From assembly GCF_024228315.1 (NCBI RefSeq), contig NZ_CP100454.1, positions 3,100,001 to 3,164,000 of the forward strand: a DNA stretch of 64,000 bases, in the 5' to 3' direction. The translations under genes and the position numbers were made by a program. Positions 1-64,000 of this stretch are shown in pieces (within the stretch, counting starts at the first letter, position 1; every line of letters begins with the position of its first letter). The stretch comes from Halomarina pelagica. Lineage in GTDB: Archaea > Halobacteriota > Halobacteria > Halobacteriales > Haloarculaceae. The notes under the pieces are model-generated. The model did no database searches, was not told where the DNA came from, and was given only the letters and a program-made list of their open reading frames with translations.

Positions 1-294
1 CTCGATCTCCCCGATGGCCGCTTCTAACCGTCCCACGTGGGTCCTGATGTTCGCGAGCGCCTCCGTGGGATCCTTCGCGCGGGCGTAGAGCCGATCCTGT
101 TTGTACGTGGTGACGTAGCCGTCGTCCTCGAGTCCACGGAGGACGTCGTAGATGCGCGGACCCGGAACGCCGCTCGCGGTGGCGAGGTCGCTCGCCGACG
201 CCGATCCCAGTTCGAGCAGCGTCACGTAGGCGTCGGCCTGGTACGGCGAGAGGCCGGCGCCCCGGAGTACGGTGATGAGTTCGGCGGTTTCCAT
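1..294 (-). CDS. TrmB-family transcriptional regulator, N-terminal part (cut by window edge)
   Basis: The visible 98 residues start METAELITVLRGAGLSPYQA and form the winged helix-turn-helix typical of TrmB regulators (LSPYQADAYVTLLELG, then SGVPGPRIYDVLRGLEDDGY as recognition helix and wing). A coiled linker begins near residue 85 (HVGRLEAAIGEIE) and the effector-binding part lies outside the window. TrmB proteins usually sense sugars or other metabolites and control transport or central carbon genes. The ATG at 294 is preceded by a small inverted repeat GCTCC-TAC-GGAGC (301-313) that may be its own operator. Ligand unknown. Confidence 0.85.
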   Translation of the reverse strand, partial: METAELITVLRGAGLSPYQADAYVTLLELGSASASDLATASGVPGPRIYDVLRGLEDDGYVTTYKQDRLYARAKDPTEALANIRTHVGRLEAAIGEIE

Positions 295-607
295 CTGCCT
301 GCTCCTACGGAGCGTAACGACAAAACCTCACGCGAGAGAGGAGACCCGACATCGCTGTTGGCTCTACGCGGCGGTAACCGCTGCCGCGATGAACCACCAG
401 TTGGTGCCGGCTGTGGGTTCCCGTGCTTTCTGTTCGCTCTTCGAGAGATCTCGACGGTGTTTCCAGGCCATTGCAGGAGAGGGTGGGGGAGCAGGGGAGA
501 TAAGAATTGCCAATTTTCTTAACAATTGCCGTTGTAGGACAACGCCCGTTGTTCCTCGCGGGATTGGGATCTGACTCGACACGAACCGCACCGCAGTGAC
601 GGGCCCG
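295..607. other. Gene-free stretch between TetR and TrmB genes
   Basis: No convincing coding frame. It holds the promoter side of the TrmB gene (TTTTG element near 319-327 on the minus strand), the 5-bp inverted repeat at 301-313, and an unusually AT-rich patch at 500-545. That patch contains two AATTGCC repeats and a perfect palindrome CGTTGT-AGG-ACAACG at 530-544. The patch lies downstream of the TetR gene and may serve as a transcription end or regulator site; this is inference. Confidence 0.4.
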
Positions 608-1243
608 CTACGAACCGGCGGCGGCGGTTCGTTCGGTTGTCAATCCCGCGGCGAGCGCGCTAACGAGCAGTTCCTGGACCCGGTCGTAATACCCCTCGTC
701 GTACTCCCGGTACTCGTCTCTGTGGAGTACCATCAGCCCGATCGTCCCGATCAACCCGAGGACCGTGACCGGGTCGTGGTCCGCGATCAGTCCGTCGCTC
801 CGTTCCTGAATCGATTCGACGTACGGGACGATTTCGGCCAGTCCCTCCCGCTGAATCTCTTCTAATCGCTCCGCCGAGACGTCGTCGCGAAATATCCGTC
901 TGTAGGTCTCATCGCCGATCATCTGCTGGACGAGCGGGTTGCTCTCGGCGAACTCCCTGTAGCACCGGCACAACCGTTCGAACTCCTCGCGCGGATCGTC
1001 GATGCCCGCCAGTTCGTCCCGAAGGCTCCGGGTGAAGGCGTCCGTCTCACGCTGGAGGATCTCGAGGTACAGGTCGGCCTTCGAGTCGAAAAAGAGGTAG
1101 AACGTGCTCTTCGCGATCCCGACCGGTTCGGTGATGTCCGCGACGTTCGTCTTCTTCGGCCCGAACGCGAGGATCTTCTCGCGGCCGACCTCGACGAGTT
1201 CCTCCCGGATGCGGTCGCGTTCGTCGTCGCTGAATCCGTGCAT
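608..1243 (-). CDS. TetR/AcrR-family transcriptional repressor
   Basis: A 211-residue protein with a TetR N-terminal HTH (KKTNVADITEPVGIAKSTFY, then LFFDSKADLYLEIL, residues about 30-65) followed by an all-helical ligand pocket. TetR proteins normally bind a small hydrophobic ligand and release DNA. It is divergent from an ABC export system starting 97 bp away, with a perfect palindrome between them, so it most likely represses that exporter and itself. A TTTATT element at about 1266-1271 (minus strand) puts the transcript start at or near the ATG, consistent with a leaderless mRNA. Confidence 0.9.
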   Translation of the reverse strand: MHGFSDDERDRIREELVEVGREKILAFGPKKTNVADITEPVGIAKSTFYLFFDSKADLYLEILQRETDAFTRSLRDELAGIDDPREEFERLCRCYREFAESNPLVQQMIGDETYRRIFRDDVSAERLEEIQREGLAEIVPYVESIQERSDGLIADHDPVTVLGLIGTIGLMVLHRDEYREYDEGYYDRVQELLVSALAAGLTTERTAAAGS

Positions 1244-1285
1244 AGGTCACGTTCGCTGTGAAACTCAATAAACGAGACGATCACT

Positions 1286-1303
1286 GTTCATGACCTCATG
1301 AAC
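1286..1303. promoter_or_regulatory. Perfect 18-bp palindrome, candidate TetR operator
   Basis: GTTCATGA-CC-TCATGAAC has 8-bp perfect arms and a 2-bp spacer. It sits in the TetR/ABC intergenic region directly upstream of the ATAAGA TATA-like element of the ABC operon. TetR dimers bind palindromes of this size, so occupancy would block both promoters. Confidence 0.7.
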
Positions 1304-1339
1304 ATAAGACGTATGTAGTCACAAAGTCAGAGTACGGGT

Positions 1340-2257
1340 ATGGCGGCCATCGAGGTGACAGACCTGACGAAGGACTACGGGAGCGTGCTCGGCGTCGATT
1401 CGCTCTCGTTCGCCGTCGAGGAGGGGGAGGTGTTCGGCTTCCTCGGCCCGAACGGGGCCGGAAAGACGACGACGATTCGAACGCTCCTCGGATTGCTCGC
1501 GCCGACGTCCGGAACCGCGAGAGTGCTCGGTGCGGACGTCCGCGACGAGGACGCGCTCATCGAGGCGAAGCGACGGATCGGGTACCTGCCGGCTCGCCTC
1601 GGGTTCGACGAGGAGGTGACCGGCGAACGGGTCCTCGACTATCACGCGGCGGTGAAGGGCGACAGCCGGCGGGACGAACTCCTCGAGGTGTTCACGCCGC
1701 CCGTCGAGCGGCCGATCCGGGAGTACTCGACCGGGAACAGGCGGATGCTCGGGATCGTCCAGGCGTTCATGCACGACCCCGACCTCGTCGTCATGGACGA
1801 ACCGACGTCCGGGCTCGATCCCCTCAAGCAGGAGGAGTTCAACGAGTTCATCGGGAGCGAACGCGAGCGCGGAACGACGATCTTCTTCTCCTCGCACGTG
1901 TTGAGCGAGGTTCGGCGCGTCTGCGACCGCGTCGGGATCCTCCGCGCCGGACGGCTCGTCGGACTCGAGGACGTCGAGACGCTGCTCGATCGGGGAGGAA
2001 AGCGCGTTCGCCTCCGTACCACCGACGGCGTGCGTTCCGAACTCACCGCCCTCGACGGCGCGTTCGACGTCGCGACCGTCGGCCCGGAGGTGCAGTTCAC
2101 CTACGCCGGCGACTACAACGCGTTGCTCCGCGAACTCGCGTCGCACGACGTGCTCGACGTCGAGATCAGCGAGCCGCCGCTCGAAGACGTGTTCATCCAC
2201 TACTACGGGACGGGTGGCGCGGAGGAGGCCGGCCGCGAGGTGACGCCCGATGCTTGA
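1340..2257 (+). CDS. ABC transporter ATP-binding protein (DrrA/CcmA-like exporter)
   Basis: A 305-residue ATPase: Walker A GPNGAGKTT at residues 36-44, Q-loop region, Walker B LVVMDEPTSGLD near 148-160, and H-loop in FFSSHVLSEV. The ABC signature is divergent (YSTGNRRMLGI instead of LSGGQ), as in bacitracin/DrrA-type exporters. The C-terminal 80 residues form the regulatory extension of the DrrA group, ending with the PLEDVFIHYY segment common in this family. The downstream permease start overlaps by 8 bp, indicating a two-gene operon. Substrate unknown; drug or lipid-like compound export is the usual role. Confidence 0.92.
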   Translation: MAAIEVTDLTKDYGSVLGVDSLSFAVEEGEVFGFLGPNGAGKTTTIRTLLGLLAPTSGTARVLGADVRDEDALIEAKRRIGYLPARLGFDEEVTGERVLDYHAAVKGDSRRDELLEVFTPPVERPIREYSTGNRRMLGIVQAFMHDPDLVVMDEPTSGLDPLKQEEFNEFIGSERERGTTIFFSSHVLSEVRRVCDRVGILRAGRLVGLEDVETLLDRGGKRVRLRTTDGVRSELTALDGAFDVATVGPEVQFTYAGDYNALLRELASHDVLDVEISEPPLEDVFIHYYGTGGAEEAGREVTPDA

Positions 2258-3035
2258 GACCGCCCGGTACGAGGCGGGCCGTCGCGTCCGCGGTACGGCG
2301 GTCTTGACGGCCGGTATCAGCGCCCTCTCTGCCTTCTTCGTGTGGTACTTCACGGAACTCGAGGGCGTGGAGATGGACGAGATGCTCGCGGAACTCCCGC
2401 CCGCGATGATCGAGGCGTTCGGTATCGAGACGCTCGCCACGATCGAGGGGTTCCTCGCGGCTGAACTCTACAATTTCGTCTGGCTCCTGGGGCTCGGACT
2501 GTACTTCGCCTACTCCGCGGGAGGGATCGTCGCGAGCGACATCGAGCGCGGCCGGATGGACCTGTTGCTCTCGTTTCCCGTCTCGCGATCGCGCTTGCTC
2601 GCGGAGAAGTTCGCCTCGCTGCTCGTTCCGGTCGTCGCGCTCAACGTCGTCGTCGGGACCGTCGTCTACCTGCTGACGCTCGCCATCGGGGAGTCGATCG
2701 ATCCGGTCGCCCTCGCGATGGTCCACCTCCTGTCGATTCCCTACTTCCTCGCGTGCGCCGGAATCGGCGTCGTCCTCTCGGTGCTCTTCGATCGCGCGGA
2801 CGTCGCGAAGCGGGTCGCCCTCGCGCTCGTGTTCGTCCTCTTCCTCGTCGAATCGGTCGTCGCGAGCGCGGGCGATCTCGAGTGGATCCGGTACGTCAGC
2901 CCGACGCACTACTACAGCCCGACGCCGATTCTCGTAGATGGGACGTACGAACCGGCCGATACGGGAGTCCTGCTCGCGGCGTTCCTCGCCCTCCTGTTCG
3001 TCGGCCAGCTCCTGTTCCGACGACGGGACATCTAG
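2250..3035 (+). CDS. ABC-2 type transporter permease
   Basis: A 261-residue integral membrane protein with about six hydrophobic segments (for example LTAGISALSAFFVWYF, FVWLLGLGLYFAYSAGGIVA, LLVPVVALNVVVGTVVYLL). It contains the ABC-2 motif ERGRMDLLLSFPVSRSRLL, typical of the cytoplasmic coupling region of these permeases. It overlaps the upstream ATPase gene and forms the membrane half of the same exporter. The TetR gene and operator upstream suggest ligand-induced expression. Confidence 0.9.
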   Translation: MLETARYEAGRRVRGTAVLTAGISALSAFFVWYFTELEGVEMDEMLAELPPAMIEAFGIETLATIEGFLAAELYNFVWLLGLGLYFAYSAGGIVASDIERGRMDLLLSFPVSRSRLLAEKFASLLVPVVALNVVVGTVVYLLTLAIGESIDPVALAMVHLLSIPYFLACAGIGVVLSVLFDRADVAKRVALALVFVLFLVESVVASAGDLEWIRYVSPTHYYSPTPILVDGTYEPADTGVLLAAFLALLFVGQLLFRRRDI

Positions 3036-3157
3036 CGGTCCCCACGACGACGCTTCTCGCGACCGTGGCGGCGTGGTGGATTCGTCCGCGAAACTGGACC
3101 TCCGTCGCACCGCGCTCTTCCGGCAGACGCCATGGCACCGATCCGTAGGCCTGCCCC

Positions 3158-3173
3158 CCGAATGAGCATTCGG
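3158..3173. promoter_or_regulatory. Perfect 16-bp palindrome upstream of Bat-like gene
   Basis: CCGAATG-AG-CATTCGG has 7-bp perfect arms and lies about 85 bp before the start of the Bat-like regulator. It could be an operator or an activator site; no TATA box is evident between it and the gene. The function is inferred only from symmetry and position. Confidence 0.35.
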
Positions 3174-3258
3174 TCGTTACTCCTCTTGATGGAGTTCGCG
3201 CGCTCGCCGAGAGACAACGACAGCGCTTTGGATTCCGCTTTCGGATCGGGTAGCTGGA

Positions 3259-3918
3259 ATGGCCACTATCGTCACGGGATCGCTTCCGGCGGAGGAGTTC
3301 GCGCTGCGCGAATCCCTCTCGAGACTTTCCGGCGCAGAGTTCGAGGTCGAGCAGATCGTAGAGAGCGGCGAGGAGGCCGTGATGCCGCTCCTCTGGGTGC
3401 GCGGCGCCGATCCCGAGGCGGTCAGCGAGGCGTTCGAAGCGGATCCGAGCGTCGCGGACCCGTCGCTCCTCGTGAACGTCGACGGCGATCAGTTCTACCG
3501 GATGGAGTGGACCGAGCGGGTGCAACTTGTGTTGCAGATGCTGACGGACTCGGAGGCGACGGTCACCGACGCCTACGGCGCGGGCGAGACCTGGTACCTG
3601 CGGGTGCTGTATCCGACTCGCGATTCGCTCTCCCGGACGATCGACTACTGTGAGGCCAACGGCCTGACGTTCGACGTCGACACGATCCGCGAACTGGAGG
3701 GCGAACCGGCCGGCCGGTACGGACTCACCGAGGCGCAGTACGAGGCGCTGACGGTGGCCGCCGAACGGGGGTTCTACGACGTTCCGCGCGACGTCACGCT
3801 GAAGGAACTCGGCGACGAACTCGGCATCTCGCATCAGGCGCTGTCCGAGCGGATACGGCGGGCGACGCTGGCGCTCGTCGAGGATACGCTCCTGATCGGG
3901 CCGGAGTCGGAGGAGTAG
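3259..3918 (+). CDS. Bacterio-opsin activator-like HTH regulator (Bat/HTH-10 family)
   Basis: A 219-residue protein. The C-terminal 60 residues carry the HTH-10 domain: GRYGLTEAQYEALTVAAERG, FYDVPRDVTLKELGDELGIS, HQALSERIRRATLALV. The N-terminal part resembles the small sensor domain found in short haloarchaeal Bat homologues. A paralogue with the same architecture lies at 12424-13074, and the two align along their whole length (GTL/GRYGLT core, phase-shifted N-termini). It probably controls a local or metabolic regulon; the signal is unknown. Confidence 0.88.
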   Translation: MATIVTGSLPAEEFALRESLSRLSGAEFEVEQIVESGEEAVMPLLWVRGADPEAVSEAFEADPSVADPSLLVNVDGDQFYRMEWTERVQLVLQMLTDSEATVTDAYGAGETWYLRVLYPTRDSLSRTIDYCEANGLTFDVDTIRELEGEPAGRYGLTEAQYEALTVAAERGFYDVPRDVTLKELGDELGISHQALSERIRRATLALVEDTLLIGPESEE

Positions 3919-4104
3919 GCGGGCAAACGGGGCGGCGTGTCCGATCAGGCGCGCGTCGAGCGGGACGCGGCTCGATCAGTCCGGCCCGCGGCGATCGATG
4001 GTATCGATCGTATCGGTCGATGGCGAGTGCCCGCCGGGATCGACGGGGAGGCCGGCCGTTGCAGGCACGGTTCTTACTTCCCGATCGGTCCTGCGGGTAG
4101 TACG

Positions 4105-4305
4105 ATGGATCCGTCCCCGTCGGACCTGAAGGAACGCATCGAAGCCCAGCGAGGGGAGATCGACCGACTCCAGCGGAAAGTCGACGTGCTCGCGTCGGCG
4201 CTCGACGTCGCGTTCGGCGGTACGTGCTACGACTGCGACGGGATGGTCGTCCGGAAGGACAACACCCTCGTGTGTACGGCCTGTCGCGCTATCCAGTCCG
4301 CGTGA
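4105..4305 (+). CDS. Small zinc-ribbon protein
   Basis: The 66-residue product starts MDPSPSDLKERIEAQRGEID: a short coiled-coil (residues 6-35) followed by a Cys4 zinc ribbon, CYDCDG and CTAC, in the C-terminal third. I chose the ATG at 4105 because the coiled-coil begins there and a TTCTTAC element lies about 30 bp upstream. Such small zinc proteins are abundant in haloarchaea; the partner is unknown. Confidence 0.75.
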   Translation: MDPSPSDLKERIEAQRGEIDRLQRKVDVLASALDVAFGGTCYDCDGMVVRKDNTLVCTACRAIQSA

Positions 4306-4443
4306 CCCACGTTCGTCGACGGCACCGCCACCGCGCTGTGGTTCTCTCCCGCGCGTCCGGGCGGACGCGCGAGGCGGGCATCGACGTTCCCACAGGAATA
4401 ATCATGGTGAACTCTTTAGCGGACGGCCGTCGTACTCGTGACG

Positions 4444-4800
4444 ATGTTCGTACACGTATACCAGTACCAGCACGAACAGGTGCAGGACGGGCGCCGGACG
4501 GCCGGCGAGTCCCAGACCGAGGACTCGGTAAACAAGGACGCCGAGGAGTACTTCGGCGAGAGCATGGCGGATCTCGACGTCGAGACGTGGGAGACCGTCG
4601 AGTACGAGGGCGATCCGATCCAGCGGCGGGCCCTCACCCTCGACGACGTGGTCGCGGTCTCGGTCCCGAGGGAACCGGCCGACGACGACGATCCCGACCT
4701 GCCCGGCCGGACGCTCCAGGTCCGCACGGGCGGCGGCGAGACGTTCATCCCGCAGGCCGAGATCGTCGAGGTGCAGGACACGACCCTCGAGGAAACCTGA
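4444..4800 (+). CDS. Conserved hypothetical acidic protein
   Basis: A 118-residue acidic protein beginning MFVHVYQYQHEQVQDGRRTA. No family recognised. A CTCTTTAGC element about 30 bp upstream suggests a leaderless start at this ATG rather than the GTG six bases earlier. Residues 60-118 look like a small beta-rich domain (LTLDDVVAVSVPR, TLQVRTGGGETFIPQAEIVE). Confidence 0.65.
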   Translation: MFVHVYQYQHEQVQDGRRTAGESQTEDSVNKDAEEYFGESMADLDVETWETVEYEGDPIQRRALTLDDVVAVSVPREPADDDDPDLPGRTLQVRTGGGETFIPQAEIVEVQDTTLEET

Positions 4801-5030
4801 ACGCGAGCCACCGCGGCCGACGGGGCGAACGGCGGGTCGTCCCCACTCGGGGTCGACGTCTCGCCTGGGCCCCCTCCGGATCACCGGGGACCGGCCCGCC
4901 GGCGTGCGAAGACGTGTAACTGTGCCGACCGATGGGGTCGGAACCGCTACCCGACGAACCTGTAGTATCGAGCGAAGTTCGTCATCGAGAATGGAGAATC
5001 TTATAGTAGTAACCGGGTAACGTTGATCCA

Positions 5031-6029
5031 ATGAATTACAGAAGTGTCGCCGAGTTTAACGAAGATATACGTCAATTCGCTCGAGAATTACACGATGGTA
5101 TTGATTTAGTGGTCGGAATACCGCGGAGTGGACTATTAGCTGCGAACTTACTTTGCCTGAATTTAAACGTCCCGATGACCGACGTCGACGGGTTGTGCGA
5201 GGGGCGGATACTGAAGACAGGGTACCGACACGACGGTGGGTCGGGTACGTTCTCCGACGTGGATACGGTACTCGTCGTCGACGACTCCGTCAGTTCGGGG
5301 AGACAGATGACGGAGACGAGGAGCCGACTCGAGGAGTTCGACTTCCCGTTTCGGATCGAGTACGGGGCGATCTACATCTCCTCGAAGGGCTATCAGTACG
5401 TGGACCACTGGGGTGAGGTGGTCGGCAAGCCGCGGGTGTTCGAGTGGAACCTGCTGCACCACCCGATGTTGAAGAACGCGTGCGTCGACATCGACGGCGT
5501 GCTGTGCCGCGATCCGACTCCCGAGGAGAACGACGACGGCGCGAACTACCGCGAGTTCCTCACCGGCGTCGACCCCTACGTCGTTCCGACCGAGCGGATC
5601 GGTTGGCTCGTCACCTGTCGGCTGGAGAAGTACCGCGAGCAGACCGAGGCGTGGCTGGCGGAGCACGGCGTCGAGTACGACGAACTGGTGATGATGGACC
5701 TGCCGAGCAAGGAGGCGCGCCGGGCCGAGGGTAACCACGCGGAGTACAAGGCGGAGGTGTACCGGTCGACCGGCGCGACCTTCTTCATCGAGAGTTCGCA
5801 CCGACAGGCCGTCGAGATCGCGGATCGGGCGAGGAAACCGGTCTACTGCTACGAGGCGAACCGGATGATCCACCCCGGTACCGTCGCCAGGACGTACGAC
5901 AAGAGCAACGAGTACCTCGCGCGCTTCCTCAGCAATCCGATTTCGTTCTCGCTGGCAGCCAGCAGATACGTGATCGCCAAGGGGACCCACACGATGAACC
6001 TCCTCTCGTATAAGTACCGCGACGACTGA
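5031..6029 (+). CDS. Phosphoribosyltransferase-HAD phosphatase fusion protein
   Basis: A 332-residue two-domain enzyme. Residues 1-140 form a type-I phosphoribosyltransferase: substrate loop GIPRSGLLAANLL and PRPP-binding motif VDTVLVVDDSVSSGRQ. Residues 148-290 form a HAD-like domain: CVDIDGVLCRDP motif I and a late PSKEARR lysine region. The fusion suggests linked transfer and dephosphorylation of a phosphoribosyl or nucleotide-sugar product; related fusions occur in surface polysaccharide clusters, but no such cluster is adjacent. A TATA element CTTATAG lies near 4993-4999. The first 140 bp are strikingly AT-rich (AAT, GAA, ATA, TTA codons) compared with the rest of the gene. Confidence 0.8.
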   Translation: MNYRSVAEFNEDIRQFARELHDGIDLVVGIPRSGLLAANLLCLNLNVPMTDVDGLCEGRILKTGYRHDGGSGTFSDVDTVLVVDDSVSSGRQMTETRSRLEEFDFPFRIEYGAIYISSKGYQYVDHWGEVVGKPRVFEWNLLHHPMLKNACVDIDGVLCRDPTPEENDDGANYREFLTGVDPYVVPTERIGWLVTCRLEKYREQTEAWLAEHGVEYDELVMMDLPSKEARRAEGNHAEYKAEVYRSTGATFFIESSHRQAVEIADRARKPVYCYEANRMIHPGTVARTYDKSNEYLARFLSNPISFSLAASRYVIAKGTHTMNLLSYKYRDD

Positions 6030-6395
6030 CCGGCGACCTCACGCTATCCGGCGGCCTCACACTATCACGCGCCGGAGAATGTCACCGAATAGTGACTTCC
6101 AGAAAGCATTTACCGGGACGGGCAGAATCGAAAACCGTCGGCGCGTGAACGATGTGCCCACATGCCATGCTCGGGGCACTCGTTCGCGTCCACGATGCCC
6201 CCGCACGGTTCCCGCGAGGCATCGCGTGGCGGCACTCCGTACCCGGGACGATCCCGGTCATTGACTCACCCCTGGATCGCGCCGCCGTCGGATCGCCGCC
6301 GCCGACGCACGCTCCTCCACTCCTGCTTCGGCGCGACGTTCGAGACGTGACTGTACGGAAGACTTACAACACGTACGGAGAATGAGTCTACCGCG
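6030..6395. other. Gene-free stretch before spo0M-like gene
   Basis: No supportable coding frame. It contains an imperfect direct repeat (CCTCACGCTATC and CCTCACACTATC, within 6037-6070), a small inverted repeat GTCAC-CGAATA-GTGAC near 6080-6095, and a CCCGGGACGATCCCGG dyad near 6240-6257. The likely promoter of the next gene is the GACTTACAAC element about 30 bp before its ATG. Confidence 0.4.
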
Positions 6396-7130
6396 ATGAA
6401 GCGAATCCTCTCGAGCATCGGTATCGGTGCCGCGACGGTCGATACGGTCCTGCCCTCCGCGACGTTGACCGCCGGCGAACCCGTCGAGGCGCGGGTCGAC
6501 GTGCGCGGCGGTTCCACCGAGCAGGAGGTCGACAGCATCTACTTCGCCCTGCTCACCCGCTACGCCACCGACGAGGGCTACTCGACCGGCCTCGTCCACA
6601 AGTTCACACTCGCCGAGTCGTTCGCGATCGCCCCCGACGAGGAGCGGTCGTTCGACGTGACGATCGACGTTCCCCCCGAGACGCCGGTGACGCTCGGCCG
6701 GACGGACGTGTGGGTCGAGACGGGACTCGACATCAAGCTCGCCGTCGACCCGGACGACACGGATCCCGTCGAGGTACACCCCGGCCCGCGCATGCGGACG
6801 CTGTTCGACGCCGTCGAGGACCTCGGGTTCACGCTCCGCACCGCCGAGTGCCGTGCCGCACCGGGCGGTCTCTTCGGCGGTCGCCGGTTCGTCCAGGAGT
6901 TCGAGTTCCGCCCGACCTCCGGTCCGTTCGCCGGAACGCTCGACGAACTCGAAGTGGTCTGTCTGCCGAGCGCCGACGCGCTCGAGGTGCGCCTGGAGAT
7001 CGACCGCCGCGGCGGCCTGTTGAGCGAGATGATGGACGTAGACGAGCGCATGGCGAGCCTGACTGTCGGCGACGAGTCGGTCTCCGACGTCCGGTCGCGC
7101 CTCGAATCGATCGTGGCGAACCACGCGTGA
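6396..7130 (+). CDS. Spo0M-like sporulation-control family protein (arrestin-like fold)
   Basis: The 244-residue protein begins MKRILSSIGIGAATVDTVLP, the characteristic start of the Spo0M family, followed by the beta-sandwich core (AGEPVEARVDVRGGSTEQEV, then the RSFDVTIDVPPETPVTLGRT segment). In Bacillus, Spo0M affects sporulation and cytoskeletal control; haloarchaea do not sporulate and the archaeal role is unknown. It is expected to be cytoplasmic since no signal peptide is visible. Confidence 0.85.
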   Translation: MKRILSSIGIGAATVDTVLPSATLTAGEPVEARVDVRGGSTEQEVDSIYFALLTRYATDEGYSTGLVHKFTLAESFAIAPDEERSFDVTIDVPPETPVTLGRTDVWVETGLDIKLAVDPDDTDPVEVHPGPRMRTLFDAVEDLGFTLRTAECRAAPGGLFGGRRFVQEFEFRPTSGPFAGTLDELEVVCLPSADALEVRLEIDRRGGLLSEMMDVDERMASLTVGDESVSDVRSRLESIVANHA

Positions 7131-7132
7131 GC

Positions 7133-7159
7133 GCGGAACGGGCGGAACGGGCGGAACGG
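7133..7159. repeat. Three 9-bp tandem repeats (GCGGAACGG)
   Basis: Three perfect head-to-tail copies of GCGGAACGG just after the stop codon of the spo0M-like gene. This is probably simple slippage; no function is apparent. Confidence 0.8.
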
Positions 7160-7268
7160 ACGAGCGCGGGGCGGTAGTCGGTCGCGCACTCCGTCCGCTT
7201 TCCCCTTCGCCTTCCACTTTCACCGCGCTCTGAACAGCTACAAGCCCCCGGAGGACGCAGGGGCGTAC

Positions 7269-8564
7269 ATGAGCGGTGCGGGGCTTCCGGGAGCGCCGAC
7301 CGGGGACGAGAAGCGGGTCGTCCTGCACGTGGACGTCGACTGCTTCTACGCGGCCTGCGAGCGACGGCGCGACCCCGCCCTCCGGGGGAAACCCGTCGTC
7401 GTCGGGATGGGCTACGAGGCGGGCGCGGCCCACGGCGCGGTCGCCACCGCCAGCTACGAGGCGCGCGAGCACGGCGTCGAGAGCGCACAGCCGATCTCGC
7501 AGGCGCTCGAGGCGCTCCCCCGCGCGGCGACCGCGCCCGCCGACCACGACGGACCCGTCGGTCACTACCGCCCGGTCGACATGGCCTACTACCGGGAGGT
7601 GAGCGACGAGATCCGCGCTATCCTCCACGGGATCGCCGACGTGGTTCGCGAGGTGAGCATCGACGAGGCGTACCTCGACGTGACCGACCGCGTCGGGTGG
7701 CACAGCGTCGAGATCCTCGCGCGGAGCCTGAAGCGGCGCATCGACGAGGAGGTGGGCGTCACGGCGAGCGTCGGCGTCGGCCCCAACATGAGCGTCGCGA
7801 AGGTCGCCTCGGATCACGACAAGCCCGACGGACTCGTCGTGGTCCCGCCCGGCGAGGTGCGCGAGTTCCTCGCGCCGCTCCCGATCGACGAACTCCACGG
7901 CGTCGGCCCCGTCACCGCCCGCGAACTGCGCGCCGCGGGAATCGAGACGGCCGGCGACCTCGCGAGCGCCGATCGCGGGGCGCTCGTCTCGCGCTTCGGC
8001 GCGCGGGGCGGGACGATCCACGACCACGCGCGCGGACGGGACTCCCGGCCCGTCGAACCCGTCGGGAAGCCCAAGAGCCTGTCCAGCGAGTCTGCGTTCA
8101 CCGAGGCGACCGACGCCTTCGACGCGGTGTGCGAGCGCCTGCTGCGACTCGCGGAGGAGGTCACGGAGCGCGCGGCGGCCCGCGACGCCCTCTACAAGAC
8201 CATCGGCATCAAGGTGGTCCGGCCGCCGTTCGACGTGAACACGCGCGAGCGGTCGCTCTCCGGACCGGTCGCCGACCCCGACCTCGTCGAGTCGGTCGTG
8301 CTCGATCTCGCAGAGGAGTTCGAGGGCGAGACGGTGCGAAAGCTCGGGGTGCGCGTCTCGAACCTCACCTTCGGCGAGAGGACGCAGGCCCCCCTCGACG
8401 CGTGGGAGGGCGACGGATCGGCGGGCGCGGGCGTCGATGCCGACGACGGACCGATCGATGGGGATGACGGATCCGGACAGTCGACGCGCGACGACGAGCG
8501 ATTCGGCCGCGATCGGGCGACGAGGGTCCCACGGGGACAGACCAGCATCGTCGACTTCACCTGA
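7269..8564 (+). CDS. dinB: DNA polymerase IV (Y-family translesion polymerase)
   Basis: A 431-residue polymerase performing lesion bypass. Catalytic carboxylates are in LHVDVDCFYAACERR (residues about 20-33) and SIDEAYLDVTDR (about 128-139); the palm/fingers, an HhH thumb (LPIDELHGVGPVTARELRAAG) and the little finger domain follow in family order. The last residues GQTSIVDFT fit a PCNA-interacting peptide (Q-x-x-I-x-x-F), preceded by a variable acidic linker from residue about 380. It stands alone, with no damage-response operator recognised. Confidence 0.95.
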   Translation: MSGAGLPGAPTGDEKRVVLHVDVDCFYAACERRRDPALRGKPVVVGMGYEAGAAHGAVATASYEAREHGVESAQPISQALEALPRAATAPADHDGPVGHYRPVDMAYYREVSDEIRAILHGIADVVREVSIDEAYLDVTDRVGWHSVEILARSLKRRIDEEVGVTASVGVGPNMSVAKVASDHDKPDGLVVVPPGEVREFLAPLPIDELHGVGPVTARELRAAGIETAGDLASADRGALVSRFGARGGTIHDHARGRDSRPVEPVGKPKSLSSESAFTEATDAFDAVCERLLRLAEEVTERAAARDALYKTIGIKVVRPPFDVNTRERSLSGPVADPDLVESVVLDLAEEFEGETVRKLGVRVSNLTFGERTQAPLDAWEGDGSAGAGVDADDGPIDGDDGSGQSTRDDERFGRDRATRVPRGQTSIVDFT

Positions 8565-8617
8565 ACGCTACGTTCACGTTCGCCAAGGTTTTTGTTCGGT
8601 CGTCGTGGAGGGCACCC

Positions 8618-9034
8618 ATGGCAGTCCCCGCCCGAACTCGTCGGTTCGCCCTGTTCTTCCTCGCCGTCTGCGTCCTCTTCGCGGGCGCGGGCACCTGGTT
8701 CGCGACGCACGACAAGGACTACACGTACACCTTCGATCGCGCCGAGGAGGAGGTCCCCAGGTACGAGGGGAACGTCGAGTACTACGACGGCCTCACTCCC
8801 GAGCAGCGACGAGCGGTCGACGCCGCCGTCGAGGGGGAGGTACAGCGATTCGAGCACCGCGAGGAGGTACCCGGGACGGTCGTCCGGAAGGGGGAGACGT
8901 ACTACGTGTTCGAGATGACCGCGCGCTTCGACTACGCGAACCCGGGGACGTTCGTCCCGATGCTCGTCGGACTGAGCGGACTCGGACTGATCGTCCTCAC
9001 GATTCGACGCGACATCGTGTCGAGGGGTCTTTAG
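8618..9034 (+). CDS. Two-TM membrane protein, uncharacterised
   Basis: A 138-residue protein with transmembrane helices at about residues 10-30 (FALFFLAVCVLFAGAGTWF) and 112-130 (FVPMLVGLSGLGLIVLTI). They enclose an external or internal acidic loop of about 80 residues (YTFDRAEEEVPRYEGNVEYY). The family is common in haloarchaea but without known function. It lies 50 bp after dinB; the TTTTTGTTC element near 8590 may be its own promoter. Confidence 0.75.
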   Translation: MAVPARTRRFALFFLAVCVLFAGAGTWFATHDKDYTYTFDRAEEEVPRYEGNVEYYDGLTPEQRRAVDAAVEGEVQRFEHREEVPGTVVRKGETYYVFEMTARFDYANPGTFVPMLVGLSGLGLIVLTIRRDIVSRGL

Positions 9035-9056
9035 AGCGGCGCGCGCAACGATAGCC

Positions 9057-9344
9057 ATGAACCACCTCGCGCCCGCGGGCGAGGGAACCTACCGCCTCCC
9101 GCGTCACGCCCACGTCGTCGTCTACACCGCCCGCGACGACGGCGAACTCGTCACCGTCTACGACTGCGGCGCGGCGCAGAAGCCGCCGGCCGCGCAGTTC
9201 ATCGGCCACCTCGTACGCGTGCAGGCCGAGGCTCGAACCGACCAGTCGCCGACGGGCTACGTCGTCCGCCTCCGGGAGGGCGGCGTCCTCGAGGAGCAGG
9301 CCGACGGCGAGTGGGTCATCCGCCCCGCCTCCGACGACCGCTGA
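9057..9344 (+). CDS. Conserved hypothetical protein
   Basis: A 95-residue soluble protein, MNHLAPAGEGTYRLPRHAHV at the start, with alternating beta-strand pattern (HVVVYTARDDGELVTVYDCG). No family recognised. It begins 22 bp after the membrane protein gene and may be co-transcribed with it. It is convergent with the acyl-CoA synthetase gene, whose stop is 6 bp beyond. Confidence 0.65.
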   Translation: MNHLAPAGEGTYRLPRHAHVVVYTARDDGELVTVYDCGAAQKPPAAQFIGHLVRVQAEARTDQSPTGYVVRLREGGVLEEQADGEWVIRPASDDR

Positions 9345-9350
9345 CCCCAC

Positions 9351-11012
9351 CTACGCCGACTCCGATCCCTCGGGCGAGTCCGGCACGCGGTCGCGGAGTT
9401 CCGTGCGGCGGATCTTCCCCGTCACGGTCTTCGGCAGGTCGTCCACGAACTCGATCTCGCGGGGGTACTCGTGGGCGGCGAGTTCGTTTCGCACGTGCTC
9501 CTGGATGTCGGTCACGAGGTCGTCGCTCGGTTCGTAGTCGGCCGAGAGGACGACGAACGCCTTCACGATGTTGCCGCGCTCCGCGTCGGGCCTGGGGACG
9601 ACGGCGGCCTCCGCGACGGCGGGGTGCTCGCCCAGCGAGGACTCCACCTCGAAGGGACCGATGCGGTAGCCCGCGCTGATGATGACGTCGTCCGCGCGCC
9701 CCTCGAACCAGAAGTAGCCGTCCGAATCGAGGTGGCCGAGGTCGCCCGAGAGGTACCAGTCGTTCAGGAAGCAGTCGGCGGTCTTCTCTGGCTGCTCCCA
9801 GTACTCCGCGAAGAAGCAGGGGAAGTCCCCGCGCTCCGCGATGACGCCCGTCTCCCCCGGCGGGAGTTCCTCGCCCGTCTCGGGGTCGACGATCGCGGCC
9901 GTCACGCCGGGCAGGGGCTTGCCCATGCTCCCCGGGCGCACCTCCATCGTCGGGTAGTTGTTGATGATCATGTTGCCCGTCTCGGTCTGGCCGTAGGTGT
10001 CGAGGATGGTGACGCCGAGGGCCTCCTCGCCCCACTCGACGACGCCCGCGGAGAGGGGTTCGCCGATGGAGAGGGCGTGTCTGATCTCGACGTCCGTCCC
10101 ATCGAGCACCGAGGCGTTCTCGCGGAGCATGCGGTAGGCCGTCGGCACCGAGAACAGGACGGTGATGGGATACTCATCGAGGAGGTCCGCCCACTCCTCC
10201 GGGTCGAACTCGCCCCCGTAGGTGAACATGCTCGTCCCCCAGAACCACGCGCCGAGCGTGTTGATCGGCCCGGTGAGCCAGCCCAGGTCGCCCGTCGACC
10301 AGTAGAGGTCGTCCTCGCGCACGTCGACGGCGAGCTTCTGGGTGGCCGCGACGCCGGCCACCCAGCGGTGCCTGTGCAGGACGCCCTTCGCGCGGCCGGT
10401 CGTCCCGGAGGTGTAGTAGAGGAGCGCGTTGTCCTCGCCGGAGGTGTCCGCGACCTCGAACTCGTCGCTCGCCGCGGCAGTGGCCTCGCGGAAGTCCACG
10501 TCGCCCTCTCGCCCCTCGCCGACGACGATCACGTGCTCGACGCTCGGGACGTCCTCGAGCGCCTCGGCGACGGTGTCGCGGTTGTCGCCCGTCGTCACGA
10601 CGACCCTGGCGTCGCAGTCCGCGAGGCGGTAGGCGATGCCGTCCGGCCCGAAGCGCTCGTTGACGCTCCCCCACACCGCACCCGTCTTGAGCGTCCCGAC
10701 CATCGCCGCGTAGTGCTCGGGGATGCGGGGCATGTACGAGAAGACGCGGTCGCCGCGGTCGATCCGTTCCGCGAGCACGTTCGCGAAGCGGTTCGACCGG
10801 TCGCGGAGGTCGCCGAACGTGATCGTCTCGCGCTCGCCGTCCGTCCCGGCCCACTCAAGCGCGACGCGGTCGGGATCGGCCGCGGCGTGTCGGTCGCACA
10901 CCTCGTGGCCGACGTTCAACGACTCCGGGGCGTCCCAGTCCGCCTCCGCGTAGACGTCGTCCCAGGTGAACTCGTCTCGATCGTCGACCGGGTCGAAGGA
11001 ATCCCAATCCAT
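9351..11012 (-). CDS. AMP-forming acyl-CoA synthetase (acetyl/medium-chain acyl type)
   Basis: A 553-residue ANL-superfamily ligase that adenylates a carboxylic acid and transfers it to CoA. Motifs: A3 P-loop YYTSGTTGRAKGVLH, A5 LDTYGQTETGN, A7 WYLSGDLGHLDSDGYFWFEG, A8 hinge ADDVIISAGYRIGPFEVE, and catalytic lysine in DDLPKTVTGKIRR near residue 530. Sequence style matches the haloarchaeal AcsA-related acyl-CoA synthetases rather than acetyl-CoA synthetase with a long N-terminal extension, so acetate, propionate or a medium-chain acid are all possible substrates. Single gene. Confidence 0.9.
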   Translation of the reverse strand: MDWDSFDPVDDRDEFTWDDVYAEADWDAPESLNVGHEVCDRHAAADPDRVALEWAGTDGERETITFGDLRDRSNRFANVLAERIDRGDRVFSYMPRIPEHYAAMVGTLKTGAVWGSVNERFGPDGIAYRLADCDARVVVTTGDNRDTVAEALEDVPSVEHVIVVGEGREGDVDFREATAAASDEFEVADTSGEDNALLYYTSGTTGRAKGVLHRHRWVAGVAATQKLAVDVREDDLYWSTGDLGWLTGPINTLGAWFWGTSMFTYGGEFDPEEWADLLDEYPITVLFSVPTAYRMLRENASVLDGTDVEIRHALSIGEPLSAGVVEWGEEALGVTILDTYGQTETGNMIINNYPTMEVRPGSMGKPLPGVTAAIVDPETGEELPPGETGVIAERGDFPCFFAEYWEQPEKTADCFLNDWYLSGDLGHLDSDGYFWFEGRADDVIISAGYRIGPFEVESSLGEHPAVAEAAVVPRPDAERGNIVKAFVVLSADYEPSDDLVTDIQEHVRNELAAHEYPREIEFVDDLPKTVTGKIRRTELRDRVPDSPEGSESA

Positions 11013-11191
11013 GGGTGTGAATCAGTGGCATCCGCCTTAGTGATTCGCCCCCGGTATCGACCGAGGCGATGCGCGGCGGGGCGACGAGCGGTGGGGCGAC
11101 GCGCGGCGTCCCCCACCACGACATCAAGTGTCACGCTACGCGCTAGCGCGAGTCCCCAACGACTTAACTGTCCGTCCCTCCTAGATCGCAC

Positions 11192-11476
11192 GTGAGTGAC
11201 GAAACAGGGCGTCGGAACCTCCGAATGCCCAACAACAACGAGTTGTTCGCCGTCGTGACTGAGCACCTGGGAGGGAACCACGTCCGCGTCCGCTGTGAGG
11301 ACGGCAAGACGCGGCTGGGTCGGATCCCCGGTCGGATGAAGTACCGCGTCTGGATCAACGAGGACGACGTAGTGCTCGTCGAACCCTGGGACTGGCAGGA
11401 CGAGAAGGCGAACATCGAGTGGCGCTACACCGGACAGAGCGCGGACCAGCTCCGGCGCGAAGGCCACATCGACTGA
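11192..11476 (+). CDS. eif1A: Translation initiation factor 1A
   Basis: A 94-residue S1-like OB-fold factor (aIF1A) that stimulates subunit dissociation and initiator-tRNA binding. The diagnostic stretch [20 protein letters not shown] is followed by [20 protein letters not shown] and [20 protein letters not shown]. The GTG at 11192 is the start: a GACTTAACTG TATA element at 11161-11170 places transcription initiation at or just before it, so the mRNA is leaderless with a non-AUG start. Confidence 0.95.
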
Positions 11477-11544
11477 TCCTCCCCGGGCATTCGCGAGACG
11501 GCTTGCTCCATCCCCGTACGGTTTGAGCGCGGTTTCCGACTCGG

Positions 11545-12324
11545 CTACTCCGTCGCGCCCGTTCGGTCCTCCAGGAGCTCCTGCATCCACACGGCGACTC
11601 CGTGGTCGCTCCCGCGAGTCCACACGGCCGTCTCCTCCTGTACGCCGGGGAGGTGACTCTCCTCGATGGCGCTGGCCAGGACGGCGCGACGATCGACGGT
11701 GACGAGTCGCCCCGGCCACTTCTCGACGACTGGATCGACGCGTTCGAGCCCCGACGAGACCGTGACCTGGGCCCCCGGAACCGCCTCCTCGACGCGCTCT
11801 CGGAGGTCTTCGGACGCGACTTCCACGACGATCGCCACGCCGCGGCCGTCGGCCGCCGCCAGTCGATCGAGGATCGTCGGATCGAGGGTGGAGTCGGCGG
11901 CGACGAGGACGTGGACGTGTTCCTCGGCGTCGTCGAGCAGCGTCGCCACGCGGTCGCTCACGTGCTCTGCGTTCGTGACCGACCACACGCCCGCCTCCTC
12001 GCCTACCTCCGTCGATTCCACCCCCTCCAGCGCGGTCGCCGCCGCGTCGATCCGGGAGGTGTAGTTTCGTCGGAGTACGTCCAGCGCCTCGTCTCTCGGG
12101 ACCGCCCTGTACTCCCGGGGGTCGGACTGGTGGATGTCCACCAACCCCCGCCGGTGGAGCCGTTCGACGGTGTCGTACACCCGCGACCGCGGGATCTCAG
12201 AGAGCTTGCTGATCTCCGTCGCGGTTCCCTTCGGAATGCGAGTGAGCGCGACGAAACACCTCGCCTCGTACTCCGTCAAGCCTAGTTCCTCCAGGGCCGC
12301 TACCGCTTCGCGTTCGCCCGACAT
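11545..12324 (-). CDS. TrmB-family transcriptional regulator
   Basis: A 259-residue regulator. The N-terminal winged HTH (LGLTEYEARCFVALTRIPKG, SEIPRSRVYDTVERLHRRG) is followed by a coiled-coil dimer helix (about 80-105) and a C-terminal domain resembling the phospholipase-D-like TrmB effector domain (VHVLVAADSTLDPTILDRLA, then ATAAD/GRGVAIVVEV). It is close to, but separate from, the downstream Bat-like gene. Effector unknown. Confidence 0.88.
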   Translation of the reverse strand: MSGEREAVAALEELGLTEYEARCFVALTRIPKGTATEISKLSEIPRSRVYDTVERLHRRGLVDIHQSDPREYRAVPRDEALDVLRRNYTSRIDAAATALEGVESTEVGEEAGVWSVTNAEHVSDRVATLLDDAEEHVHVLVAADSTLDPTILDRLAAADGRGVAIVVEVASEDLRERVEEAVPGAQVTVSSGLERVDPVVEKWPGRLVTVDRRAVLASAIEESHLPGVQEETAVWTRGSDHGVAVWMQELLEDRTGATE

Positions 12325-12423
12325 GCGTCCCGATTGACGTAGGAAAGCATACTACTGACGCCTGCGGGACGGCATCCACTCATGACGGCCGCGTTCCGGG
12401 GGATCGAACCGACGGGGTGACGT

Positions 12424-13074
12424 TCACTCGAACACTGAGCCGTGCTGGAGCATCTCGTCGATCAGCGCCGAGTGCCCTCGGCGTAGGCGCTCCGAGAGCG
12501 CCTGGTGGGAGACGCCGAGTTCGTCGGCGACGTCCTCGAGCGTCACCGAGCGCGGAACGTCGAAGTACCCCCGTTCGGCGGCCGTCACCAGCGCGCGGTA
12601 CTGCTCGTTGGTCAGCCCGTACCTGCTCGCGGGTCGGTTGTCGGCGTCCCGGATCTGAACCACGTCGAGCGCGATGTCCATCTCGTCGCAGAACGACAGC
12701 GTTCGCTCGATCTCCTCTCGCTCGGGATAGAGCAACCGGAGCGACCAGCCGTGTCGCGACGCGTGCGCCCTGAGGACGACCGTCGGTGAGGCCGAGAGGA
12801 TCCTGAACGTGAGTCGCGTCTCGTACTCCCACTCGATCCGATAGAGCCACTCGTTCTCGGCGGTCGCCAACCGCGACCAGCGGTCGACCGTCGGATCGGA
12901 GTCGAGTGCGGTCTCCAGTTCGATCTCGTCGGTTGCACGAGCCCACACGAGTGGCATGATCTCGTCCGTCTGCACGCTGCGTTCGCACACGAAGCGGGCC
13001 TCGGGAAGCTCCTGCAGCGTCGCCTCGAGCGCAAGATCGTCTACGGGTATGCGGCTCTCGATGATCGTCGTCAT
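12424..13074 (-). CDS. Bacterio-opsin activator-like HTH regulator (Bat/HTH-10 family)
   Basis: The 216-residue protein starts MTTIIESRIPVDDLALEATL at 13074; upstream in-frame sequence is basic and Cys/Arg-rich and is not typical haloarchaeal coding sequence. The C-terminal HTH-10 domain reads RYGLTNEQYRALVTAAERGY, then VTLEDVADELGVSHQALSER. It is a paralogue of the gene at 3259-3918, with the same order of blocks (EIMPLVWARATDEIELETAL against the corresponding VMPLLWVRG block). Target genes unknown. Confidence 0.87.
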   Translation of the reverse strand: MTTIIESRIPVDDLALEATLQELPEARFVCERSVQTDEIMPLVWARATDEIELETALDSDPTVDRWSRLATAENEWLYRIEWEYETRLTFRILSASPTVVLRAHASRHGWSLRLLYPEREEIERTLSFCDEMDIALDVVQIRDADNRPASRYGLTNEQYRALVTAAERGYFDVPRSVTLEDVADELGVSHQALSERLRRGHSALIDEMLQHGSVFE

Positions 13075-13256
13075 GGTGGTACGGTACGTACGGGCGCAAT
13101 CCGCGCACGACGGACGGACCGCGTATGCGTTAGCCCCGCGCGCGGCCGGATCGCGTCGTCTCAACGGATCCGACTGTGCCTCGCCCCTGTCGCTATCGAG
13201 CACTATCCGGCATCGACACATAGTCGTCCCGTGACCAGTCTGGTAGTGACACTTCG

Positions 13257-13276
13257 GTTGTTACTGTCGTAACGAC
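13257..13276. promoter_or_regulatory. Inverted repeat in the bat-like/herA intergenic region
   Basis: GTTGTTAC-TGTC-GTAACGAC is an 8-bp dyad with one mismatch, in the 296-bp space between the divergent Bat-like and HerA-like genes. A second smaller palindrome ACCAG-T-CTGGT lies near 13233-13243. The HerA promoter is a GGTTATACCG element at 13341-13350, so the dyad is about 70 bp upstream of it and could serve either gene. The rest of 13075-13370 shows nothing recognisable. Confidence 0.35.
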
Positions 13277-13370
13277 GATCGAGTCAGCGTGTCGGAAGAC
13301 GGCCGTCGAACCCACGGCGTCCGCCGCGCGTCTGACGGACGGTTATACCGCCTCGCGCGAACGCACGAAC

Positions 13371-15053
13371 ATGAGCGAGACCGAGACGATCACCGTCGCC
13401 GAAGTGAGCGATGGCGCGGGGAGCGCCGGCGATCCCGGCACCACGGTGGAGATGCCGGCGGTAGAGGTGCTCACCGGCCGCGGGTTCGTCACGGGAAAGT
13501 CCGGGTCGGGGAAGTCGAACACCGCGAGCGTCGTCATCGAGAAACTGCTCGATCGGCAGTTCTCGCTCCTCATCGTCGACATCGACGGCGAGTACTACGG
13601 GCTGAAGGAGAAGTACGAGATCCTGCACGTCGGCGCGGACGAGGAGTGCGACATCCAGGTCGGCGCGGAGCACGCCGAGAAGATCGCCGACCTCGCGCTG
13701 CGCAACAACATCCCCATCATCCTCGACGTCTCGTCGTTCCTCGACGAGCGCGAGGCGGCGGCGCTGCTGACGGAGGTCGCGAAGCAGCTGTTCGCCAAGG
13801 AGAAGAAGCTGAAGAAGCCGTTCCTGCTCATCGTCGAGGAGGTCCACGAGTGGATCCCCGAGGGCGGCGGTCTGGACGAGTGCGGGCGCATGCTCATCAA
13901 GATCGGTAAGCGCGGGCGCAAGCACGGGCTCGGCATCACGGGCATCAGCCAGCGCCCGGCCGACGTGAAGAAGGACTTCATCACGCAGTGCGACTGGCTC
14001 GTCTGGCACCGCCTCACCTGGCGCAACGACACGAAGGTGGTAAAGCGCGTCCTCGGCAGCGAGTACTCGGCGGCCGTGGAGGACCTCGGCGACGGCGAGG
14101 GCTTTCTCGTGACCGACTGGTCCGAGCAGACCCGGCGCGTGCAGTTCCAGCGCAAGCGGACCTTCGACGCGGGCGCGACGCCCGGGCTCGACGACTTCGA
14201 GCGCCCCGACCTCAAGTCCGTGAGCGCCGACCTCGTGGGGGAACTGGAGAGCATCACCGAGGAGCAGGACCGCCGCGAGGACCGCATCGAGGAACTGGAG
14301 CAGGAACTCCTCGAGAAGGAAGAGCGCATCAGGATGCTAGAGCAGGATCTCGCCGACGCCCGCGACCTCTCGCGGATGGCGGACCAGTTCGCCGCCGCGC
14401 TGTTCGATCACCCCGGACGGTCACGTATGCGCATCGAATCCGAGCAGTCCACGCTCGAGGAGCATCCCGGCGTCGAGTACCGGAACGGACGCGCCGCCGC
14501 GAACGGCGTGAGCGCCGGAGGCGACGAGGGGAGCCGCGACGGGCGATCGGACGCGAGCGGCGGGACCAGCGCGACCGACCTCGCCCCCTGGCCGGAGCAG
14601 TCGGCGGGAAGCGGAGGGGGTGACGGAGACGGAGGCGGTGACGGCCATCGGAACGGCACGGGTGACGTGAACGGCCGGAGCGGCGGCGCGGACGACGCCT
14701 CGGGCGCGCGTGTCCGCGACCGATCGGTCGTCGAGCGACTGCGCGAACGCCTCGAATCGATGGACCCGACGACCCGCTCGATGCTCGCGCGCTACCGCGA
14801 GCGCGGTCCGCTGTCGCCCCTCGACGCCCACGTCGCCGCGGGCGGCTCCGGCGATCGGACCGTCGCCTACAGCCGCAACGGCGAACTCAGGGAGGTGGGG
14901 TTCATCGAGCACGCGGGACGCGGCGAGTACGTCTACGTCCTCCCCGACCTCGTCGCGCGCGAGTTCGACCACCGGCTGTCCCCCGAACAGTTGGACGAGC
15001 GGGTCGAGCGGATCGAGCGGTACCTCGTGGGCGGTCCCTGGCCGGCGGAGTAA
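13371..15053 (+). CDS. HerA-like P-loop ATPase (DUF87 family)
   Basis: A 560-residue protein. The FtsK/HerA ATPase core has Walker A GKSGSGKSN (residues 42-50), Walker B LLIVEEVHEWIP (about 150), an arginine-rich sensor region KIGKRGRKHGLGITGISQRP, and the WLVWHRLTWRNDT motif. A coiled-coil follows (about 285-330, ITEEQDRREDRIEELEQELL), then a Gly/Asp-rich linker (about 365-455), and a C-terminal winged-helix-like domain (LSPLDAHVAAGGSGDRTVAY). HerA partners with NurA in end resection, but no NurA is adjacent here. This shorter haloarchaeal class may act independently in DNA transactions. Confidence 0.85.
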   Translation: MSETETITVAEVSDGAGSAGDPGTTVEMPAVEVLTGRGFVTGKSGSGKSNTASVVIEKLLDRQFSLLIVDIDGEYYGLKEKYEILHVGADEECDIQVGAEHAEKIADLALRNNIPIILDVSSFLDEREAAALLTEVAKQLFAKEKKLKKPFLLIVEEVHEWIPEGGGLDECGRMLIKIGKRGRKHGLGITGISQRPADVKKDFITQCDWLVWHRLTWRNDTKVVKRVLGSEYSAAVEDLGDGEGFLVTDWSEQTRRVQFQRKRTFDAGATPGLDDFERPDLKSVSADLVGELESITEEQDRREDRIEELEQELLEKEERIRMLEQDLADARDLSRMADQFAAALFDHPGRSRMRIESEQSTLEEHPGVEYRNGRAAANGVSAGGDEGSRDGRSDASGGTSATDLAPWPEQSAGSGGGDGDGGGDGHRNGTGDVNGRSGGADDASGARVRDRSVVERLRERLESMDPTTRSMLARYRERGPLSPLDAHVAAGGSGDRTVAYSRNGELREVGFIEHAGRGEYVYVLPDLVAREFDHRLSPEQLDERVERIERYLVGGPWPAE

Positions 15054-15186
15054 GTCTCGGATGCGCCGGTGGACTCCTCTCTCGACGACTCCGAATGGTC
15101 CAACGGTCCCGCGGACTCGACACCGAGAACCTCGAGTCCGACCCTTCGCCAGACCATGACGGACGGACGTACTGTCGGCGAAACGT

Positions 15187-15885
15187 TCAGCCTTCCGCGA
15201 TCGTGAACAGGGATCGGGAGCCGTCGAGCAGATCGCTCATCGTCTCGATCCGACGATGCGGGGACGGTTCCGGATCGTCGATCCCGTCCGCGTCCAGCCA
15301 TATCGAGCGCACGCCGGCGTTGTGTGCTCCGGTGACGTCGCTCCCGAGCGAGTTTCCGACCGTGACCGCTCGGTCCGGTTCCGTACCCAGCCGATCGAGC
15401 GCGGCGCGAAACGGTTCCGGGTCCGGCTTTGGAGCGGTGTCGTATCCGGCGTAGACGATCGTCTCGAAGCGGTCTGCGATGCCCAGCGCCTCGATCTTCT
15501 GGCTCTGCCACTCCGGCGGTCCGTTGGTGACGAGCGCGAGTGAATAGTCCGGTGAGAGTACGTCGAGTGCCTCCTTCGCTCCGGGCAACCACCGCACGTT
15601 CGTCTGATCGCGTTCCTCGGCGTAGGCGGCCGCGACCTCCCGACCGACGCTCTGACTGTATCCCGCTCGTTCCGCGAGCGCGGCGAAACATCGCCGACGG
15701 TTTTCGAGCCCGCTGTCGCTCTCGGCGACGAAGTCGTCGAAGATCTCGTAGTAGTCCTCGGCGGTGAAGAACGGGTCGCGACCGATCGCCTCGAACGCCA
15801 GCGAGAGGATCTCCTGCCCGGAACGGCGATACGTACAGAGCGTGTCGTCGAGGTCGAACAGTATCGCCTCGATCGGGTTCCCCAT
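15187..15885 (-). CDS. HAD-superfamily hydrolase
   Basis: A 232-residue phosphatase-like enzyme. Motif I is LFDLDDTLCTY (nucleophile Asp about 10), motif II LVTNGPPEWQ, motif III Lys in KPDPEPFRAAL, and motif IV GNSLGSDVTGAHNAG. The helical cap lies between motifs I and II (residues 20-95). This is the class with a small helical cap, acting on small phosphorylated metabolites. Monocistronic; substrate cannot be predicted. Confidence 0.9.
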   Translation of the reverse strand: MGNPIEAILFDLDDTLCTYRRSGQEILSLAFEAIGRDPFFTAEDYYEIFDDFVAESDSGLENRRRCFAALAERAGYSQSVGREVAAAYAEERDQTNVRWLPGAKEALDVLSPDYSLALVTNGPPEWQSQKIEALGIADRFETIVYAGYDTAPKPDPEPFRAALDRLGTEPDRAVTVGNSLGSDVTGAHNAGVRSIWLDADGIDDPEPSPHRRIETMSDLLDGSRSLFTIAEG

Positions 15886-15993
15886 GACGGAGACGTACTA
15901 CGTCGAGCGATTAAAGACTCGGTGTTCGGCGCGGTAGAGTCGGGCAGGAGTTCGGATGGAGCGGTTTTTCCCGCCGCCGGACGAGACGCGGTC

Positions 15994-16254
15994 ATGGAAC
16001 TGACGCTGTTCGGCCCCCTCCGGGGCGTGACCGGCGCGAAGACCGTCGAGGTCGAGTTCGGGGGCGGGACCGCCCGCGACGCGCTCTGCGCGCTCGTCGA
16101 TCGCTACCCCCGCGCCCGGGACCAGTTGTTCGACGGGGCGGGCGACCTCCGCCCGAGCGTCCGGCTGACGCGCGACGGCGAGCGCGTCGATCCTGACGAC
16201 GCGCTGGCGGCCGACGAGTCGCTCACCGTCTACCCGGCGATGCGCGGGGGGTAG
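15994..16254 (+). CDS. Ubiquitin-like small archaeal modifier protein (SAMP/MoaD-ThiS family)
   Basis: An 86-residue beta-grasp protein ending in Gly-Gly (YPAMRGG), the form needed for adenylation by UbaA and for either protein conjugation (sampylation) or thiocarboxylate formation. It matches the MoaD/SAMP1 style: MELTLFGPLRGVTGAKTVEV at the start, SVRLTRDGERVDPDDALAAD in the middle. I chose the ATG at 15994, since upstream in-frame sequence is not family-like. SAMP1 versus another MoaD-like paralogue cannot be decided from sequence alone. It is convergent with the acetamidase gene (4 bp between stops). Confidence 0.85.
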   Translation: MELTLFGPLRGVTGAKTVEVEFGGGTARDALCALVDRYPRARDQLFDGAGDLRPSVRLTRDGERVDPDDALAADESLTVYPAMRGG

Positions 16255-16258
16255 GGAT

Positions 16259-17563
16259 CTAGAGGTCGTACTGTTCGCGCACGAGGTCGGCGAGGCCGCG
16301 CTCCTCGAGCACGTCCATCGGCGCGAGCAGGGTCAGTTGCACGACCCCCGGCAGGCGGGCGATCTCGACGCCGCCGGTGAAGGTACAGCGCCCCCGAACC
16401 TCGCCGACGCTCATGTCGAGGAGGTCGCTCGCGCGCTCGAAGGCGTTGTCCGTCGCGTCGTTGATCGTCGCGCCGCTGCCGATCACCTGGATCGGCCCGA
16501 GGTCGTCGAGGTCGACGCCGTACTCCTCGGCCAGCGCCTCGCCCCGCTCGCGCTCGTCGGCGTCGATCGGCCTGGCGATGTGGGGCAGGTCCTCGACGTT
16601 CGGCAGGAGGAGCGGGCCGTCGACGTCGAGGCCCTTTATCACCTCGACCTCCAGTTCGGTCCACCCGCTCACGTCGGTCGTGTGCAGGGAGAGTTCGCCG
16701 TCGCCCTGGTTTGCGTGGAGGTCGCCGACGTAGAGGCCGCCGCCGTCGACCTTCACCGGGCAGATCAGCACCGCACCGGCGCGGACCTCGTTCGAGTCCA
16801 TGTGGCCGTCGGTCCGGTTCGCGAGTTCGGACTCGTCCGCGAGTCCCCAGTCGTGCTCCGCGCCGACGAGGAACTGCCCGAAGTCGCCCGCGTTGTGCGA
16901 GTCGGGGAGTTCGACCGGCGGCGTCGTCCCGATGTTCCCGACGAAGGGACGGAGGTGGCCGATCGCGCCGGGCATCTCCGCGGGCTTGTAGAGGAGGATG
17001 GGATGCTGGCGGGAGTTCTCCGGGAGCGCCATCAGCTCCTCGGCGTCCTCCGCGAGCGCGTCCGCCCCTTCGGGGCCGACGGTGAGCCCGATCGTGCGGT
17101 CGTCGTCGAAGACGACGGTGTAGCCGTACTCGAAGCCGAACGAGGAGGCGTTCGCGCCGCACTCGGCGCACCTGATCGACTCCTCGCCGGCCCCCTCGAC
17201 GACCGTCTCCGGCCACGCCGCGCCGCACTCCGGACAGCGGTGGTCCACGAACGGGTCGTCGCCGAACGCCCCCTCGCGCTCGGCCATGCTGCCCGTGCTC
17301 GTGGCGACGCTCGTCACCTCCACGTCCCTGATGCGGACGGCGATGGCGTCGCCTACCTCCGCGCCCTCGACGGCGATCGGTCGGGTCACCTCGTGGCCGC
17401 CGCGGAACGAGGGCGTTATCATCGGCCCCCAGCACCCCGGCGGCGTGTGCGTCCGCACCGTCCCGCCGTCCGCGACCGTCCCCGCCCACTCCTGATCGGG
17501 GCCGACCAGCCCCAGCGTGAACTCGTCGACCGTCAGTTCCTGTCGTACCTCTCGCTGTGCCAT
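16259..17563 (-). CDS. Acetamidase/formamidase family protein
   Basis: A 434-residue FmdA/AmdA-type amidase, which hydrolyses short-chain amides to ammonia and acid. Family landmarks include HTPPGCWGPMITPSFRGGHE, GDLHANQGDGE, and the late VIGSGATINDATDNAFERAS. A Cys4 zinc-ribbon-like insertion (CPECGAAWPE...CAECG, residues about 108-138) interrupts the N-terminal half; ordinary bacterial members lack it. Monocistronic. Amide substrate unknown. Confidence 0.88.
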   Translation of the reverse strand: MAQREVRQELTVDEFTLGLVGPDQEWAGTVADGGTVRTHTPPGCWGPMITPSFRGGHEVTRPIAVEGAEVGDAIAVRIRDVEVTSVATSTGSMAEREGAFGDDPFVDHRCPECGAAWPETVVEGAGEESIRCAECGANASSFGFEYGYTVVFDDDRTIGLTVGPEGADALAEDAEELMALPENSRQHPILLYKPAEMPGAIGHLRPFVGNIGTTPPVELPDSHNAGDFGQFLVGAEHDWGLADESELANRTDGHMDSNEVRAGAVLICPVKVDGGGLYVGDLHANQGDGELSLHTTDVSGWTELEVEVIKGLDVDGPLLLPNVEDLPHIARPIDADERERGEALAEEYGVDLDDLGPIQVIGSGATINDATDNAFERASDLLDMSVGEVRGRCTFTGGVEIARLPGVVQLTLLAPMDVLEERGLADLVREQYDL

Positions 17564-17668
17564 GACGTTCGTGGGGTTGGTTCCCGCGGACCAAAAGGGT
17601 GCGCACGTCCGCGAGGCGCGGGGCGCGTCGGGATTACGCCACGTCGCGGAGTCACCGGCGTCCTCCAG

Positions 17669-18313
17669 TCAGATACCGGAGACGAGATCGCGCAGGGCGG
17701 CCTCGGGGTCGTCGGCCTTCGCGACGCCGCTGGCGAGGAGGACGCCCTCGCTCCCCAGTTCCCGGGCGGCGGCGAGGTCCTCGCCGGTCGAGATGCCCGC
17801 GCCGCAGAGCACCGGCACCGACTCGTCGACCGCCGCGGCGGCCGCGACGGCGTCCTCGACGACGTCGGGGTCGGCCTGACTCACCGGCGTGCCCGTGCCG
17901 ATGAGTTCCGGCGGCTCGACGGCGACCGCGTCCGGGCCGAGGGCGGTCGCCGCGCCGACCTGTCGGGGGTTGTTCGCGCAGGCGACCGTCTCCAGCCCGG
18001 CGCGCTCCGCGGCGCGCAGGCCCGCGTCGACGGCCGCGAGCCGAAGCCGTCGCTCCGAATGGTTGATCAGCGTCCCGACCGCGCCCGCGTCGGCGACCGC
18101 CTCGGCGAGCGTGCTCCCGGTGTGGCTGCCGTGCTCGACGCCGTCTACGTGCTGGGCCCACGTCTCGACGCCGGTCTCGGCGACCGCGGAGAGGTGGGCC
18201 GCCTGCGGGGCGACGGCGATTCTCGCGTCCGTGTCGTCGGCGACGGTCGCGGCGGCGGCGGCGACCGCGACCGGGTCGCAGGGGTACGCCTTGAGGTTGA
18301 CGAGGACGAACAT
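17669..18313 (-). CDS. tpiA: Triosephosphate isomerase
   Basis: A 214-residue archaeal-type TIM, interconverting dihydroxyacetone phosphate and glyceraldehyde-3-phosphate. Catalytic residues are visible: Lys8 in NLKAYPCD, His85 in TLINHSERR, Glu133 in [11 protein letters not shown]; the phosphate-binding end is [19 protein letters not shown]. The start at 18313 gives the short N-terminus [10 protein letters not shown] typical of haloarchaeal TpiA. It is shorter than bacterial TIM (about 250 residues), as expected for archaea. It is divergent from a VOC protein. Confidence 0.95.
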
Positions 18314-18397
18314 ACCCGGAATCGGTTCGGCAGGCGGGAAATAGCTACTCCTTCCCGTCGCCGGCACCGCTTTGCCGTCGTCCGGCGTCCGGGCCGC

Positions 18398-18802
18398 ATG
18401 GATCCCCACGTCAGCCTCGTGACGCTCGGCGTCTCCGACCTGGACCGCTCGATCGAGTTCTACCGCGACGGACTCGGCCTCCCGATGCGAGAGCGAACGG
18501 AGGCGGACGTCGCGTTCTTCACCACCGAGGGGGCGTGGTTGGCGCTCTATCCGGTCGAACTACTCGCGGCTGACGCGAACGCGGCGGTCCCGACCGGGGG
18601 CGGCGGGTTCGGGGGGATCACGCTCGCGCACAACGTCGCGTCGCGGGCGGACGTGGACGCGGTCGTCGAGGAGGCCGAGACGGCGGGTGCCGAGGTCGTG
18701 AAGTCGCCGCGGGAGACCGACTGGGGCGGTTACGCGGGCTACTTCGCCGACCCGGACGGCTACCGCTGGGAGGTGGCGTGGAACCCGCACTTCGAGATCT
18801 GA
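18398..18802 (+). CDS. VOC (glyoxalase/bleomycin-resistance-fold) protein
   Basis: A 134-residue single vicinal-oxygen-chelate domain of two beta-alpha-beta-beta-beta halves: [20 protein letters not shown], and the C-terminal [20 protein letters not shown] with the usual metal-ligand Glu. Starts with MDPH at 18398. Substrate unknown; such proteins include isomerases, dioxygenases and resistance proteins. A second, two-domain VOC protein is at 41492-42175. Confidence 0.85.
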
Positions 18803-18819
18803 AGGAGAGCGCCCGCGTC

Positions 18820-19347
18820 TCAGTCCTTTCGCTTGACCACGTCGCCGAGGGTGTAGGATCCCGTCGAGGCACCGCCCTCCCACTCGGTGTCGTCGTCGGT
18901 GGGGCCTTCCGTGAGCGAGATGTCGAGCTTCCGTTCGAGCTTGCGCCGGATGTCGTCGCTCGGGAGCATGTCCCCGCGTTCGAGCTTGCGGACGAGGCTC
19001 GCCTTCTCGTTGAGCTGCTTCGCGAGTTCCTCCTGCGTCAGCCCCGACGCCTCGCGGGCCCCCCGGATGCGCGCGTCGTAGTCCTGGGCGATCTCCTCCA
19101 TCTGGTCGAACATGTCGCGCCGACGGCGGCGCGTCCCGCCGGAGGACCCGGACGATCCCGACCCGGACCCGGACCCGCCCGATCCCGAGGACCCCGTGGA
19201 GTACTTGGTGGAGGCGCTCCCGGACGACTGGGTGCGGACCTCGGTCCCGAACTGCGCGCAGTCCGAGCAGACGTCGATCTCCGCCCCCTCGATCTTGACC
19301 GTCTTCGGCGACGAAGTCTCCGCTCCGCACATCTCACACTGAGCCAT
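18820..19347 (-). CDS. Multiprotein-bridging-factor 1 homologue (MBF1)
   Basis: A 175-residue protein with an N-terminal zinc ribbon (CEMCGAETSS ... CSDCAQFG), a Ser/Gly-rich flexible linker (residues about 45-75), an Arg-rich patch TRRRRRDMF, and a Cro-like HTH (ARIRGAREASGLTQEELAKQ, LNEKASLVRKLERGDMLPSD). This is the archaeal MBF1 layout (aMBF1, TIGR00270-like). MBF1 links transcription factors to TBP in eukaryotes; in archaea it associates with ribosomes and translation. The start is placed at MAQCEMCG (19347). Confidence 0.92.
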   Translation of the reverse strand: MAQCEMCGAETSSPKTVKIEGAEIDVCSDCAQFGTEVRTQSSGSASTKYSTGSSGSGGSGSGSGSSGSSGGTRRRRRDMFDQMEEIAQDYDARIRGAREASGLTQEELAKQLNEKASLVRKLERGDMLPSDDIRRKLERKLDISLTEGPTDDDTEWEGGASTGSYTLGDVVKRKD

Positions 19348-19393
19348 GGGGGGTCTTTGCCACGCCACCGTATAAATCGTGCGCCCCGACCGC

Positions 19394-20002
19394 TCAGTCC
19401 AGCGCGCGCATCGAGTAGTAGAACCGCTGTAGGGCGGTGACGTGCCCGACGACGGCGAAGAAGGCGAGCAGCCACCCGACGACGGTCAGCCCCGACAGCG
19501 TGCCGGTGACGAACGCCGCGAGTACGCCCGCCAGGCCGATGAGCGCGAGGCGGTCGGCCCGCCCGACGAGCCCGCCGTAGACGCGGTCGAGGCCGACGGC
19601 CTGCGCCTGCGTGCCGAGGTAGGAGGTCATCAGCACGCCCGTCACCGCCGCGAGGCCGATCGCCCACCGCCCGACGCCGGCGGCGAGGCCGACGAGCATC
19701 ACGATGTCCGCGTAGCGGTCGAGCACGTGATCGAGGAGGTCGCCGGCGGGCGAGGCGGTCCCCAGTCGACGCGCGAGCGCCCCGTCGAGCAGATCGAGCC
19801 ACCCGTTGAGGAAGACGAGTACCGCCCCGATCAGGTAGAGCAGCGGCGCGTCGCCCGCGAACGCGAACGCCGCGCCCGCGGCGATCGCCAGCCCCATCGC
19901 CACGACGCTCACCGCGTTCGGCGTCAGGCCCAGCCGCTCGGAGACGTTCACGAAGGGGTCGAGCGCGCGGTTCGCCACGGGTCTGAGCTGATCGAGCGTC
20001 AT
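19394..20002 (-). CDS. CDP-alcohol phosphatidyltransferase (archaeal lipid headgroup synthase)
   Basis: A 202-residue membrane enzyme with the CDP-alcohol motif DLLDGALARRLGTASPAGD followed by LLDHVLDRYAD (residues about 70-105), plus five or six hydrophobic helices. Members transfer an alcohol phosphate to CDP-archaeol; the adjacent Fap7-like kinase gene is a common archaeal arrangement for archaetidylinositol- or archaetidylglycerol-type synthases. The exact headgroup cannot be decided. Its ATG overlaps the stop of the upstream kinase gene (ATGA), so the two are translationally coupled. Confidence 0.85.
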   Translation of the reverse strand: MTLDQLRPVANRALDPFVNVSERLGLTPNAVSVVAMGLAIAAGAAFAFAGDAPLLYLIGAVLVFLNGWLDLLDGALARRLGTASPAGDLLDHVLDRYADIVMLVGLAAGVGRWAIGLAAVTGVLMTSYLGTQAQAVGLDRVYGGLVGRADRLALIGLAGVLAAFVTGTLSGLTVVGWLLAFFAVVGHVTALQRFYYSMRALD

Positions 20003-20523
20003 AGGTAGTCGGTGAAGTCGACCTCGCCGGCGCTCGGTTCGCGCTCGCCCGCGACGACGGCCTCGATCTCGCGGGCGACCGCCTCGGGCGGCAGGTCGGT
20101 CGTGTCGATCTCGTACACCGCGTCCGCGCCGTGGTGCTCGACCGCCTCCGCGAGGATCACGTCGAGCGCCTCCGCCTCCGCGTTCTCGCGGGCCTTCGCC
20201 GGCGGCTCGCCCCGCTCGGTCAGCCGTCGCTCCACCTCCGCGGGGCGACAGCGCAGCACGACCACGCGGTCCGCGTCGAGGCGGTGGGCGAGGTGCGATT
20301 CGAGCAGGGGGCCGCCCGCCCCTCGCTCGTTCGCGCGCTCGTCGACCCACGCCGCGAGCGCGTCGAGGTCGGCGTAGAGGCTCCCCCTGTCGGGGTCCTC
20401 GCCGGCGTGGAACCCCTCCTCCCGGATCGCGTCGTTGAGGTGGAGCACGTCGAGCGGCGACGACACGAGGTCCGTCGCGGTCGTCTTTCCCGTTCCGGGG
20501 GTGCCGGTGACTGCGACTCTCAT
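19999..20523 (-). CDS. Fap7/hCINAP-like adenylate kinase
   Basis: A 174-residue P-loop nucleotide kinase: Walker A GTPGTGKTT at residues 7-15, and the RCRPAEVERRLTERGEPPAK lid-like region. The family (archaeal 'putative adenylate kinase', Fap7 in eukaryotes) acts in 18S/16S rRNA maturation of the small ribosomal subunit. Start MRVAVTGTPG at 20523 overlaps the hisC stop by four bases and its stop overlaps the next gene: a three-gene coupled operon. Confidence 0.9.
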   Translation of the reverse strand: MRVAVTGTPGTGKTTATDLVSSPLDVLHLNDAIREEGFHAGEDPDRGSLYADLDALAAWVDERANERGAGGPLLESHLAHRLDADRVVVLRCRPAEVERRLTERGEPPAKARENAEAEALDVILAEAVEHHGADAVYEIDTTDLPPEAVAREIEAVVAGEREPSAGEVDFTDYL

Positions 20524-21692
20524 ACGACGCGGTTCACGACCTCGACGGCGCGTTCGGTCTCCTCTCGCGTCCCGCAGGTGATCCGGATGCACCCGGGCAG
20601 CCCGAAGCTCGAGCAGTCGCGGACGATGACGCCCTCGCGCTGGCAGGCGTCGGCGACGGCCGCCGCCGGGGAGGCGTCCGTCCCGCCCGCCGTCGAGCGA
20701 CGCCGCGGCTCGCCGTCCTCGTCCCCCGCGCCGTCTTCGTCGCGCTCACCGACCTCGACTCCCTCGACCCCCTCGCCGACGTCCGCGAGCACGAAGTTGC
20801 CCGCGCTCTCCCACGTCGGGGCGTCCAGGTGCTCGTACATGTACTCGCGCGCCCAGCGGACGGCCTCGACGCTGCGCTCCACGTGGTCGTCGTCGTCGAG
20901 CGCCGCCAGCCCGGCGCGACAGGCGAGCTTGTTCACCCCGAAGGGCGTGTTCACGCGGGCGTAGGCGTCCGCCCACGCCCCGGGCGCGAGCAGGTAGCCG
21001 AGCCGGAGCCCCGCGAGGCCGTAGGCCTTCGAGAACGTGCGGAGGACGGCCACGTCGTCGCGTTCGCGGACGAGGTCGACCTTGCTCGGGGCGTCCGTGA
21101 ACTCGCCGTAGGCCTCGTCGACGACGACCAGCGTCTCCTCGTCGGTCCCGTCGGCGATCTCCGCGACCCCGCCGATCGAGATCTCGGTTCCGAGGGGGCT
21201 GTGCGGGCTGGTGAGGTAGACGATCCGCTCGCCGTCGTAGGCGTCGAGTATCGTCCCCGCCGTCTGCGCGAAGTCCTCGGCCTTCCGGATTCGGTAGGCG
21301 CGCGCCGTCCCGTGGTGGTAGCGGGCGCTCATGGCGTAGTAGGCGAAGCCGGGGTCGGGCACGAGGACGCGGTCGCCGGGGTCGAGCAGGGCGCGGTGGA
21401 GGTAGTCGATCGCGCCGTCCCCGCCGGGGGCGAGCCACACCTGGGCGGGCGCGACGTCCCACCGGGCCGCGAGCCTCTCGATCAGGTCCGCGTGGGAGGC
21501 CTTCGGGTAGGTGTTGATCGAGTCGGCGGCCTCGCGGACGGCCGCGACGGCCTTCGGACTCGCGCCGAGGGGGTTCTCGTTCGAGGAGAGCGCGATCAGG
21601 TCCCCGGGGTCCACCCCGAGTTCCCGGGCGACCTCCTCGTTCCCCCGCCCGGCCTGGTAGACGCTGTGGGCGGAGAGGTCGCGCGGTTGCAT
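20520..21692 (-). CDS. hisC: Histidinol-phosphate aminotransferase
   Basis: A 390-residue PLP-dependent class-I/II aminotransferase for the seventh step of histidine synthesis. Motifs: SSNENPLGASPKAVAAV at the N-terminus, VVDEAYGEF, and PLP lysine in TFSKAYGLAGLRLGYLL. The protein carries an acidic/basic low-complexity insertion before the C-terminal strand (residues about 322-350, GERDEDGAGDEDGEPRRRST) not present in typical HisC, probably a surface loop. First gene of the hisC-fap7-CDP-alcohol transferase operon. Confidence 0.92.
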   Translation of the reverse strand: MQPRDLSAHSVYQAGRGNEEVARELGVDPGDLIALSSNENPLGASPKAVAAVREAADSINTYPKASHADLIERLAARWDVAPAQVWLAPGGDGAIDYLHRALLDPGDRVLVPDPGFAYYAMSARYHHGTARAYRIRKAEDFAQTAGTILDAYDGERIVYLTSPHSPLGTEISIGGVAEIADGTDEETLVVVDEAYGEFTDAPSKVDLVRERDDVAVLRTFSKAYGLAGLRLGYLLAPGAWADAYARVNTPFGVNKLACRAGLAALDDDDHVERSVEAVRWAREYMYEHLDAPTWESAGNFVLADVGEGVEGVEVGERDEDGAGDEDGEPRRRSTAGGTDASPAAAVADACQREGVIVRDCSSFGLPGCIRITCGTREETERAVEVVNRVV

Positions 21693-21824
21693 ACTCGGAG
21701 ACTGCGGACGCGCCGCCTTAAGCGTGCTCAAGCGGCGTCGGTCCGTGCCACGCACGCCCGACGGTCGTTCGCGGAGCGGCGTGCAGTCGACAGTATCTTC
21801 CCCGGGCCGTTCATCGATCCGGAC

Positions 21825-22283
21825 ATGTCTCTCGTCGACACAGTCGCCTACGTGGTCCACCTGTCGTTCGCCGGGCTGTGGACCGGCACCGTCCTCTTCG
21901 TCACCGCGGGCGTCCTCCCGCTGGCGCTGCGCGGCGAGATCCGCCCCGAACCCCTGGAGTACCTCACCGGCCGCCTGACGACAGTCTCGCGGGCGAGCGC
22001 CTTCTTCCTCTTCGCCACCGGCGGCCACATGGCTGGGCAGGGCTACACCCTCCCCCTGCTGCTCGAGACGCCGCGGGGACACCTCGTGCTCGCCATGGTC
22101 GCCCTCTGGTTCGCGCTCGCGGCGCTCGTCGAGGTCGGGGCCGCGCGGATGCGCAGCGGCCTCCGGGCGAAGAAGGTCCGGACGCCCGCCCGCGACGCGA
22201 AGCCCTTCCTCCAGGCCGGGTCGGCCGTCGCGGTCGGCCTGCTCGTCGTCGCCGGAACGCTCGCCGGCGGGCTCCCGTTCTAA
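21825..22283 (+). CDS. Four-TM membrane protein (CopD-like)
   Basis: A 152-residue protein with four hydrophobic segments: AYVVHLSFAGLWTGTVLFVT, ASAFFLFATGGHMAGQG, LVLAMVALWFALAALVEVGA and SAVAVGLLVVAGTLAGG. The first helix has the His/Trp pattern of CopD-like copper or heme-protein membrane domains, but metal ligands are not obvious. I chose MSLVDTVAYV at 21825. Function uncertain. It lies between hisC (divergent) and the following hydrolase. Confidence 0.75.
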   Translation: MSLVDTVAYVVHLSFAGLWTGTVLFVTAGVLPLALRGEIRPEPLEYLTGRLTTVSRASAFFLFATGGHMAGQGYTLPLLLETPRGHLVLAMVALWFALAALVEVGAARMRSGLRAKKVRTPARDAKPFLQAGSAVAVGLLVVAGTLAGGLPF

Positions 22284-22339
22284 TCTCCCCCGACTACCGC
22301 CTCCCGCATCTTTACGCCCTCCTGATGCGACGCGACCGC

Positions 22340-23230
22340 ATGGACGCAGAACCGCGGTACGTGGAGGTCCCGTCCGGCGAGACGATCGCCTACAGGGCGC
22401 GCGAGGGCGGCGAGGTGCCGGTCGTGCTCCTGCACGGCAACATGACCTCCTCGGTCCACATGGACGTGCTCTTCGAGCGGATGGACCCGCGCTACGCGCT
22501 CTACGCGATCGACCTGCGCGGGTTCGGGGCGTCGAGTTACGGGACGCCGATAGACTCGCTCGCCGACTTCGCGGCGGACGTGGCGGGCGTCGTCGACGCG
22601 ATCGGCCTCGATACGTTCCACCTGCTCGGCTGGTCGACCGGCGGCGGGGTGGCGATGGAGTACGCCGCCGCCCACCCCGACCGCGTCGAGCGGATCGTCC
22701 TGGTCGCCCCCGTCAGCACCCGCGGCTACCCGATCTACCGCAAGGACGAGGACGGGCAGCCGACCGACGAGCCCCTCACGACGCGCGAGGAGATCGCCGC
22801 CGACCCGGTGCAGGTCGCGCCGGTCCAGCGCGCCTACGACGAGGCCGACCGCGACGCGCTGAGGGCGATCTGGGAGGCGCTCATCTACACGCACGAGACC
22901 CCCGACGACGAGCGGTACGAGCGCTACGTCGACGACATGCTCACCCAGCGCAACCTCGCGGACGTGGACTACGCGCTCGCTCACTTCAACGTCAGCGACC
23001 GGGAGAACGACTACGGCGAGGGATCGGGCCGGGCGGCCGACGTGACCCAGCCGACGCTCGTCCTCCGGGGGGACCGCGACCTCGTCATCACGGCGGAGAT
23101 GGCCGCGGAGACCGTCGAGGACCTCCCGAACGCGCGCCTCGTCGAGTTGGAGGACTGCGGACACTCGCCGTTCGTCGACGCGCCCGAGCGCGTCGTGTCC
23201 GAGATCGAAGGGTTCCTCTCGTCGCCCTAG
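22340..23230 (+). CDS. Alpha/beta-fold hydrolase
   Basis: A 296-residue hydrolase. Oxyanion-hole motif [15 protein letters not shown], nucleophile Ser in [20 protein letters not shown] (about residue 102), acid Asp in LRGDRDLVI and catalytic His in [15 protein letters not shown]. Sequence resembles haloalkane dehalogenase- or esterase-like enzymes; the substrate is not predictable. The stop codon lies in a short duplicated segment shared with the convergent FAH gene. Confidence 0.88.
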
Positions 23231-23262
23231 GGAATGTGGATCCTCCCTAGGGGATGTGGATC
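23225..23262. repeat. 20-bp tandem duplication covering the 3' end of the FAH gene
   Basis: CCCTAGGGAATGTGGATC (23225-23242) and CCCTAGGGGATGTGGATC (23245-23262) are 17/18 identical with a 20-bp period. One copy holds the real stop of the FAH gene (23247-23249), the other overlaps the stop of the convergent hydrolase. It appears to be a local duplication of the FAH C-terminal codons. Confidence 0.8.
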
Positions 23263-24017
23263 TCGTTTCGGAGCGTCCCCACGCCCTCGACCTCGACCTC
23301 GACGGTGTCGCCGTCCGAGAGCGGGCCGACGCCGGCCGGGGTGCCCGTGGAGATGACGTCGCCGGGCAGCAGCGTCATGTAGCGGGTGATCTCCTCGACG
23401 AGTTCCGGGATGGAGAAGATGAACTGATCGCGCGTGGAGTCCTGCCTGAGTTCGCCGTTGAGTCGGAGGCGGACGTGGGCGTCCTCGGGGACGGCCTCGG
23501 GCTTGGCGATGACGGGGCCGATGGGGGCGGCGTTGTCGAAGGCCTTGCCGCGAACCCAGTTCTGCTCGATCCGCTGGTCGTCCCGGTTGGAGATGTCGTT
23601 GAGGCAGGTGAAGCCCGCGACGACGTCCATCGCGTTCTCCGCCTTGACGTTGCGACACCGCTCGGCGATGACGACGGCCAGTTCGGCCTCGTGGTCGATG
23701 CGCTCCTTCCCGGCGGGCAGCGTGATGCGCTCGCCGTGGGCCGCGACGGTGGTGGGCGGCTTGAGGAACAGCATCGGGCGCTCGGGGACCTCGCTGTTCG
23801 TCTCCGCCGCGTGATCGGCGTAGTTCAGCCCGATGCAGACGATCTTCGTCGGCTCGCACGGCGGGAGGATGTCGACGTCGTCGGCGGCGAAGGTCTCGTC
23901 GCCGAAGGTGAGCCGCCCGCCGTAGTTCTCGCGGGCGACGATCTCCTCGCCGTCGGTGCCGGTCCACTCGCCGCGGCGGACGTTCCCTGCCGAGTCGCGA
24001 AAGCGAACCACTCGCAT
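23247..24017 (-). CDS. Fumarylacetoacetate hydrolase family protein
   Basis: A 256-residue FAH-fold enzyme. Conserved blocks: [20 protein letters not shown], the metal-binding [16 protein letters not shown] (Glu, Glu), [15 protein letters not shown] and the C-terminal [16 protein letters not shown]. Family members hydrolyse or decarboxylate dioxo acids in aromatic degradation or act as oxaloacetate tautomerase/decarboxylase. Monocistronic, so the exact substrate remains open. Start at [10 protein letters not shown] (24017). Confidence 0.9.
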
Positions 24018-24218
24018 GACACTCCCATTCAACCGAGACCCGATAACCCTTCGGACTTCCGGCTTCCGGGGGCCGCGTCTCCGGTATCCGAACCCCGACT
24101 CCCGATCCTGCCCCCCGCTCTGTCCCCCGGCCCTGACCTCCCGACCCCGATTCCCCGGCCCTACCTCGCGGCGGACGACCAACAGTATAAGTGGCTCTCG
24201 CGAGATACTACGTCCGTC

Positions 24219-24959
24219 ATGGAGCTAACCTGGCACGGTCATTCCACCTGGTACGTCGACGTGGACGGGACGACGATGCTGATCGACCCCTTCTTCGACA
24301 ACCCGAAGACGTCGCTCTCGCCCTCGGACGTGGACGACCCGGATTACCTCCTGCTCACGCACGGGCACGCCGACCACATCGGCCACGCCGGGGAGTTTTC
24401 CGACGCGACCGTCGTCGCCACGCCCGAACTCGCCGCCTACGTCGAGGACGAGTTCGGTCTCGCGGACGCCGTCGGCGGGATGGGCATGAACGTCGGCGGC
24501 ACCGTCGAACTGGGCGACGCCTACGTGACCATGCACCGCGCTGACCACACCAACGGCGCAAACACGGGCTACGAGCACGGCCTCGGTATGCCCACCGGCT
24601 TCGTCGTGAGCGACACGAAGCCCACGCAGGTCGCCGACAGCGAGTCCACGACGTTCTACCACGCGGGCGACACCGGCCTCATGACCGAGATGCGCGACGT
24701 GATCGGGCCGTTCCTCGAACCGGACGCCGCGGCGGTGCCCATCGGCGACCACTTCACGATGGGACCGTGGCAGGCCGCCATCGCCGTCGACTGGCTGAAC
24801 GTCGACCACGCGTTCCCGATGCACTACGACACCTTCCCGCCGATCGAGCAGGACCCGCAGGACTTCGTCCGCGAGGTGGCGGCGACGGGGAGTTCCGCGG
24901 AGGTCCACGTCCTCGAGGCCGACGAGCCGTTCGATCTCGGCGAGGCGCTCGGCCGCTGA
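24219..24959 (+). CDS. Metal-dependent hydrolase, metallo-beta-lactamase fold (UPF0173 type)
   Basis: A 246-residue MBL-fold protein: [17 protein letters not shown] start and zinc motif [13 protein letters not shown] (HxHxDH). Further ligand regions are [13 protein letters not shown] and [14 protein letters not shown]. This is the UlaG/UPF0173 class, whose members hydrolyse phosphodiester or lactone substrates; the natural substrate is unknown. A GTATAAGT TATA box lies about 30 bp before the ATG, consistent with a nearly leaderless mRNA. Confidence 0.9.
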
Positions 24960-25047
24960 ACGTGGCGGCACGCGGCACGCGTCCCGCCGCCCCGGACGCG
25001 CTCGGCGTGTAGCTTTAATAGGATCACCGCCGTCGTTCCAGGCGCTT

Positions 25048-25461
25048 ATGCCCGTTAGAACATCCGAAGCGCAGTGGGAGGGCGACCTCCGCGGCGGCAG
25101 CGGCACGATGTCGCTCGGCAGCGGTGCCTACGAGGGCGAGTACAGCTACGTCTCCCGGTTCGAGGAGGGCGAGGGGACGAACCCCGAGGAACTCATCGCC
25201 GCGGCCCACGCGGGCTGCTACTCGATGGCGCTCGCGAACGCGCTCGCCGGGGACGACCACGAGCCGGAACGAGTGCACACGCAGGCCCACGTCCACCTGG
25301 AGGGCACCGAGATCACGCGCATCGTCCTCGAAGTAGAGGCCGAGGTGCCCGGCATCGACGAGGGGACCTTCACGGAGTACGCGGAGGACGCGAAGGAGAA
25401 CTGCCCGGTCTCGAAGGCGCTGGCCGGCCCGGAGATCGAACTCGAAGCGACGCTCCTGTAG
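25048..25461 (+). CDS. OsmC-family peroxiredoxin-like protein
   Basis: A 137-residue OsmC-type thiol peroxidase, reducing organic hydroperoxides. Both redox cysteines are visible: AAHAGCYSMALANAL (resolving or peroxidatic Cys about 57) and ENCPVSKALAG (about 119). The start MPVRTSEAQWEGDLRGGSGT is canonical. A TTTAATAGGA element about 30 bp upstream fits its promoter. Likely oxidative or osmotic stress protection. Confidence 0.92.
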   Translation: MPVRTSEAQWEGDLRGGSGTMSLGSGAYEGEYSYVSRFEEGEGTNPEELIAAAHAGCYSMALANALAGDDHEPERVHTQAHVHLEGTEITRIVLEVEAEVPGIDEGTFTEYAEDAKENCPVSKALAGPEIELEATLL

Positions 25462-25520
25462 GCGGGACGATAGCGATAGCCCGCCTTTCGGTGATCGCGC
25501 CGGCGGCGGCCCCGTCGCGG

Positions 25521-26081
25521 TCAGGGGTCGTAGCGGGCGCGGAGCACGAACGTCTCCCGGCGCTCCTGACCCCGCTCGACGCGGAACCCGGCCTCCCTGA
25601 CGAGTCGCACCGCCTCGGCGAGCGAGAAGCGCTCGCTGGTGGGGGGCCCGTCGGACCCCTCGCCGTTCGCCGACCAGTCGCCGACGCCGAGGAGTCCGTC
25701 GGGGGCGAGCACGCGGGCGAGTTCGTCGAGCGCCGCCTCGCTCGCGAACTCGTGGAAGGTCATCGTCGAGTACGCGCCGTCGAGTTCGCCGTCGCCGAAC
25801 GGGAGGTCGCTCACGTCCGCGACGACGAACGAGACGTTCTCGGGGGCACCCTTCTCGCGGTAGTAGTCGTGCATCGACGCCTGGACGTCCACCGCGTAGA
25901 GCGTTCCGACGTAGGGGGCGACGTCGTCGGTGTAGAAGCCCGTCCCGCTCCCCAGGTCGGCGACCGTCTGGTCGGTCGCCGGGTCGAACAGGGCGAGCAG
26001 TTCGTCGACCGAGAGGTACCGGTAGCGCGACGGGTCCTCCAGGTCGTCGGCGCGGTCCACGTCGAACGTGTGAAAGCCCAT
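25521..26081 (-). CDS. Class I SAM-dependent methyltransferase
   Basis: A 186-residue Rossmann methyltransferase. SAM motif I is VADLGSGTGFYTDDVAPYV, motif II YAVDVQASMHDYYREKG, and motif III region VLAPDGLLGVGDWSAN. The short length and FTDDV pattern match UbiE/MenG-like haloarchaeal methyltransferases. Target unknown; no neighbours in quinone synthesis. It is convergent with osmC. Confidence 0.85.
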   Translation of the reverse strand: MGFHTFDVDRADDLEDPSRYRYLSVDELLALFDPATDQTVADLGSGTGFYTDDVAPYVGTLYAVDVQASMHDYYREKGAPENVSFVVADVSDLPFGDGELDGAYSTMTFHEFASEAALDELARVLAPDGLLGVGDWSANGEGSDGPPTSERFSLAEAVRLVREAGFRVERGQERRETFVLRARYDP

Positions 26082-26178
26082 GTACCACCTCCGGGCGGGA
26101 TCCGTATAGCTCCGTTCGTCGTCCGCGGGACTGATCCGTGGCGCGAGATTGATGGGGCTCGGCGGCTATCCCCCCTGT

Positions 26179-26343
26179 ATGGTATCCATCGTTCCGCCGA
26201 CCGAGCGCGCCTGCGAGCGCTGCGGCCGCCGCGACGTCTGGGACGCGGCCGTCGAGAACTGGGTCGTCCGCGACGAGGAGGGCGATCCCCACTGCCTGCA
26301 CGAGTGGGACATCAACGGGCAGTACAACCCCGTCGGCGAGTGA
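26179..26343 (+). CDS. HEWD-motif small protein
   Basis: A 54-residue protein containing RACERCGRRDVWD, a half zinc finger, and the C-terminal HEWDINGQYNP that defines the small haloarchaeal HEWD family. Start at MVSIVPPTER (26179). It lies 4 bp before cutA and is probably co-transcribed. Function unknown. Confidence 0.8.
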   Translation: MVSIVPPTERACERCGRRDVWDAAVENWVVRDEEGDPHCLHEWDINGQYNPVGE

Positions 26344-26347
26344 TCCC

Positions 26348-26650
26348 ATGCCGACCGCCTACGTCACCGCGCCGCCGGAGTTCGCCGACGAACTGGCGAC
26401 CGCCCTCGTCGAGGAGGAACTCGCCGCCTGCGTCAACGCCGTGCCGTGCTCCTCGACCTATCGCTGGCAGGGGAGCGTCGTGGAGGACGACGAGGTCGTC
26501 CTGCTCGCCAAGACGACCGCGGAGCGCTACCCCGACCTCGAGGCGCGGGTGGTCGAACTGCACCCGTACGACGTCCCGTGCGTCGAGCGCTTCGAGGAGT
26601 CGGCGCTGCTCGGCCCGTTCGCCGACTGGCGGGCCGAGAGCGTCCGGTAA
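26348..26650 (+). CDS. cutA: Divalent-cation tolerance protein CutA
   Basis: A 100-residue CutA1: MPTAYVTAPPEFADELATAL, then EELAACVNAVPCSSTYRWQG, and VVELHPYDVPCVERF. Trimeric CutA1 proteins are linked to metal tolerance but may act as signalling proteins; the mechanism is not settled. Four bases after the HEWD gene. Confidence 0.95.
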   Translation: MPTAYVTAPPEFADELATALVEEELAACVNAVPCSSTYRWQGSVVEDDEVVLLAKTTAERYPDLEARVVELHPYDVPCVERFEESALLGPFADWRAESVR

Positions 26651-26749
26651 CCATGCGGGGCCGGAGCCCGGATCACGGGGTTTATTACCGTCAGTGGGAG
26701 TGTCAGAATGTGAGCCGACGACGAGGTGCGCCGTTTCGGAGGCCAGTCG

Positions 26750-27124
26750 ATGCTACGTAACTCGCTCTGTCGGGACCTGACGGGCCAGTTCGTCGGCTGC
26801 GACGAGCGGCCCGACCGGGCGACCTGTAGCTTCCACGACGAGCCGTGCTGCATGGGCGCGGGCGACGTGATCCAACTGGAGGTCGAACGCGTCGACGGCG
26901 TCTGGGCGACGCTCTTCCACCGGTGTGAGCACCACGCGGTCCCGGTGTTCCCGCGGGAACACACCCTCTGCGGGACGCCGCAGGTGCTCGTCGCGACGCG
27001 GCTCGAGCCGACCGGCGCGCACCTCCCCGCCACCAACGAGTACGTCCCGGACGCGCTCACCGTCGGCGCGATCGACATCGTCGACGTCTCGCCGGCGGAC
27101 GAGGGGCTGCGGCCGCACTACTAG
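26750..27124 (+). CDS. Cys-rich conserved hypothetical protein
   Basis: A 124-residue protein with seven cysteines, most in the N-terminal third (NSLCRDLTGQFVGCDERPD, ATCSFHDEPCCMGAGD), then FHRCEHHAVPVF and HTLCGTPQVLVATRL. The pattern suggests zinc binding. An upstream GTG at 26726 is possible: a GTTTATTACC element at about 26687-26696 predicts transcription from about 26716, so the first start could be that GTG. Family unknown. Confidence 0.65.
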   Translation: MLRNSLCRDLTGQFVGCDERPDRATCSFHDEPCCMGAGDVIQLEVERVDGVWATLFHRCEHHAVPVFPREHTLCGTPQVLVATRLEPTGAHLPATNEYVPDALTVGAIDIVDVSPADEGLRPHY

Positions 27125-27162
27125 CGTCACCCGTTTCCGTCGATCGGGTCATCGATACCGAG

Positions 27163-27927
27163 CTACCGATCCGCCCTCCCGAACGCGCGCTCGTGGAGCG
27201 CCCCCGCGACGTGCTCCATGAGCGTCCGGAGGTTGATCGCGTCCTCGCGGTTGTACGAGACGAGCGTCTCGAGCGCGTCGTTCGCGCCGCGTTCGTACTC
27301 CCGCCAGAGGCGGACCGCGTCGCGCCCGGAGAGGTCCGGGCGGTCGCGCTCGACGCCGACCGCCCGCTCTACGGCCTTCAGCCCGCCCGTGAGGTCGAGC
27401 CGACGGCAGGGGTACATGAGGTCGACGTGCGGCGCGTCGAGCGTCAGGTCGAACGCCGTCTCGAGAAACGGGACGTCGAAGCGCTTGCCGTTGAACGTCA
27501 CGAGCAGCGGCGCGTCGGCGAGCGCCTCCCGGACCGCCTCGCGGGTGAGCGGTCGGCCGACGATCGGGTCGGGGTCGGCGACGAGCGTGAGCGTCTCGTC
27601 GCCCCGGTGGACGCTCACTGTCGTCACGTCGTCGCGGGCGTGCGAGAGGCCGGTCGTCTCGATGTCGAAGAAGCACGCCTCCTCGCGGAAGTTCTCGTAG
27701 AGCCGCCACCGGTGCGCGCTCGGGAAGGCCGAGTCGAAGAAGCGCGAGTCGCCCGCGTCGAGGCGCTCGCGACCCGTCTCGATGAACGCCTCGATGCGGT
27801 CGGCCGTCGTCTCGCCGACCGCGTCGCGCTCGAAGTCGTCCCAGTGGGTGATCCCCCGCTCCCACAGCCCGCGCTCCGTCTTCTCGCCGACGCCGTCCAC
27901 CGGAATGAAGCTGTTCTCGATCCGCAC
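27163..27927 (-). CDS. DEDD-type ribonuclease H-like exonuclease (YprB family)
   Basis: A 254-residue nuclease. The N-terminal helix-hairpin-helix-like segment (FIPVDGVGEKTERGLWERGI) precedes an RNase-H-fold exonuclease with ACFFDIETTGLSHARDD (catalytic Asp, Glu), LLVTFNGKRFDVPFLE, and YNREDAINLRTL. This is the layout of haloarchaeal YprB-like 3' exonucleases. I place the start at the GTG at 27927 because a CGTTTAGTC element at 27950-27958 positions transcription initiation almost on it; an upstream TTG at 27945 is the alternative. DNA or RNA preference unknown. Confidence 0.85.
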   Translation of the reverse strand: MRIENSFIPVDGVGEKTERGLWERGITHWDDFERDAVGETTADRIEAFIETGRERLDAGDSRFFDSAFPSAHRWRLYENFREEACFFDIETTGLSHARDDVTTVSVHRGDETLTLVADPDPIVGRPLTREAVREALADAPLLVTFNGKRFDVPFLETAFDLTLDAPHVDLMYPCRRLDLTGGLKAVERAVGVERDRPDLSGRDAVRLWREYERGANDALETLVSYNREDAINLRTLMEHVAGALHERAFGRADR

Positions 27928-28000
27928 GCGACGAACGACGGTCAACGGTGACTAAACGTTACGGGATACGGTCACAGAACGGTGATGGAGACGAATGGTT

Positions 28001-28672
28001 TCACTCCTGCGGGACGGCGACCGGCGCGACGTGGATCTGGCGGGCGACCTCCGCGGGGAGGCTCTGGCGGCCGGCATCGCCCTCGACGGTGACCATCCCG
28101 AAGGGGGCGATCTCGACGACCTCGATCTCGGTGCCGGGTTCGACGCCCGATTCGGCGAGGTAGCGCAGTTCCTCGTCGGTTCGGTGGCGGACCCGCCGGA
28201 CGACGACGCGGTCGCCGACGGCGCACTCGTCGAGGCGGTTGCCCGGGGCGTCCTCGGGCGGCGCGAGGTCCGCGCCGGGGATGGGGTCGCCGTGCGGATC
28301 GACCGTGGGGTCGCCGAGCGCCTCGGCGATGCGCGCCTCGAAGCGCTCGCTGATGTGGTGTTCGAGGCGGTCGGCCTCCTCGTGGACGTCCGTCCAGTCG
28401 TAGTCGAGCGCCTCCGCGAGGTAGGCCTCGATGAGGCGGTGGTGACGGAGCACCTCGATGGCGACGGTCTCGCCCTCCGGGGTGAGCGTCACGCCCTTGT
28501 ACTTCTCGCGTTCGACGAGCCCGCGGTCGGCGAGTTTGTCGAGCATGCTCGTCACCGTCGGCGAGGTGACCCCCACGCGCTCAGCGATGGCGGAGGTGGA
28601 GACGCGCTCTCCGGTCTCCCGCTGGAGAACGTAGATGGTCTTCAGGTAGTCCTCCATCACGTCACTGAGCAT
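28001..28672 (-). CDS. DtxR-family metal-dependent transcriptional regulator
   Basis: A 223-residue MntR/SirR-type repressor. N-terminal winged HTH: MLSDVMEDYLKTIYVLQRET, VSTSAIAERVGVTSPTVTSM. Dimerisation/metal region: EVLRHHRLIEAYLAEALDYD, WTDVHEEADRLEHHISERFE, with the metal-binding Glu/His residues. The C-terminal SH3-like FeoA domain spans about 145-220. It responds to Mn2+ or Fe2+ and represses uptake or controls export. A DtxR-like operator is found at 60075-60090, upstream of a 10-TM exporter. Confidence 0.92.
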   Translation of the reverse strand: MLSDVMEDYLKTIYVLQRETGERVSTSAIAERVGVTSPTVTSMLDKLADRGLVEREKYKGVTLTPEGETVAIEVLRHHRLIEAYLAEALDYDWTDVHEEADRLEHHISERFEARIAEALGDPTVDPHGDPIPGADLAPPEDAPGNRLDECAVGDRVVVRRVRHRTDEELRYLAESGVEPGTEIEVVEIAPFGMVTVEGDAGRQSLPAEVARQIHVAPVAVPQE

Positions 28673-28726
28673 GGGGTCTACTCGGCGGCCGCCCGCTAAA
28701 ACGGTTCCCCTGTCGGGCGGCGCTCG

Positions 28727-29743
28727 CTACTCCCGCCCCCCGTCGACCGCCCGCGCCGGGGACTCGTCGGTCGCGGTGCCGGCCTCGCTCCGGCCCTCGT
28801 CCTCGCTCCCGTACTCAAGGTCGTCGGTGTAGTGGTCGATGCCGAGGACGAGCGCCACGCCGACGAGCGCGGCGGCGAGGAGCGCGGCGGCGGTGGCGGC
28901 GGTCAGCGCCCCGGTCTCGCTCGCGACGTTCGCCACCGGCAGGCGCAGCGCGCCCACCATCAGGCTCACGAGGAAGGTGAGCGTCGCCGCCCGGTAGTGC
29001 GCCAGGGCGTACTTGATGACGTGCGCGATGGTGAACAGGCCGACGACCGCGCCGACGCCGAAGACGGCGACGGTGCTCGCCGGTCCCGCGAGCGGGGCGA
29101 CGTCGCCCGTCCGCGCGAACGCGACGATCCCCGCGACGAGCGCGCTCGGGACGCCGATGAGCGTCCCGTACTGCCCGAGGATGTAGAGGATGAACGACCC
29201 GGAGATGCCGGGGAGGATCATCGCCGTGATCGCGACCATCCCCGAGAAGAACAGCACGGGGGGCGTACTCGGGAGCGCGCCGTTGACCGAGGGGTCGGTC
29301 AGGAGGAACGCGAAGACGAACCCGGCGACCGCGACGAGGAGGCGTCGCGCCGTGTCGACCGAGACGTGCCTGTAGAGGACGATCGCCGAGGCGAGGATGA
29401 GACCGAAGAAGAAGGCGTTCATCTCGGCGGGGTACACCTCCAGGGCGGTCTCGAGCGCCTTCGAGAGCGTCACGACGGCGGTCACGATTCCCGCGCCCAG
29501 CACGAGCAGGAACGGGACGTCCATCTCGACGAGTCGATCACGCAGTCGGGCCCGGCCGTCGGCCGTCACGACGCCGGGCACCAGCGCGAGCGCGCGCGGG
29601 TCGAGGTTCGTGATGGCGGTGATGAGGCGCTCGTAGATGCCGGTGATGAGGGCGATCGTGCCCCCCGAGACGCCCGGTACGGTGTCGGCGGCCCCCATGA
29701 ACGCGCCCTTCAGGTAGATCTCTGCCCAGTCGCGAAGTCCCAT
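28727..29743 (-). CDS. DUF368-family membrane protein
   Basis: A 338-residue polytopic membrane protein with about nine TM helices and the DUF368 signature FMGAADTVPGVSGGTIALIT near the N-terminus and MILPGISGSFILYILGQYG internally. Related proteins (PopT/DedA-unrelated UptA-like) have been implicated in polyprenyl-phosphate recycling. It follows aglB with only 7 bp between, so a role in returning the dolichyl-phosphate carrier after N-glycosylation is a reasonable inference. A GTG at 29749 is an alternative start. Confidence 0.87.
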   Translation of the reverse strand: MGLRDWAEIYLKGAFMGAADTVPGVSGGTIALITGIYERLITAITNLDPRALALVPGVVTADGRARLRDRLVEMDVPFLLVLGAGIVTAVVTLSKALETALEVYPAEMNAFFFGLILASAIVLYRHVSVDTARRLLVAVAGFVFAFLLTDPSVNGALPSTPPVLFFSGMVAITAMILPGISGSFILYILGQYGTLIGVPSALVAGIVAFARTGDVAPLAGPASTVAVFGVGAVVGLFTIAHVIKYALAHYRAATLTFLVSLMVGALRLPVANVASETGALTAATAAALLAAALVGVALVLGIDHYTDDLEYGSEDEGRSEAGTATDESPARAVDGGRE

Positions 29744-29750
29744 TCTCACG

Positions 29751-32735
29751 CTAGGCCGCTCCGGCCAGGGGGATGTGGGTTTCGGCCGGCGCGAGGGCGG
29801 ACGTGACGGAGACCGTCGGCGCGGGGAGCGACGCGGCGGGCGTCGCGTTGGCCTCGCCCGTCGCGTTCGTCGCGTTCGCCCCCGTCACGTTCGTCCCGGA
29901 GGTGGCGTTCGCCCCGTCCGTCGTGCCCGCCGTCGCGTTCGCCCCGGTCGTGGCGTTGCCGGTCCCGGCCCCCTCGGGCGTCTCGACGCTCGACTTCTCG
30001 AGGGTCACCCGCACCGGGCCGTCGCGTTCGCCGATCACCTTCGCCTCGCTCACGTCGGCGGTGGCGTTCCACGTGGCGACCGAGGTGTTCCCCTTCCCCT
30101 CCTGCGTGAAGGCGACGAACTCGTAGGGGCCGGTCGCGCGGACGCTGACGTTGGTGCGTCCCTGCTCGGGACCCCACTGGTCGTAGCCGGTCGTGGAGTA
30201 GGGCAGGGTCATCTCGAAGTTCCCCTGCGCGTCGGTCTGCGCCTGCTGGGCGTAGGTGAACGTCTCCCCGTTCGGCATCTGCATCTGGACCCGCGCGGTC
30301 ACCGTCGCGTTCGGCGGGCCGTCGCCGGTGACGTTCGCGCCCGGGACGCGCTCGAAGGTCTTCACCCACGGGGTCCCCCGGTGGGCGGACTCGCTTGCGT
30401 GGACCAGGCGGTAGTGTTCGAGCGCCGGGATGCGCTTCGTCGGCACCCCGTCGAGGCCGCCGATCTGGGCGGTCCCGTCCTCCCTCACGAACTGCTTCGC
30501 CTCGGCCATGCTGTCGAAGAAGCGCACGACGTTCGAGGCGTTGTCCGGCGTGCTCATGACGGTCCGGCCGTTGGAGAGGGTCCGCGGCTCCCAGTCGACG
30601 ACGGGGACGCGTCCGTCCGGCAGGCGCGGGCTGGCGGCGCTCCCGTGGAACGTGAACAGCCGCACGCGCATGCTCTCGTAGTGACGCTCCTGGTGCAGCG
30701 TGACGACCGGCCGGCCGTTCGGGCCGTAGACGTAGGTGTAGAGGTCGGAGAGGCCGACGCCCTGCGTGTCGAAGACCGCGGGCGCGAAGTACTTGTTCGA
30801 ACTGGTGTCCGCGAGCTTCCAGTCGATCATCACGTACCGCGTGTTCTGCTCGCCCTTCGTGGCGAGTTCGTTCGCGTACGTCTCGTTCGGCGCGAGCAGG
30901 AAGTCCGCGGCGTAGGTCGCGCCCTGCTGGAACGGGTTGGCGTTCGGGATGCGCTCGCCCTCGACGGTGATGTAGTGGCCGTAGTCCCACCACGACAGCA
31001 CGCCGTAGGAGCCGGGGTACCGCTCCTCGTAGTCGAAGTTCTCGACGCGGTCGTACGTCCCATAGTACTTCATCGCCTCGCCGTCCGGGTTGTCGTACCG
31101 ACCCTCCTCCGGGGTGTTGTTCGCCAGCCACTGGAGGCTCCCCTCCCACTGGGCGACCTCCCCGGGACCGGTGTAGGTCCCGGTCTGCGTGGCCTGGAAC
31201 ACGGGACCGGCGAGCACCGGCCCCGCCGTGAACGGGACGACCAGGATGAGCACGACGCTCGCGACGACCATCGCCTGCGCCGCGTCGACGTTCTTCGCCC
31301 GCGAGACGTCGTCCAGCCCGACGAACCGCACCACCTCGCCGACGAGGACGGCGGTGAGCGTGGCGACGGGGACCGCGAGGTAGTAGTCGAAGCGCACCTG
31401 CGTGAACGTCGCGAGCGTCATCAGCACGATCCAGACGATGACGAGCAGCCCCTCGCCGCGCGGGTCGTCGTCGAGGAGGTACCGGCCGACGACGACGGCC
31501 GCGCCGGTCGCGGCCGCGAAGTACGCGAGCCCGTAGGAACGGAAGAGGAACTCCGCCCACTGATCGCGCGGGACCGGTTGCGCCTCGCCGACGGTGCGGG
31601 CCTCGGCGCTCACGTCGAGGCCGAACACGCGCAGGAACTGCCCGACGAAGTAGTCGAACAGCTCCGGCGTCGCGACGGCCATCAGACCGACGACGACGGC
31701 GATCGCGCCGAGGATGATCCCGGGATAGAGCAGCGGGGAGGCGTCGCGCGCCTCGAGCCGGCGCGCGAGGACGATCATGACGGCGAGGCCCGCCGCGAGC
31801 GCCAGGAGGAGCGCCGGTTGCAGGAGCGAGAAGTCGGTCGCGGTGAACTCGAGGGTGGAGACGCGGATCGAGACGAGGAGCGCCGCCACGACGAGCGTGA
31901 CGATGCCGGCGATGGCGACGTGCTCGGGGCTGCGGCCGCGGAGGAACGTCGCGAGGAGGTGGACGAGGAAGAACGCCCCGAGGATGGCGACGATGAGGAT
32001 GCCCGGCGGCCACACCCAGACGTACGTCGCGACGGCGACCCCCGCGAGGGTGGCGTAGAGGAGCGTCCCCCGGAGGGCGTCGAAGTCGCGCTGGACGAAC
32101 TGCTCGTAGATCGGCTTGTCGCGCTCGGCGACGGCGACGGCGACGACGACGCCGAGGACGGCGAGCGCCTGGAAGAGCGCCTCGGCGGCGTGGTGGTCGG
32201 AGAAGCCGACGAGCGAGCGCCAGAGGAACGCCCCCGGCGTGAGCGCGAGGACGATCACCGCGACGACGCCGCCGAGGCGACCGCCGAAGTGCTTCCCGAG
32301 GTAGTAGCCGGGGATCGCCGTGAGCGCCCCGATCACGGCGGGTGCGAACAGGAGCGTCACCGCCGTCGCCTCCGTCTGCGGGCCGGGGTAGAACACGCCG
32401 ACGACGATCGCGGCCGTGGCGACCAGCTGGTCGTAGAACGTCCCGAACTGCCCCGAGGCCGTCCCGTAGGGGAAGTAGGTCCACGGGTCGAACGGCATCG
32501 TGAACGGCCAGTTCCGGACGGTGTACGTCGTCGTGCGGAAGTGGTACCAGGCGTCGTTACCGTTGAACAGCACCCGGTCGTTCACGAAGAAGCGCTCCCA
32601 GGACTGCACCCGTATCCAGAGCATGTACGCGAGGAGGAGGGCGAGCACGGGGAGGTGGTACAGGTCCTGCACGCGGTCGAGGGCGGCGTCCGCGTCGAAC
32701 GAAAGCCGGTCCTCCCGCTCCGTGCGTTGACTCAT
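29751..32735 (-). CDS. aglB: Archaeal oligosaccharyltransferase AglB
   Basis: A 994-residue STT3-family enzyme that transfers lipid-linked glycan to Asn-X-Ser/Thr sequons of exported proteins. Thirteen or so TM helices occupy residues 25-520. Catalytic motifs: NGNDAWYHFR near 59-67 (first DXD-like), GFSDHHAAEALF near 180, and WWDYGHYI at 581-588 starting the periplasmic domain. The final 75 residues form an Ala/Thr/Asn tail with seven sequons (residues 927-965). A GGCTTATGCG element about 28 bp upstream fits a leaderless start at MSQRTERED. Next genes: DUF368 (downstream) and a divergent AglG-like transferase. Confidence 0.95.
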   Translation of the reverse strand: MSQRTEREDRLSFDADAALDRVQDLYHLPVLALLLAYMLWIRVQSWERFFVNDRVLFNGNDAWYHFRTTTYTVRNWPFTMPFDPWTYFPYGTASGQFGTFYDQLVATAAIVVGVFYPGPQTEATAVTLLFAPAVIGALTAIPGYYLGKHFGGRLGGVVAVIVLALTPGAFLWRSLVGFSDHHAAEALFQALAVLGVVVAVAVAERDKPIYEQFVQRDFDALRGTLLYATLAGVAVATYVWVWPPGILIVAILGAFFLVHLLATFLRGRSPEHVAIAGIVTLVVAALLVSIRVSTLEFTATDFSLLQPALLLALAAGLAVMIVLARRLEARDASPLLYPGIILGAIAVVVGLMAVATPELFDYFVGQFLRVFGLDVSAEARTVGEAQPVPRDQWAEFLFRSYGLAYFAAATGAAVVVGRYLLDDDPRGEGLLVIVWIVLMTLATFTQVRFDYYLAVPVATLTAVLVGEVVRFVGLDDVSRAKNVDAAQAMVVASVVLILVVPFTAGPVLAGPVFQATQTGTYTGPGEVAQWEGSLQWLANNTPEEGRYDNPDGEAMKYYGTYDRVENFDYEERYPGSYGVLSWWDYGHYITVEGERIPNANPFQQGATYAADFLLAPNETYANELATKGEQNTRYVMIDWKLADTSSNKYFAPAVFDTQGVGLSDLYTYVYGPNGRPVVTLHQERHYESMRVRLFTFHGSAASPRLPDGRVPVVDWEPRTLSNGRTVMSTPDNASNVVRFFDSMAEAKQFVREDGTAQIGGLDGVPTKRIPALEHYRLVHASESAHRGTPWVKTFERVPGANVTGDGPPNATVTARVQMQMPNGETFTYAQQAQTDAQGNFEMTLPYSTTGYDQWGPEQGRTNVSVRATGPYEFVAFTQEGKGNTSVATWNATADVSEAKVIGERDGPVRVTLEKSSVETPEGAGTGNATTGANATAGTTDGANATSGTNVTGANATNATGEANATPAASLPAPTVSVTSALAPAETHIPLAGAA

Positions 32736-32898
32736 TGAAGTGACGAAGATCCAACGTACGCATAAGCCTTCTGACCTCGTGTCGGCCGTGAAAGGAATCC
32801 GGAGCGGCACGTTCGCGGCGCGTTCCGTGACGAGCGTGTCGGGGGGGATTCCGTCGGGAAGGGAAAACGCATTGTATCGCCCGGAAGTGGGGACGGTC

Positions 32899-33885
32899 AT
32901 GCGCGTCTCGGTCGTCGTCTGTACGCACACCACCGACCGCTACCCCGACCTCCGCGAGGCCGTAGAGAGCGTGCTCTCGGGCACCTACGAGGACCGGGAA
33001 GTCATCGTCGTCAGCGACGGCAGCGAGGCCGTCTACGAGCGCGCGCGAGCCGACTACGGGGAACGCGACGACGTCCGCGTCCACCTGCAGGAGCCGAACC
33101 AGGGGCTCCTGGCCGCGCGCAATGCCGGGGCCGCCGTCGCGGAGGGGGACGTGGTCGCGTTCGTCGACGACGACGCCATCGCCGACGAGCGCTGGCTGGC
33201 GGAACTCGTCGCGGCGTACGACGCGGACGGCGAGGGAGAGTCGGCAGGCGAGGGAGAGTCGGCGGGGGCCGGTCGCGGGAGGTCCACGCGCGAGCGCGTG
33301 CTCGCCGCGGGCGGGAAGATGGTCCCCGAGTGGGTCGCCGGGCGGCCGGCGTTCCTCCCCGCGGAGTTCTACTGGCTGGTCGGCGTCACCCACCGCGGGT
33401 TCGCGGACGGCCCCGGCGTGGTGCGGAACACGTTCGGCTCGAACATCTCGTTCCGCCGCGAGGTGTTCGACGAGCTGGGAGGGTTCGACACCGACATCGG
33501 CGGCCGGAAGGGCGATAAGCACCTCCAGGGCGGCGAGACCGAACTCTGCGCCCGTCTCCGGGCCGAGTACGGCGCGGGAGTCTACTACACGCCCGACGCG
33601 GTCGTCGCGCACAAGATCTTCGACTACCGGACCGACCCGAGGTGGCTCCTCAGGCGGGCGTTCTGGCAGGGGTACTCGAAGCGCGGGATGGAGGTGTTCG
33701 TCCCCGAGTCGACGGGCGAGGAGGGCGAGTTCCTCGGCGACCTGCTCACCCGGTTCGTCCCCTCGCGCGTGCGCGAACTCGTCGCCGAGCCCTCCGCGGA
33801 GAAGGCCGCCCAGCTGCTCGCGCTGTTCGCGCTGACGGGGGCCGTCGGATTCGGCTACCTCTACGGGTACGCGAAGTGGCACTGA
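32899..33885 (+). CDS. AglG-like glucosyl-dolichyl-phosphate glucuronosyltransferase (GT2)
   Basis: A 328-residue GT-A glycosyltransferase: MRVSVVVCTHTTDRYPDLRE start, FVDDDAIADERW (metal-binding DxD), and the AglG-specific block PEWVAGRPAFLPAEFYWLVG followed by GSNISFRREVFDEL and GGRKGDKHLQGGE. In Haloferax, AglG adds a hexuronic acid to the N-glycan precursor. Residues 111-126 contain a duplicated GEGESA segment. One or two hydrophobic segments near the C-terminus anchor it to the membrane. Divergent from aglB. Confidence 0.85.
   Translation: MRVSVVVCTHTTDRYPDLREAVESVLSGTYEDREVIVVSDGSEAVYERARADYGERDDVRVHLQEPNQGLLAARNAGAAVAEGDVVAFVDDDAIADERWLAELVAAYDADGEGESAGEGESAGAGRGRSTRERVLAAGGKMVPEWVAGRPAFLPAEFYWLVGVTHRGFADGPGVVRNTFGSNISFRREVFDELGGFDTDIGGRKGDKHLQGGETELCARLRAEYGAGVYYTPDAVVAHKIFDYRTDPRWLLRRAFWQGYSKRGMEVFVPESTGEEGEFLGDLLTRFVPSRVRELVAEPSAEKAAQLLALFALTGAVGFGYLYGYAKWH
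33229..33264. repeat. 18-bp tandem duplication inside the AglG-like gene
   Basis: GGCGAGGGAGAGTCGGCA is followed by a second copy differing at one base. It encodes a repeated GEGESA in a surface loop between the DxD and the AglG-specific block. A simple expansion. Confidence 0.8.
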
Positions 33886-33915
33886 ACCGCACGAGTCGCC
33901 CCCCGGTCGCCCGCG

Positions 33916-34854
33916 TCAGTCGTCCTGTTGGGCCGAACTCGATCGATCCCCGCTCGCGATGCCGCCGAACAGCCACTCCCGGACGCCGAGCACGCGGCGG
34001 TCACCGCCACCGGCCGGGACGCGACGTTGGGTCTGCGCGTAGTTCACGAGCGCGACGAGGAAGACGCCCCCGACCGTGTTCCCGAGCAGGACGGGGAGCA
34101 CGAAGTGCCAGAGGACGAGGAGGACGGAGGCACCGTCGTGGAAGACGTAGTAGAACGCGTCGCAGGCCGAGACGACGACGTGGTACAGATCTGCGACGGG
34201 GATGCTCAGGAAGATCGTGAAGACGAGGACGAGTCGGGTGATCGTGTCGCGCGAGGCGTGGAGGAGCCACACCAGTCCGGCGACGAGCCAGCCCGCGAAC
34301 ACGGCCTTGAAGAAGAGGTCCCACCAGGGCGTCTCGACCGCCTTGGACGCGAACTCGGCCGCGACGGTCGCCGTCTCCGGCGTCATCACGCCGGTGTGGG
34401 CGAGGACGAACGCGCCGAGCGCCGCGCCCGTGAAGTTCGCGACGAGGACGACGCCCCACACCCGGAGCAGCGACGGGACGCTGAGGATCCGCGTCAGCGT
34501 GAGCGCCACCGGCGGCAGCGTGTTCTCGGTGTAGAGCTGGTAGCGGCCCATGATGATGTAGATGAACCCGACCGGATACAGGAGGCTCGGCAGCAGGTTC
34601 GTTCGGTCGTCCGGGACCGCCGCGGTCAGGACGGCGTGGAGGAGGAACGTGAGCGTGATCGCGAACCCGGCGGCGAGACCGCTGAAGAACAGCTCTCTGG
34701 TGGTCGAACTCACCTCGTCGTCGGCGGACGCGACGACCCGCTGGAAGATCTCGTCCGTCGAGAACCGGTCGCGGACGGCCGCTCCGGCGGCCGGCGCGCC
34801 GCTCGCCGAGCGGTCGATGGCCTCTCTCACGTCGTCTCCGTCGCGTCCGCTCAT
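33916..34854 (-). CDS. Formate/nitrite transporter (FNT) family protein
   Basis: A 312-residue FNT-type channel with six TM helices and an extended N-terminus. Landmarks: ELFFSGLAAGFAITLTFLLH (first helix), YPVGFIYIIMGRYQLYTENT, VWGVVLVANFTGAALGAFVL, WWDLFFKAVFAGWLVAGLVW and HFVLPVLLGNTVGGVFLVAL. This is the haloarchaeal FNT subfamily, whose monovalent-anion substrate is untested. The GTG/ATG choice is clear (MSGRDGDD). Neighbours are unrelated. Confidence 0.88.
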   Translation of the reverse strand: MSGRDGDDVREAIDRSASGAPAAGAAVRDRFSTDEIFQRVVASADDEVSSTTRELFFSGLAAGFAITLTFLLHAVLTAAVPDDRTNLLPSLLYPVGFIYIIMGRYQLYTENTLPPVALTLTRILSVPSLLRVWGVVLVANFTGAALGAFVLAHTGVMTPETATVAAEFASKAVETPWWDLFFKAVFAGWLVAGLVWLLHASRDTITRLVLVFTIFLSIPVADLYHVVVSACDAFYYVFHDGASVLLVLWHFVLPVLLGNTVGGVFLVALVNYAQTQRRVPAGGGDRRVLGVREWLFGGIASGDRSSSAQQDD

Positions 34855-34987
34855 GGTGCCGGAACGGCCCGACGGTCGTTCTGTGGATACACGTGGGTCG
34901 GGGGAGGGCCCCTACGAAGAAAAGCATCAGCAGAGTGATGGACGCGAGACGGTCGCGAACGCCGATAGGCCGCCGTCCGCCGTCCGC

Positions 34988-35836
34988 CTAGGTCGCGTCC
35001 CCGGGGCGTCCGGCGCTCTCGTGTTTCCAGATGAGGTCGAAGTAGCGGTTCAGGCCGGCGACGAACGCGCCGTTCTCGGTGATGACCGCCTCCCGGAGGT
35101 GGTTCGGGACGTCGTCCGCCTGCACGAGGAGGATCGCCGTCCCGTCGTCGTACTCCATGGTGGGATCGGCGAGCGTCCCGCGGAACGGGAGCGCTTCGAG
35201 GCTGAAGCGGATCCCGATCTCGGGGTACTCCCGCTCGATGTACTCGACGAGTTCGGCCTGTCGCTCGCGGTTCGGGGGGGAGAGGTTGTCGGGGTGGAGC
35301 ATGAGGACCCGCACGTCGAGTCCGCGGTCGACGGCGTCGGCGACGGCGGGTTCCACCGTCTCGATGTACTCGAAGGCCTTCGTGAGCACGCGCACGCGCT
35401 CGCGGGCCTCGTGGTAGATGCGCTTCGTCTCCGTCTCGCTCGGTTCGCCGACGTCGACGACGTAGAACAGTTCCTCGGCGGCGGTAACCTCCTGGCCGGC
35501 GCGCTCGAACCGCGGGCCGAACTCCTCGAGGAACGACTCCCGCTCCGCCTCGACGTCCCGGACGAACTGCTCGTAGGCCTGGCGCTGGTTCTCTTCGGCC
35601 CGGTCGAGGATCTCCTCGGGCGACCGCGGGAGGTACTGCTTCGGGCGTCCCGGAATGACCTTCACGAACCCCCGGTCGGCGAGCGAATCGAGCACGCCGT
35701 AGACGCGCGCCTTGGGGATGCCGGCCGCCTCCGCGAGGTTCGGGGCCGTCGTCCGCCCGAGCGAGAGCAGCTCGGTCAGTGCGATCCGCTCGTACTCGGT
35801 GAGCCCGAGGCGCTCGAACACGTCCGTCTCGCTCAT
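34988..35836 (-). CDS. TrmB-family transcriptional regulator
   Basis: A 282-residue regulator: N-terminal winged HTH (LGLTEYERIALTELLSLGRT, AAGIPKARVYGVLDSLADRG), a long dimerisation helix (EILDRAEENQRQAYEQFVRD), and a C-terminal phospholipase-D-like effector domain. A GCGCTTACGG element puts the transcript start at the ATG at 35836. It is divergent from a small CxC protein whose promoter contains a TACT-N8-GAGTA dyad, the known TrmB consensus, at 35922-35942. It may act there, although a paralogue could equally do so. Confidence 0.88.
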   Translation of the reverse strand: MSETDVFERLGLTEYERIALTELLSLGRTTAPNLAEAAGIPKARVYGVLDSLADRGFVKVIPGRPKQYLPRSPEEILDRAEENQRQAYEQFVRDVEAERESFLEEFGPRFERAGQEVTAAEELFYVVDVGEPSETETKRIYHEARERVRVLTKAFEYIETVEPAVADAVDRGLDVRVLMLHPDNLSPPNRERQAELVEYIEREYPEIGIRFSLEALPFRGTLADPTMEYDDGTAILLVQADDVPNHLREAVITENGAFVAGLNRYFDLIWKHESAGRPGDAT

Positions 35837-35921
35837 AGTCGCCACACTGTACGGGGGACCGTAAGCGCGCCGATCGGGGACACGCCGCCTCGTCCCAAAG
35901 TATTATATTAGATGCTGTCTA

Positions 35922-35942
35922 GTTACTCGGATAGCGAGTAAC
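35922..35942. promoter_or_regulatory. Perfect dyad matching the TrmB consensus TACT-N8-GAGTA
   Basis: GTTACTCG-GATAG-CGAGTAAC has 8-bp perfect arms. Inside it, TACT and GAGTA are separated by 8 bases, the published TrmB site of Halobacterium (TACT-N7/8-GAGTA). It lies just after a strong TATA (TATTATATTA, 35901-35910) and covers the predicted transcript start of the small gene at 35944, so bound protein should repress. Confidence 0.75.
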
Positions 35943-35943
35943 C

Positions 35944-36093
35944 ATGGCTGACCAACCCCCCCGCGAAGACGATCGATGCCACCTGGACGACCTGGAAGAC
36001 GGGTGCGGATGCGCAGAGGTGTGGGAACACCTCTCCGAACAGCGCGAGAAGGCAGAGACGACCCGCCAGGAGACGGCGAGCGTGACGCGATAA
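35944..36093 (+). CDS. Small CxC protein (49 residues), uncharacterised
   Basis: The reading frame begins MADQPPREDDRCHLDDLEDG, continues CGCAEVWEHLSEQREKAE and stops at TAA 36091-36093. Three cysteines and two histidines (RCHL, GCGC, EHL) could bind a metal, followed by a helical tail. Strong support for a real gene: TATA box at 35901-35910, leaderless spacing, operator over the start site, and acidic haloarchaeal composition. No family recognised. Confidence 0.75.
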   Translation: MADQPPREDDRCHLDDLEDGCGCAEVWEHLSEQREKAETTRQETASVTR

Positions 36094-36169
36094 CGTCGAA
36101 CTCGGGCGGTCGCAGCGCGCCCCGACGTCGGCCGAGGGGTTTTTGCGGGTCCGTGGACGAGTTGTCCCA

Positions 36170-37216
36170 ATGACCGACTCGCAGGTGTGCGTTCTCATCC
36201 CTACTTATCAAGAGGTCGAAACCATCGGCACGGTGATCGACGGGTATCGGGAGCAGGGGTTCGACGACGTGCTCGTCGTCGACGGCCGCTCGACCGACGG
36301 GACGCAGGACGTCGCCCGTGAGCACGGCGCGCGCGTCATCGAGCAATCGGGGATCGGAAAGGGACAGGCCGTCCGCGAGGCGTTCGACTACATCACCGCG
36401 CCGTACGTGCTGATGGTCGACGGCGACGCGACGTACGACCCGGCGGACGCCCCCGCGATGCTCGAACCGTTGATCGACGGGCGCGCACAGCACGTCATCG
36501 GCGACCGCTTCGCGGACATGCGTCCCGGCGCGATGACCCGCTTCAACAGGCTGGGGAATCGGTTCATCAACACGGCGTTCGAGGTCATCCACGGCCGCGA
36601 CTTCGGGGACATCCTCAGCGGCTACCGGGCGTTCACGCTCGACTCGGTACGACGGTTCGAACTCACCGCCGACGGCTTCACCATCGAGACGGAACTCGCC
36701 GTCGAGTGCGTGAAGCACCGCGTCAACACGGCGGTCGTCCCGGTGAGCTACCACCCCCGGCCGGACGAGTCGGACACGAACCTCAGTCCGGTCCGCGACG
36801 GCGGGCGCATCATCGTCGCGCTCTACGCGCTGGCGAAGACGAACAACCCCCTCTTCTACTTCGGAAGCGTCGGTCTCTTGCTCGTGATCGTCGGGGGCGT
36901 CCTGGCTGGGTACGTCGGCATCGAGTGGTTCACGCGGAACATCTCGCACGAGGCGATCGCGGTCGTCTCCGGGGTCGCCATCCTCCTCGGGGCGCAACTG
37001 CTCGCCTTCGGCGTCCTCTCGGACATGGTAGTGGTGGTCAATCGCGAGCAGACGCGCCGCCTGGAGGAGTTGAACGACCGACTCGCGGCGCACTTCGACG
37101 AACCGCGACCGGGCGATGGCCGCCGTGACGACCTCGCGGACGCGGAGCGGGAGGACGCGGAACGGGAGGACCCCGGGGACTACGAGCGGCCGCTAGAACG
37201 GGACGAGCGAGCGTAG
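36170..37216 (+). CDS. aglJ: AglJ-like dolichyl-phosphate hexosyltransferase
   Basis: A 348-residue GT2 enzyme: CVLIPTYQEVETIGTVIDGY, DxD in VLMVDGDATYDPAD, and the AglJ-type block NRLGNRFINTAFEVIHGRDF, GDILSGYRAFTLDSVRRFEL. Two C-terminal TM helices (LLLVIVGGVLAGYVGI; VSGVAILLGAQLLAFGVLS) anchor it. AglJ attaches the first hexose to dolichol phosphate in the S-layer N-glycan pathway. The acidic tail after residue 310 is repetitive (DAEREDAERED). It overlaps the convergent DUF5789 gene by 24 bp. Confidence 0.88.
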   Translation: MTDSQVCVLIPTYQEVETIGTVIDGYREQGFDDVLVVDGRSTDGTQDVAREHGARVIEQSGIGKGQAVREAFDYITAPYVLMVDGDATYDPADAPAMLEPLIDGRAQHVIGDRFADMRPGAMTRFNRLGNRFINTAFEVIHGRDFGDILSGYRAFTLDSVRRFELTADGFTIETELAVECVKHRVNTAVVPVSYHPRPDESDTNLSPVRDGGRIIVALYALAKTNNPLFYFGSVGLLLVIVGGVLAGYVGIEWFTRNISHEAIAVVSGVAILLGAQLLAFGVLSDMVVVVNREQTRRLEELNDRLAAHFDEPRPGDGRRDDLADAEREDAEREDPGDYERPLERDERA

Positions 37217-37522
37217 CCGTCCCAGGAGTCCCGACCCGCCACGCTGGCGGCGTTCCTCGAAGACCGGGTGCAGCGCGTTCAGCAGGTCGCCCTCCCGCTC
37301 GAAGTGCGTCACCGAGGTCTCGTCGAGCGCCTCGCCGACCGTCATAGTTCCGCCCGACACGTCGTACGGGATGGCCTCGTCGCCGACGGCGGCCCGGACG
37401 TCCGCGGCGTCGGCGGGGAACCGCAGGTCCGCCCGCTCGAGTCGCTCGTCGAGCGCGGCGATGCCGAACGCGAGCGTGTCGGGTTCGTCGATGTTGTCGT
37501 CGGTCGGGGGTCGAACGCCCAT
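37193..37522 (-). CDS. DUF5789 family protein
   Basis: A 109-residue haloarchaeal protein: RFPADAADVRAAVGDEAIPY, TMTVGEALDETSVTHFEREG and a basic C-terminus RRQRGGSGLLGRLRSLVPF. No functional data. Its end overlaps the end of the aglJ-like gene by 24 bp in convergent orientation. Confidence 0.8.
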   Translation of the reverse strand: MGVRPPTDDNIDEPDTLAFGIAALDERLERADLRFPADAADVRAAVGDEAIPYDVSGGTMTVGEALDETSVTHFEREGDLLNALHPVFEERRQRGGSGLLGRLRSLVPF

Positions 37523-37608
37523 GCGAGGGCACTTGGAGCGACCCCCTCGAAAAACCTGCGCTATCGCGCGTCACAACCCATATGCGCGTCCCGTCCGATG
37601 TGACGCCC

Positions 37609-37821
37609 ATGACGGAGTACACCACCGTGTCGATCCCGAAGCCGCTGGCCGAGCGCGTCGAGGAGACCCTCGAGGGGACGAGCTTTTCGAGCACCAGCGA
37701 CCTGGTCCGGTTCCTCCTGCGGAGCATCGTCATCCAGCACCAGCGGACGGGCGGCCTGAGCGAGGCCGAGTTCGAGGAGATCGCCACGCAACTGCGCGAC
37801 CTGGGGTACCTACGCGACTGA
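37609..37821 (+). CDS. Ribbon-helix-helix (CopG-type) DNA-binding protein
   Basis: A 70-residue RHH protein: beta strand TEYTTVSIPKPLAERVEETL, helix SFSSTSDLVRFLLRSIVIQH, and an acidic C-terminal helix SEAEFEEIATQLRDLGYLRD. RHH dimers bind palindromic operators; members act as antitoxins or local regulators. No toxin gene adjoins it. It overlaps the convergent JAB-like gene by 12 bp. Confidence 0.85.
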   Translation: MTEYTTVSIPKPLAERVEETLEGTSFSSTSDLVRFLLRSIVIQHQRTGGLSEAEFEEIATQLRDLGYLRD

Positions 37822-38217
37822 CTCCGTCGGGGGCGTCGCGTCGAGGACGGTACACTCCTGCCGGCGGCCGCCCCGGCTGAACGGTACGACCCGATCCCAC
37901 GGCGGGACGGCGACGAACACCACCTCGTGCAGGTCGTCCGACTTCTTCAACCCGAGGTGGCCGTCCGGATGCGAGACGAACCGTCCCTGCGTCCGGGGGG
38001 TCCCGAGGTCGACGCCGAAGACCGCGCGCACCGACGGGGCCGTCTCCGGCAGGTAGAAGTGCGTAAACACGGGGGTCTCCGGGTCGAGGTCGAGGGGGAC
38101 CCCGCCGTCGAGCGACCCTGCGGAGGTGACGAGCAGCCCGATCGTCACCGACTCGGGATCACGCTCGCGGGCGAACTCGAGGAGCCCGTCGACCAGTCCG
38201 CGAGTGACGTAGATCAC
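37810..38217 (-). CDS. Diverged JAB/MPN (Mov34-like) domain protein
   Basis: A 135-residue protein with the layout of a minimal JAB1/MPN domain: VTRGLVDGLLEFARERDPES, VTIGLLVTSAG, and the metal-site analogue RFVSHPDGHLGLKKSDDLHE. The JAMM motif (E, HxHP, S..D) is only partly matched: the first His of HxHP is Val, so deubiquitinase-like (desampylase) activity is doubtful. The GTG at 38217 is chosen because CTTAAG at 38242-38247 is one TATA-spacing upstream; a TTG at 38241 is possible. Assignment is tentative. Confidence 0.55.
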   Translation of the reverse strand: MIYVTRGLVDGLLEFARERDPESVTIGLLVTSAGSLDGGVPLDLDPETPVFTHFYLPETAPSVRAVFGVDLGTPRTQGRFVSHPDGHLGLKKSDDLHEVVFVAVPPWDRVVPFSRGGRRQECTVLDATPPTESVA

Positions 38218-38369
38218 ACGCCACGATACGATTCCGAACAACTTAAGTTAGTTGACGATTTCCGTTCCGTGAGACAATTTAGGAGCACATTATTTCTAAA
38301 TTGAACGTGTTAACATCCAGTCTTTTATGACAAAAAATTTAAGATTATGCGCGCCAGTTGGTATTCTGT

Positions 38370-38504
38370 ATGTCCGACAACAGCATCGCGGAATACGTCG
38401 CGGAGCACCCGAAGATGGCCGGCGTCCTGTTCACGATCCTGCTGCTGCTCTCGCAGGCGGGATCGGTCATGGCCGGGTTCGGTCGAGCCCACCCCGGTCC
38501 GTAA
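38370..38504 (+). CDS. Tiny exported or membrane peptide (DUF7503-like), 44 residues
   Basis: Begins MSDNSIAEYVAEHPKMAGVL, then a hydrophobic stretch FTILLLLSQAGSVMA and a tail GFGRAHPGP. It resembles a signal peptide or single-TM peptide: cleavage after VMA would release GFGRAHPGP (nine residues). A TTTAAGATTA element at about 38337-38346 puts transcription 25-30 bp before the ATG, so it is a genuine leaderless gene. It abuts the stop codon of the convergent CHAT gene. I recall this peptide type as the DUF7503 family; function unknown. Confidence 0.75.
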   Translation: MSDNSIAEYVAEHPKMAGVLFTILLLLSQAGSVMAGFGRAHPGP

Positions 38505-40592
38505 TCAGTCGTCAGAAAAGATCGCCGAGGTCCAGCGTAACTGGCCGTCGAAACGTACGTACGTTTCGTCGAGTGAAAGGAACGTCCTGAACTCTTCTTC
38601 AGTGAGCGAGAACGTCCGTAGTTCACCCGGGATCAGCGAGTGGGTCTCGTAGCCCCTGATCGTGGGGATGAACGTCGTCCCCATCCCCGCGCCGCCGGTC
38701 GGATAGGTCCGGATCGTCACCTCGTAGCGATCGCCCGCCGTCTCGACGGAGCAGAAGACCGGCACGAGGCTCTCGGTGTGCGCGATGTCGACGTTCCCGT
38801 CCCCGACGACGAGGTACTGGCCGCCGACGACGCTCTCCTCGCGGGCGACGTCGAGCGCGGCCCGGAGCGTGAACCCGCTGTTGAGCAGGCGCGCCATCGT
38901 CCGTCCGACCGTGGTCGCGCCCGTGTTGATGACCGGATCGAGCGTGACGACGCCGCCGATGGCCCCCGCGTCGATGAGCGCCATCCCCTGCTCGTAGGAC
39001 GAACAGGCGTTGAGGAAGAACGCGTTCATGCCGACGGTATCGAGCGTCCGGGCGTCGAGTAACCCGTCGGAGCACAGGAACCCCCCGTCCTCGATGTGGC
39101 CGATGTAGTGGAAGTAGTCGATCTCCGACTCGAGGACCAGGCCGAGTCGGTCGGTCGTCAGGTCGCGGTGGACCGTCACGTCGAAGGGGAGGTTCGACCG
39201 CGACCCGTAGACGCCGCTCGCCTCGTCCTGCTCGTCGAGCATCGAGTCGTCGTTGCAGACGACGACGATCCTGAGGTCGCCGGTCTTCGGTCGCTGTTCG
39301 AGGCGATTCCTGAAGGCGGTCGTCGACGCCTTGGTCGCCCCCACCGGCGCGTCGGTGCCGACCCAGACCTCCTCCAGCGCCCCCGTCCGTTCGGGCCTGA
39401 CCAGCCGCGGCCCCGCGAGGTCCCCGGTCGTGCGCACTGACTCGCCCCGGACCGGCTCGCCGCGCATGAACTGCTCGATGGATTCGGCCGACGCGGCGGT
39501 CGCGACGGGCGTGTGACCGCTCGGCGTGCGGATCACCGCGAGGTCGGCGACGAGAAACGGGAGCGCCTCGACGCTCGACGGGAACGGCTCGACGTGCGCC
39601 GTCTGTTTCCACGGCGGGACGTGCGGTTCGAGCGCCTCGAACGGTACCGACAGGTACGCCTCCAGCCGCTCCGCGGGCGGCTGCTCGTACAGCGCGGCGA
39701 AGTCGAGGTCGTAGCGACCGTCGAGGTGGCGTTCGACCCTGTGGCGCTCCGCGAGATCCACGGGGTAGATCCCCTCGGTTCGGGCGAGACAGTCGAGGAA
39801 GAAGACGTGCTTGAGGACGCGCTCCACCTCGCGCTCGTACCCGTCGGGTCCGTCGAGCGGATAGGTGAACCCCTCGTCGGTGACCAGCCGCGGTTCATCG
39901 CCGGCGACGAGCCGCGCGCCGAGGTAGTACGCGAGCGGTGCGGCGACGACCGCCGCCGAGAGCGTCGGCGGGAGTTCGAGCGTCACGCCCGTCTCGGGTC
40001 GCGAGAGGCCCTCCAGGATCGACAGTTCGTCGCCGAGTTCGATCGCCGGCGGGTGCCCCCGGAGCGTCGGAAACGAGCGCTCACACGTGGTCGTCTTCAG
40101 CGACGACGACAGGTACGACACCGCGGTCAGCACGTCCTCGGGATCGTCGGTGGTGGTGATGGTCGCGGCGGGGCGCTCGTGGTACGAGCGCGCCCCGACG
40201 ACCACCTCGCCCTCGCGCTCGAGTTCAATCGAGGTCGAGCCGCTGTCGAGGCGCACCGTACACGGTCCCTCGACGCGGAAGTGGAGCTTGATGGGCGCGC
40301 TCAGTTCGACGTGGTAGACGCCGTCGGGGAGCGTTCGTTCCTCGAAGTGCGTCACCTCGTGGACGAGCGCCCCCTCCGGGTCGCGGACGTAGGTCGCCAC
40401 GGCTTGCGGGAGCGAGACGGCGCTCGTCGTGACGGCGGCCGCCGCGTCGACGGGGAGGGCGATACGGTCGGTGGGGACCGACCGCGGCTCGACGGGCACG
40501 GGCGTCGCGAGGTCGCACCGACGGCGCTCGATGCTGTCGGTGATCCGGACGCCGTCGCCGTCGGGCACCGGGTCGATGGCGACGAACGTCAC
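38505..40592 (-). CDS. CHAT-domain (caspase-fold) protein
   Basis: A 695-residue protein. The C-terminal region (about 430-650) is a CHAT protease fold: catalytic His499 in DYFHYIGHIEDGGF and Cys530 in FFLNACSSYEQG, 31 residues apart as in caspase-like enzymes. The N-terminal 400 residues contain no TPR or transmembrane segments and match no family I recognise. CHAT proteases act in gasdermin- and CRISPR-linked cell death (craspase) and in separase-like signalling. GTG start at 40592 overlaps a 12-codon upstream ORF (GTGA). Neighbours are the tiny exported peptide gene and a hypothetical gene. Confidence 0.85.
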   Translation of the reverse strand: MTFVAIDPVPDGDGVRITDSIERRRCDLATPVPVEPRSVPTDRIALPVDAAAAVTTSAVSLPQAVATYVRDPEGALVHEVTHFEERTLPDGVYHVELSAPIKLHFRVEGPCTVRLDSGSTSIELEREGEVVVGARSYHERPAATITTTDDPEDVLTAVSYLSSSLKTTTCERSFPTLRGHPPAIELGDELSILEGLSRPETGVTLELPPTLSAAVVAAPLAYYLGARLVAGDEPRLVTDEGFTYPLDGPDGYEREVERVLKHVFFLDCLARTEGIYPVDLAERHRVERHLDGRYDLDFAALYEQPPAERLEAYLSVPFEALEPHVPPWKQTAHVEPFPSSVEALPFLVADLAVIRTPSGHTPVATAASAESIEQFMRGEPVRGESVRTTGDLAGPRLVRPERTGALEEVWVGTDAPVGATKASTTAFRNRLEQRPKTGDLRIVVVCNDDSMLDEQDEASGVYGSRSNLPFDVTVHRDLTTDRLGLVLESEIDYFHYIGHIEDGGFLCSDGLLDARTLDTVGMNAFFLNACSSYEQGMALIDAGAIGGVVTLDPVINTGATTVGRTMARLLNSGFTLRAALDVAREESVVGGQYLVVGDGNVDIAHTESLVPVFCSVETAGDRYEVTIRTYPTGGAGMGTTFIPTIRGYETHSLIPGELRTFSLTEEEFRTFLSLDETYVRFDGQLRWTSAIFSDD

Positions 40593-40627
40593 GGCGGCTC
40601 ACCCCTCACGACCGACGAGACACGCAT
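40589..40627 (-). CDS. 12-codon upstream ORF, coupled to the CHAT gene
   Basis: MRVSSVVRGEPP then TGA. A TTTTATT element at about 40654-40660 (minus strand) places the transcript start on or next to this ATG, so it is the leaderless first frame. Its TGA overlaps the GTG of the CHAT gene (GTGA), implying translational coupling. It could also be the remains of an N-terminal extension in another frame. Confidence 0.5.
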   Translation of the reverse strand: MRVSSVVRGEPP

Positions 40628-40680
40628 AGCTATCGGTGCTAACGTCGGTGGAGAATAAAAGCCCTTGCGAGGACGGGGAT

Positions 40681-41358
40681 CTACCCCAGGACGAACTCGC
40701 GGACCGTCCTGGCGTAGAGTGCGGGCGCGCGCCGCCTGCTGTTCCTGACCGCGTCTCGGACGGCGCGCGTCGCGTCCTCGTGGATCCCCTCGCCGTGGCC
40801 GACCAGCACGCGATCGACCGCGACGTCCGCCAGCTCCGTCGGCGGAAGCGCGCGCAACATCGGGTGGACGCCGAGACGCTCGTCAGACGTGCAGTAGTAC
40901 GGAGCGGTCCCGAGCGCCTCGGGCACGACGAGCGTTCCGCGGGCCTCGTCGTAGAGGTACGCCTCCCGCCAGACGGGCCAGTCGACGAGTTTGTGAACCC
41001 GGTATCCCGTTCCGTCGAGCGTGTTCTCCACGTCGTCGATCGGCACGTCGAGTTCCGAATCGACGTTCGACATCCAGGAGGGACGGTGGACGGCGACGCC
41101 GTGACGCCGGGCGATCGTCGCCGCGTCGCGCCTGTGCCGGTCGAGCAGGAGCACCACGCCCCGGACGGTCCCGAGGTCGGAGAGCAGGTCGTCGAGCCCC
41201 CGCGCGTCGACCGGGTCGATCACCCACACGCCGTCGTCGTCGGCGAGCGCGTGGCTCGCGCGCTGCATCCGTTCGTCGGGGTAGGCCAGCCACCCGACGC
41301 CGCCCTCGAACCGGTCGATCTCGCGGAGGGACGTCGAACCGGATCCTTTCATCGGCAT
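40681..41358 (-). CDS. Conserved hypothetical protein, possible degenerate MBL-like fold
   Basis: A 225-residue protein starting MPMKGSGSTSLREIDRFEGG. It has the strand order of a metallo-beta-lactamase-like core (GGVGWLAYPDERMQRASHAL, DDGVWVIDPVDARGLDDLLS, VRGVVLLLDRHRRDAATIAR, and late VDRVLVGHGEGIHEDATRA) but lacks HxHxDH. ACTATATGCC at about 41380-41389 supports a start at 41358. Function unknown. Confidence 0.65.
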   Translation of the reverse strand: MPMKGSGSTSLREIDRFEGGVGWLAYPDERMQRASHALADDDGVWVIDPVDARGLDDLLSDLGTVRGVVLLLDRHRRDAATIARRHGVAVHRPSWMSNVDSELDVPIDDVENTLDGTGYRVHKLVDWPVWREAYLYDEARGTLVVPEALGTAPYYCTSDERLGVHPMLRALPPTELADVAVDRVLVGHGEGIHEDATRAVRDAVRNSRRRAPALYARTVREFVLG

Positions 41359-41491
41359 ACGACCTCGTTGGTCCGCGGGCGGCATATAGTGTCGGTCGTG
41401 CGTCATCGGGAGGGCACGGCGGGCGATCGGCGATGGACCGCACGATGGACCGCACGACTGTTTATCACGCCCGCGACCCAACCTCCGGGGT

Positions 41492-42175
41492 ATGCTCTCG
41501 TCCCTTCGCTGGCTCGCCCTCGAGGTGAAGTACCTCGGTCCCGCGGGCGAGTTCTACGAGCGCCACCTCGACCTCCCGCTCGCCGAGCAGCGCGAGGCGG
41601 AACTCGTCTTCGACGCGGGCGGGACCGACCTCGTGCTCCGCCGGCCGTCGGGCGTCCCCCGCGGCGGTCTGCACGTCCACTACGCGTTCGCCACGCCGCC
41701 GGACCGCTACGACGGGTGGTGGGAACACCTCTCGAAGCGGTTCGACCTCACCGAACACCGCTTCGGGAGCGCCCGCTCGCTGTACTTCTACGACATCGAG
41801 GGCAACTGCGTCGAGATCGGTCAGCGCGGCGAGGGCGACCGCGACATCACGGGGATCTTCGAGGTCGTCCTCGAGGTGGAGGACCTCGGTCGGGCGGAGG
41901 CGTTCTACGAGACCCTCGGCATGGACGTGACGAGCAGGGGCGAGGAGCGCCGGCGGGTCCGCCTCACGACCGGCGCGTTCGACCTCGAACTCTGGGAGCC
42001 GCACCTCGGTCTCGCCGACGCGCGCGGCGGCGTCCACGTCGACTTCGGCGTCGAAGCCGAGGACCCCACGGCCGCCGCGGAGCGCGTCCGCGGGCGGGCC
42101 TGCGACGTCGAACCGCTGGCCGAGGGCGTCCGCATCCGCGATCCGGACGGCCACTACCTGACGCTCGTCGCGTGA
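41492..42175 (+). CDS. Two-domain VOC protein (glyoxalase-like)
   Basis: A 227-residue protein made of two VOC domains: the first from LRWLALEVKYLGPAGEFYER to YFYDIEGNCVEIGQRG, the second from FEVVLEVEDLGRAEAFYETL to RIRDPDGHYLTLVA. Metal ligands are partly retained (His in LHVHYAF, Glu in CVEIG). A TGTTTATCACG promoter element lies about 30 bp before the ATG. Tandem VOC units occur in extradiol dioxygenases and glyoxalases; substrate unknown. Confidence 0.85.
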   Translation: MLSSLRWLALEVKYLGPAGEFYERHLDLPLAEQREAELVFDAGGTDLVLRRPSGVPRGGLHVHYAFATPPDRYDGWWEHLSKRFDLTEHRFGSARSLYFYDIEGNCVEIGQRGEGDRDITGIFEVVLEVEDLGRAEAFYETLGMDVTSRGEERRRVRLTTGAFDLELWEPHLGLADARGGVHVDFGVEAEDPTAAAERVRGRACDVEPLAEGVRIRDPDGHYLTLVA

Positions 42176-42196
42176 CTCGCTGGACCACCGGCCTGA

Positions 42197-42487
42197 TCAC
42201 CCAACTCGGTCGGTGTCGACGTCCACGCCCTCGGGCGTGACGACGAGGAAGCGCCGGAAGTGGACGAGCGTGCCGCCCGCGTCGCGCACGTCGCGGGCGA
42301 ACCCCGACGCGAGTTCGTTCAGGTCGCCCTCCACGGCCAGGACGAGCACCGCACCGCCCTGGACGAGGCGGGTCCACTCGACGGGCGGCGTCGTCCCGTC
42401 GAGCACGCCGAGGACGACGCGACCCTCGGGATCCGCCTCGTCGATCTCCCGCTCGACCGCCCGCAGGTCGAGTTCGAAGTCGCTCAT
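42197..42487 (-). CDS. DUF5779 family protein
   Basis: A 96-residue haloarchaeal protein: RVVLGVLDGTTPPVEWTRLV, ELASGFARDVRDAGGTLVHF. I recognise it as DUF5779. Leaderless: GTTTTATCG at about 42510-42518 on the minus strand is 25-30 bp from the ATG. Upstream lies the hairpin field. Function unknown. Confidence 0.85.
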   Translation of the reverse strand: MSDFELDLRAVEREIDEADPEGRVVLGVLDGTTPPVEWTRLVQGGAVLVLAVEGDLNELASGFARDVRDAGGTLVHFRRFLVVTPEGVDVDTDRVG

Positions 42488-42558
42488 GTCAGGCCCTCCG
42501 CGGGCCGGCGATAAAACATCCACCGTTCGAGGACCGCCACCTTTTGCTGCGGTCGTGT

Positions 42559-43148
42559 GGCGGCGACCGCGAAGCGTGTCGCCGCCGACTCCCTGGCAAA
42601 CGCTGCATTGTGAGACGCGAAGCGTCTCACAGGCTTCCAGAACCGCGGGCGGTTCTGAAAGGATCAAAACCCTCCTCCCCCTCGTCGCGCCTCCGGCGCT
42701 CCTCGGGGGTTCGTCACCGGAACGCGGCGCGTTCCGGTTGGCTCACGAGAGTGGAACGCTCGTGAACGTCGGTCCGCTCGTTCGGGCCGTACGTTTATAT
42801 CGGAGAACGGGACCAGCGTCCGTGTGACGTAACTTCCGTCGCGGGGCGCTCGCGGGTGTGCGACGCCACGCCCCGCGAGCAGCCCGCGGCGTCGCCTGCA
42901 CGCCCACGTTTTACTGTCGTCCTCAGAACCGCGAAGCGGTTCTGATGGGCTGTCCCAAGAACGACGAAGTCGTTCTTGTGGGCATGGAAGACGCGTTGCG
43001 TCTTCCACACTGCACGAGAGCTTCGCTCTCGTGAACGCCGAAAGGCGCGAAGCGCCTTCCGAGATCTCGAAGTGCCTCCGGTCTTCCGACGACTCGTCGG
43101 AGTAACGAAGCTGCTCCGAGATGATGAGAGACGCCTCTGGCGTCTCTC
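42559..43148. repeat. Dense array of short inverted repeats (about 12 hairpins), several with GAA triloops
   Basis: This 852-bp gap (42488-43339) has no gene, but from 42559 to 43148 it holds at least twelve near-contiguous hairpins with 7-13 bp stems and mostly 3-nt loops. Examples: GTGAGACGC-GAA-GCGTCTCAC (42610-42630), CAGAACCGC-GAA-GCGGTTCTG (42924-42944), CAAGAACGAC-GAA-GTCGTTCTTG (42956-42978), CACGAGAGC-TTC-GCTCTCGTG (43013-43033). Stem sequences differ while the loop is conserved. Five contain the GCGAAGC core or its complement, known as an exceptionally stable DNA minihairpin. They are not copies of one element. Confidence 0.85.
42794..42800 (+). promoter_or_regulatory. Orphan TATA box (TTTATAT) with no downstream gene
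   Basis: CGTACGTTTATATCGG matches the archaeal TATA consensus well. Transcription would start about 42820 and run through the hairpins from 42923 onward, but there is no coding frame: GTG TGA follows immediately. A non-coding RNA is possible. The sequence also reads on the minus strand as ATATAAA. Confidence 0.4.
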
Positions 43149-43339
43149 GGACCACGCTCCCTCGCGCTCGCTTCGCTCGCGCTCAGTCGCTGGTAAAACC
43201 CCGACTAAAACCGCACCTCATCCCCTCGCTGCGCTCGGGGATTCGGCGCGTCCGCTCGTTCGGCCGTCGGCCTCACTCGCGGATGCGGCCGAGCGGAGTG
43301 GGACCGCGGGGACGATCGAACCTCCCGGTCGCGACCGCC

Positions 43340-45076
43340 CTACTCCCGCTTCACGCCCGGGTTCGTCACCGCGCCGTTGGCCGCGGAGTCGAAGTCGCGA
43401 CCGTACTTCGCCAGGACGCCGGAGGTGTACGGCGGCTCCGGCTGCTCCCAGTCCGCGAGGCGCGCATCGAGTTCCTCGTCCGTGAGGTCCACCTCCAGGG
43501 TGCGCTCGGGGACGTCGACGCGGATCGTGTCGCCGTCCTCGATCGCGGCGAGCGGCCCGCCGACGAACGCCTCGGGGGCGGCGTGGCCGATCATGGGACC
43601 GCGCGTCGCGCCGGAGAACCGGCCGTCGGTGACGAGCGCCACGTCGTCCTCGTGGCCCTGGCCGACGACGGCCGCGGTGACGCCGAGCATCTCGCGCATG
43701 CCGGGGCCGCCGCGGGGCCCCTCGTTGCGGATGACGAGTACGTCGCCGCTCTCGATGCTCCCCTCCTGCACGTAGCGCATGGCGTCCTCCTCGTTCTCGA
43801 AGACCCGCGCCGGCCCCTCGTGGCGGTCGGCGTCCTTCTGGGTGACCTTCAGCACCGCGCCCTCCGGCGCGAGGTTGCCCTTCAGGATCTTGATCGCGCC
43901 CTCGTCGGCGAACGGATCGGAGACGGGGCGGAGGAAGTCGGCCTCGATCGCGTCGTCGTCCGGGAGGTCGAGTTCCTCCAGTTCCTCCGCGATCGTCCGC
44001 CCCGTGACGGTCATCGCGTCGCCGTGGAACAGGCCAGCCTCCAGCAGCCGGCGGATCACGACCGGGACGCCGCCGGCCTCGTGGAGGTCCTGCATGACGC
44101 GCGTGCCGCCGGGCTGGAGGTTCGCGATCTTCGGGGTCCGCTTCGAGATCTCGTCGAAGTCGTCGATCGAGAGGTCGACGCCCGCCTCGGCGGCGAGCGC
44201 GAGCAGGTGGAGCACGGCGTTGGTCGAGCCGCCCATCGCCACCTGGATAGCGATGGCGTTCTCGAAGGACTCCCGCGAGATGACGTCGGAGGGCTTGCGG
44301 TCGTTCTCGACGCAGTCGAGCGCGAGTTCGCCGGCGCGCCGGGCGACCTCGTAGCGCTCCTCGCCCTCCGCGGGCGGGGACGCGCTGCCGAGCGGCGCGA
44401 GCCCCAGCGCCTCGCTGATCGAGGCCATGGTGTTGGCGGTGAACATCCCGCCGCAGGAGCCCGCCCCGGGACAGGCGTGGCGTTCGAGGTCGTCCAGCTC
44501 CTCCTCGGTCATGTCGCCGTGCGCGTACGCGCCGACGCCCTCGAAGACGTTCTGGACGGTGACCTCACGCCCCTCGTGCTCGCCGGGGAGGATGGACCCG
44601 CCGTAGAGGAAGACGGTGGGGAGGTCAGTTCGGATGGCGGCCATCATCATCCCCGGGAGGTTCTTGTCGCACCCGGCGACGGTGACGAGTGCGTCCACGC
44701 GCTCGCCGAAGGCGACGAGTTCGACGCTGTCGGCGATCAGTTCCCGGGAGATGAGGCTCGCCTTCATCCCCTCGGTCCCCATCGAGATGGCGTCCGAGAT
44801 GGTGATCGTGCCGAACTCGATGGGCATGCCGCCCGCCTCGTCCACGCCCTCGACGGCCGACGCCGCCACGTCGTCGAGGTGGACGTTACACGGCGTGATG
44901 TCGGCGGCGGGATTGGCCACGGCCACCATCGGTGAGGCGAGGTCCTCGTCGTCGAAGCCCATCGCGCGGAACATCGCGCGGTGAGGGGCGCGTTCCGGTC
45001 CCTCGGTGACTTCGCGGCTACGCAGGTCGGCCGGCTTCGCCGGTTTCGACTCCCGGCGTGATTGCTGCTGGCTCAT
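43340..45076 (-). CDS. ilvD: Dihydroxy-acid dehydratase
   Basis: A 578-residue Fe-S dehydratase converting dihydroxyisovalerate/dihydroxymethylvalerate to the 2-oxo acids of valine and isoleucine. Cluster cysteines are in [15 protein letters not shown] and [18 protein letters not shown]; other family blocks are [17 protein letters not shown] and [25 protein letters not shown] element about 25-30 bp before the ATG at 45076 makes it leaderless. Divergent from leuA and the rest of the branched-chain genes. Confidence 0.97.
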
Positions 45077-45231
45077 ACCACCCGGAACGACCGCGAGGGC
45101 TTAAACACCCACCCTCCGTCAGGAGTCGCCGGGAGGTCGATAGCGACGGCGCTGTCGACGCCGGCCGTGACACCCCCGGTCAGTGCGGGCGAATATGGCT
45201 CCTTGGAACAAGCTTAATGTACCCCCGTGTC

Positions 45232-46476
<1,245 letters not shown>

Positions 46477-46578
46477 CGATGTCCTCCGACACCGGTCGTC
46501 ACCGCCGCGAGCGGCGGCCGCGGCGATCGGAGCGCCGGACGGTCCGCCCCCGGCGACAGATTTGCCGCACGGGGAAGG

Positions 46579-46585
46579 CTTATCC
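46579..46585 (+). promoter_or_regulatory. Promoter of the ilvB leader transcript
   Basis: The CTTATCC element within GGCTTATCCG lies 25-30 bp upstream of the ATG at 46609, the spacing seen at leaderless haloarchaeal genes in this window. It predicts transcript initiation at or next to the leader ATG and about 200 nt before ilvB. The rest of 46477-46608 contains a GCCGCGAGCGGC dyad following leuA (46502-46517) and nothing else obvious. Confidence 0.6.
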
Positions 46586-46608
46586 GTCTCGGCTCCCCAC
46601 GCCAGACA

Positions 46609-46695
46609 ATGACGCGTGGCGCTCACGTGGGTTCGCATCCCGCCGCGAGCGGCGCGTTCGACTCGATCCTCGCGATAATCGTAGGGGCCGCCTAG
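46609..46695 (+). CDS. Candidate branched-chain amino acid leader peptide upstream of ilvB
   Basis: A leaderless 28-codon frame, MTRGAHVGSHPAASGAFDSI then LAIIVGAA, stop TAG 46693-46695. Near its end are six codons ATC CTC GCG ATA ATC GTA (Ile-Leu-Ala-Ile-Ile-Val), including the rare haloarchaeal codons ATA and GTA. The final codons GTA GGG GCC overlap the 5' arm of a perfect hairpin. Position before acetolactate synthase and content match bacterial ilv leader peptides. Function is inferred from sequence; I know of no established archaeal counterpart. Confidence 0.6.
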   Translation: MTRGAHVGSHPAASGAFDSILAIIVGAA

Positions 46696-46702
46696 CCCCT
46701 AC
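46681..46702 (+). promoter_or_regulatory. Hairpin overlapping the end of the ilvB leader peptide
   Basis: GTAGGGGC-CGCCTA-GCCCCTAC: an 8-bp perfect stem with a 6-nt loop. The stem begins at the GTA (Val) codon and the loop contains part of the stop codon. A ribosome stalled at the Ile/Val codons would cover the 5' arm. No U-tract follows, so it resembles a translational or NusG/termination-controlled attenuator more than a classical intrinsic terminator. A smaller dyad CGCCGC-GA-GCGGCG lies at 46641-46654. Confidence 0.6.
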
Positions 46703-46798
46703 ACCATCCATCCCCCGACGCTACTTGCCGTATCGACTTCGAGCAGCGACGCGCAGTCACCGATGGACGCGAGCACATCACCACACCGAACACGACGC

Positions 46799-46803
46799 GG
46801 AGG
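46799..46803 (+). promoter_or_regulatory. Canonical Shine-Dalgarno (GGAGG) before ilvB
   Basis: GCGGAGGAACAGC precedes the ilvB ATG with a 6-nt spacer, matching the 3' end of archaeal 16S rRNA. Most genes in this window appear leaderless, so this marks ilvB as translated from a long 5' untranslated region and fixes its start at 46810. Confidence 0.75.
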
Positions 46804-46809
46804 AACAGC

Positions 46810-48675
46810 ATGAGTGAACCAGGTTCACGGGCCCAGGCGGCCGCTCAGCCGACGCCCGAAACGGAAGCGACGGAAGCGACGGAGGCGACGGAGGAACGGG
46901 AACCGTCGGACGAGGCGGACGGGGCGGACAGCGCCGACGCCGAGTCCGTCGCGGCGGACCAGTCGACGGCCGCGGCGCGCACGACCGGGGCGGCGGCCGT
47001 CGTCGCCGCGCTCGAGTCGGCGGGCGTCGAGCACGTCTTCGGCGTGCAGGGCGGGGCGATCATGCCCGTCTACGACGCGCTGTACGACTCGGACATCGCG
47101 CACGTGACGATGGCCCACGAGCAGGGGGCGGCCCACGCCGCCGACGCCTACGGACAGGTGACGGGGCGGCCCGGCGTCTGCTTCGCCACGTCCGGCCCCG
47201 GCGCGACCAACCTCGTGACGGGCATCGCCGACGCGGACATGGACTCCGATCCCGTCGTCGCGCTCACGGGGCAGGTGCCGACGGACTTCGTCGGCAACGA
47301 CGCCTTCCAGGAGACGGACACGGTCGGTGTCACCCGTCCCATCACCAAGGCGAACTACTTCGCTGACGACGTCGACGCGGTGGGCGACCTCGTCGCGGAG
47401 GCGTTCGCGCTCGCCGGCGAGGGCCGCCCCGGCCCGACGCTGGTCGACCTCCCGAAGGACGTCACGACCGCGGAGACGGAGGCCCGCGAGGCGGAACCGC
47501 CCGAGGGAACGCCGACGCCGTCGGCCGACGCCGAGGCGGTCGAGGCGGCCGCGGCCGCCCTCGCCCGCGCGGAGAAGCCGCTGATCCTCTCCGGCGGCGG
47601 CGTCACGAAGGGCGAGGCGAGCGAGGAGCTGCGGCGGTTCGCGACGGCGTTCGAGATCCCCGTCGTCACGACCATGCCCGGCATCGGGACGTTCCCCGAG
47701 GACCACGAGCTGTCGCTGTCGTGGGCCGGGATGCACGGCACCGGCTACGCCAACATGGCGATCAGCCACACCGACTGCCTGCTCGCCGTCGGGACGCGCT
47801 TCGACGACCGCCTCACGGGCGGCATCGAGACGTTCGCGCCGGACGCCGAGGTCGTCCACGTCGACATCGACCCCGCCGAGATCTCGAAGAACGTCCACGC
47901 GGACTACCCGCTGGTGGGCGACGCGGGGACGGTGCTCGATCAGCTGTACGACGCGCTGTCGGACGGACCTGCCGAGGCGGCGCGGGCCGGCGATCGCTGG
48001 GACGCGTGGCGCGAGCAGTGCGCGACGTGGAAGGAGGAGTACCCGCTGACCTACGACGCGCCCGACGACGAGCCGCTCAAGCCGCAGTTCGTCGTCGAGG
48101 CGCTCGACGCCATCACGCCGGACGACGCCATCGTCACGACGGGCGTCGGGCAGCACCAGATGTGGGCCGCCCAGTTCTGGACCTACACCGAGCCGCGCAC
48201 GTACGTCTCCTCTCACGGGCTGGGGACGATGGGCTACGGGCTCCCGGCGGCCATCGGCGCGAAGCTCGCCGCGCCGGACCGGGAGGTCGTCTGCTTCGAC
48301 GGCGACGGCTCGTTCCTGATGACGATGCAGGAGCTGTCCGTCGCGGTGCGAGAGAACCTCGACGTCACCGTGATCGTCCTGAACAACGAGGCGATCGGGA
48401 TGGTCCGTCAGTGGCAGGACGCCTTCTTCGACGGCCGCCGGATGGCCTCCGAGTACGCGTGGATGCCCGACTTCGCCAAGCTCGCGGAGGCGTTCGGCGC
48501 GCGCGGGTTCACGCTGACGGAGTACGACGACGTCGCGGACACGCTCGAGGCCGCCGTCGCCTACGACGGGCCGTCGGTCGTCGACGCCTACATCGACCCC
48601 GCGGAGAACGTCTACCCGATGGTGCCGAGCGGCGGCGCGAACGACCAGTTCGCCCTCTCGGAGGACCACCTATGA
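46810..48675 (+). CDS. ilvB: Acetolactate synthase large (catalytic) subunit
   Basis: A 621-residue ThDP enzyme condensing pyruvate with pyruvate or 2-oxobutyrate. The ThDP-activating Glu is in [23 protein letters not shown]-domain and ThDP motif [20 protein letters not shown] followed by [20 protein letters not shown]. The N-terminal 60 residues are an acidic low-complexity tail with an EATEATEAT repeat. A palindrome GTGAACC-A-GGTTCAC lies in the first codons (46814-46828). First gene of the coupled ilvB-ilvN-ilvC-hyp-leuC-leuD-leuB operon. Confidence 0.96.
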
Positions 48676-49327
48676 TGCGGGGGCCTGCACCCGAAGAGCG
48701 CCCCCGTCCGAAGGGTCGGCGCTCCTCGCAGGGAATCCGCGTCGATCCGCACGCGGAGGCGACCCACGAGCCGCGTCGGACCGCCATCTCGGCGCTCGTC
48801 TACCACGAGCCGGGCGTGCTGGCGAAGGTCTCCGGGCTCGTCAGCCGGCGGCAGTTCAACATCGAGTCGCTGACCGTCGGGTCGACGACCAACCCCGAGA
48901 CGGCCCGCATCACGCTGGTCATCGAGGAACCGGAGCCGGGGGTCAGGCAGGTGGAGAAACAGCTCCTGAAGCTCCAGCCGGTCATCTCGGTCCGCGAACT
49001 CGGGAGCGACGCCGTCCGGCGCGAACTCGTCGTGCTGAAGGTGCACGGCGACGAGCCCGACAAGGTCAACGCGATAACCCAGATGTACGACGGCCGGACG
49101 CTCGACGCCGGCCCGCGCACGATCACCGTCGAGATCACCGGCGACGAGCAGAAGATCGACGACGCGATCGACGCCTACCGACAGTTCGGCATCCGCGAAC
49201 TCGCGCGCACGGGGCAGACCGCGCTGGCCCGCGGCGACGAGTGGACGACCGACGCCGAGGAGGAACGGTACGAACGGATGCAGCGGACGCAGAACCAGAC
49301 AGACGTAGACCCAGACCAATCATACCA

Positions 49328-49331
<4 letters not shown>
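48672..49331 (+). CDS. ilvN: Acetolactate synthase small (regulatory) subunit
   Basis: A 219-residue protein with an ACT domain ([40 protein letters not shown], residues about 38-110) and the C-terminal ALS_ss_C domain ([20 protein letters not shown]). It binds valine and controls IlvB. The ATG overlaps the ilvB TGA (ATGATG), and its own TGA overlaps the ilvC ATG. The first 35 residues are a basic extension ([14 protein letters not shown]). Confidence 0.95.
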
Positions 49332-50371
<1,040 letters not shown>

Positions 50372-50380
50372 GACGAGACG

Positions 50381-50713
50381 ATGACCGAGACACCACGATC
50401 GAATCCGAAGCGACGAACGGACGAGCGAACGCACCGCCCGACGCTGGGTGAGCTGAGCCACACGAACCCCTACACGGACGAGGCGTTCGGCGAGACCATC
50501 GCCTACGAGCGCGGGCCGGCCGTGGCCGCCGACGGCGGTCGCGACCCCTCGCGCGAGGGGTCGCGCTCCCCGGGCCGCGAGCGACTCCGGGACGTGAGCC
50601 ACGAGCCGCCACACGGCGAGGGGGCGAACCGCGTCCACGAGCGCGGCGAGGAAGCCGAGGCCGAGGAGAGACGCGATCGCGGCGGGAGAGAGAACCGCGG
50701 GGAGTCCGCGTGA
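50381..50713 (+). CDS. Conserved hypothetical between ilvC and leuC
   Basis: A 110-residue charged protein. The N-terminal half (PTLGELSHTNPYTDEAFGET) looks ordered; the second half is Arg/Glu-rich (EEAEAEERRDRGGRENRG). It starts 9 bp after ilvC and ends 35 bp before leuC, so it is part of the operon. Role in branched-chain synthesis unknown; a regulatory or assembly partner is conceivable. Confidence 0.7.
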   Translation: MTETPRSNPKRRTDERTHRPTLGELSHTNPYTDEAFGETIAYERGPAVAADGGRDPSREGSRSPGRERLRDVSHEPPHGEGANRVHERGEEAEAEERRDRGGRENRGESA

Positions 50714-50747
50714 CCGTACATAGCGCCCGATCCGTAGGCGTACGACG

Positions 50748-52169
50748 ATGAGTCGGGGGACGCTCTACGACAAGGTGTGGGACCGCCACCGCGTGGGCAC
50801 GCTGCCGAGCGGGCAGGATCAGCTGTTCGTCGGCCTGCACCTCGTCCACGAGGTGACCAGCCCGCAGGCGTTCGGCATGTTAGAGGAGCGCGGGCTGGAG
50901 GTCGCCCGCCCGGACCGCACGCACGCGACGGTGGATCACATCGTCCCGACGGCGGACCAGTCTCGACCCTACGCCGACGAGGCCGCGGAGGAGATGATGT
51001 CGGCGCTGGAGTCGAACGTCGCCGACAGCGCCATCGACTTCGACGACCCGACGACGGGCCGGCAGGGCATCGTCCACGTCATCGGTCCGGAGCAGGGGCT
51101 CACCCAGCCGGGGATGACCATCGTCTGCGGGGACTCTCACACCTGCACGCACGGCGCGTTCGGCGCGCTCGCGTTCGGCATCGGGACGAGCCAGATCCGC
51201 GACGTACTCGCCACGCAGTGTATCGCGCTGGAGAAGAAGCGGGTGCGCCGGATCGAGGTCACCGGCGAACTCGGCGAGGGCGTCACGGCGAAGGACGTGA
51301 TCCTCGCGCTGATCCGCGATCTCGGCACCGACGGCGGCGTCGGCTACGTCTACGAGTACGCCGGCGAGGCCGTCGAGTCGCTGTCGATGGAGGGCCGGAT
51401 GAGCATCTGCAACATGTCCGTCGAGGCCGGCGCGCGCACGGGCTACGTCAACCCCGACGCGACGACCTACGAGTGGCTGCGCGAGACCGACGCCTTCCGG
51501 GACGACCCGGAGCGGTTCGAGCGCCTTCGCGAGTACTGGGAGTCGATCCGCTCCGACGCGGACGCCGAGTACGACGACGTGTACGAACTCGACGCCTCCG
51601 CCCTGGAGCCGATGGTCACCTGGGGCACCACGCCCGGCCAGGGCGTCGGCATCTCCGATCCGATCCCCGACCCCGCGGACCTCCCGGACGGGAGGCGGGA
51701 GGTGGCGGGGCGCGCCCAGGAGCACATGCGCGTCGCGCCGGGCGAGACGATGGAGGGTTACCCCGTGGACGTCGCCTTCCTCGGCTCCTGCACCAACGCC
51801 CGGCTCTCGGACCTGCGCGACGCCGCGCGCGTCGTCCGCGGGCGCGAGGTCCATCCCGACGTGCGGGCGATGGTCGTCCCCGGCAGCCAGCGCGTGAAGG
51901 CCGCCGCCGAGGCCGAGGGGCTGGACGACGTGTTCCGCGAGGCGGGCTTCGACTGGCGCGCCGCCGGCTGTTCGATGTGCCTCGGCATGAACGAGGACCA
52001 GCTGGTGGGCGACGAGGTCTGCGCCTCCTCCTCGAACCGCAACTTCGTCGGGCGGCAGGGCAGCCCCGAGGGGCGGACGATCCTCATGAGCCCGTTGATG
52101 GTCGCCGCCGCCGCCGTGACCGGCGAGGTGACGGACGTGCGGGAGCTTCCGGAGGTGGCGGTCGCATGA
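50748..52169 (+). CDS. leuC: 3-isopropylmalate dehydratase large subunit
   Basis: A 473-residue aconitase-family subunit. [4Fe-4S] cysteines are in [39 protein letters not shown], and [16 protein letters not shown]. Forms the active enzyme with LeuD (next gene), isomerising 2- to 3-isopropylmalate. It overlaps leuD by four bases (ATGA). Confidence 0.96.
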
Positions 52170-52804
52170 GTTCGCCGTCGACCTCGCACTCGGCCGACGG
52201 CGCGGGCGCGGAGCCCGTCCGCCGCGTCGAGGGGACGGGCGTCCCGGTCCGCGGCGACGACATCGACACGGACCAGATCATCCCGGCGCGCTTCCTGAAG
52301 GTCGTCACCTTCGACGGCATCGGGGAGTTCGCGTTCTTCGACCAGCGGTACGACGAGGACGATACCCCCCGGGACCACCCGTTCAACGAGGCGCGCTTTC
52401 GGGAGGCCTCGGTGCTCGTCGTGAACAGCAACTTCGGCTGCGGCTCCTCGCGCGAGCACGCCCCGCAGGCGCTCATGCGCTGGGGGATCGACGCGGTGGT
52501 GGGCGAGAGCTTCGCGGAGATCTTCGCGGGCAACTGCCTCGCGCTCGGCATCCCGACCGTCACCGCCGACGCGGCGTCGATCGAGGCCCTCCAGGACTTC
52601 GTCGACGCGCACCCCGACGAACCGATCGCCGTGGACGTGGCCGACGAGCGCGTCAGCTACGGCGACGTGACGGTCGAGGCGTCCGTGGACGAGACCCAAC
52701 GCACCGCGCTGGTCGAGGGGAAGTGGGACACCACGGCCCTCATGGCCGCGAACGAGGGGGAGATCGAGGCCACGGCAGCCTCGCTCCCGTACGTCGATGA
52801 CTGA
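52166..52804 (+). CDS. leuD: 3-isopropylmalate dehydratase small subunit
   Basis: A 212-residue swivel-domain subunit: [20 protein letters not shown] and the [20 protein letters not shown] substrate-binding block. The first 25 residues are a haloarchaeal acidic extension ([20 protein letters not shown]). It overlaps leuC upstream and leuB downstream by 8 bp. Confidence 0.96.
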
Positions 52805-53777
52805 CCGGATCGCCGTCGTCCCCGGCGACGGGATCGGGCGGGAGGTCGTCCCGGCCGCCGTCGAGGTGCTCTCCGCGCTCGACGTCGACGTCGAGTTCGT
52901 CGAGGCCGAGGCGGGCGACCGCGTCCGCGAGGAGACCGGCGAGGCGCTCCCCGAGGGGACGGTCGAGGTCGTCCGCGAGGCCGACGCCACGCTGTTCGGC
53001 GCGGCGGGAGAGACCGCCGCGGACGTGATCCTCCCGCTGCGGGCCGCGGTGGGGAGCTACGCGAACGTCCGGCCCGCCCGCGCCTATCCCGGCGTGGACG
53101 CGCTCAAACCCGAGACGGACCTCGTGTTCGTCCGCGAGAACACCGAGGGCGTCTACGCGGGCATCGAGAGCGAGATCGCGCCGGGCGTGACGACGCTCAC
53201 CCGCGTCGTCACCGAGGACGCCTCCCGGCGCATCGCCGAGTTCGGCTTCGACTACGCCGAGGCGCGCGGCGACGACGTCACCGTCGCGCACAAGGCGAAC
53301 GTGATGCGCACCACCGACGGGCAGTTCCTCGACGCGGTGCGCGCCGTCGCCGACGAGCGCGGCGCGGCCCACGACGAGGCGCTGATGGACGCGCTCGCGA
53401 TGCACCTCGTCCTCCGCCCGGAGGAGTACGGCGTCGTGATCTGCCCGAACCTCGCGGGCGACGTGCTCTCGGACCTCGCGGCGGGGCTGGTCGGCGGCCT
53501 CGGCCTCCTCCCGAGCGCCAACGTCGGCGACGACAACGCGCTGTTCGAACCCGTCCACGGCACCGCGCCGGACATCGCCGGCGAGGGGACCGCGAACCCC
53601 GTGGCGACGGTCCTGAGCGCGGCGATGCTGCTCGAACACCTCGGGTACGACGAGGAGGGCGCGCGCGTCCGCTCGGCGGTCGAGGCCGTCCTGGAGGACG
53701 GCCCGCGCACGCCCGACCTGGGCGGGAGCGCGACCACCGAGGACGTGACCGGCGCGATCGTCGGACGGCTGGACTGA
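52797..53777 (+). CDS. leuB: 3-isopropylmalate dehydrogenase
   Basis: A 326-residue beta-decarboxylating dehydrogenase: [57 protein letters not shown], and [20 protein letters not shown]. Oxidatively decarboxylates 3-isopropylmalate to 2-oxoisocaproate for leucine. Isocitrate or homoisocitrate dehydrogenase homologues are excluded by the operon context. Last gene of the operon. Confidence 0.95.
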
Positions 53778-53885
53778 CGTTCGCCGTTCCCCGTTTTCAC
53801 GCTGACGCGGCGGCCGACTACGCTCGGCGGAAGAACCATCGACGGCGAAACGTCGAGGACGAACCTTCATACGAACCCGGCGTAT

Positions 53886-53895
53886 ACATCGATGT
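53886..53895. promoter_or_regulatory. Palindrome at the vapBC start, candidate antitoxin operator
   Basis: ACATCGATGT is perfect, and flanking TA on each side after one base (TAnACATCGATGTnTA) extends the symmetry to 16 bp. It lies immediately before the antitoxin ATG, where VapB-type antitoxins usually autoregulate. Confidence 0.5.
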
Positions 53896-53899
53896 GTAA

Positions 53900-54112
53900 A
53901 TGGGTGGAAAGACGATCCGCGTCTCGGAGGAGACGTGGCGGAGGCTCCGCGCCCGAAAGCGGGGAAACGAGAGCTTCGAGGACGTTATCGTCCGCGAACT
54001 GGAGGACGACGATCCGCTGGCTGGCTTCGGCACGTGGAGCGATACCGAGATCGACGAGGCCGTTCGCGAGGTGAAGCGGGAGATGGACGAGGACTTCGAG
54101 GCGGGGCCGTGA
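53900..54112 (+). CDS. VapB-like antitoxin
   Basis: A 70-residue protein: KTIRVSEETWRRLRARKRGN (RHH-like DNA-binding start) and an acidic C-terminus EIDEAVREVKREMDEDFEAG, which would occupy the toxin active site. The toxin gene overlaps its stop (GTGA), the normal type-II arrangement. A palindrome precedes the start. Confidence 0.85.
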   Translation: MGGKTIRVSEETWRRLRARKRGNESFEDVIVRELEDDDPLAGFGTWSDTEIDEAVREVKREMDEDFEAGP

Positions 54113-54516
54113 AGGTCCTCGACAGCAGCTACTGCGCCGACTTCCTTCGTGGCCGCGAGCACGCCAAGCAGTACCGACTCGACCATCGGGACGAAGACCT
54201 CGTCCTCCCCGTGGCCGGGTTCTACGAGCTATACCACGGCGCGGTGCGGGTCGACCGCGAGCCGGAGACGGTCGATCGGGATCTCCCGTGGGTCGACTGC
54301 CTCGATTACACTCGTTCCCACGCGCTCGAAGGTGCACGTATCCGTGCCGAACTCGAGGGGAAGGGTCAGCGCATTCGACACCCGGACATGATGATCGCCG
54401 GTGTCGCGCGGTCGCTCGGCGTACCGGTCGTCACTTCCGACGGTGGATTCGACCGGATCGACGGGCTCACCGTCGAGGATCCTCGCGAGATGTACCGGGA
54501 TGGCGACGGAGCGTGA
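54109..54516 (+). CDS. VapC-type PIN-domain toxin ribonuclease
   Basis: A 135-residue PIN nuclease with the four acidic residues in order: Asp in KVLDSSYCADFLRG, Glu in GFYELYHGAV, Asp in IRHPDMMIAGVARSLG, Asp in VVTSDGGFDRIDG. GTG start overlapping the antitoxin stop. VapC enzymes cleave tRNA or rRNA. Codon use is like its neighbours, so a recent acquisition is not evident. Confidence 0.9.
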   Translation: MKVLDSSYCADFLRGREHAKQYRLDHRDEDLVLPVAGFYELYHGAVRVDREPETVDRDLPWVDCLDYTRSHALEGARIRAELEGKGQRIRHPDMMIAGVARSLGVPVVTSDGGFDRIDGLTVEDPREMYRDGDGA

Positions 54517-54531
54517 CCGCACGCGCCCGGT

Positions 54532-55011
54532 CTATTCCTCCCTCTCTCCCTCGCTCGCAGCTTCCCTGACCTCGTCCCACCGTCCGCGGTCCTCCAGGAA
54601 CGCCTGCAGGCGCTCTGCGTACTCCCCGACGAGCGCCTCCGCCCGCCGGACCTTCTCCTCGTCGAAGCCGCCGCCGCCACCGCCGAGGCCGAGCGCGCTC
54701 TTGATGGAGCCGAACAATCCGCCGCCGCCCCCACCGCCGCCGCCGGAGGAACTGCCCGCGCCCGCGCCGCCCGCCCCCATCGGGCCGCGGCTCTCCATGC
54801 GCTCCAGTTCGGGAACGACGGCGGGGAGGCTGTCGGTGTTCCCGACGAGGCGCGCCCGTTCGGGGTCCTCGGGGTGCTCCACCTCGAACTCGGTCGCGGT
54901 CATGATCAGCCCCCACTGCTGGCGGGTGAACTCGGAGGCCTCGATGCGCTCCTCGAACTCGCGGTCGGTCGCCATGCGCGCGCCGACGATGCGGTCGGTC
55001 CAGTCGGTCAT
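54532..55011 (-). CDS. DUF5799 family protein
   Basis: A 159-residue haloarchaeal protein (DUF5799): MTDWTDRIVGARMATDREFE, FTRQQWGLIMTATEFEVEHP. The centre is a Gly run of nine or more (SSGGGGGGGGGLFGSIKSA) followed by another GGGGGG and a coiled C-terminus. The glycine tracts are a flexible linker. Convergent with vapC, 15 bp apart. Function unknown. Confidence 0.82.
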   Translation of the reverse strand: MTDWTDRIVGARMATDREFEERIEASEFTRQQWGLIMTATEFEVEHPEDPERARLVGNTDSLPAVVPELERMESRGPMGAGGAGAGSSSGGGGGGGGGLFGSIKSALGLGGGGGGFDEEKVRRAEALVGEYAERLQAFLEDRGRWDEVREAASEGEREE

Positions 55012-55042
55012 AGGGGTCGTTGGATCCGCCGGGGTATCAAAC

Positions 55043-55086
55043 CCCGCGCGTTAGAAGTCGGGGACCCGCGCGTTAGAAGTCGGGGA
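55043..55086. repeat. Two perfect 22-bp tandem repeats at the end of the following gene
   Basis: Units 55043-55064 and 55065-55086 are identical. The second contains the last codons and stop of the minus-strand gene 55073-55528; the first repeats them downstream, including a second TAA. A duplication of a gene 3' end. Confidence 0.9.
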
Positions 55087-55528
55087 GGTCGTCGGGCGCT
55101 TCGAACTCGGACTCCCAGTCGATGTACTCCTCCTTGAGCACGTCCGAGACGACCTGCCCGAGTTCGGTCAGGCCGGCGTTGATGGCCGACACCTTGCCCC
55201 AGGAGTCGAGGTCGGGGTGGAGGTCGCGCTCGCGCCAGTCCTCGGGGAGGCCGGGGGCGTGATAGCCGACCCGGTCGGCGAAGTCGTCCCAGAAGAAGTC
55301 GAACTCCGAGACGAGACCGAGGTCGAGGACGATCCCCCACTCCGTCTCGCCGACGTCGGTGTGCTCGCTCCACTCGTTGAACGACCGCTCCCACGCGCCG
55401 TCGCGGAGGAACGCCTCCAGTTCCTCGCGGCGGTACTCGTCGCCCATCACGTCCGCGTCCGCGTAGTCGTCCGGGTCGAGCGCGTGCCGGAGTTCGGGGG
55501 GGTCGGGGGCCTCCGCGTCGAGACTCAT
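55073..55528 (-). CDS. Conserved acidic haloarchaeal protein
   Basis: A 151-residue acidic protein: MSLDAEAPDPPELRHALDPD, SEHTDVGETEWGIVLDLGLV, and a conserved-looking WGKVSAINAGLTELGQVVSD. No named family recognised. The 3' end is duplicated in the DNA. Transcribed in the same direction as the DUF5799 and fibrillarin genes. Confidence 0.7.
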   Translation of the reverse strand: MSLDAEAPDPPELRHALDPDDYADADVMGDEYRREELEAFLRDGAWERSFNEWSEHTDVGETEWGIVLDLGLVSEFDFFWDDFADRVGYHAPGLPEDWRERDLHPDLDSWGKVSAINAGLTELGQVVSDVLKEEYIDWESEFEAPDDLPDF

Positions 55529-55564
55529 GAATCACCGTAGGGACGCCGAGGGCAAAAGCGTGCG

Positions 55565-56194
55565 TCAGACCCGCCGCGCGACGACGGCGAGATGATCGTC
55601 GTGGAACGGTTCGAGTCGGGCCGTCTCGAGCACCTCGTACCCGTCGAGATCGTCGAGGAAGGCGTCGAAGACGGCCTCGGGGTCCGCGGTCACGTCCTCG
55701 CTGCGCGCCTTCACCGCGGCGAGCAGGCGGCCGCCCTCGCGGAGGAACCGCCGGTTCGCGGTCGCGACGCGCGCCTGCCCGCGGGTGGCGACGTCCTGCA
55801 CGATCGCGTCCACCGGCTCGACGACGTGCGCGTACGTCTCCGGTTTCCGGGCGTCCTTGAGCAGGGGAAAGAGGTTCGGGCGGGACGCGGCGACCGAGAG
55901 CAGGTCGCGGGCGGGGCGGGCGGCGAACTCGACCGCGTAGGTCGGGCCGGCGAAGTCGGCGACGTGGCTCACGGTCGTCCCGGAGGCCGCGCCGAGGTAG
56001 AGGACGGTCTCGCCGCCCGCGAGGCCGACGTCCATCCCCTTCTCCAGCATCGCGCCGAGCTTCGAGCGGCGGGCGTCCCACAGCCGCCAGTCGCCGTCGG
56101 TCGGCTCGCCGTAGACGGGTTCGCCGCGCGTCGCGAGGCGCTCGCGACCGTCGAACGGCCGCCGCTCGACGCCCGCGGGGAGCGACGGCGTCAC
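55565..56194 (-). CDS. flpA: Fibrillarin-like rRNA/tRNA 2'-O-methyltransferase
   Basis: A 209-residue fibrillarin: SAM motif ETVLYLGAASGTTVSHVADF, then YAVEFAARPARDLLSVAASR, and DAIVQDVATRGQARVATANR. Catalytic part of C/D-box sRNP, 2'-O-methylating rRNA and tRNA. Start is the GTG at 56194, overlapping the nop5 stop by four bases (GTGA). Confidence 0.95.
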   Translation of the reverse strand: MTPSLPAGVERRPFDGRERLATRGEPVYGEPTDGDWRLWDARRSKLGAMLEKGMDVGLAGGETVLYLGAASGTTVSHVADFAGPTYAVEFAARPARDLLSVAASRPNLFPLLKDARKPETYAHVVEPVDAIVQDVATRGQARVATANRRFLREGGRLLAAVKARSEDVTADPEAVFDAFLDDLDGYEVLETARLEPFHDDHLAVVARRV

Positions 56195-57024
56195 GCCTCC
56201 CGCCCCCGGATACGCTCGATGCGCGCGTCCAGTTCCGCCGCGAGTTCGGGCTTCGGGTCGCCCGAGTAGTAGTCCACCCGGGCGGCGATCGAGAGCTTGC
56301 CCGCGAGCGCCCGCGCGGCCGACCCGCGCCGGTCGGGGCGGGTCCCCTTCACGTACTCGTGGACGTAGATGACGCCGTGCTTCGGCGACGGCCCGCGGCC
56401 CCGCAGGTGGGCGAACAGCGCGTCCTCCGCGCCCAGCACCTGCACGGTACCGCTCGGCTTCTTCGCCAGCGCGCCGAGGCCGCCCGCGAGGGCGATCAGC
56501 CGCGCGGCGAGCACCGGCCCGGCCAGCGTCGAGAGGTTCGGCGCGACCTCCGGCGCGGTCCGCTCGACGTACCCCCTGAGCGCCTCGCTCTCGTCGGCGA
56601 GGTCGGCAACCCGCGCCGCGAGCGCGACGAGGCGCTCGTCGGTCGGGTCCGCCGGATCCGCCTCGGCCACCTCGCGGGCGTACTCGACGCCCGTCCCGGC
56701 GTCCTCGAAGCGCGTCCCCGCCCACTCGGAGACGCGCTCGGCGAGTTCGTTCGCCACGCGCTCCGAATCGTCCATCGCGCGCACCGCGTGGACGAGCTGG
56801 CGGTCGTCGGCACCCTCGCGCTCCCGGACCGCCTCGCGGGCGGCGGTCGTGGTCACCTCGTGGAGCAGGGCGTAGTACTCGTCCTCGTCGGCGGCGAAGC
56901 CCGCCTCGACGGCCAGCGCGGGCCAGTCGTCGGGCGCGTCGCTCCGTCCCTCGCGGATGCGTTCGACGGCTCCCGCCTCGTCGCCGGGGTCGAGGCCGTC
57001 GAACCATCCCGTCGCGTCGTTCAT
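56191..57024 (-). CDS. Nop5/Nop56-like C/D-box sRNP scaffold protein
   Basis: A 277-residue Nop domain protein: coiled NOSIC region (about 100-170) and the Nop core GTVQVLGAEDALFAHLRGRG, SPKHGVIYVHEYVKGTRPD, SAARALAGKLSIAARVDYYS. It bridges the L7Ae-bound guide RNA and fibrillarin. Start MNDATGWFDG at 57024. Directly coupled to flpA. Confidence 0.95.
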   Translation of the reverse strand: MNDATGWFDGLDPGDEAGAVERIREGRSDAPDDWPALAVEAGFAADEDEYYALLHEVTTTAAREAVREREGADDRQLVHAVRAMDDSERVANELAERVSEWAGTRFEDAGTGVEYAREVAEADPADPTDERLVALAARVADLADESEALRGYVERTAPEVAPNLSTLAGPVLAARLIALAGGLGALAKKPSGTVQVLGAEDALFAHLRGRGPSPKHGVIYVHEYVKGTRPDRRGSAARALAGKLSIAARVDYYSGDPKPELAAELDARIERIRGREA

Positions 57025-57063
57025 ACCCACTCGTTCCGGGGGAGGGTCGAAAAGGGCGACGGG

Positions 57064-57897
57064 TTAGGTGCGCCGGCCGCGCAGGAGGAGGCGCGCGCCG
57101 AGGACGAACCCGCCTGCGGCCGCGAGCGTCCGCGCCGTCTCCGACCAGCCGGGATCCCGCTCCGCGGCCTTCACCAGCACGTAGCCGTCGTCGGTCTCGA
57201 AGAGCTGGCTCGTTCGGCCCCCACTCGGGGCTGCCGACCCGTAGGACGTCGCGACGCCGGTCCGAGCGGCGCGGTAGGTCGCCGGTTCTGCGGATCTCAG
57301 CGATTCTCGGTCGGCGTACGCGCCCGCGTCGCGCGCCGTCTCGTTCAGGAACGTCTCGGGGGTGACGCGTTCGAGACCGAGGACGAGCGTCCCGTTCGCC
57401 GCGCGGGCGGTCCGTCGGTAGAGTCGCCCGTCGACCACCGTGAACTCCTCGTCGATCCTGACCGAGAGTTCGCCCGACGTGCCGGGATCGAGGCCGCCGG
57501 CGGACGCGTTCACCGCGATGCGCCGGCCGCCCGCGAGCGCGCGGTCGACGACGCAGGGGCGGGAGTCGTCGACCGGGTCCTCGCAGGCGAGGTTCTCGAC
57601 GTCGCGCGTCCGACCCAGTTCGCGGTCGAGGTGGATCGGCCCGTCGGCGAACCGGAGCGTCTCGTCGGTCGCGGTCACCGGCACCGCTCGGTAGGTGACC
57701 GACGGCTCGCCGACGTGGAGGACCGCCATCCAGACGGGTGCGGTGAGCAGCGCCACGGCGACGACGAACAGCGCCGCCGTCCGGAGACGCGCGCTCGGCA
57801 CCCAGCCGCGGGCGAGCACTACGGACGCACCTCCGGTCGACGGCTCCGCGGAGGGGGAGAGCGGGACATATCGGGTATCGGAGGCGGGATCGGGCAT
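57064..57897 (-). CDS. Membrane-anchored protein of unknown function
   Basis: A 277-residue protein with one TM helix near residue 40-60 (ALFVVAVALLTAPVWMAVLH), a long extracytoplasmic part, and a second hydrophobic helix at the C-terminus (TLAAAGGFVLGARLLLRGRR). External part includes CEDPVDDSRPCVV, a possible disulfide pair, and two sequons (NASA, NGTL/NETA). Conserved in haloarchaea but unnamed as far as I can tell. Start at MPDPASDTRY (57897). Confidence 0.7.
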   Translation of the reverse strand: MPDPASDTRYVPLSPSAEPSTGGASVVLARGWVPSARLRTAALFVVAVALLTAPVWMAVLHVGEPSVTYRAVPVTATDETLRFADGPIHLDRELGRTRDVENLACEDPVDDSRPCVVDRALAGGRRIAVNASAGGLDPGTSGELSVRIDEEFTVVDGRLYRRTARAANGTLVLGLERVTPETFLNETARDAGAYADRESLRSAEPATYRAARTGVATSYGSAAPSGGRTSQLFETDDGYVLVKAAERDPGWSETARTLAAAGGFVLGARLLLRGRRT

Positions 57898-57917
57898 AGG
57901 TCTTCCCGGCCGCCGCG

Positions 57918-58745
57918 TCACCGGAGGTGGTCGAGCACCGGCCCGTCGAACCGTCCCCGCCGACTGACGACGACCTCGTGTCCCAGCCCGTCGAGGCGCT
58001 CGAACGCGCCGTCGGGGAGCGCGTCCGCGGTCCGGCGGAACGCCCGCCCGGCGAAGAAGGGATCGCGCGTCCCGCCGATCACGAGCGTCGGCGCGTCGAT
58101 CTCGCGGAGGCGGTCGCGCGCGTCGTGTGCGAGGCAGGCCCGCGCCGAGACGTCGAAGTCGATCGCGGTGGGCGGGATCCGCGAGAGCGCGTCGTAGGGG
58201 TAGGTCGCCGCGCGCAGCAGGCGGCGGAGCGGGCCGACGGCCACGCTCTCGACGCCCGCGCGGTAGATCCGCCCCCACTCGCCCGCCGCGGCCCAGGCGC
58301 GCCAGCGCTCGACCGTCGCGCGGCCGCGGGCGCTCAGGCGGTCCGCCGCCAGCCCGAGGACGACGCGCGCCGCGAGGTCGGGCCGGTCGGCGGCGAGGTG
58401 CTGGACGACGAACCCGCCCATCGAGAGCCCGAGGAGGTTCGCCGGGGCGAGGTCGCCGGCGACGAGCGCGGGGGCGAGGGCGGCGGCCATGTCGCGCGTC
58501 GTCGTCCCCGCCGGCAGGCCCGCCGGCCGGCTGAGGACGTAGACCGGTCCCGGGTACCCCCGGCGGCGGAGGCGCGCGCCGAAGGCGGCGACGGCTCCGG
58601 CGAACCAGAGGGCGTCCGTCACGCGAAGCAGGGGATCGTTGAGGCCCGTGACGACGACGAGCGGCGGCGCGTCGCTCGCGCCGGCCGGCGGGCCGACGCG
58701 GACGAAGGGGTGATCGCGCAGTTCGCCGAGGCGCACGTCGAGCAT
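57918..58745 (-). CDS. Alpha/beta-fold hydrolase
   Basis: A 275-residue hydrolase: nucleophile motif NLLGLSMGGFVVQHLAADRP, Asp in VIGGTRDPFFAGRAF, His in LDGLGHEVVVSRRGRF. The N-terminal part is VVVTGLNDPLLRVTDALWFA. Possible esterase or lipase-like enzyme of unknown substrate. Twenty bases downstream of the next gene's start region; likely an independent unit. Confidence 0.87.
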   Translation of the reverse strand: MLDVRLGELRDHPFVRVGPPAGASDAPPLVVVTGLNDPLLRVTDALWFAGAVAAFGARLRRRGYPGPVYVLSRPAGLPAGTTTRDMAAALAPALVAGDLAPANLLGLSMGGFVVQHLAADRPDLAARVVLGLAADRLSARGRATVERWRAWAAAGEWGRIYRAGVESVAVGPLRRLLRAATYPYDALSRIPPTAIDFDVSARACLAHDARDRLREIDAPTLVIGGTRDPFFAGRAFRRTADALPDGAFERLDGLGHEVVVSRRGRFDGPVLDHLR

Positions 58746-58837
58746 TCGCTACCGGACGTGAACGGGCGAGCGGAGAAAAGTGCGCCGACGGCGGTGATCT
58801 CGAGGGTCGCGTACCGCCGGACGTTGACGTTCGCCGC

Positions 58838-60052
58838 TCAGAGGACGCCGAAGCCGAACATCGGGCCGAACAGGAGGTGGAGGCCGACGCCGACGAGCAG
58901 CGCCGGGATCGTCGTGTAGACGCTGGCGACGACGGCGGCCTTCTTGTCGATGGCGATGAGCGGGAACAGCGCGTCGCCGTCCTGGCTGATCGCGTTGGCG
59001 GTGAGCGCGGAGAACGGGATCGCGCCCTGCGAGTAGGCCGTGGCGAGGACGATCTGCGGCCCGCAGCCGGGGATGAGCCCGACGACCGCGCCCGCGATCG
59101 GCGCGAGCAGTCCCGCCGCGGCCGCGACGGCGGCCACGTCCAGGTTCAGCAGCGCGACGGGGTACTCATACAGCAGGTACGCCGCGAGCACCCACACCGT
59201 CACGAAGGAGGTCTCCATCGCCGCGTGAGTGAGCGTCTCGGTCACGTTGTCGAACGTGTCCCGCCCGCGGCCGACGTGCCCGTGGCCGACGTAGCGCCGC
59301 CCGACGAAGTAGAGGTAGAACGACAGGGCAGTGCCGGTGATGCCGAAGACGGTGAACGCCCCGGCGTAGTCGAGACCGAGGCGGATCGGCACGTCCGGCG
59401 CGCCGCGAGCGAGGTAGAGTACGCCCGCGACGAGCGCGCCCGCCGCGGCGACCCACCAGAGGCCGAGCGCGACCTCGCTCAGGCGGGTGAGGAGTGGCGA
59501 CTCGCGCGTCGGGGCGTCGACCTCGCAGCACTCCGCGGCCTCGTAGTGGTGGACCTTGCTCCCGCCGGGCGTCGGGAGGCCGCCGTTGGCGACCGCGCCC
59601 CCGTCGGTGACCGTCGGTCGCAACCGACTGACGGCGCGGTCGATGCGGTCGACCCCGAGCCCGATCGTGTCGACGGCGTAGCCGGAGACGACCGCGGCGA
59701 CGAACGCGATGGCGTAGGCGTACAGCCCCGCCTCGGGCGCGAGCGCGAGGATGACGAACGCCGAGTCGCCGGCCGTGGCGATGAGCGTCGCCACGACGGT
59801 GCCGAAGCTCACGGTGCCGCGGACGTAGAGCGGCATCATCACGATCGCCCCGCCGCAACCGGGGGTGAGCCCCATCAGCGCGCCGACGAACGGCTGGGCA
59901 CGCTCGTGCTCGCGGAGCTTCTGGATGAGCCGTCCGTCCGTCCTGTACTGCACGTAGCTGAACAACAATACGGTGACCGCGACGAACGCGCTGACCTGCA
60001 CGAAGCCGTCACGCACGGAGGCGACGAAGATGTCGACGACCGCGTCAAGCAT
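58838..60052 (-). CDS. Putative 10-TM heavy-metal (manganese) exporter
   Basis: A 404-residue membrane protein with two homologous halves, each carrying a GxxPGCGG-type motif: MGLTPGCGGAIVMMPLYVRG and VGLIPGCGPQIVLATAYSQG. A soluble loop between halves has His/Cys residues (KVHHYEAAECCEVDAPTRES) that may bind metal. This is the ArsP_2-like family often called putative manganese transporter. A DtxR-like palindrome overlaps its TATA box. Start MLDAVVDIFV (60052); a GTG at 60064 is the alternative. Confidence 0.82.
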   Translation of the reverse strand: MLDAVVDIFVASVRDGFVQVSAFVAVTVLLFSYVQYRTDGRLIQKLREHERAQPFVGALMGLTPGCGGAIVMMPLYVRGTVSFGTVVATLIATAGDSAFVILALAPEAGLYAYAIAFVAAVVSGYAVDTIGLGVDRIDRAVSRLRPTVTDGGAVANGGLPTPGGSKVHHYEAAECCEVDAPTRESPLLTRLSEVALGLWWVAAAGALVAGVLYLARGAPDVPIRLGLDYAGAFTVFGITGTALSFYLYFVGRRYVGHGHVGRGRDTFDNVTETLTHAAMETSFVTVWVLAAYLLYEYPVALLNLDVAAVAAAAGLLAPIAGAVVGLIPGCGPQIVLATAYSQGAIPFSALTANAISQDGDALFPLIAIDKKAAVVASVYTTIPALLVGVGLHLLFGPMFGFGVL

Positions 60053-60074
60053 CGGGATCACCACCCGACCATGG

Positions 60075-60090
60075 TTTAGACATATCTAAA
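60075..60090. promoter_or_regulatory. DtxR/MntR-like operator at the 10-TM exporter promoter
   Basis: TTTAGA-CATA-TCTAAA is a perfect dyad of 6-bp arms covering the TATA element (TTTTTAGATATG read on the minus strand). A second site TTTAG-N9-CTAAA follows at 60097-60115. TTTAG/CTAAA half-sites are typical of DtxR-family repressors, and a DtxR-family gene is present at 28001-28672. Confidence 0.6.
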
Positions 60091-60262
60091 AATTGGTTTA
60101 GCACCATCGACTAAATAGTTGGCGGTAACCTACTCCTTTGCGACAGGATGGGCGGTCGCCCCCGTAACACCGGACCGAAAGACTGTTATCGCGTTTCGAG
60201 ATGGGGTCGAACCCGATCGACGAAACCTGCACCGTCATAACGTCCCGCACGAAGGGGGAGAC

Positions 60263-61495
60263 ATGACGGAAGCGTACCTCGTCGGGGCGGGTCAGTCGGA
60301 CTACGGCTCGTTCCCGGAGGAGAGCTATCGGTCGCTGTTCGCGACGGCGTACGGGGCCGCGCGCGACAGCGTTCCGAACGGGATCGAGTCGGCGGAGGTC
60401 GACGAGGCGTACGTCGGGACCCTGGGAGTCGGCGGGCGACAGCTCGGCCTGCCCGGGCCGGCCGTGACGGAGCACGTCGGTCTGGCGGGCGTGCCGTGCA
60501 CGCGCGTCGAGAACGCCTGCGCCGCGAGCGGCTACGCGGTCCGGCAGGCGGTCATGGCGATCAGGTCGGGCATGGCCGACGTCGTCCTCGCGGGCGGCGT
60601 CGAGGTGATGACCGACGTCTCGGGCGACGCCGTCCGGTTCTGGCTGGGCGTCTCCGGCGAGACCGAGTGGGAGCGCCTCTCGGGGACGACGTTCGCGGGG
60701 GTCTACGCGCAGATGGCGAGCGCGCACATGGCCGAGCACGGGACGACGGCCGAGCACCTCTCGCACGTCGCGGTGAAGAACCACGCGAACGGCGCGAAGA
60801 ACCCCCACGCCCAGCTCGGGTTCGAGTGCTCGCTGGAGGACGCGACGAACGCCCCCACGGTCGCCGACCCCCTCACGCTCTATCACTGCTGTCCGACCAC
60901 GGACGGCGCGGCGTGCGTCCTCCTCGCCAGCGAGGACGTCGTCGACGAGTTCACGGACGAGCGCGTCCGCGTCGCGGGCGTCGGGGCCGCGAGCGACGCG
61001 GTGGGGCTGTTCCAGCGCGACACCTACACGTCGATCCCGGCGTCGCGCGCGGCCGCCGAGCGGGCCTACGCGATGGCCGGCGTCGGCCCCGACGACCTCG
61101 ACTTCGCGGAGGTCCACGACTGCTTCGCCATCGCCGAACTCGTGGCCTACGAGGATCTCGGGCTGTGCGAGCCGGGCGAGGCCGGCGAACTCGTCGCCTC
61201 CGGCGCGACCGCCATCGACGGCGACCTCCCCGTCAACACCTCCGGGGGCCTGAAGTCGAAGGGCCACCCCATCGGCGCGACCGGCGCGGGACAGGTCGTC
61301 GAGGCGTTCGAGCAGCTCACCGGCGCGGCGGGCGAACGACAGCTCGAGGATCCGAGAATCGGACTCACCCACAACGTCGGCGGCAGCGGCGGCGCAGCCG
61401 TCGTCCACATCTTCGAGCGCGAGGAGGACGGCTCCTCGGGAGGGTCGAGCGACCGGGGAGCGCGGGGGAGCGAGAGCGGGGGTGGTGCGGCGTGA
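60263..61495 (+). CDS. Archaeal thiolase (SCP2-type acetyl-CoA acyltransferase)
   Basis: A 410-residue thiolase: nucleophile Cys in VENACAASGYAVRQAVMA, His/NTSGG motif VNTSGGLKSKGHPIGATG, and C-terminal THNVGGSGGAAVVHIFE. The second thiolase Cys is replaced (HNVGG), as in SCP2-type and archaeal thiolases. It overlaps the next gene by four bases (GTGA), so the products act together. Not clearly acetoacetyl-CoA thiolase of the mevalonate pathway; a beta-oxidation or degradative role is possible. Confidence 0.88.
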   Translation: MTEAYLVGAGQSDYGSFPEESYRSLFATAYGAARDSVPNGIESAEVDEAYVGTLGVGGRQLGLPGPAVTEHVGLAGVPCTRVENACAASGYAVRQAVMAIRSGMADVVLAGGVEVMTDVSGDAVRFWLGVSGETEWERLSGTTFAGVYAQMASAHMAEHGTTAEHLSHVAVKNHANGAKNPHAQLGFECSLEDATNAPTVADPLTLYHCCPTTDGAACVLLASEDVVDEFTDERVRVAGVGAASDAVGLFQRDTYTSIPASRAAAERAYAMAGVGPDDLDFAEVHDCFAIAELVAYEDLGLCEPGEAGELVASGATAIDGDLPVNTSGGLKSKGHPIGATGAGQVVEAFEQLTGAAGERQLEDPRIGLTHNVGGSGGAAVVHIFEREEDGSSGGSSDRGARGSESGGGAA

Positions 61496-62901
61496 TCCGC
61501 GCGATCCGCGCCGTCGGCGCGTACGCGCCCGAGTTCCGCCTGCCCGCCGGGGAGATCAGCGAGGCGTGGGGTCGGATGGACGCTGCCGGGATCGAGTCGG
61601 TGGCGGTCCCCGACGCCGACGAGGACGCGCTGACGATGGCCGCGGCGGCGGCCCGGCGCGCGCTCGACGCCGCCGGCGTCGGCGGCGACGCGGTCGAGCA
61701 CCTCGCGCTCGCGACGACCACCCCGCCGCTGGCGGAGGAGGAACTCACCCCCCGGCTCGCCTCGATGCTCGGCGTGGGTGAGCGCGCGTCCCTCCAGGCC
61801 CACGCGGGGAGCACGCGCGCCGCCACTCGCGCGCTGTTCTGCGCGCCCGCCGACGCGACGGCGCTCGTGGTCGCCAGCGACGCGCCGCGGGGCGAACCGG
61901 GCGACGCCTTCGGGCAGGCGGCCGGCGCGGGCGCGGTCGCCCTCCTCTGCGCGCCCGACGGCGCGGCCCGCGCGGTCGCGTCGGGGGAGTACGCGACGCC
62001 CTACCCGGGGACGCGCTTCCGGCCCACCGGCGACGAGACGCTCTCCGGCCTCGGCGTGACGAGCTACGATCGGCGGGCGTTCACCGACACCCTCTCGCGG
62101 GCCGCCGAGGGCGTCGAGACGGGCGACGCGACGGCCGCCGCGGTGCAGGCCCCCGACGGGAAGCTCCCCTACCGCGCGGCGGGCGCGCTCGGCGTCGAGC
62201 GCGAGGCCGTGCGCGCCTGCGCGACCGTCCACGAACTCGGCGATACGGGCGCGGCGAGCGTTCCGCTGTCGCTCGCGCGGGCGCTCGAAGCGGGACACGA
62301 GACGGTCGTCGCGGCGGCGTTCGGCAGCGGCGCGGGCGCGGACGTGCTCAGGATCGAGGTCGACGGCGGGGTGCCGGCCGACCTCGCGCTCGACGGGGGC
62401 GAGGAGGTGTCCTACGCGCGGGCGCTCCGCCTGCGCGGCGAGATCACGGGCGAGGGACCGGGGACGGGCGCGGCGTACGTCTCGGTGCCGACGTGGCGGC
62501 GCTCGATCCCCCAGCGCCACCGCCTCGTCGCCGGGCGCTGTCCCGACTGCGGCGCGCTCGCGTTCCCGCCCGAGGGTGCCTGCTCGGAGTGTGGCGCGCT
62601 GGCCGAGTACGACCCCGTCGAACTCCCCCGCGAGGGGGTGATCGAGGCGGTGACCCGCATCGGGCGCGGCGGCGCGCCGCCGGAGTTCGCGGAGCAGCAG
62701 GCCCGATCCGGCGGGTTCGGCGTCGCCATCGTCCGCTTCGAGGTCGACGGCGAGACGACCAGCCTGCCGGCGCAACTCGTCGGCGAGGCGGCGGTCGGCG
62801 ACGCGGTCCGGGCGGTGATCCGCCGGATCTACACGCAGGAGGGGGTCACCCGCTACGGGGCGAAGTTCCGCCGCGCGGAGCGAGCGGCGTCTCCACCCTG
62901 A
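61492..62901 (+). CDS. HMG-CoA-synthase-like protein fused to DUF35 OB-fold/Zn-ribbon domain
   Basis: A 469-residue fusion. Residues 1-310 are a thiolase-fold HMG-CoA synthase/KAS III-like domain; at the expected nucleophile site it reads LQAHAGSTRAATRAL, with no Cys. Residues 325-465 are DUF35: zinc ribbon CPDCGALAFPPEGACSECG and an OB fold (VIEAVTRIGRGGAPPEF). In methanogens, thiolase, HMG-CoA synthase and DUF35 form one channelling complex; here two of the three are fused and coupled to the thiolase gene. The missing Cys suggests a scaffold or altered enzyme. Confidence 0.85.
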   Translation: MIRAIRAVGAYAPEFRLPAGEISEAWGRMDAAGIESVAVPDADEDALTMAAAAARRALDAAGVGGDAVEHLALATTTPPLAEEELTPRLASMLGVGERASLQAHAGSTRAATRALFCAPADATALVVASDAPRGEPGDAFGQAAGAGAVALLCAPDGAARAVASGEYATPYPGTRFRPTGDETLSGLGVTSYDRRAFTDTLSRAAEGVETGDATAAAVQAPDGKLPYRAAGALGVEREAVRACATVHELGDTGAASVPLSLARALEAGHETVVAAAFGSGAGADVLRIEVDGGVPADLALDGGEEVSYARALRLRGEITGEGPGTGAAYVSVPTWRRSIPQRHRLVAGRCPDCGALAFPPEGACSECGALAEYDPVELPREGVIEAVTRIGRGGAPPEFAEQQARSGGFGVAIVRFEVDGETTSLPAQLVGEAAVGDAVRAVIRRIYTQEGVTRYGAKFRRAERAASPP

Positions 62902-63907
62902 CGCGCGCGGTGCCGTCCGGGCGCTCGTCGAGGATCGCCTCGCAGCCGAAGGCCCGGATCGCGGCGAGGTTCGTCCGAACGTGGTCGGTGACGCGCGGGA
63001 TCTCGAGCACCCCGCCCGAGAGCGCGAGCGCGACGAGCAGTTGATCCGCGAGGTGCGGGTCGACCACCGCACCCGCGTCGTGGAGCGCCTCGAACGCCGA
63101 CGCCGCGTCCGCCGCGACCGCCTCCGAGGGCTTGCCCCGCTCGCCCAGCGCGCTCGCGCCGACTCTCGTCCGCCCGTACTCCCCGACGAGGAGGATCGAG
63201 GAGCCGGGGGAGTCCGCCTCGACGTACTCGACCCGTTCGACCTCGACGGGGAGGGCCGACGCACCGAGGATCTCGGCCGCGGCGGTCGCCTGCCTGTCAG
63301 CGACCTCGGCGGCCGCGAGCGACGCCGACGCCTTCGAGTACACCCCGACCCGGCGGAGCGGTCCGCGCTCCGTGAGGCGGATCGGCGCGAGTGCCGAGGG
63401 GCGGAGTTCGAGCGTCGCCCGGCCGCCGCCCGCCGGGTAGAAGCCGGTCCGCTCGCAGTCGATCGACGCGTCGAGGCCGTACTCCCGGAGGAGGGGGAGT
63501 TTCACCCGGCGGGGGTACTCGATCGGCGGCGACCACGTCACGTCCGTCCCGCCGACCGCCTCGACGGTCAGGGGCGCGTCGAGAACCGCCGCGAGCGGCA
63601 GGAGCGCGTCGAACACCAGCGCGACGCTCCCCGCGGTCCCCACGTCGCCCGTGAGGTCGCCGCCGCGGACCGTCCGCGGCGCGAACGTCACCGTCCGCGA
63701 GTCGAGTTCCGCCCCCTCCACGTCGGCGTCGCAGGCGGCGGCGAGGAGGGCCACCGCGGCGAGGTGCTGGGGGCGCAGCCCCGGGTTCGGGCGCGCGCCG
63801 CGGACGTCCTCGACGCGCACGCGCCGACCCGTGACGGCGGCGAGCGAGAGCGCGGTCCTGACGACCTGCCCGCCCCCGTCCGCCCCGTCGATCTCCACCG
63901 TCGCCAT
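62846..63907 (-). CDS. rtcA: RNA 3'-terminal phosphate cyclase
   Basis: A 353-residue RtcA. Motifs: ATVEIDGADGGGQVVRTALS at the start, RPNPGLRPQHLAAVALL, and the AMP-accepting His in VVDPHLADQLLVALALSGG. It converts RNA 3'-phosphate to 2',3'-cyclic phosphate. The last 56 bp overlap, in antisense, the end of the HMG-CoA-synthase-like gene. Confidence 0.95.
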   Translation of the reverse strand: MATVEIDGADGGGQVVRTALSLAAVTGRRVRVEDVRGARPNPGLRPQHLAAVALLAAACDADVEGAELDSRTVTFAPRTVRGGDLTGDVGTAGSVALVFDALLPLAAVLDAPLTVEAVGGTDVTWSPPIEYPRRVKLPLLREYGLDASIDCERTGFYPAGGGRATLELRPSALAPIRLTERGPLRRVGVYSKASASLAAAEVADRQATAAAEILGASALPVEVERVEYVEADSPGSSILLVGEYGRTRVGASALGERGKPSEAVAADAASAFEALHDAGAVVDPHLADQLLVALALSGGVLEIPRVTDHVRTNLAAIRAFGCEAILDERPDGTARVRVETPLAPRGGTSPRSG

Positions 63908-63909
63908 CG

Positions 63910-64000
63910 CTACCGCACGACGGTCACCGGGACGGTCGATCGCTCGACGAGCCCCGCCGCGACGCTCCCGACGAGTTCCTCGTACCGGGGGGTCATCCCG
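63910..64000 (-). CDS. UspA-family universal stress protein, C-terminal end (cut by window edge)
   Basis: Only the last 29 residues are in the window: GMTPRYEELVGSVAAGLVER then STVPVTVVR. The GS-x-A...(V/S)..VPV.VVR ending is typical of UspA proteins. It ends 2 bp from the rtcA start. Confidence 0.7.
   Translation of the reverse strand, partial: GMTPRYEELVGSVAAGLVERSTVPVTVVR

Follow-up and report, generated by a model that had tools for sequence, protein, structure and literature searches.

What kind of process fills a single intergenic region with a dozen short hairpins that share their loops but seemingly not their stems? The question arises from a window of 64,000 nucleotides of Halomarina pelagica (contig NZ_CP100454.1, forward-strand positions 3,100,001 to 3,164,000), in which an initial annotation, made from the letters alone, listed twelve perfect hairpins between positions 42559 and 43148. 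The excess over chance is real. Positions 42500-43300 hold nine perfect triloop hairpins with stems of at least 7 bp, where 2000 dinucleotide-model shuffles gave 0.14 on average and never more than 3, and folding 42914-43160 as single-stranded DNA gives z = -8.65. Ten of the twelve hairpins are indeed perfect, with stems of 7-10 bp and loops of 3-4 nt, whereas the remaining two, at 42559-42586 and 42744-42764, fall short of this, being imperfect or longer in the loop; the GAA or TTC loops and the five GCGAAGC/GCTTCGC cores are present as described. The stems had been called unrelated, yet CAGAACCG is common to the hairpins at 42638 and 42923, and GAGACGC to those at 42609 and 43126. Nor can it be maintained that the hairpins are not copies of one repeat: they are copies of dispersed repeats with paralogues elsewhere in their own genome. 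What does hold, across the whole repeat family, is a conserved shape with non-conserved stems. The field probably consists of haloarchaeal mobile DNA elements, small and non-autonomous, that are nested in a pile; its components are collected in Table 1.

Table 1. Components and borders of the hairpin-rich region, in window coordinates (hairpins given by their positions in parentheses).
Feature	Position	Strand	Remarks
DUF5779 gene	42197..42487	-	Pfam PF19091, E 2e-43; borders the intergenic region
Module A, T-run/A-run palindromic repeat CCTTTTGCTG...CTGGCAAA	42534..42608	+	Inner hairpin 42559-42586
Two-hairpin unit (42609-42631)-GGCTTC-(42638-42657)	42606..42660	+	Paralogues L025, L027, L028
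Type II element CGTC-(42716-42738)-TTGGCT-(42744-42764)-AACG	42712..42768	+	Second hairpin degenerate
Module B, long imperfect inverted repeat	42787..42916	+	Genus-level dispersed repeat
Inserted hairpin array, one 238-bp block	42918..43155	+	Four-hairpin type I element plus eroded type III array
Type I four-hairpin element	42918..43037	+	CGTCC-(42923-42945)-TGGGCTGTCC-(42956-42978)-linker-(42985-43007)-CACTG-(43013-43033)-AACG
Type III-derived multi-hairpin array, partly eroded	43036..43155	+	Hairpins 43042-43058, 43085-43101, 43126-43148; right end GGACCAC
Module C	43156..43286	+	Holds right half of palindromic host module (left half GTTTTACTGT, 42908-42917)
Dihydroxy-acid dehydratase gene, ilvD-like	43340..45076	-	Borders the region on the other side

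Most of the field has paralogues in its own genome, where BLAST of the region returned 41 matches, with many also in G004 and G005; the array at locus L024 has an almost identical set of hairpins, arranged alike. Copies of module A are scattered over the home genome and that of H. halobia, the two-hairpin unit is matched at 42606-42642 in further genomes of the genus, and most paralogue loci carry copies of module B at 75-92% identity. The type II layout recurs in L084-L091, L025-L028, L034 and L044, and the four-hairpin type I layout in L024, L035, L065 and L066. Fuller versions of the type III array exist in L024, where this part has six hairpins, and in L031 and L055, which have four; comparison with L024 suggests that DNA is missing between two hairpins of the copy in the window, and the hairpin at 43085-43101 is formed across a deletion. 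G001, G003 and G007 have a compact gap between the DUF5779 gene and its neighbor, an ilvD-like dihydroxy-acid dehydratase gene, whereas in the genome of the window (G000) and in G004 and G005 the gap is long, with differing contents, the simplest reading being that the region grew by additions. Elsewhere in the window, the minus strand at 38505-40592 encodes a 695-aa protein with no Pfam match, which is 84% identical to its counterpart in H. halobia and 42-54% identical to those in other haloarchaea.

Mining of hairpin pairs across genomes revealed a common plan in which linkers and ends are conserved, while the stems are variable yet complementary. The basic element spans 55-68 bp and comprises two short perfect hairpins (hp) set back to back, a conserved linker of 4-7 nt and short, nearly inverted ends; its types are I (CGTCC-hp-TGGGCTG-hp-GAACG), II (CGTC-hp-TTGGCTC-hp-GAACG) and III (GTCGTT-hp-TGATGA-hp-AACCAC). 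The type III ends GTCGTT and AACCAC pair at 5 of 6 positions, and four-hairpin forms exceed the basic length. An exact match to the type III pattern is present in 172 of 293 Halobacteriales genomes, with up to 53 copies per genome (a reversed-pattern control gave 2 hits), and type III is also carried by haloarchaeal plasmids. The phylum-wide draw comprised 197 genomes; none of the 164 genomes of the phylum outside Halobacteriales has the type III hairpin pair, the sole match there being without hairpins. The type I pattern, which overcounts since some of its matches are coding and lack hairpins, occurs in 116 of 195 genomes, and its two-hairpin form was found in many genomes of the order. Phage records contain no type III match, and a phage origin was rejected on that ground; a search for single-hairpin type III elements among the examined loci found none. 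About a dozen near-identical type I copies in G205 (L187-L198) lie inside larger repeats, with loops that already differ, and represent a recent burst.

What the family preserves is a fold. Across 132 distinct type III elements, 209 of the 264 stems are perfect over 2406 pairs, and the mismatches comprise 28 A-C, 19 G-T and 19 others; since G-U is not favored over A-C, as it would be by selection on an RNA stem, the fold that is kept appears to be that of DNA and not of RNA. The stems do change in paired fashion: in alignment A2, 98.1% of cells are paired, ten pairs show changes on both sides, and the covariation of 0.465 compares with 0.189 after shuffling and at most 0.129 when the alignment is slid. 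The loops are likewise constrained, with GNA/TNC making up 70.5% of type III loops against 39% expected, a C-G closing pair in 162 of 170, and GNA or its complement in 57 of 102 type I loops. Read inward from each end of type III, GNA outnumbers TNC by 112:58, as for two opposed monomers. The two stems of one type III element are never alike (0 of 132, versus 15.6 on average and never fewer than 5 in permutations); alike stems would presumably cross-pair or delete. A C-GNA-G triloop is needed for hairpin extrusion from supercoiled DNA in the early promoters of phage N4 (PMC4496689), and by analogy such loops may aid extrusion here. Those promoters share short hairpins and the triloop with the present elements but are viral promoters, not mobile repeats, and serve as a structural precedent only (PMC4496689).

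Are these elements mobile? The exact empty site for the 238-bp array of the window lies in the same genome at L030, where CGCCCACGTTTTACTGT directly abuts GCTCCCTCGCGCTCGC. The host site in module C is also uninterrupted in L033, L051, L052 and L053; related arrays occupy the corresponding site in L024 and L031, and about 20 other copies are empty. Empty and filled sites agree base for base, with no target duplication seen, and the host module GTTTTACTG...GGTAAAAC is a palindrome in its own right. A second target is the apex of the end hairpin of IS605/TnpB elements, where type III sits between CCTCGGGG and CTTGACCCCGAGG, which are contiguous in the empty form. Empty copies of this end hairpin are found in L297, L298, L300, L301 and L303 and copies filled by type III in L132, L228, L229 and L262, with variants in L128, L143, L144 and L304; TnpB genes lie directly upstream of type III in L132, L143, L229 and L262. 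This occupation of the apex recurs in several genera and across TnpB families, the junctions coinciding with the element ends. Type I, for its part, interrupts IS6 transposase genes (L210 versus L307; L069 versus L308). Flanking stems of at least 7 bp are enriched around type III (8 of 65 versus a mean of 1.1, in a small sample that includes related loci) but not at types I and II, so that type III demonstrably targets palindromes, whereas for type I this is shown only in part.

The elements also insert, it seems, into one another. Four-hairpin type III arrays of the form GTCGTT-hp-TGATC-hp-..-hp-GATGA-hp-AACCAC occur at nine loci in several genera, as though the linker TGATGA had taken in a two-hairpin unit and kept GAT on either side of it. 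Corresponding type I arrays (..TGGG-CTG-TCC-hp-..-hp-A-CTG-hp..) are present in the window, G266 and G057. We infer that the direction was nesting by insertion rather than deletion between short repeats. L031 carries the type III array only and thus looks like an intermediate stage, from which a history of the locus can be proposed: a type III array would first have entered the palindromic module downstream of ilvD, the stage represented by L031, and a four-hairpin type I element would then have joined it, the stage represented by the window and L024.

Could mutation alone have produced such hairpins? Template switching in quasi-palindromes, which the initial annotation had put forward, perfects arms and flips loops with neither mobility nor selection on the fold, and it would agree with the abundance of perfect stems noted above, with the near-equal counts of loops and their reverse complements (TTC 51, GAA 46; TCC 27, GGA 22) and with the flips of loops between near-identical copies. 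Yet it leaves unexplained the linkers and ends conserved across an order, the precise empty sites, the nesting, the preference for GNA loops and the stem pairs that are never alike, and as the sole cause we consider it unlikely; as a secondary process it may add the loop flips and keep stems perfect. A different possibility is that the double hairpin is itself immobile and is carried only as part of bigger composites specific to a genus, through recombination or the activity of IS elements. As this would predict, repeated copies often have 100-500 bp of flanking sequence in common, and Halomarina has dispersed copies of modules A, B and C, but passive carriage accounts neither for type III elements that sit in the same IS605 apex across several genera and TnpB families and are joined to it exactly at their ends, nor for the IS6 genes interrupted by type I, which makes it very unlikely.

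It is also conceivable that the elements act as structured RNAs or 3′-end signals such as terminators or mRNA stabilizers, a reading close to the multi-hairpin RNA proposed at the outset. The elements are mostly intergenic, fold strongly and covary, and some copies have T-runs nearby; against this, the stems show no G-U excess, no Rfam family covers the hairpins at the gathering threshold, the loops are strand-symmetric and of a DNA triloop type, and copies lie within transposase genes. Around type III, the gene context is convergent in 5 cases, tandem in 15 and divergent in 8, which is near background in a small sample with crude gene calls. A structured-RNA family was rejected on the missing Rfam match and the missing signal of G-U tolerance in the stems, and a terminator on the lack of a clear 3′-end preference in that same small, crudely called sample; an RNA role of any of these kinds is highly improbable. 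A match to the Rfam family sot0042 (sense overlapping transcript) was found in L127 at 37-182, away from the hairpins.

Returning to mobile DNA, an element family kept as a DNA fold would allow its stems to drift pair by pair and yet hold on to its linkers and ends. Its members insert precisely and without target duplication, often into other palindromes, the targets being the end-hairpin apices of IS605/TnpB elements, the palindromic intergenic module of Halomarina and the linkers of other copies, of which the last would give rise to four- and six-hairpin arrays. Movement would be catalyzed in trans by an enzyme that recognizes extruded or single-stranded hairpins, with cGNAg loops possibly helping extrusion. 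A DNA structure recognized by an enzyme, of which the structure-specific nuclease target suggested by the initial annotation is one form, gains indirect support from the cGNAg loops and from the precision of insertion, at hairpin apices in the case of type III. More tentatively, the fold might serve as the heritable identity of the element: an enzyme or cellular hairpin processing would read the two cGNAg hairpins and the unpaired linkers and insert the element into extruded tips, which would free the stems for pairwise replacement and let arrays nest in themselves. The search for an enzyme candidate yielded none: G000 has three Y1 transposase genes, none flanked by elements, and a RAYT-based reading was rejected for this reason.

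Mobile hairpin pairs are familiar from mitochondrial genomes as double-hairpin elements, in genomes and with sequences that differ from those of the haloarchaeal family. The closest known systems are the small mobile repeats (SMRs) of Haloquadratum, followed by the CGTC-tagged palindromes of bacteria. SMR-A of Haloquadratum walsbyi is a short, gene-less repeat, roughly 110 bp long, whose terminal inverted repeats are prominent and which was described in one species, in up to dozens of copies; it lacks target duplication and is inserted within near-terminal palindromes of IS605-type elements, its mobilization being called enigmatic (PMC3119063). The empty and filled junctions described here are likewise free of target-site duplication, and type III also resides in an IS605-type end hairpin with TnpB upstream; compared by description, the present elements differ in being double hairpins of 55-68 bp or nested forms thereof, order-wide and defined by a fold whose stems drift. 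PATEs of Haloquadratum are also transposase-free haloarchaeal repeats with palindromes, but they derive from IS605-type ends, which here are the targets (PMC3119063). The CGTC-tagged REPs form head-to-head dimers with complementary stem variation and no dedicated transposase known, some of the dimers lying in palindromes; in that survey they were found in bacterial phyla only, with stems of 8-9 bp, loops of 4-5 nt and CCA tails (PMC3733652). Types I and II carry CGTC beside a hairpin by construction, type III has CGTT instead, and among the 4-mers that adjoin hairpins in the Halomarina DNA examined, CGTC ranks second in frequency (16 of 568). Opposed hairpin pairs are shared too, the inward GNA excess of type III being a feature of head-to-head dimers, whereas the loops here are mostly 3 nt and of the cGNAg type and there is no CCA tail, the first stem being followed by TGG.. 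or TGATGA and the linkers reading TGGGCTG, TTGGCT or TGATGA. On these grounds we set the family apart from SMR-A and the CGTC-tagged REPs as a member of neither. REPINs and BIMEs with their RAYTs are also tiny paired palindromes in many dispersed copies (PMC3116915, PMC2817692); the elements here have no GTAG tag, and G000 no element-flanked Y1 transposase. A full-text search of the open literature returned no description of the haloarchaeal family beyond the Haloquadratum paper.

SMRs and CGTC-tagged palindromes have been known for more than 10 years without a mobilizing mechanism. Within one order, the present family offers hundreds of natural variants; its empty and filled sites are defined exactly, the IS605/TnpB end hairpin is a defined target, and the elements themselves bear the mark of a DNA fold (C-GNA-G loops, no G-U preference). 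This makes the movement of such repeats directly testable in a genetically tractable group. The family also explains hairpin-rich intergenic regions in haloarchaeal genomes and raises the possibility that the repeats disable the end hairpins of IS605-type elements as well as the genes of IS6 elements.

Since many copies travel within larger repeats, recombination may account for part of the spread. Larger blocks are present or absent between close genomes (596 bp in G161 versus 5 and 14 bp in G008 and G137; 954 bp in G209 versus 28 bp in G298), and these differences are not clean insertions of single elements. In L227 (G161:C1:2432440-2434501), a composite repeat at about 660-1255 is bounded by inverted GCCAGAAAGCCCC/GGGGCTTTCTGGC and is absent from that place in G008 and G137. 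G298 and G209, of genus g34, each contain about 200 matches to a related composite intergenic repeat (query L241), and within L241, at about 413-495, a MITE-like inverted repeat TAGTGGTGGTTGTA..TACAACCACCACTA adjoins two type III elements.
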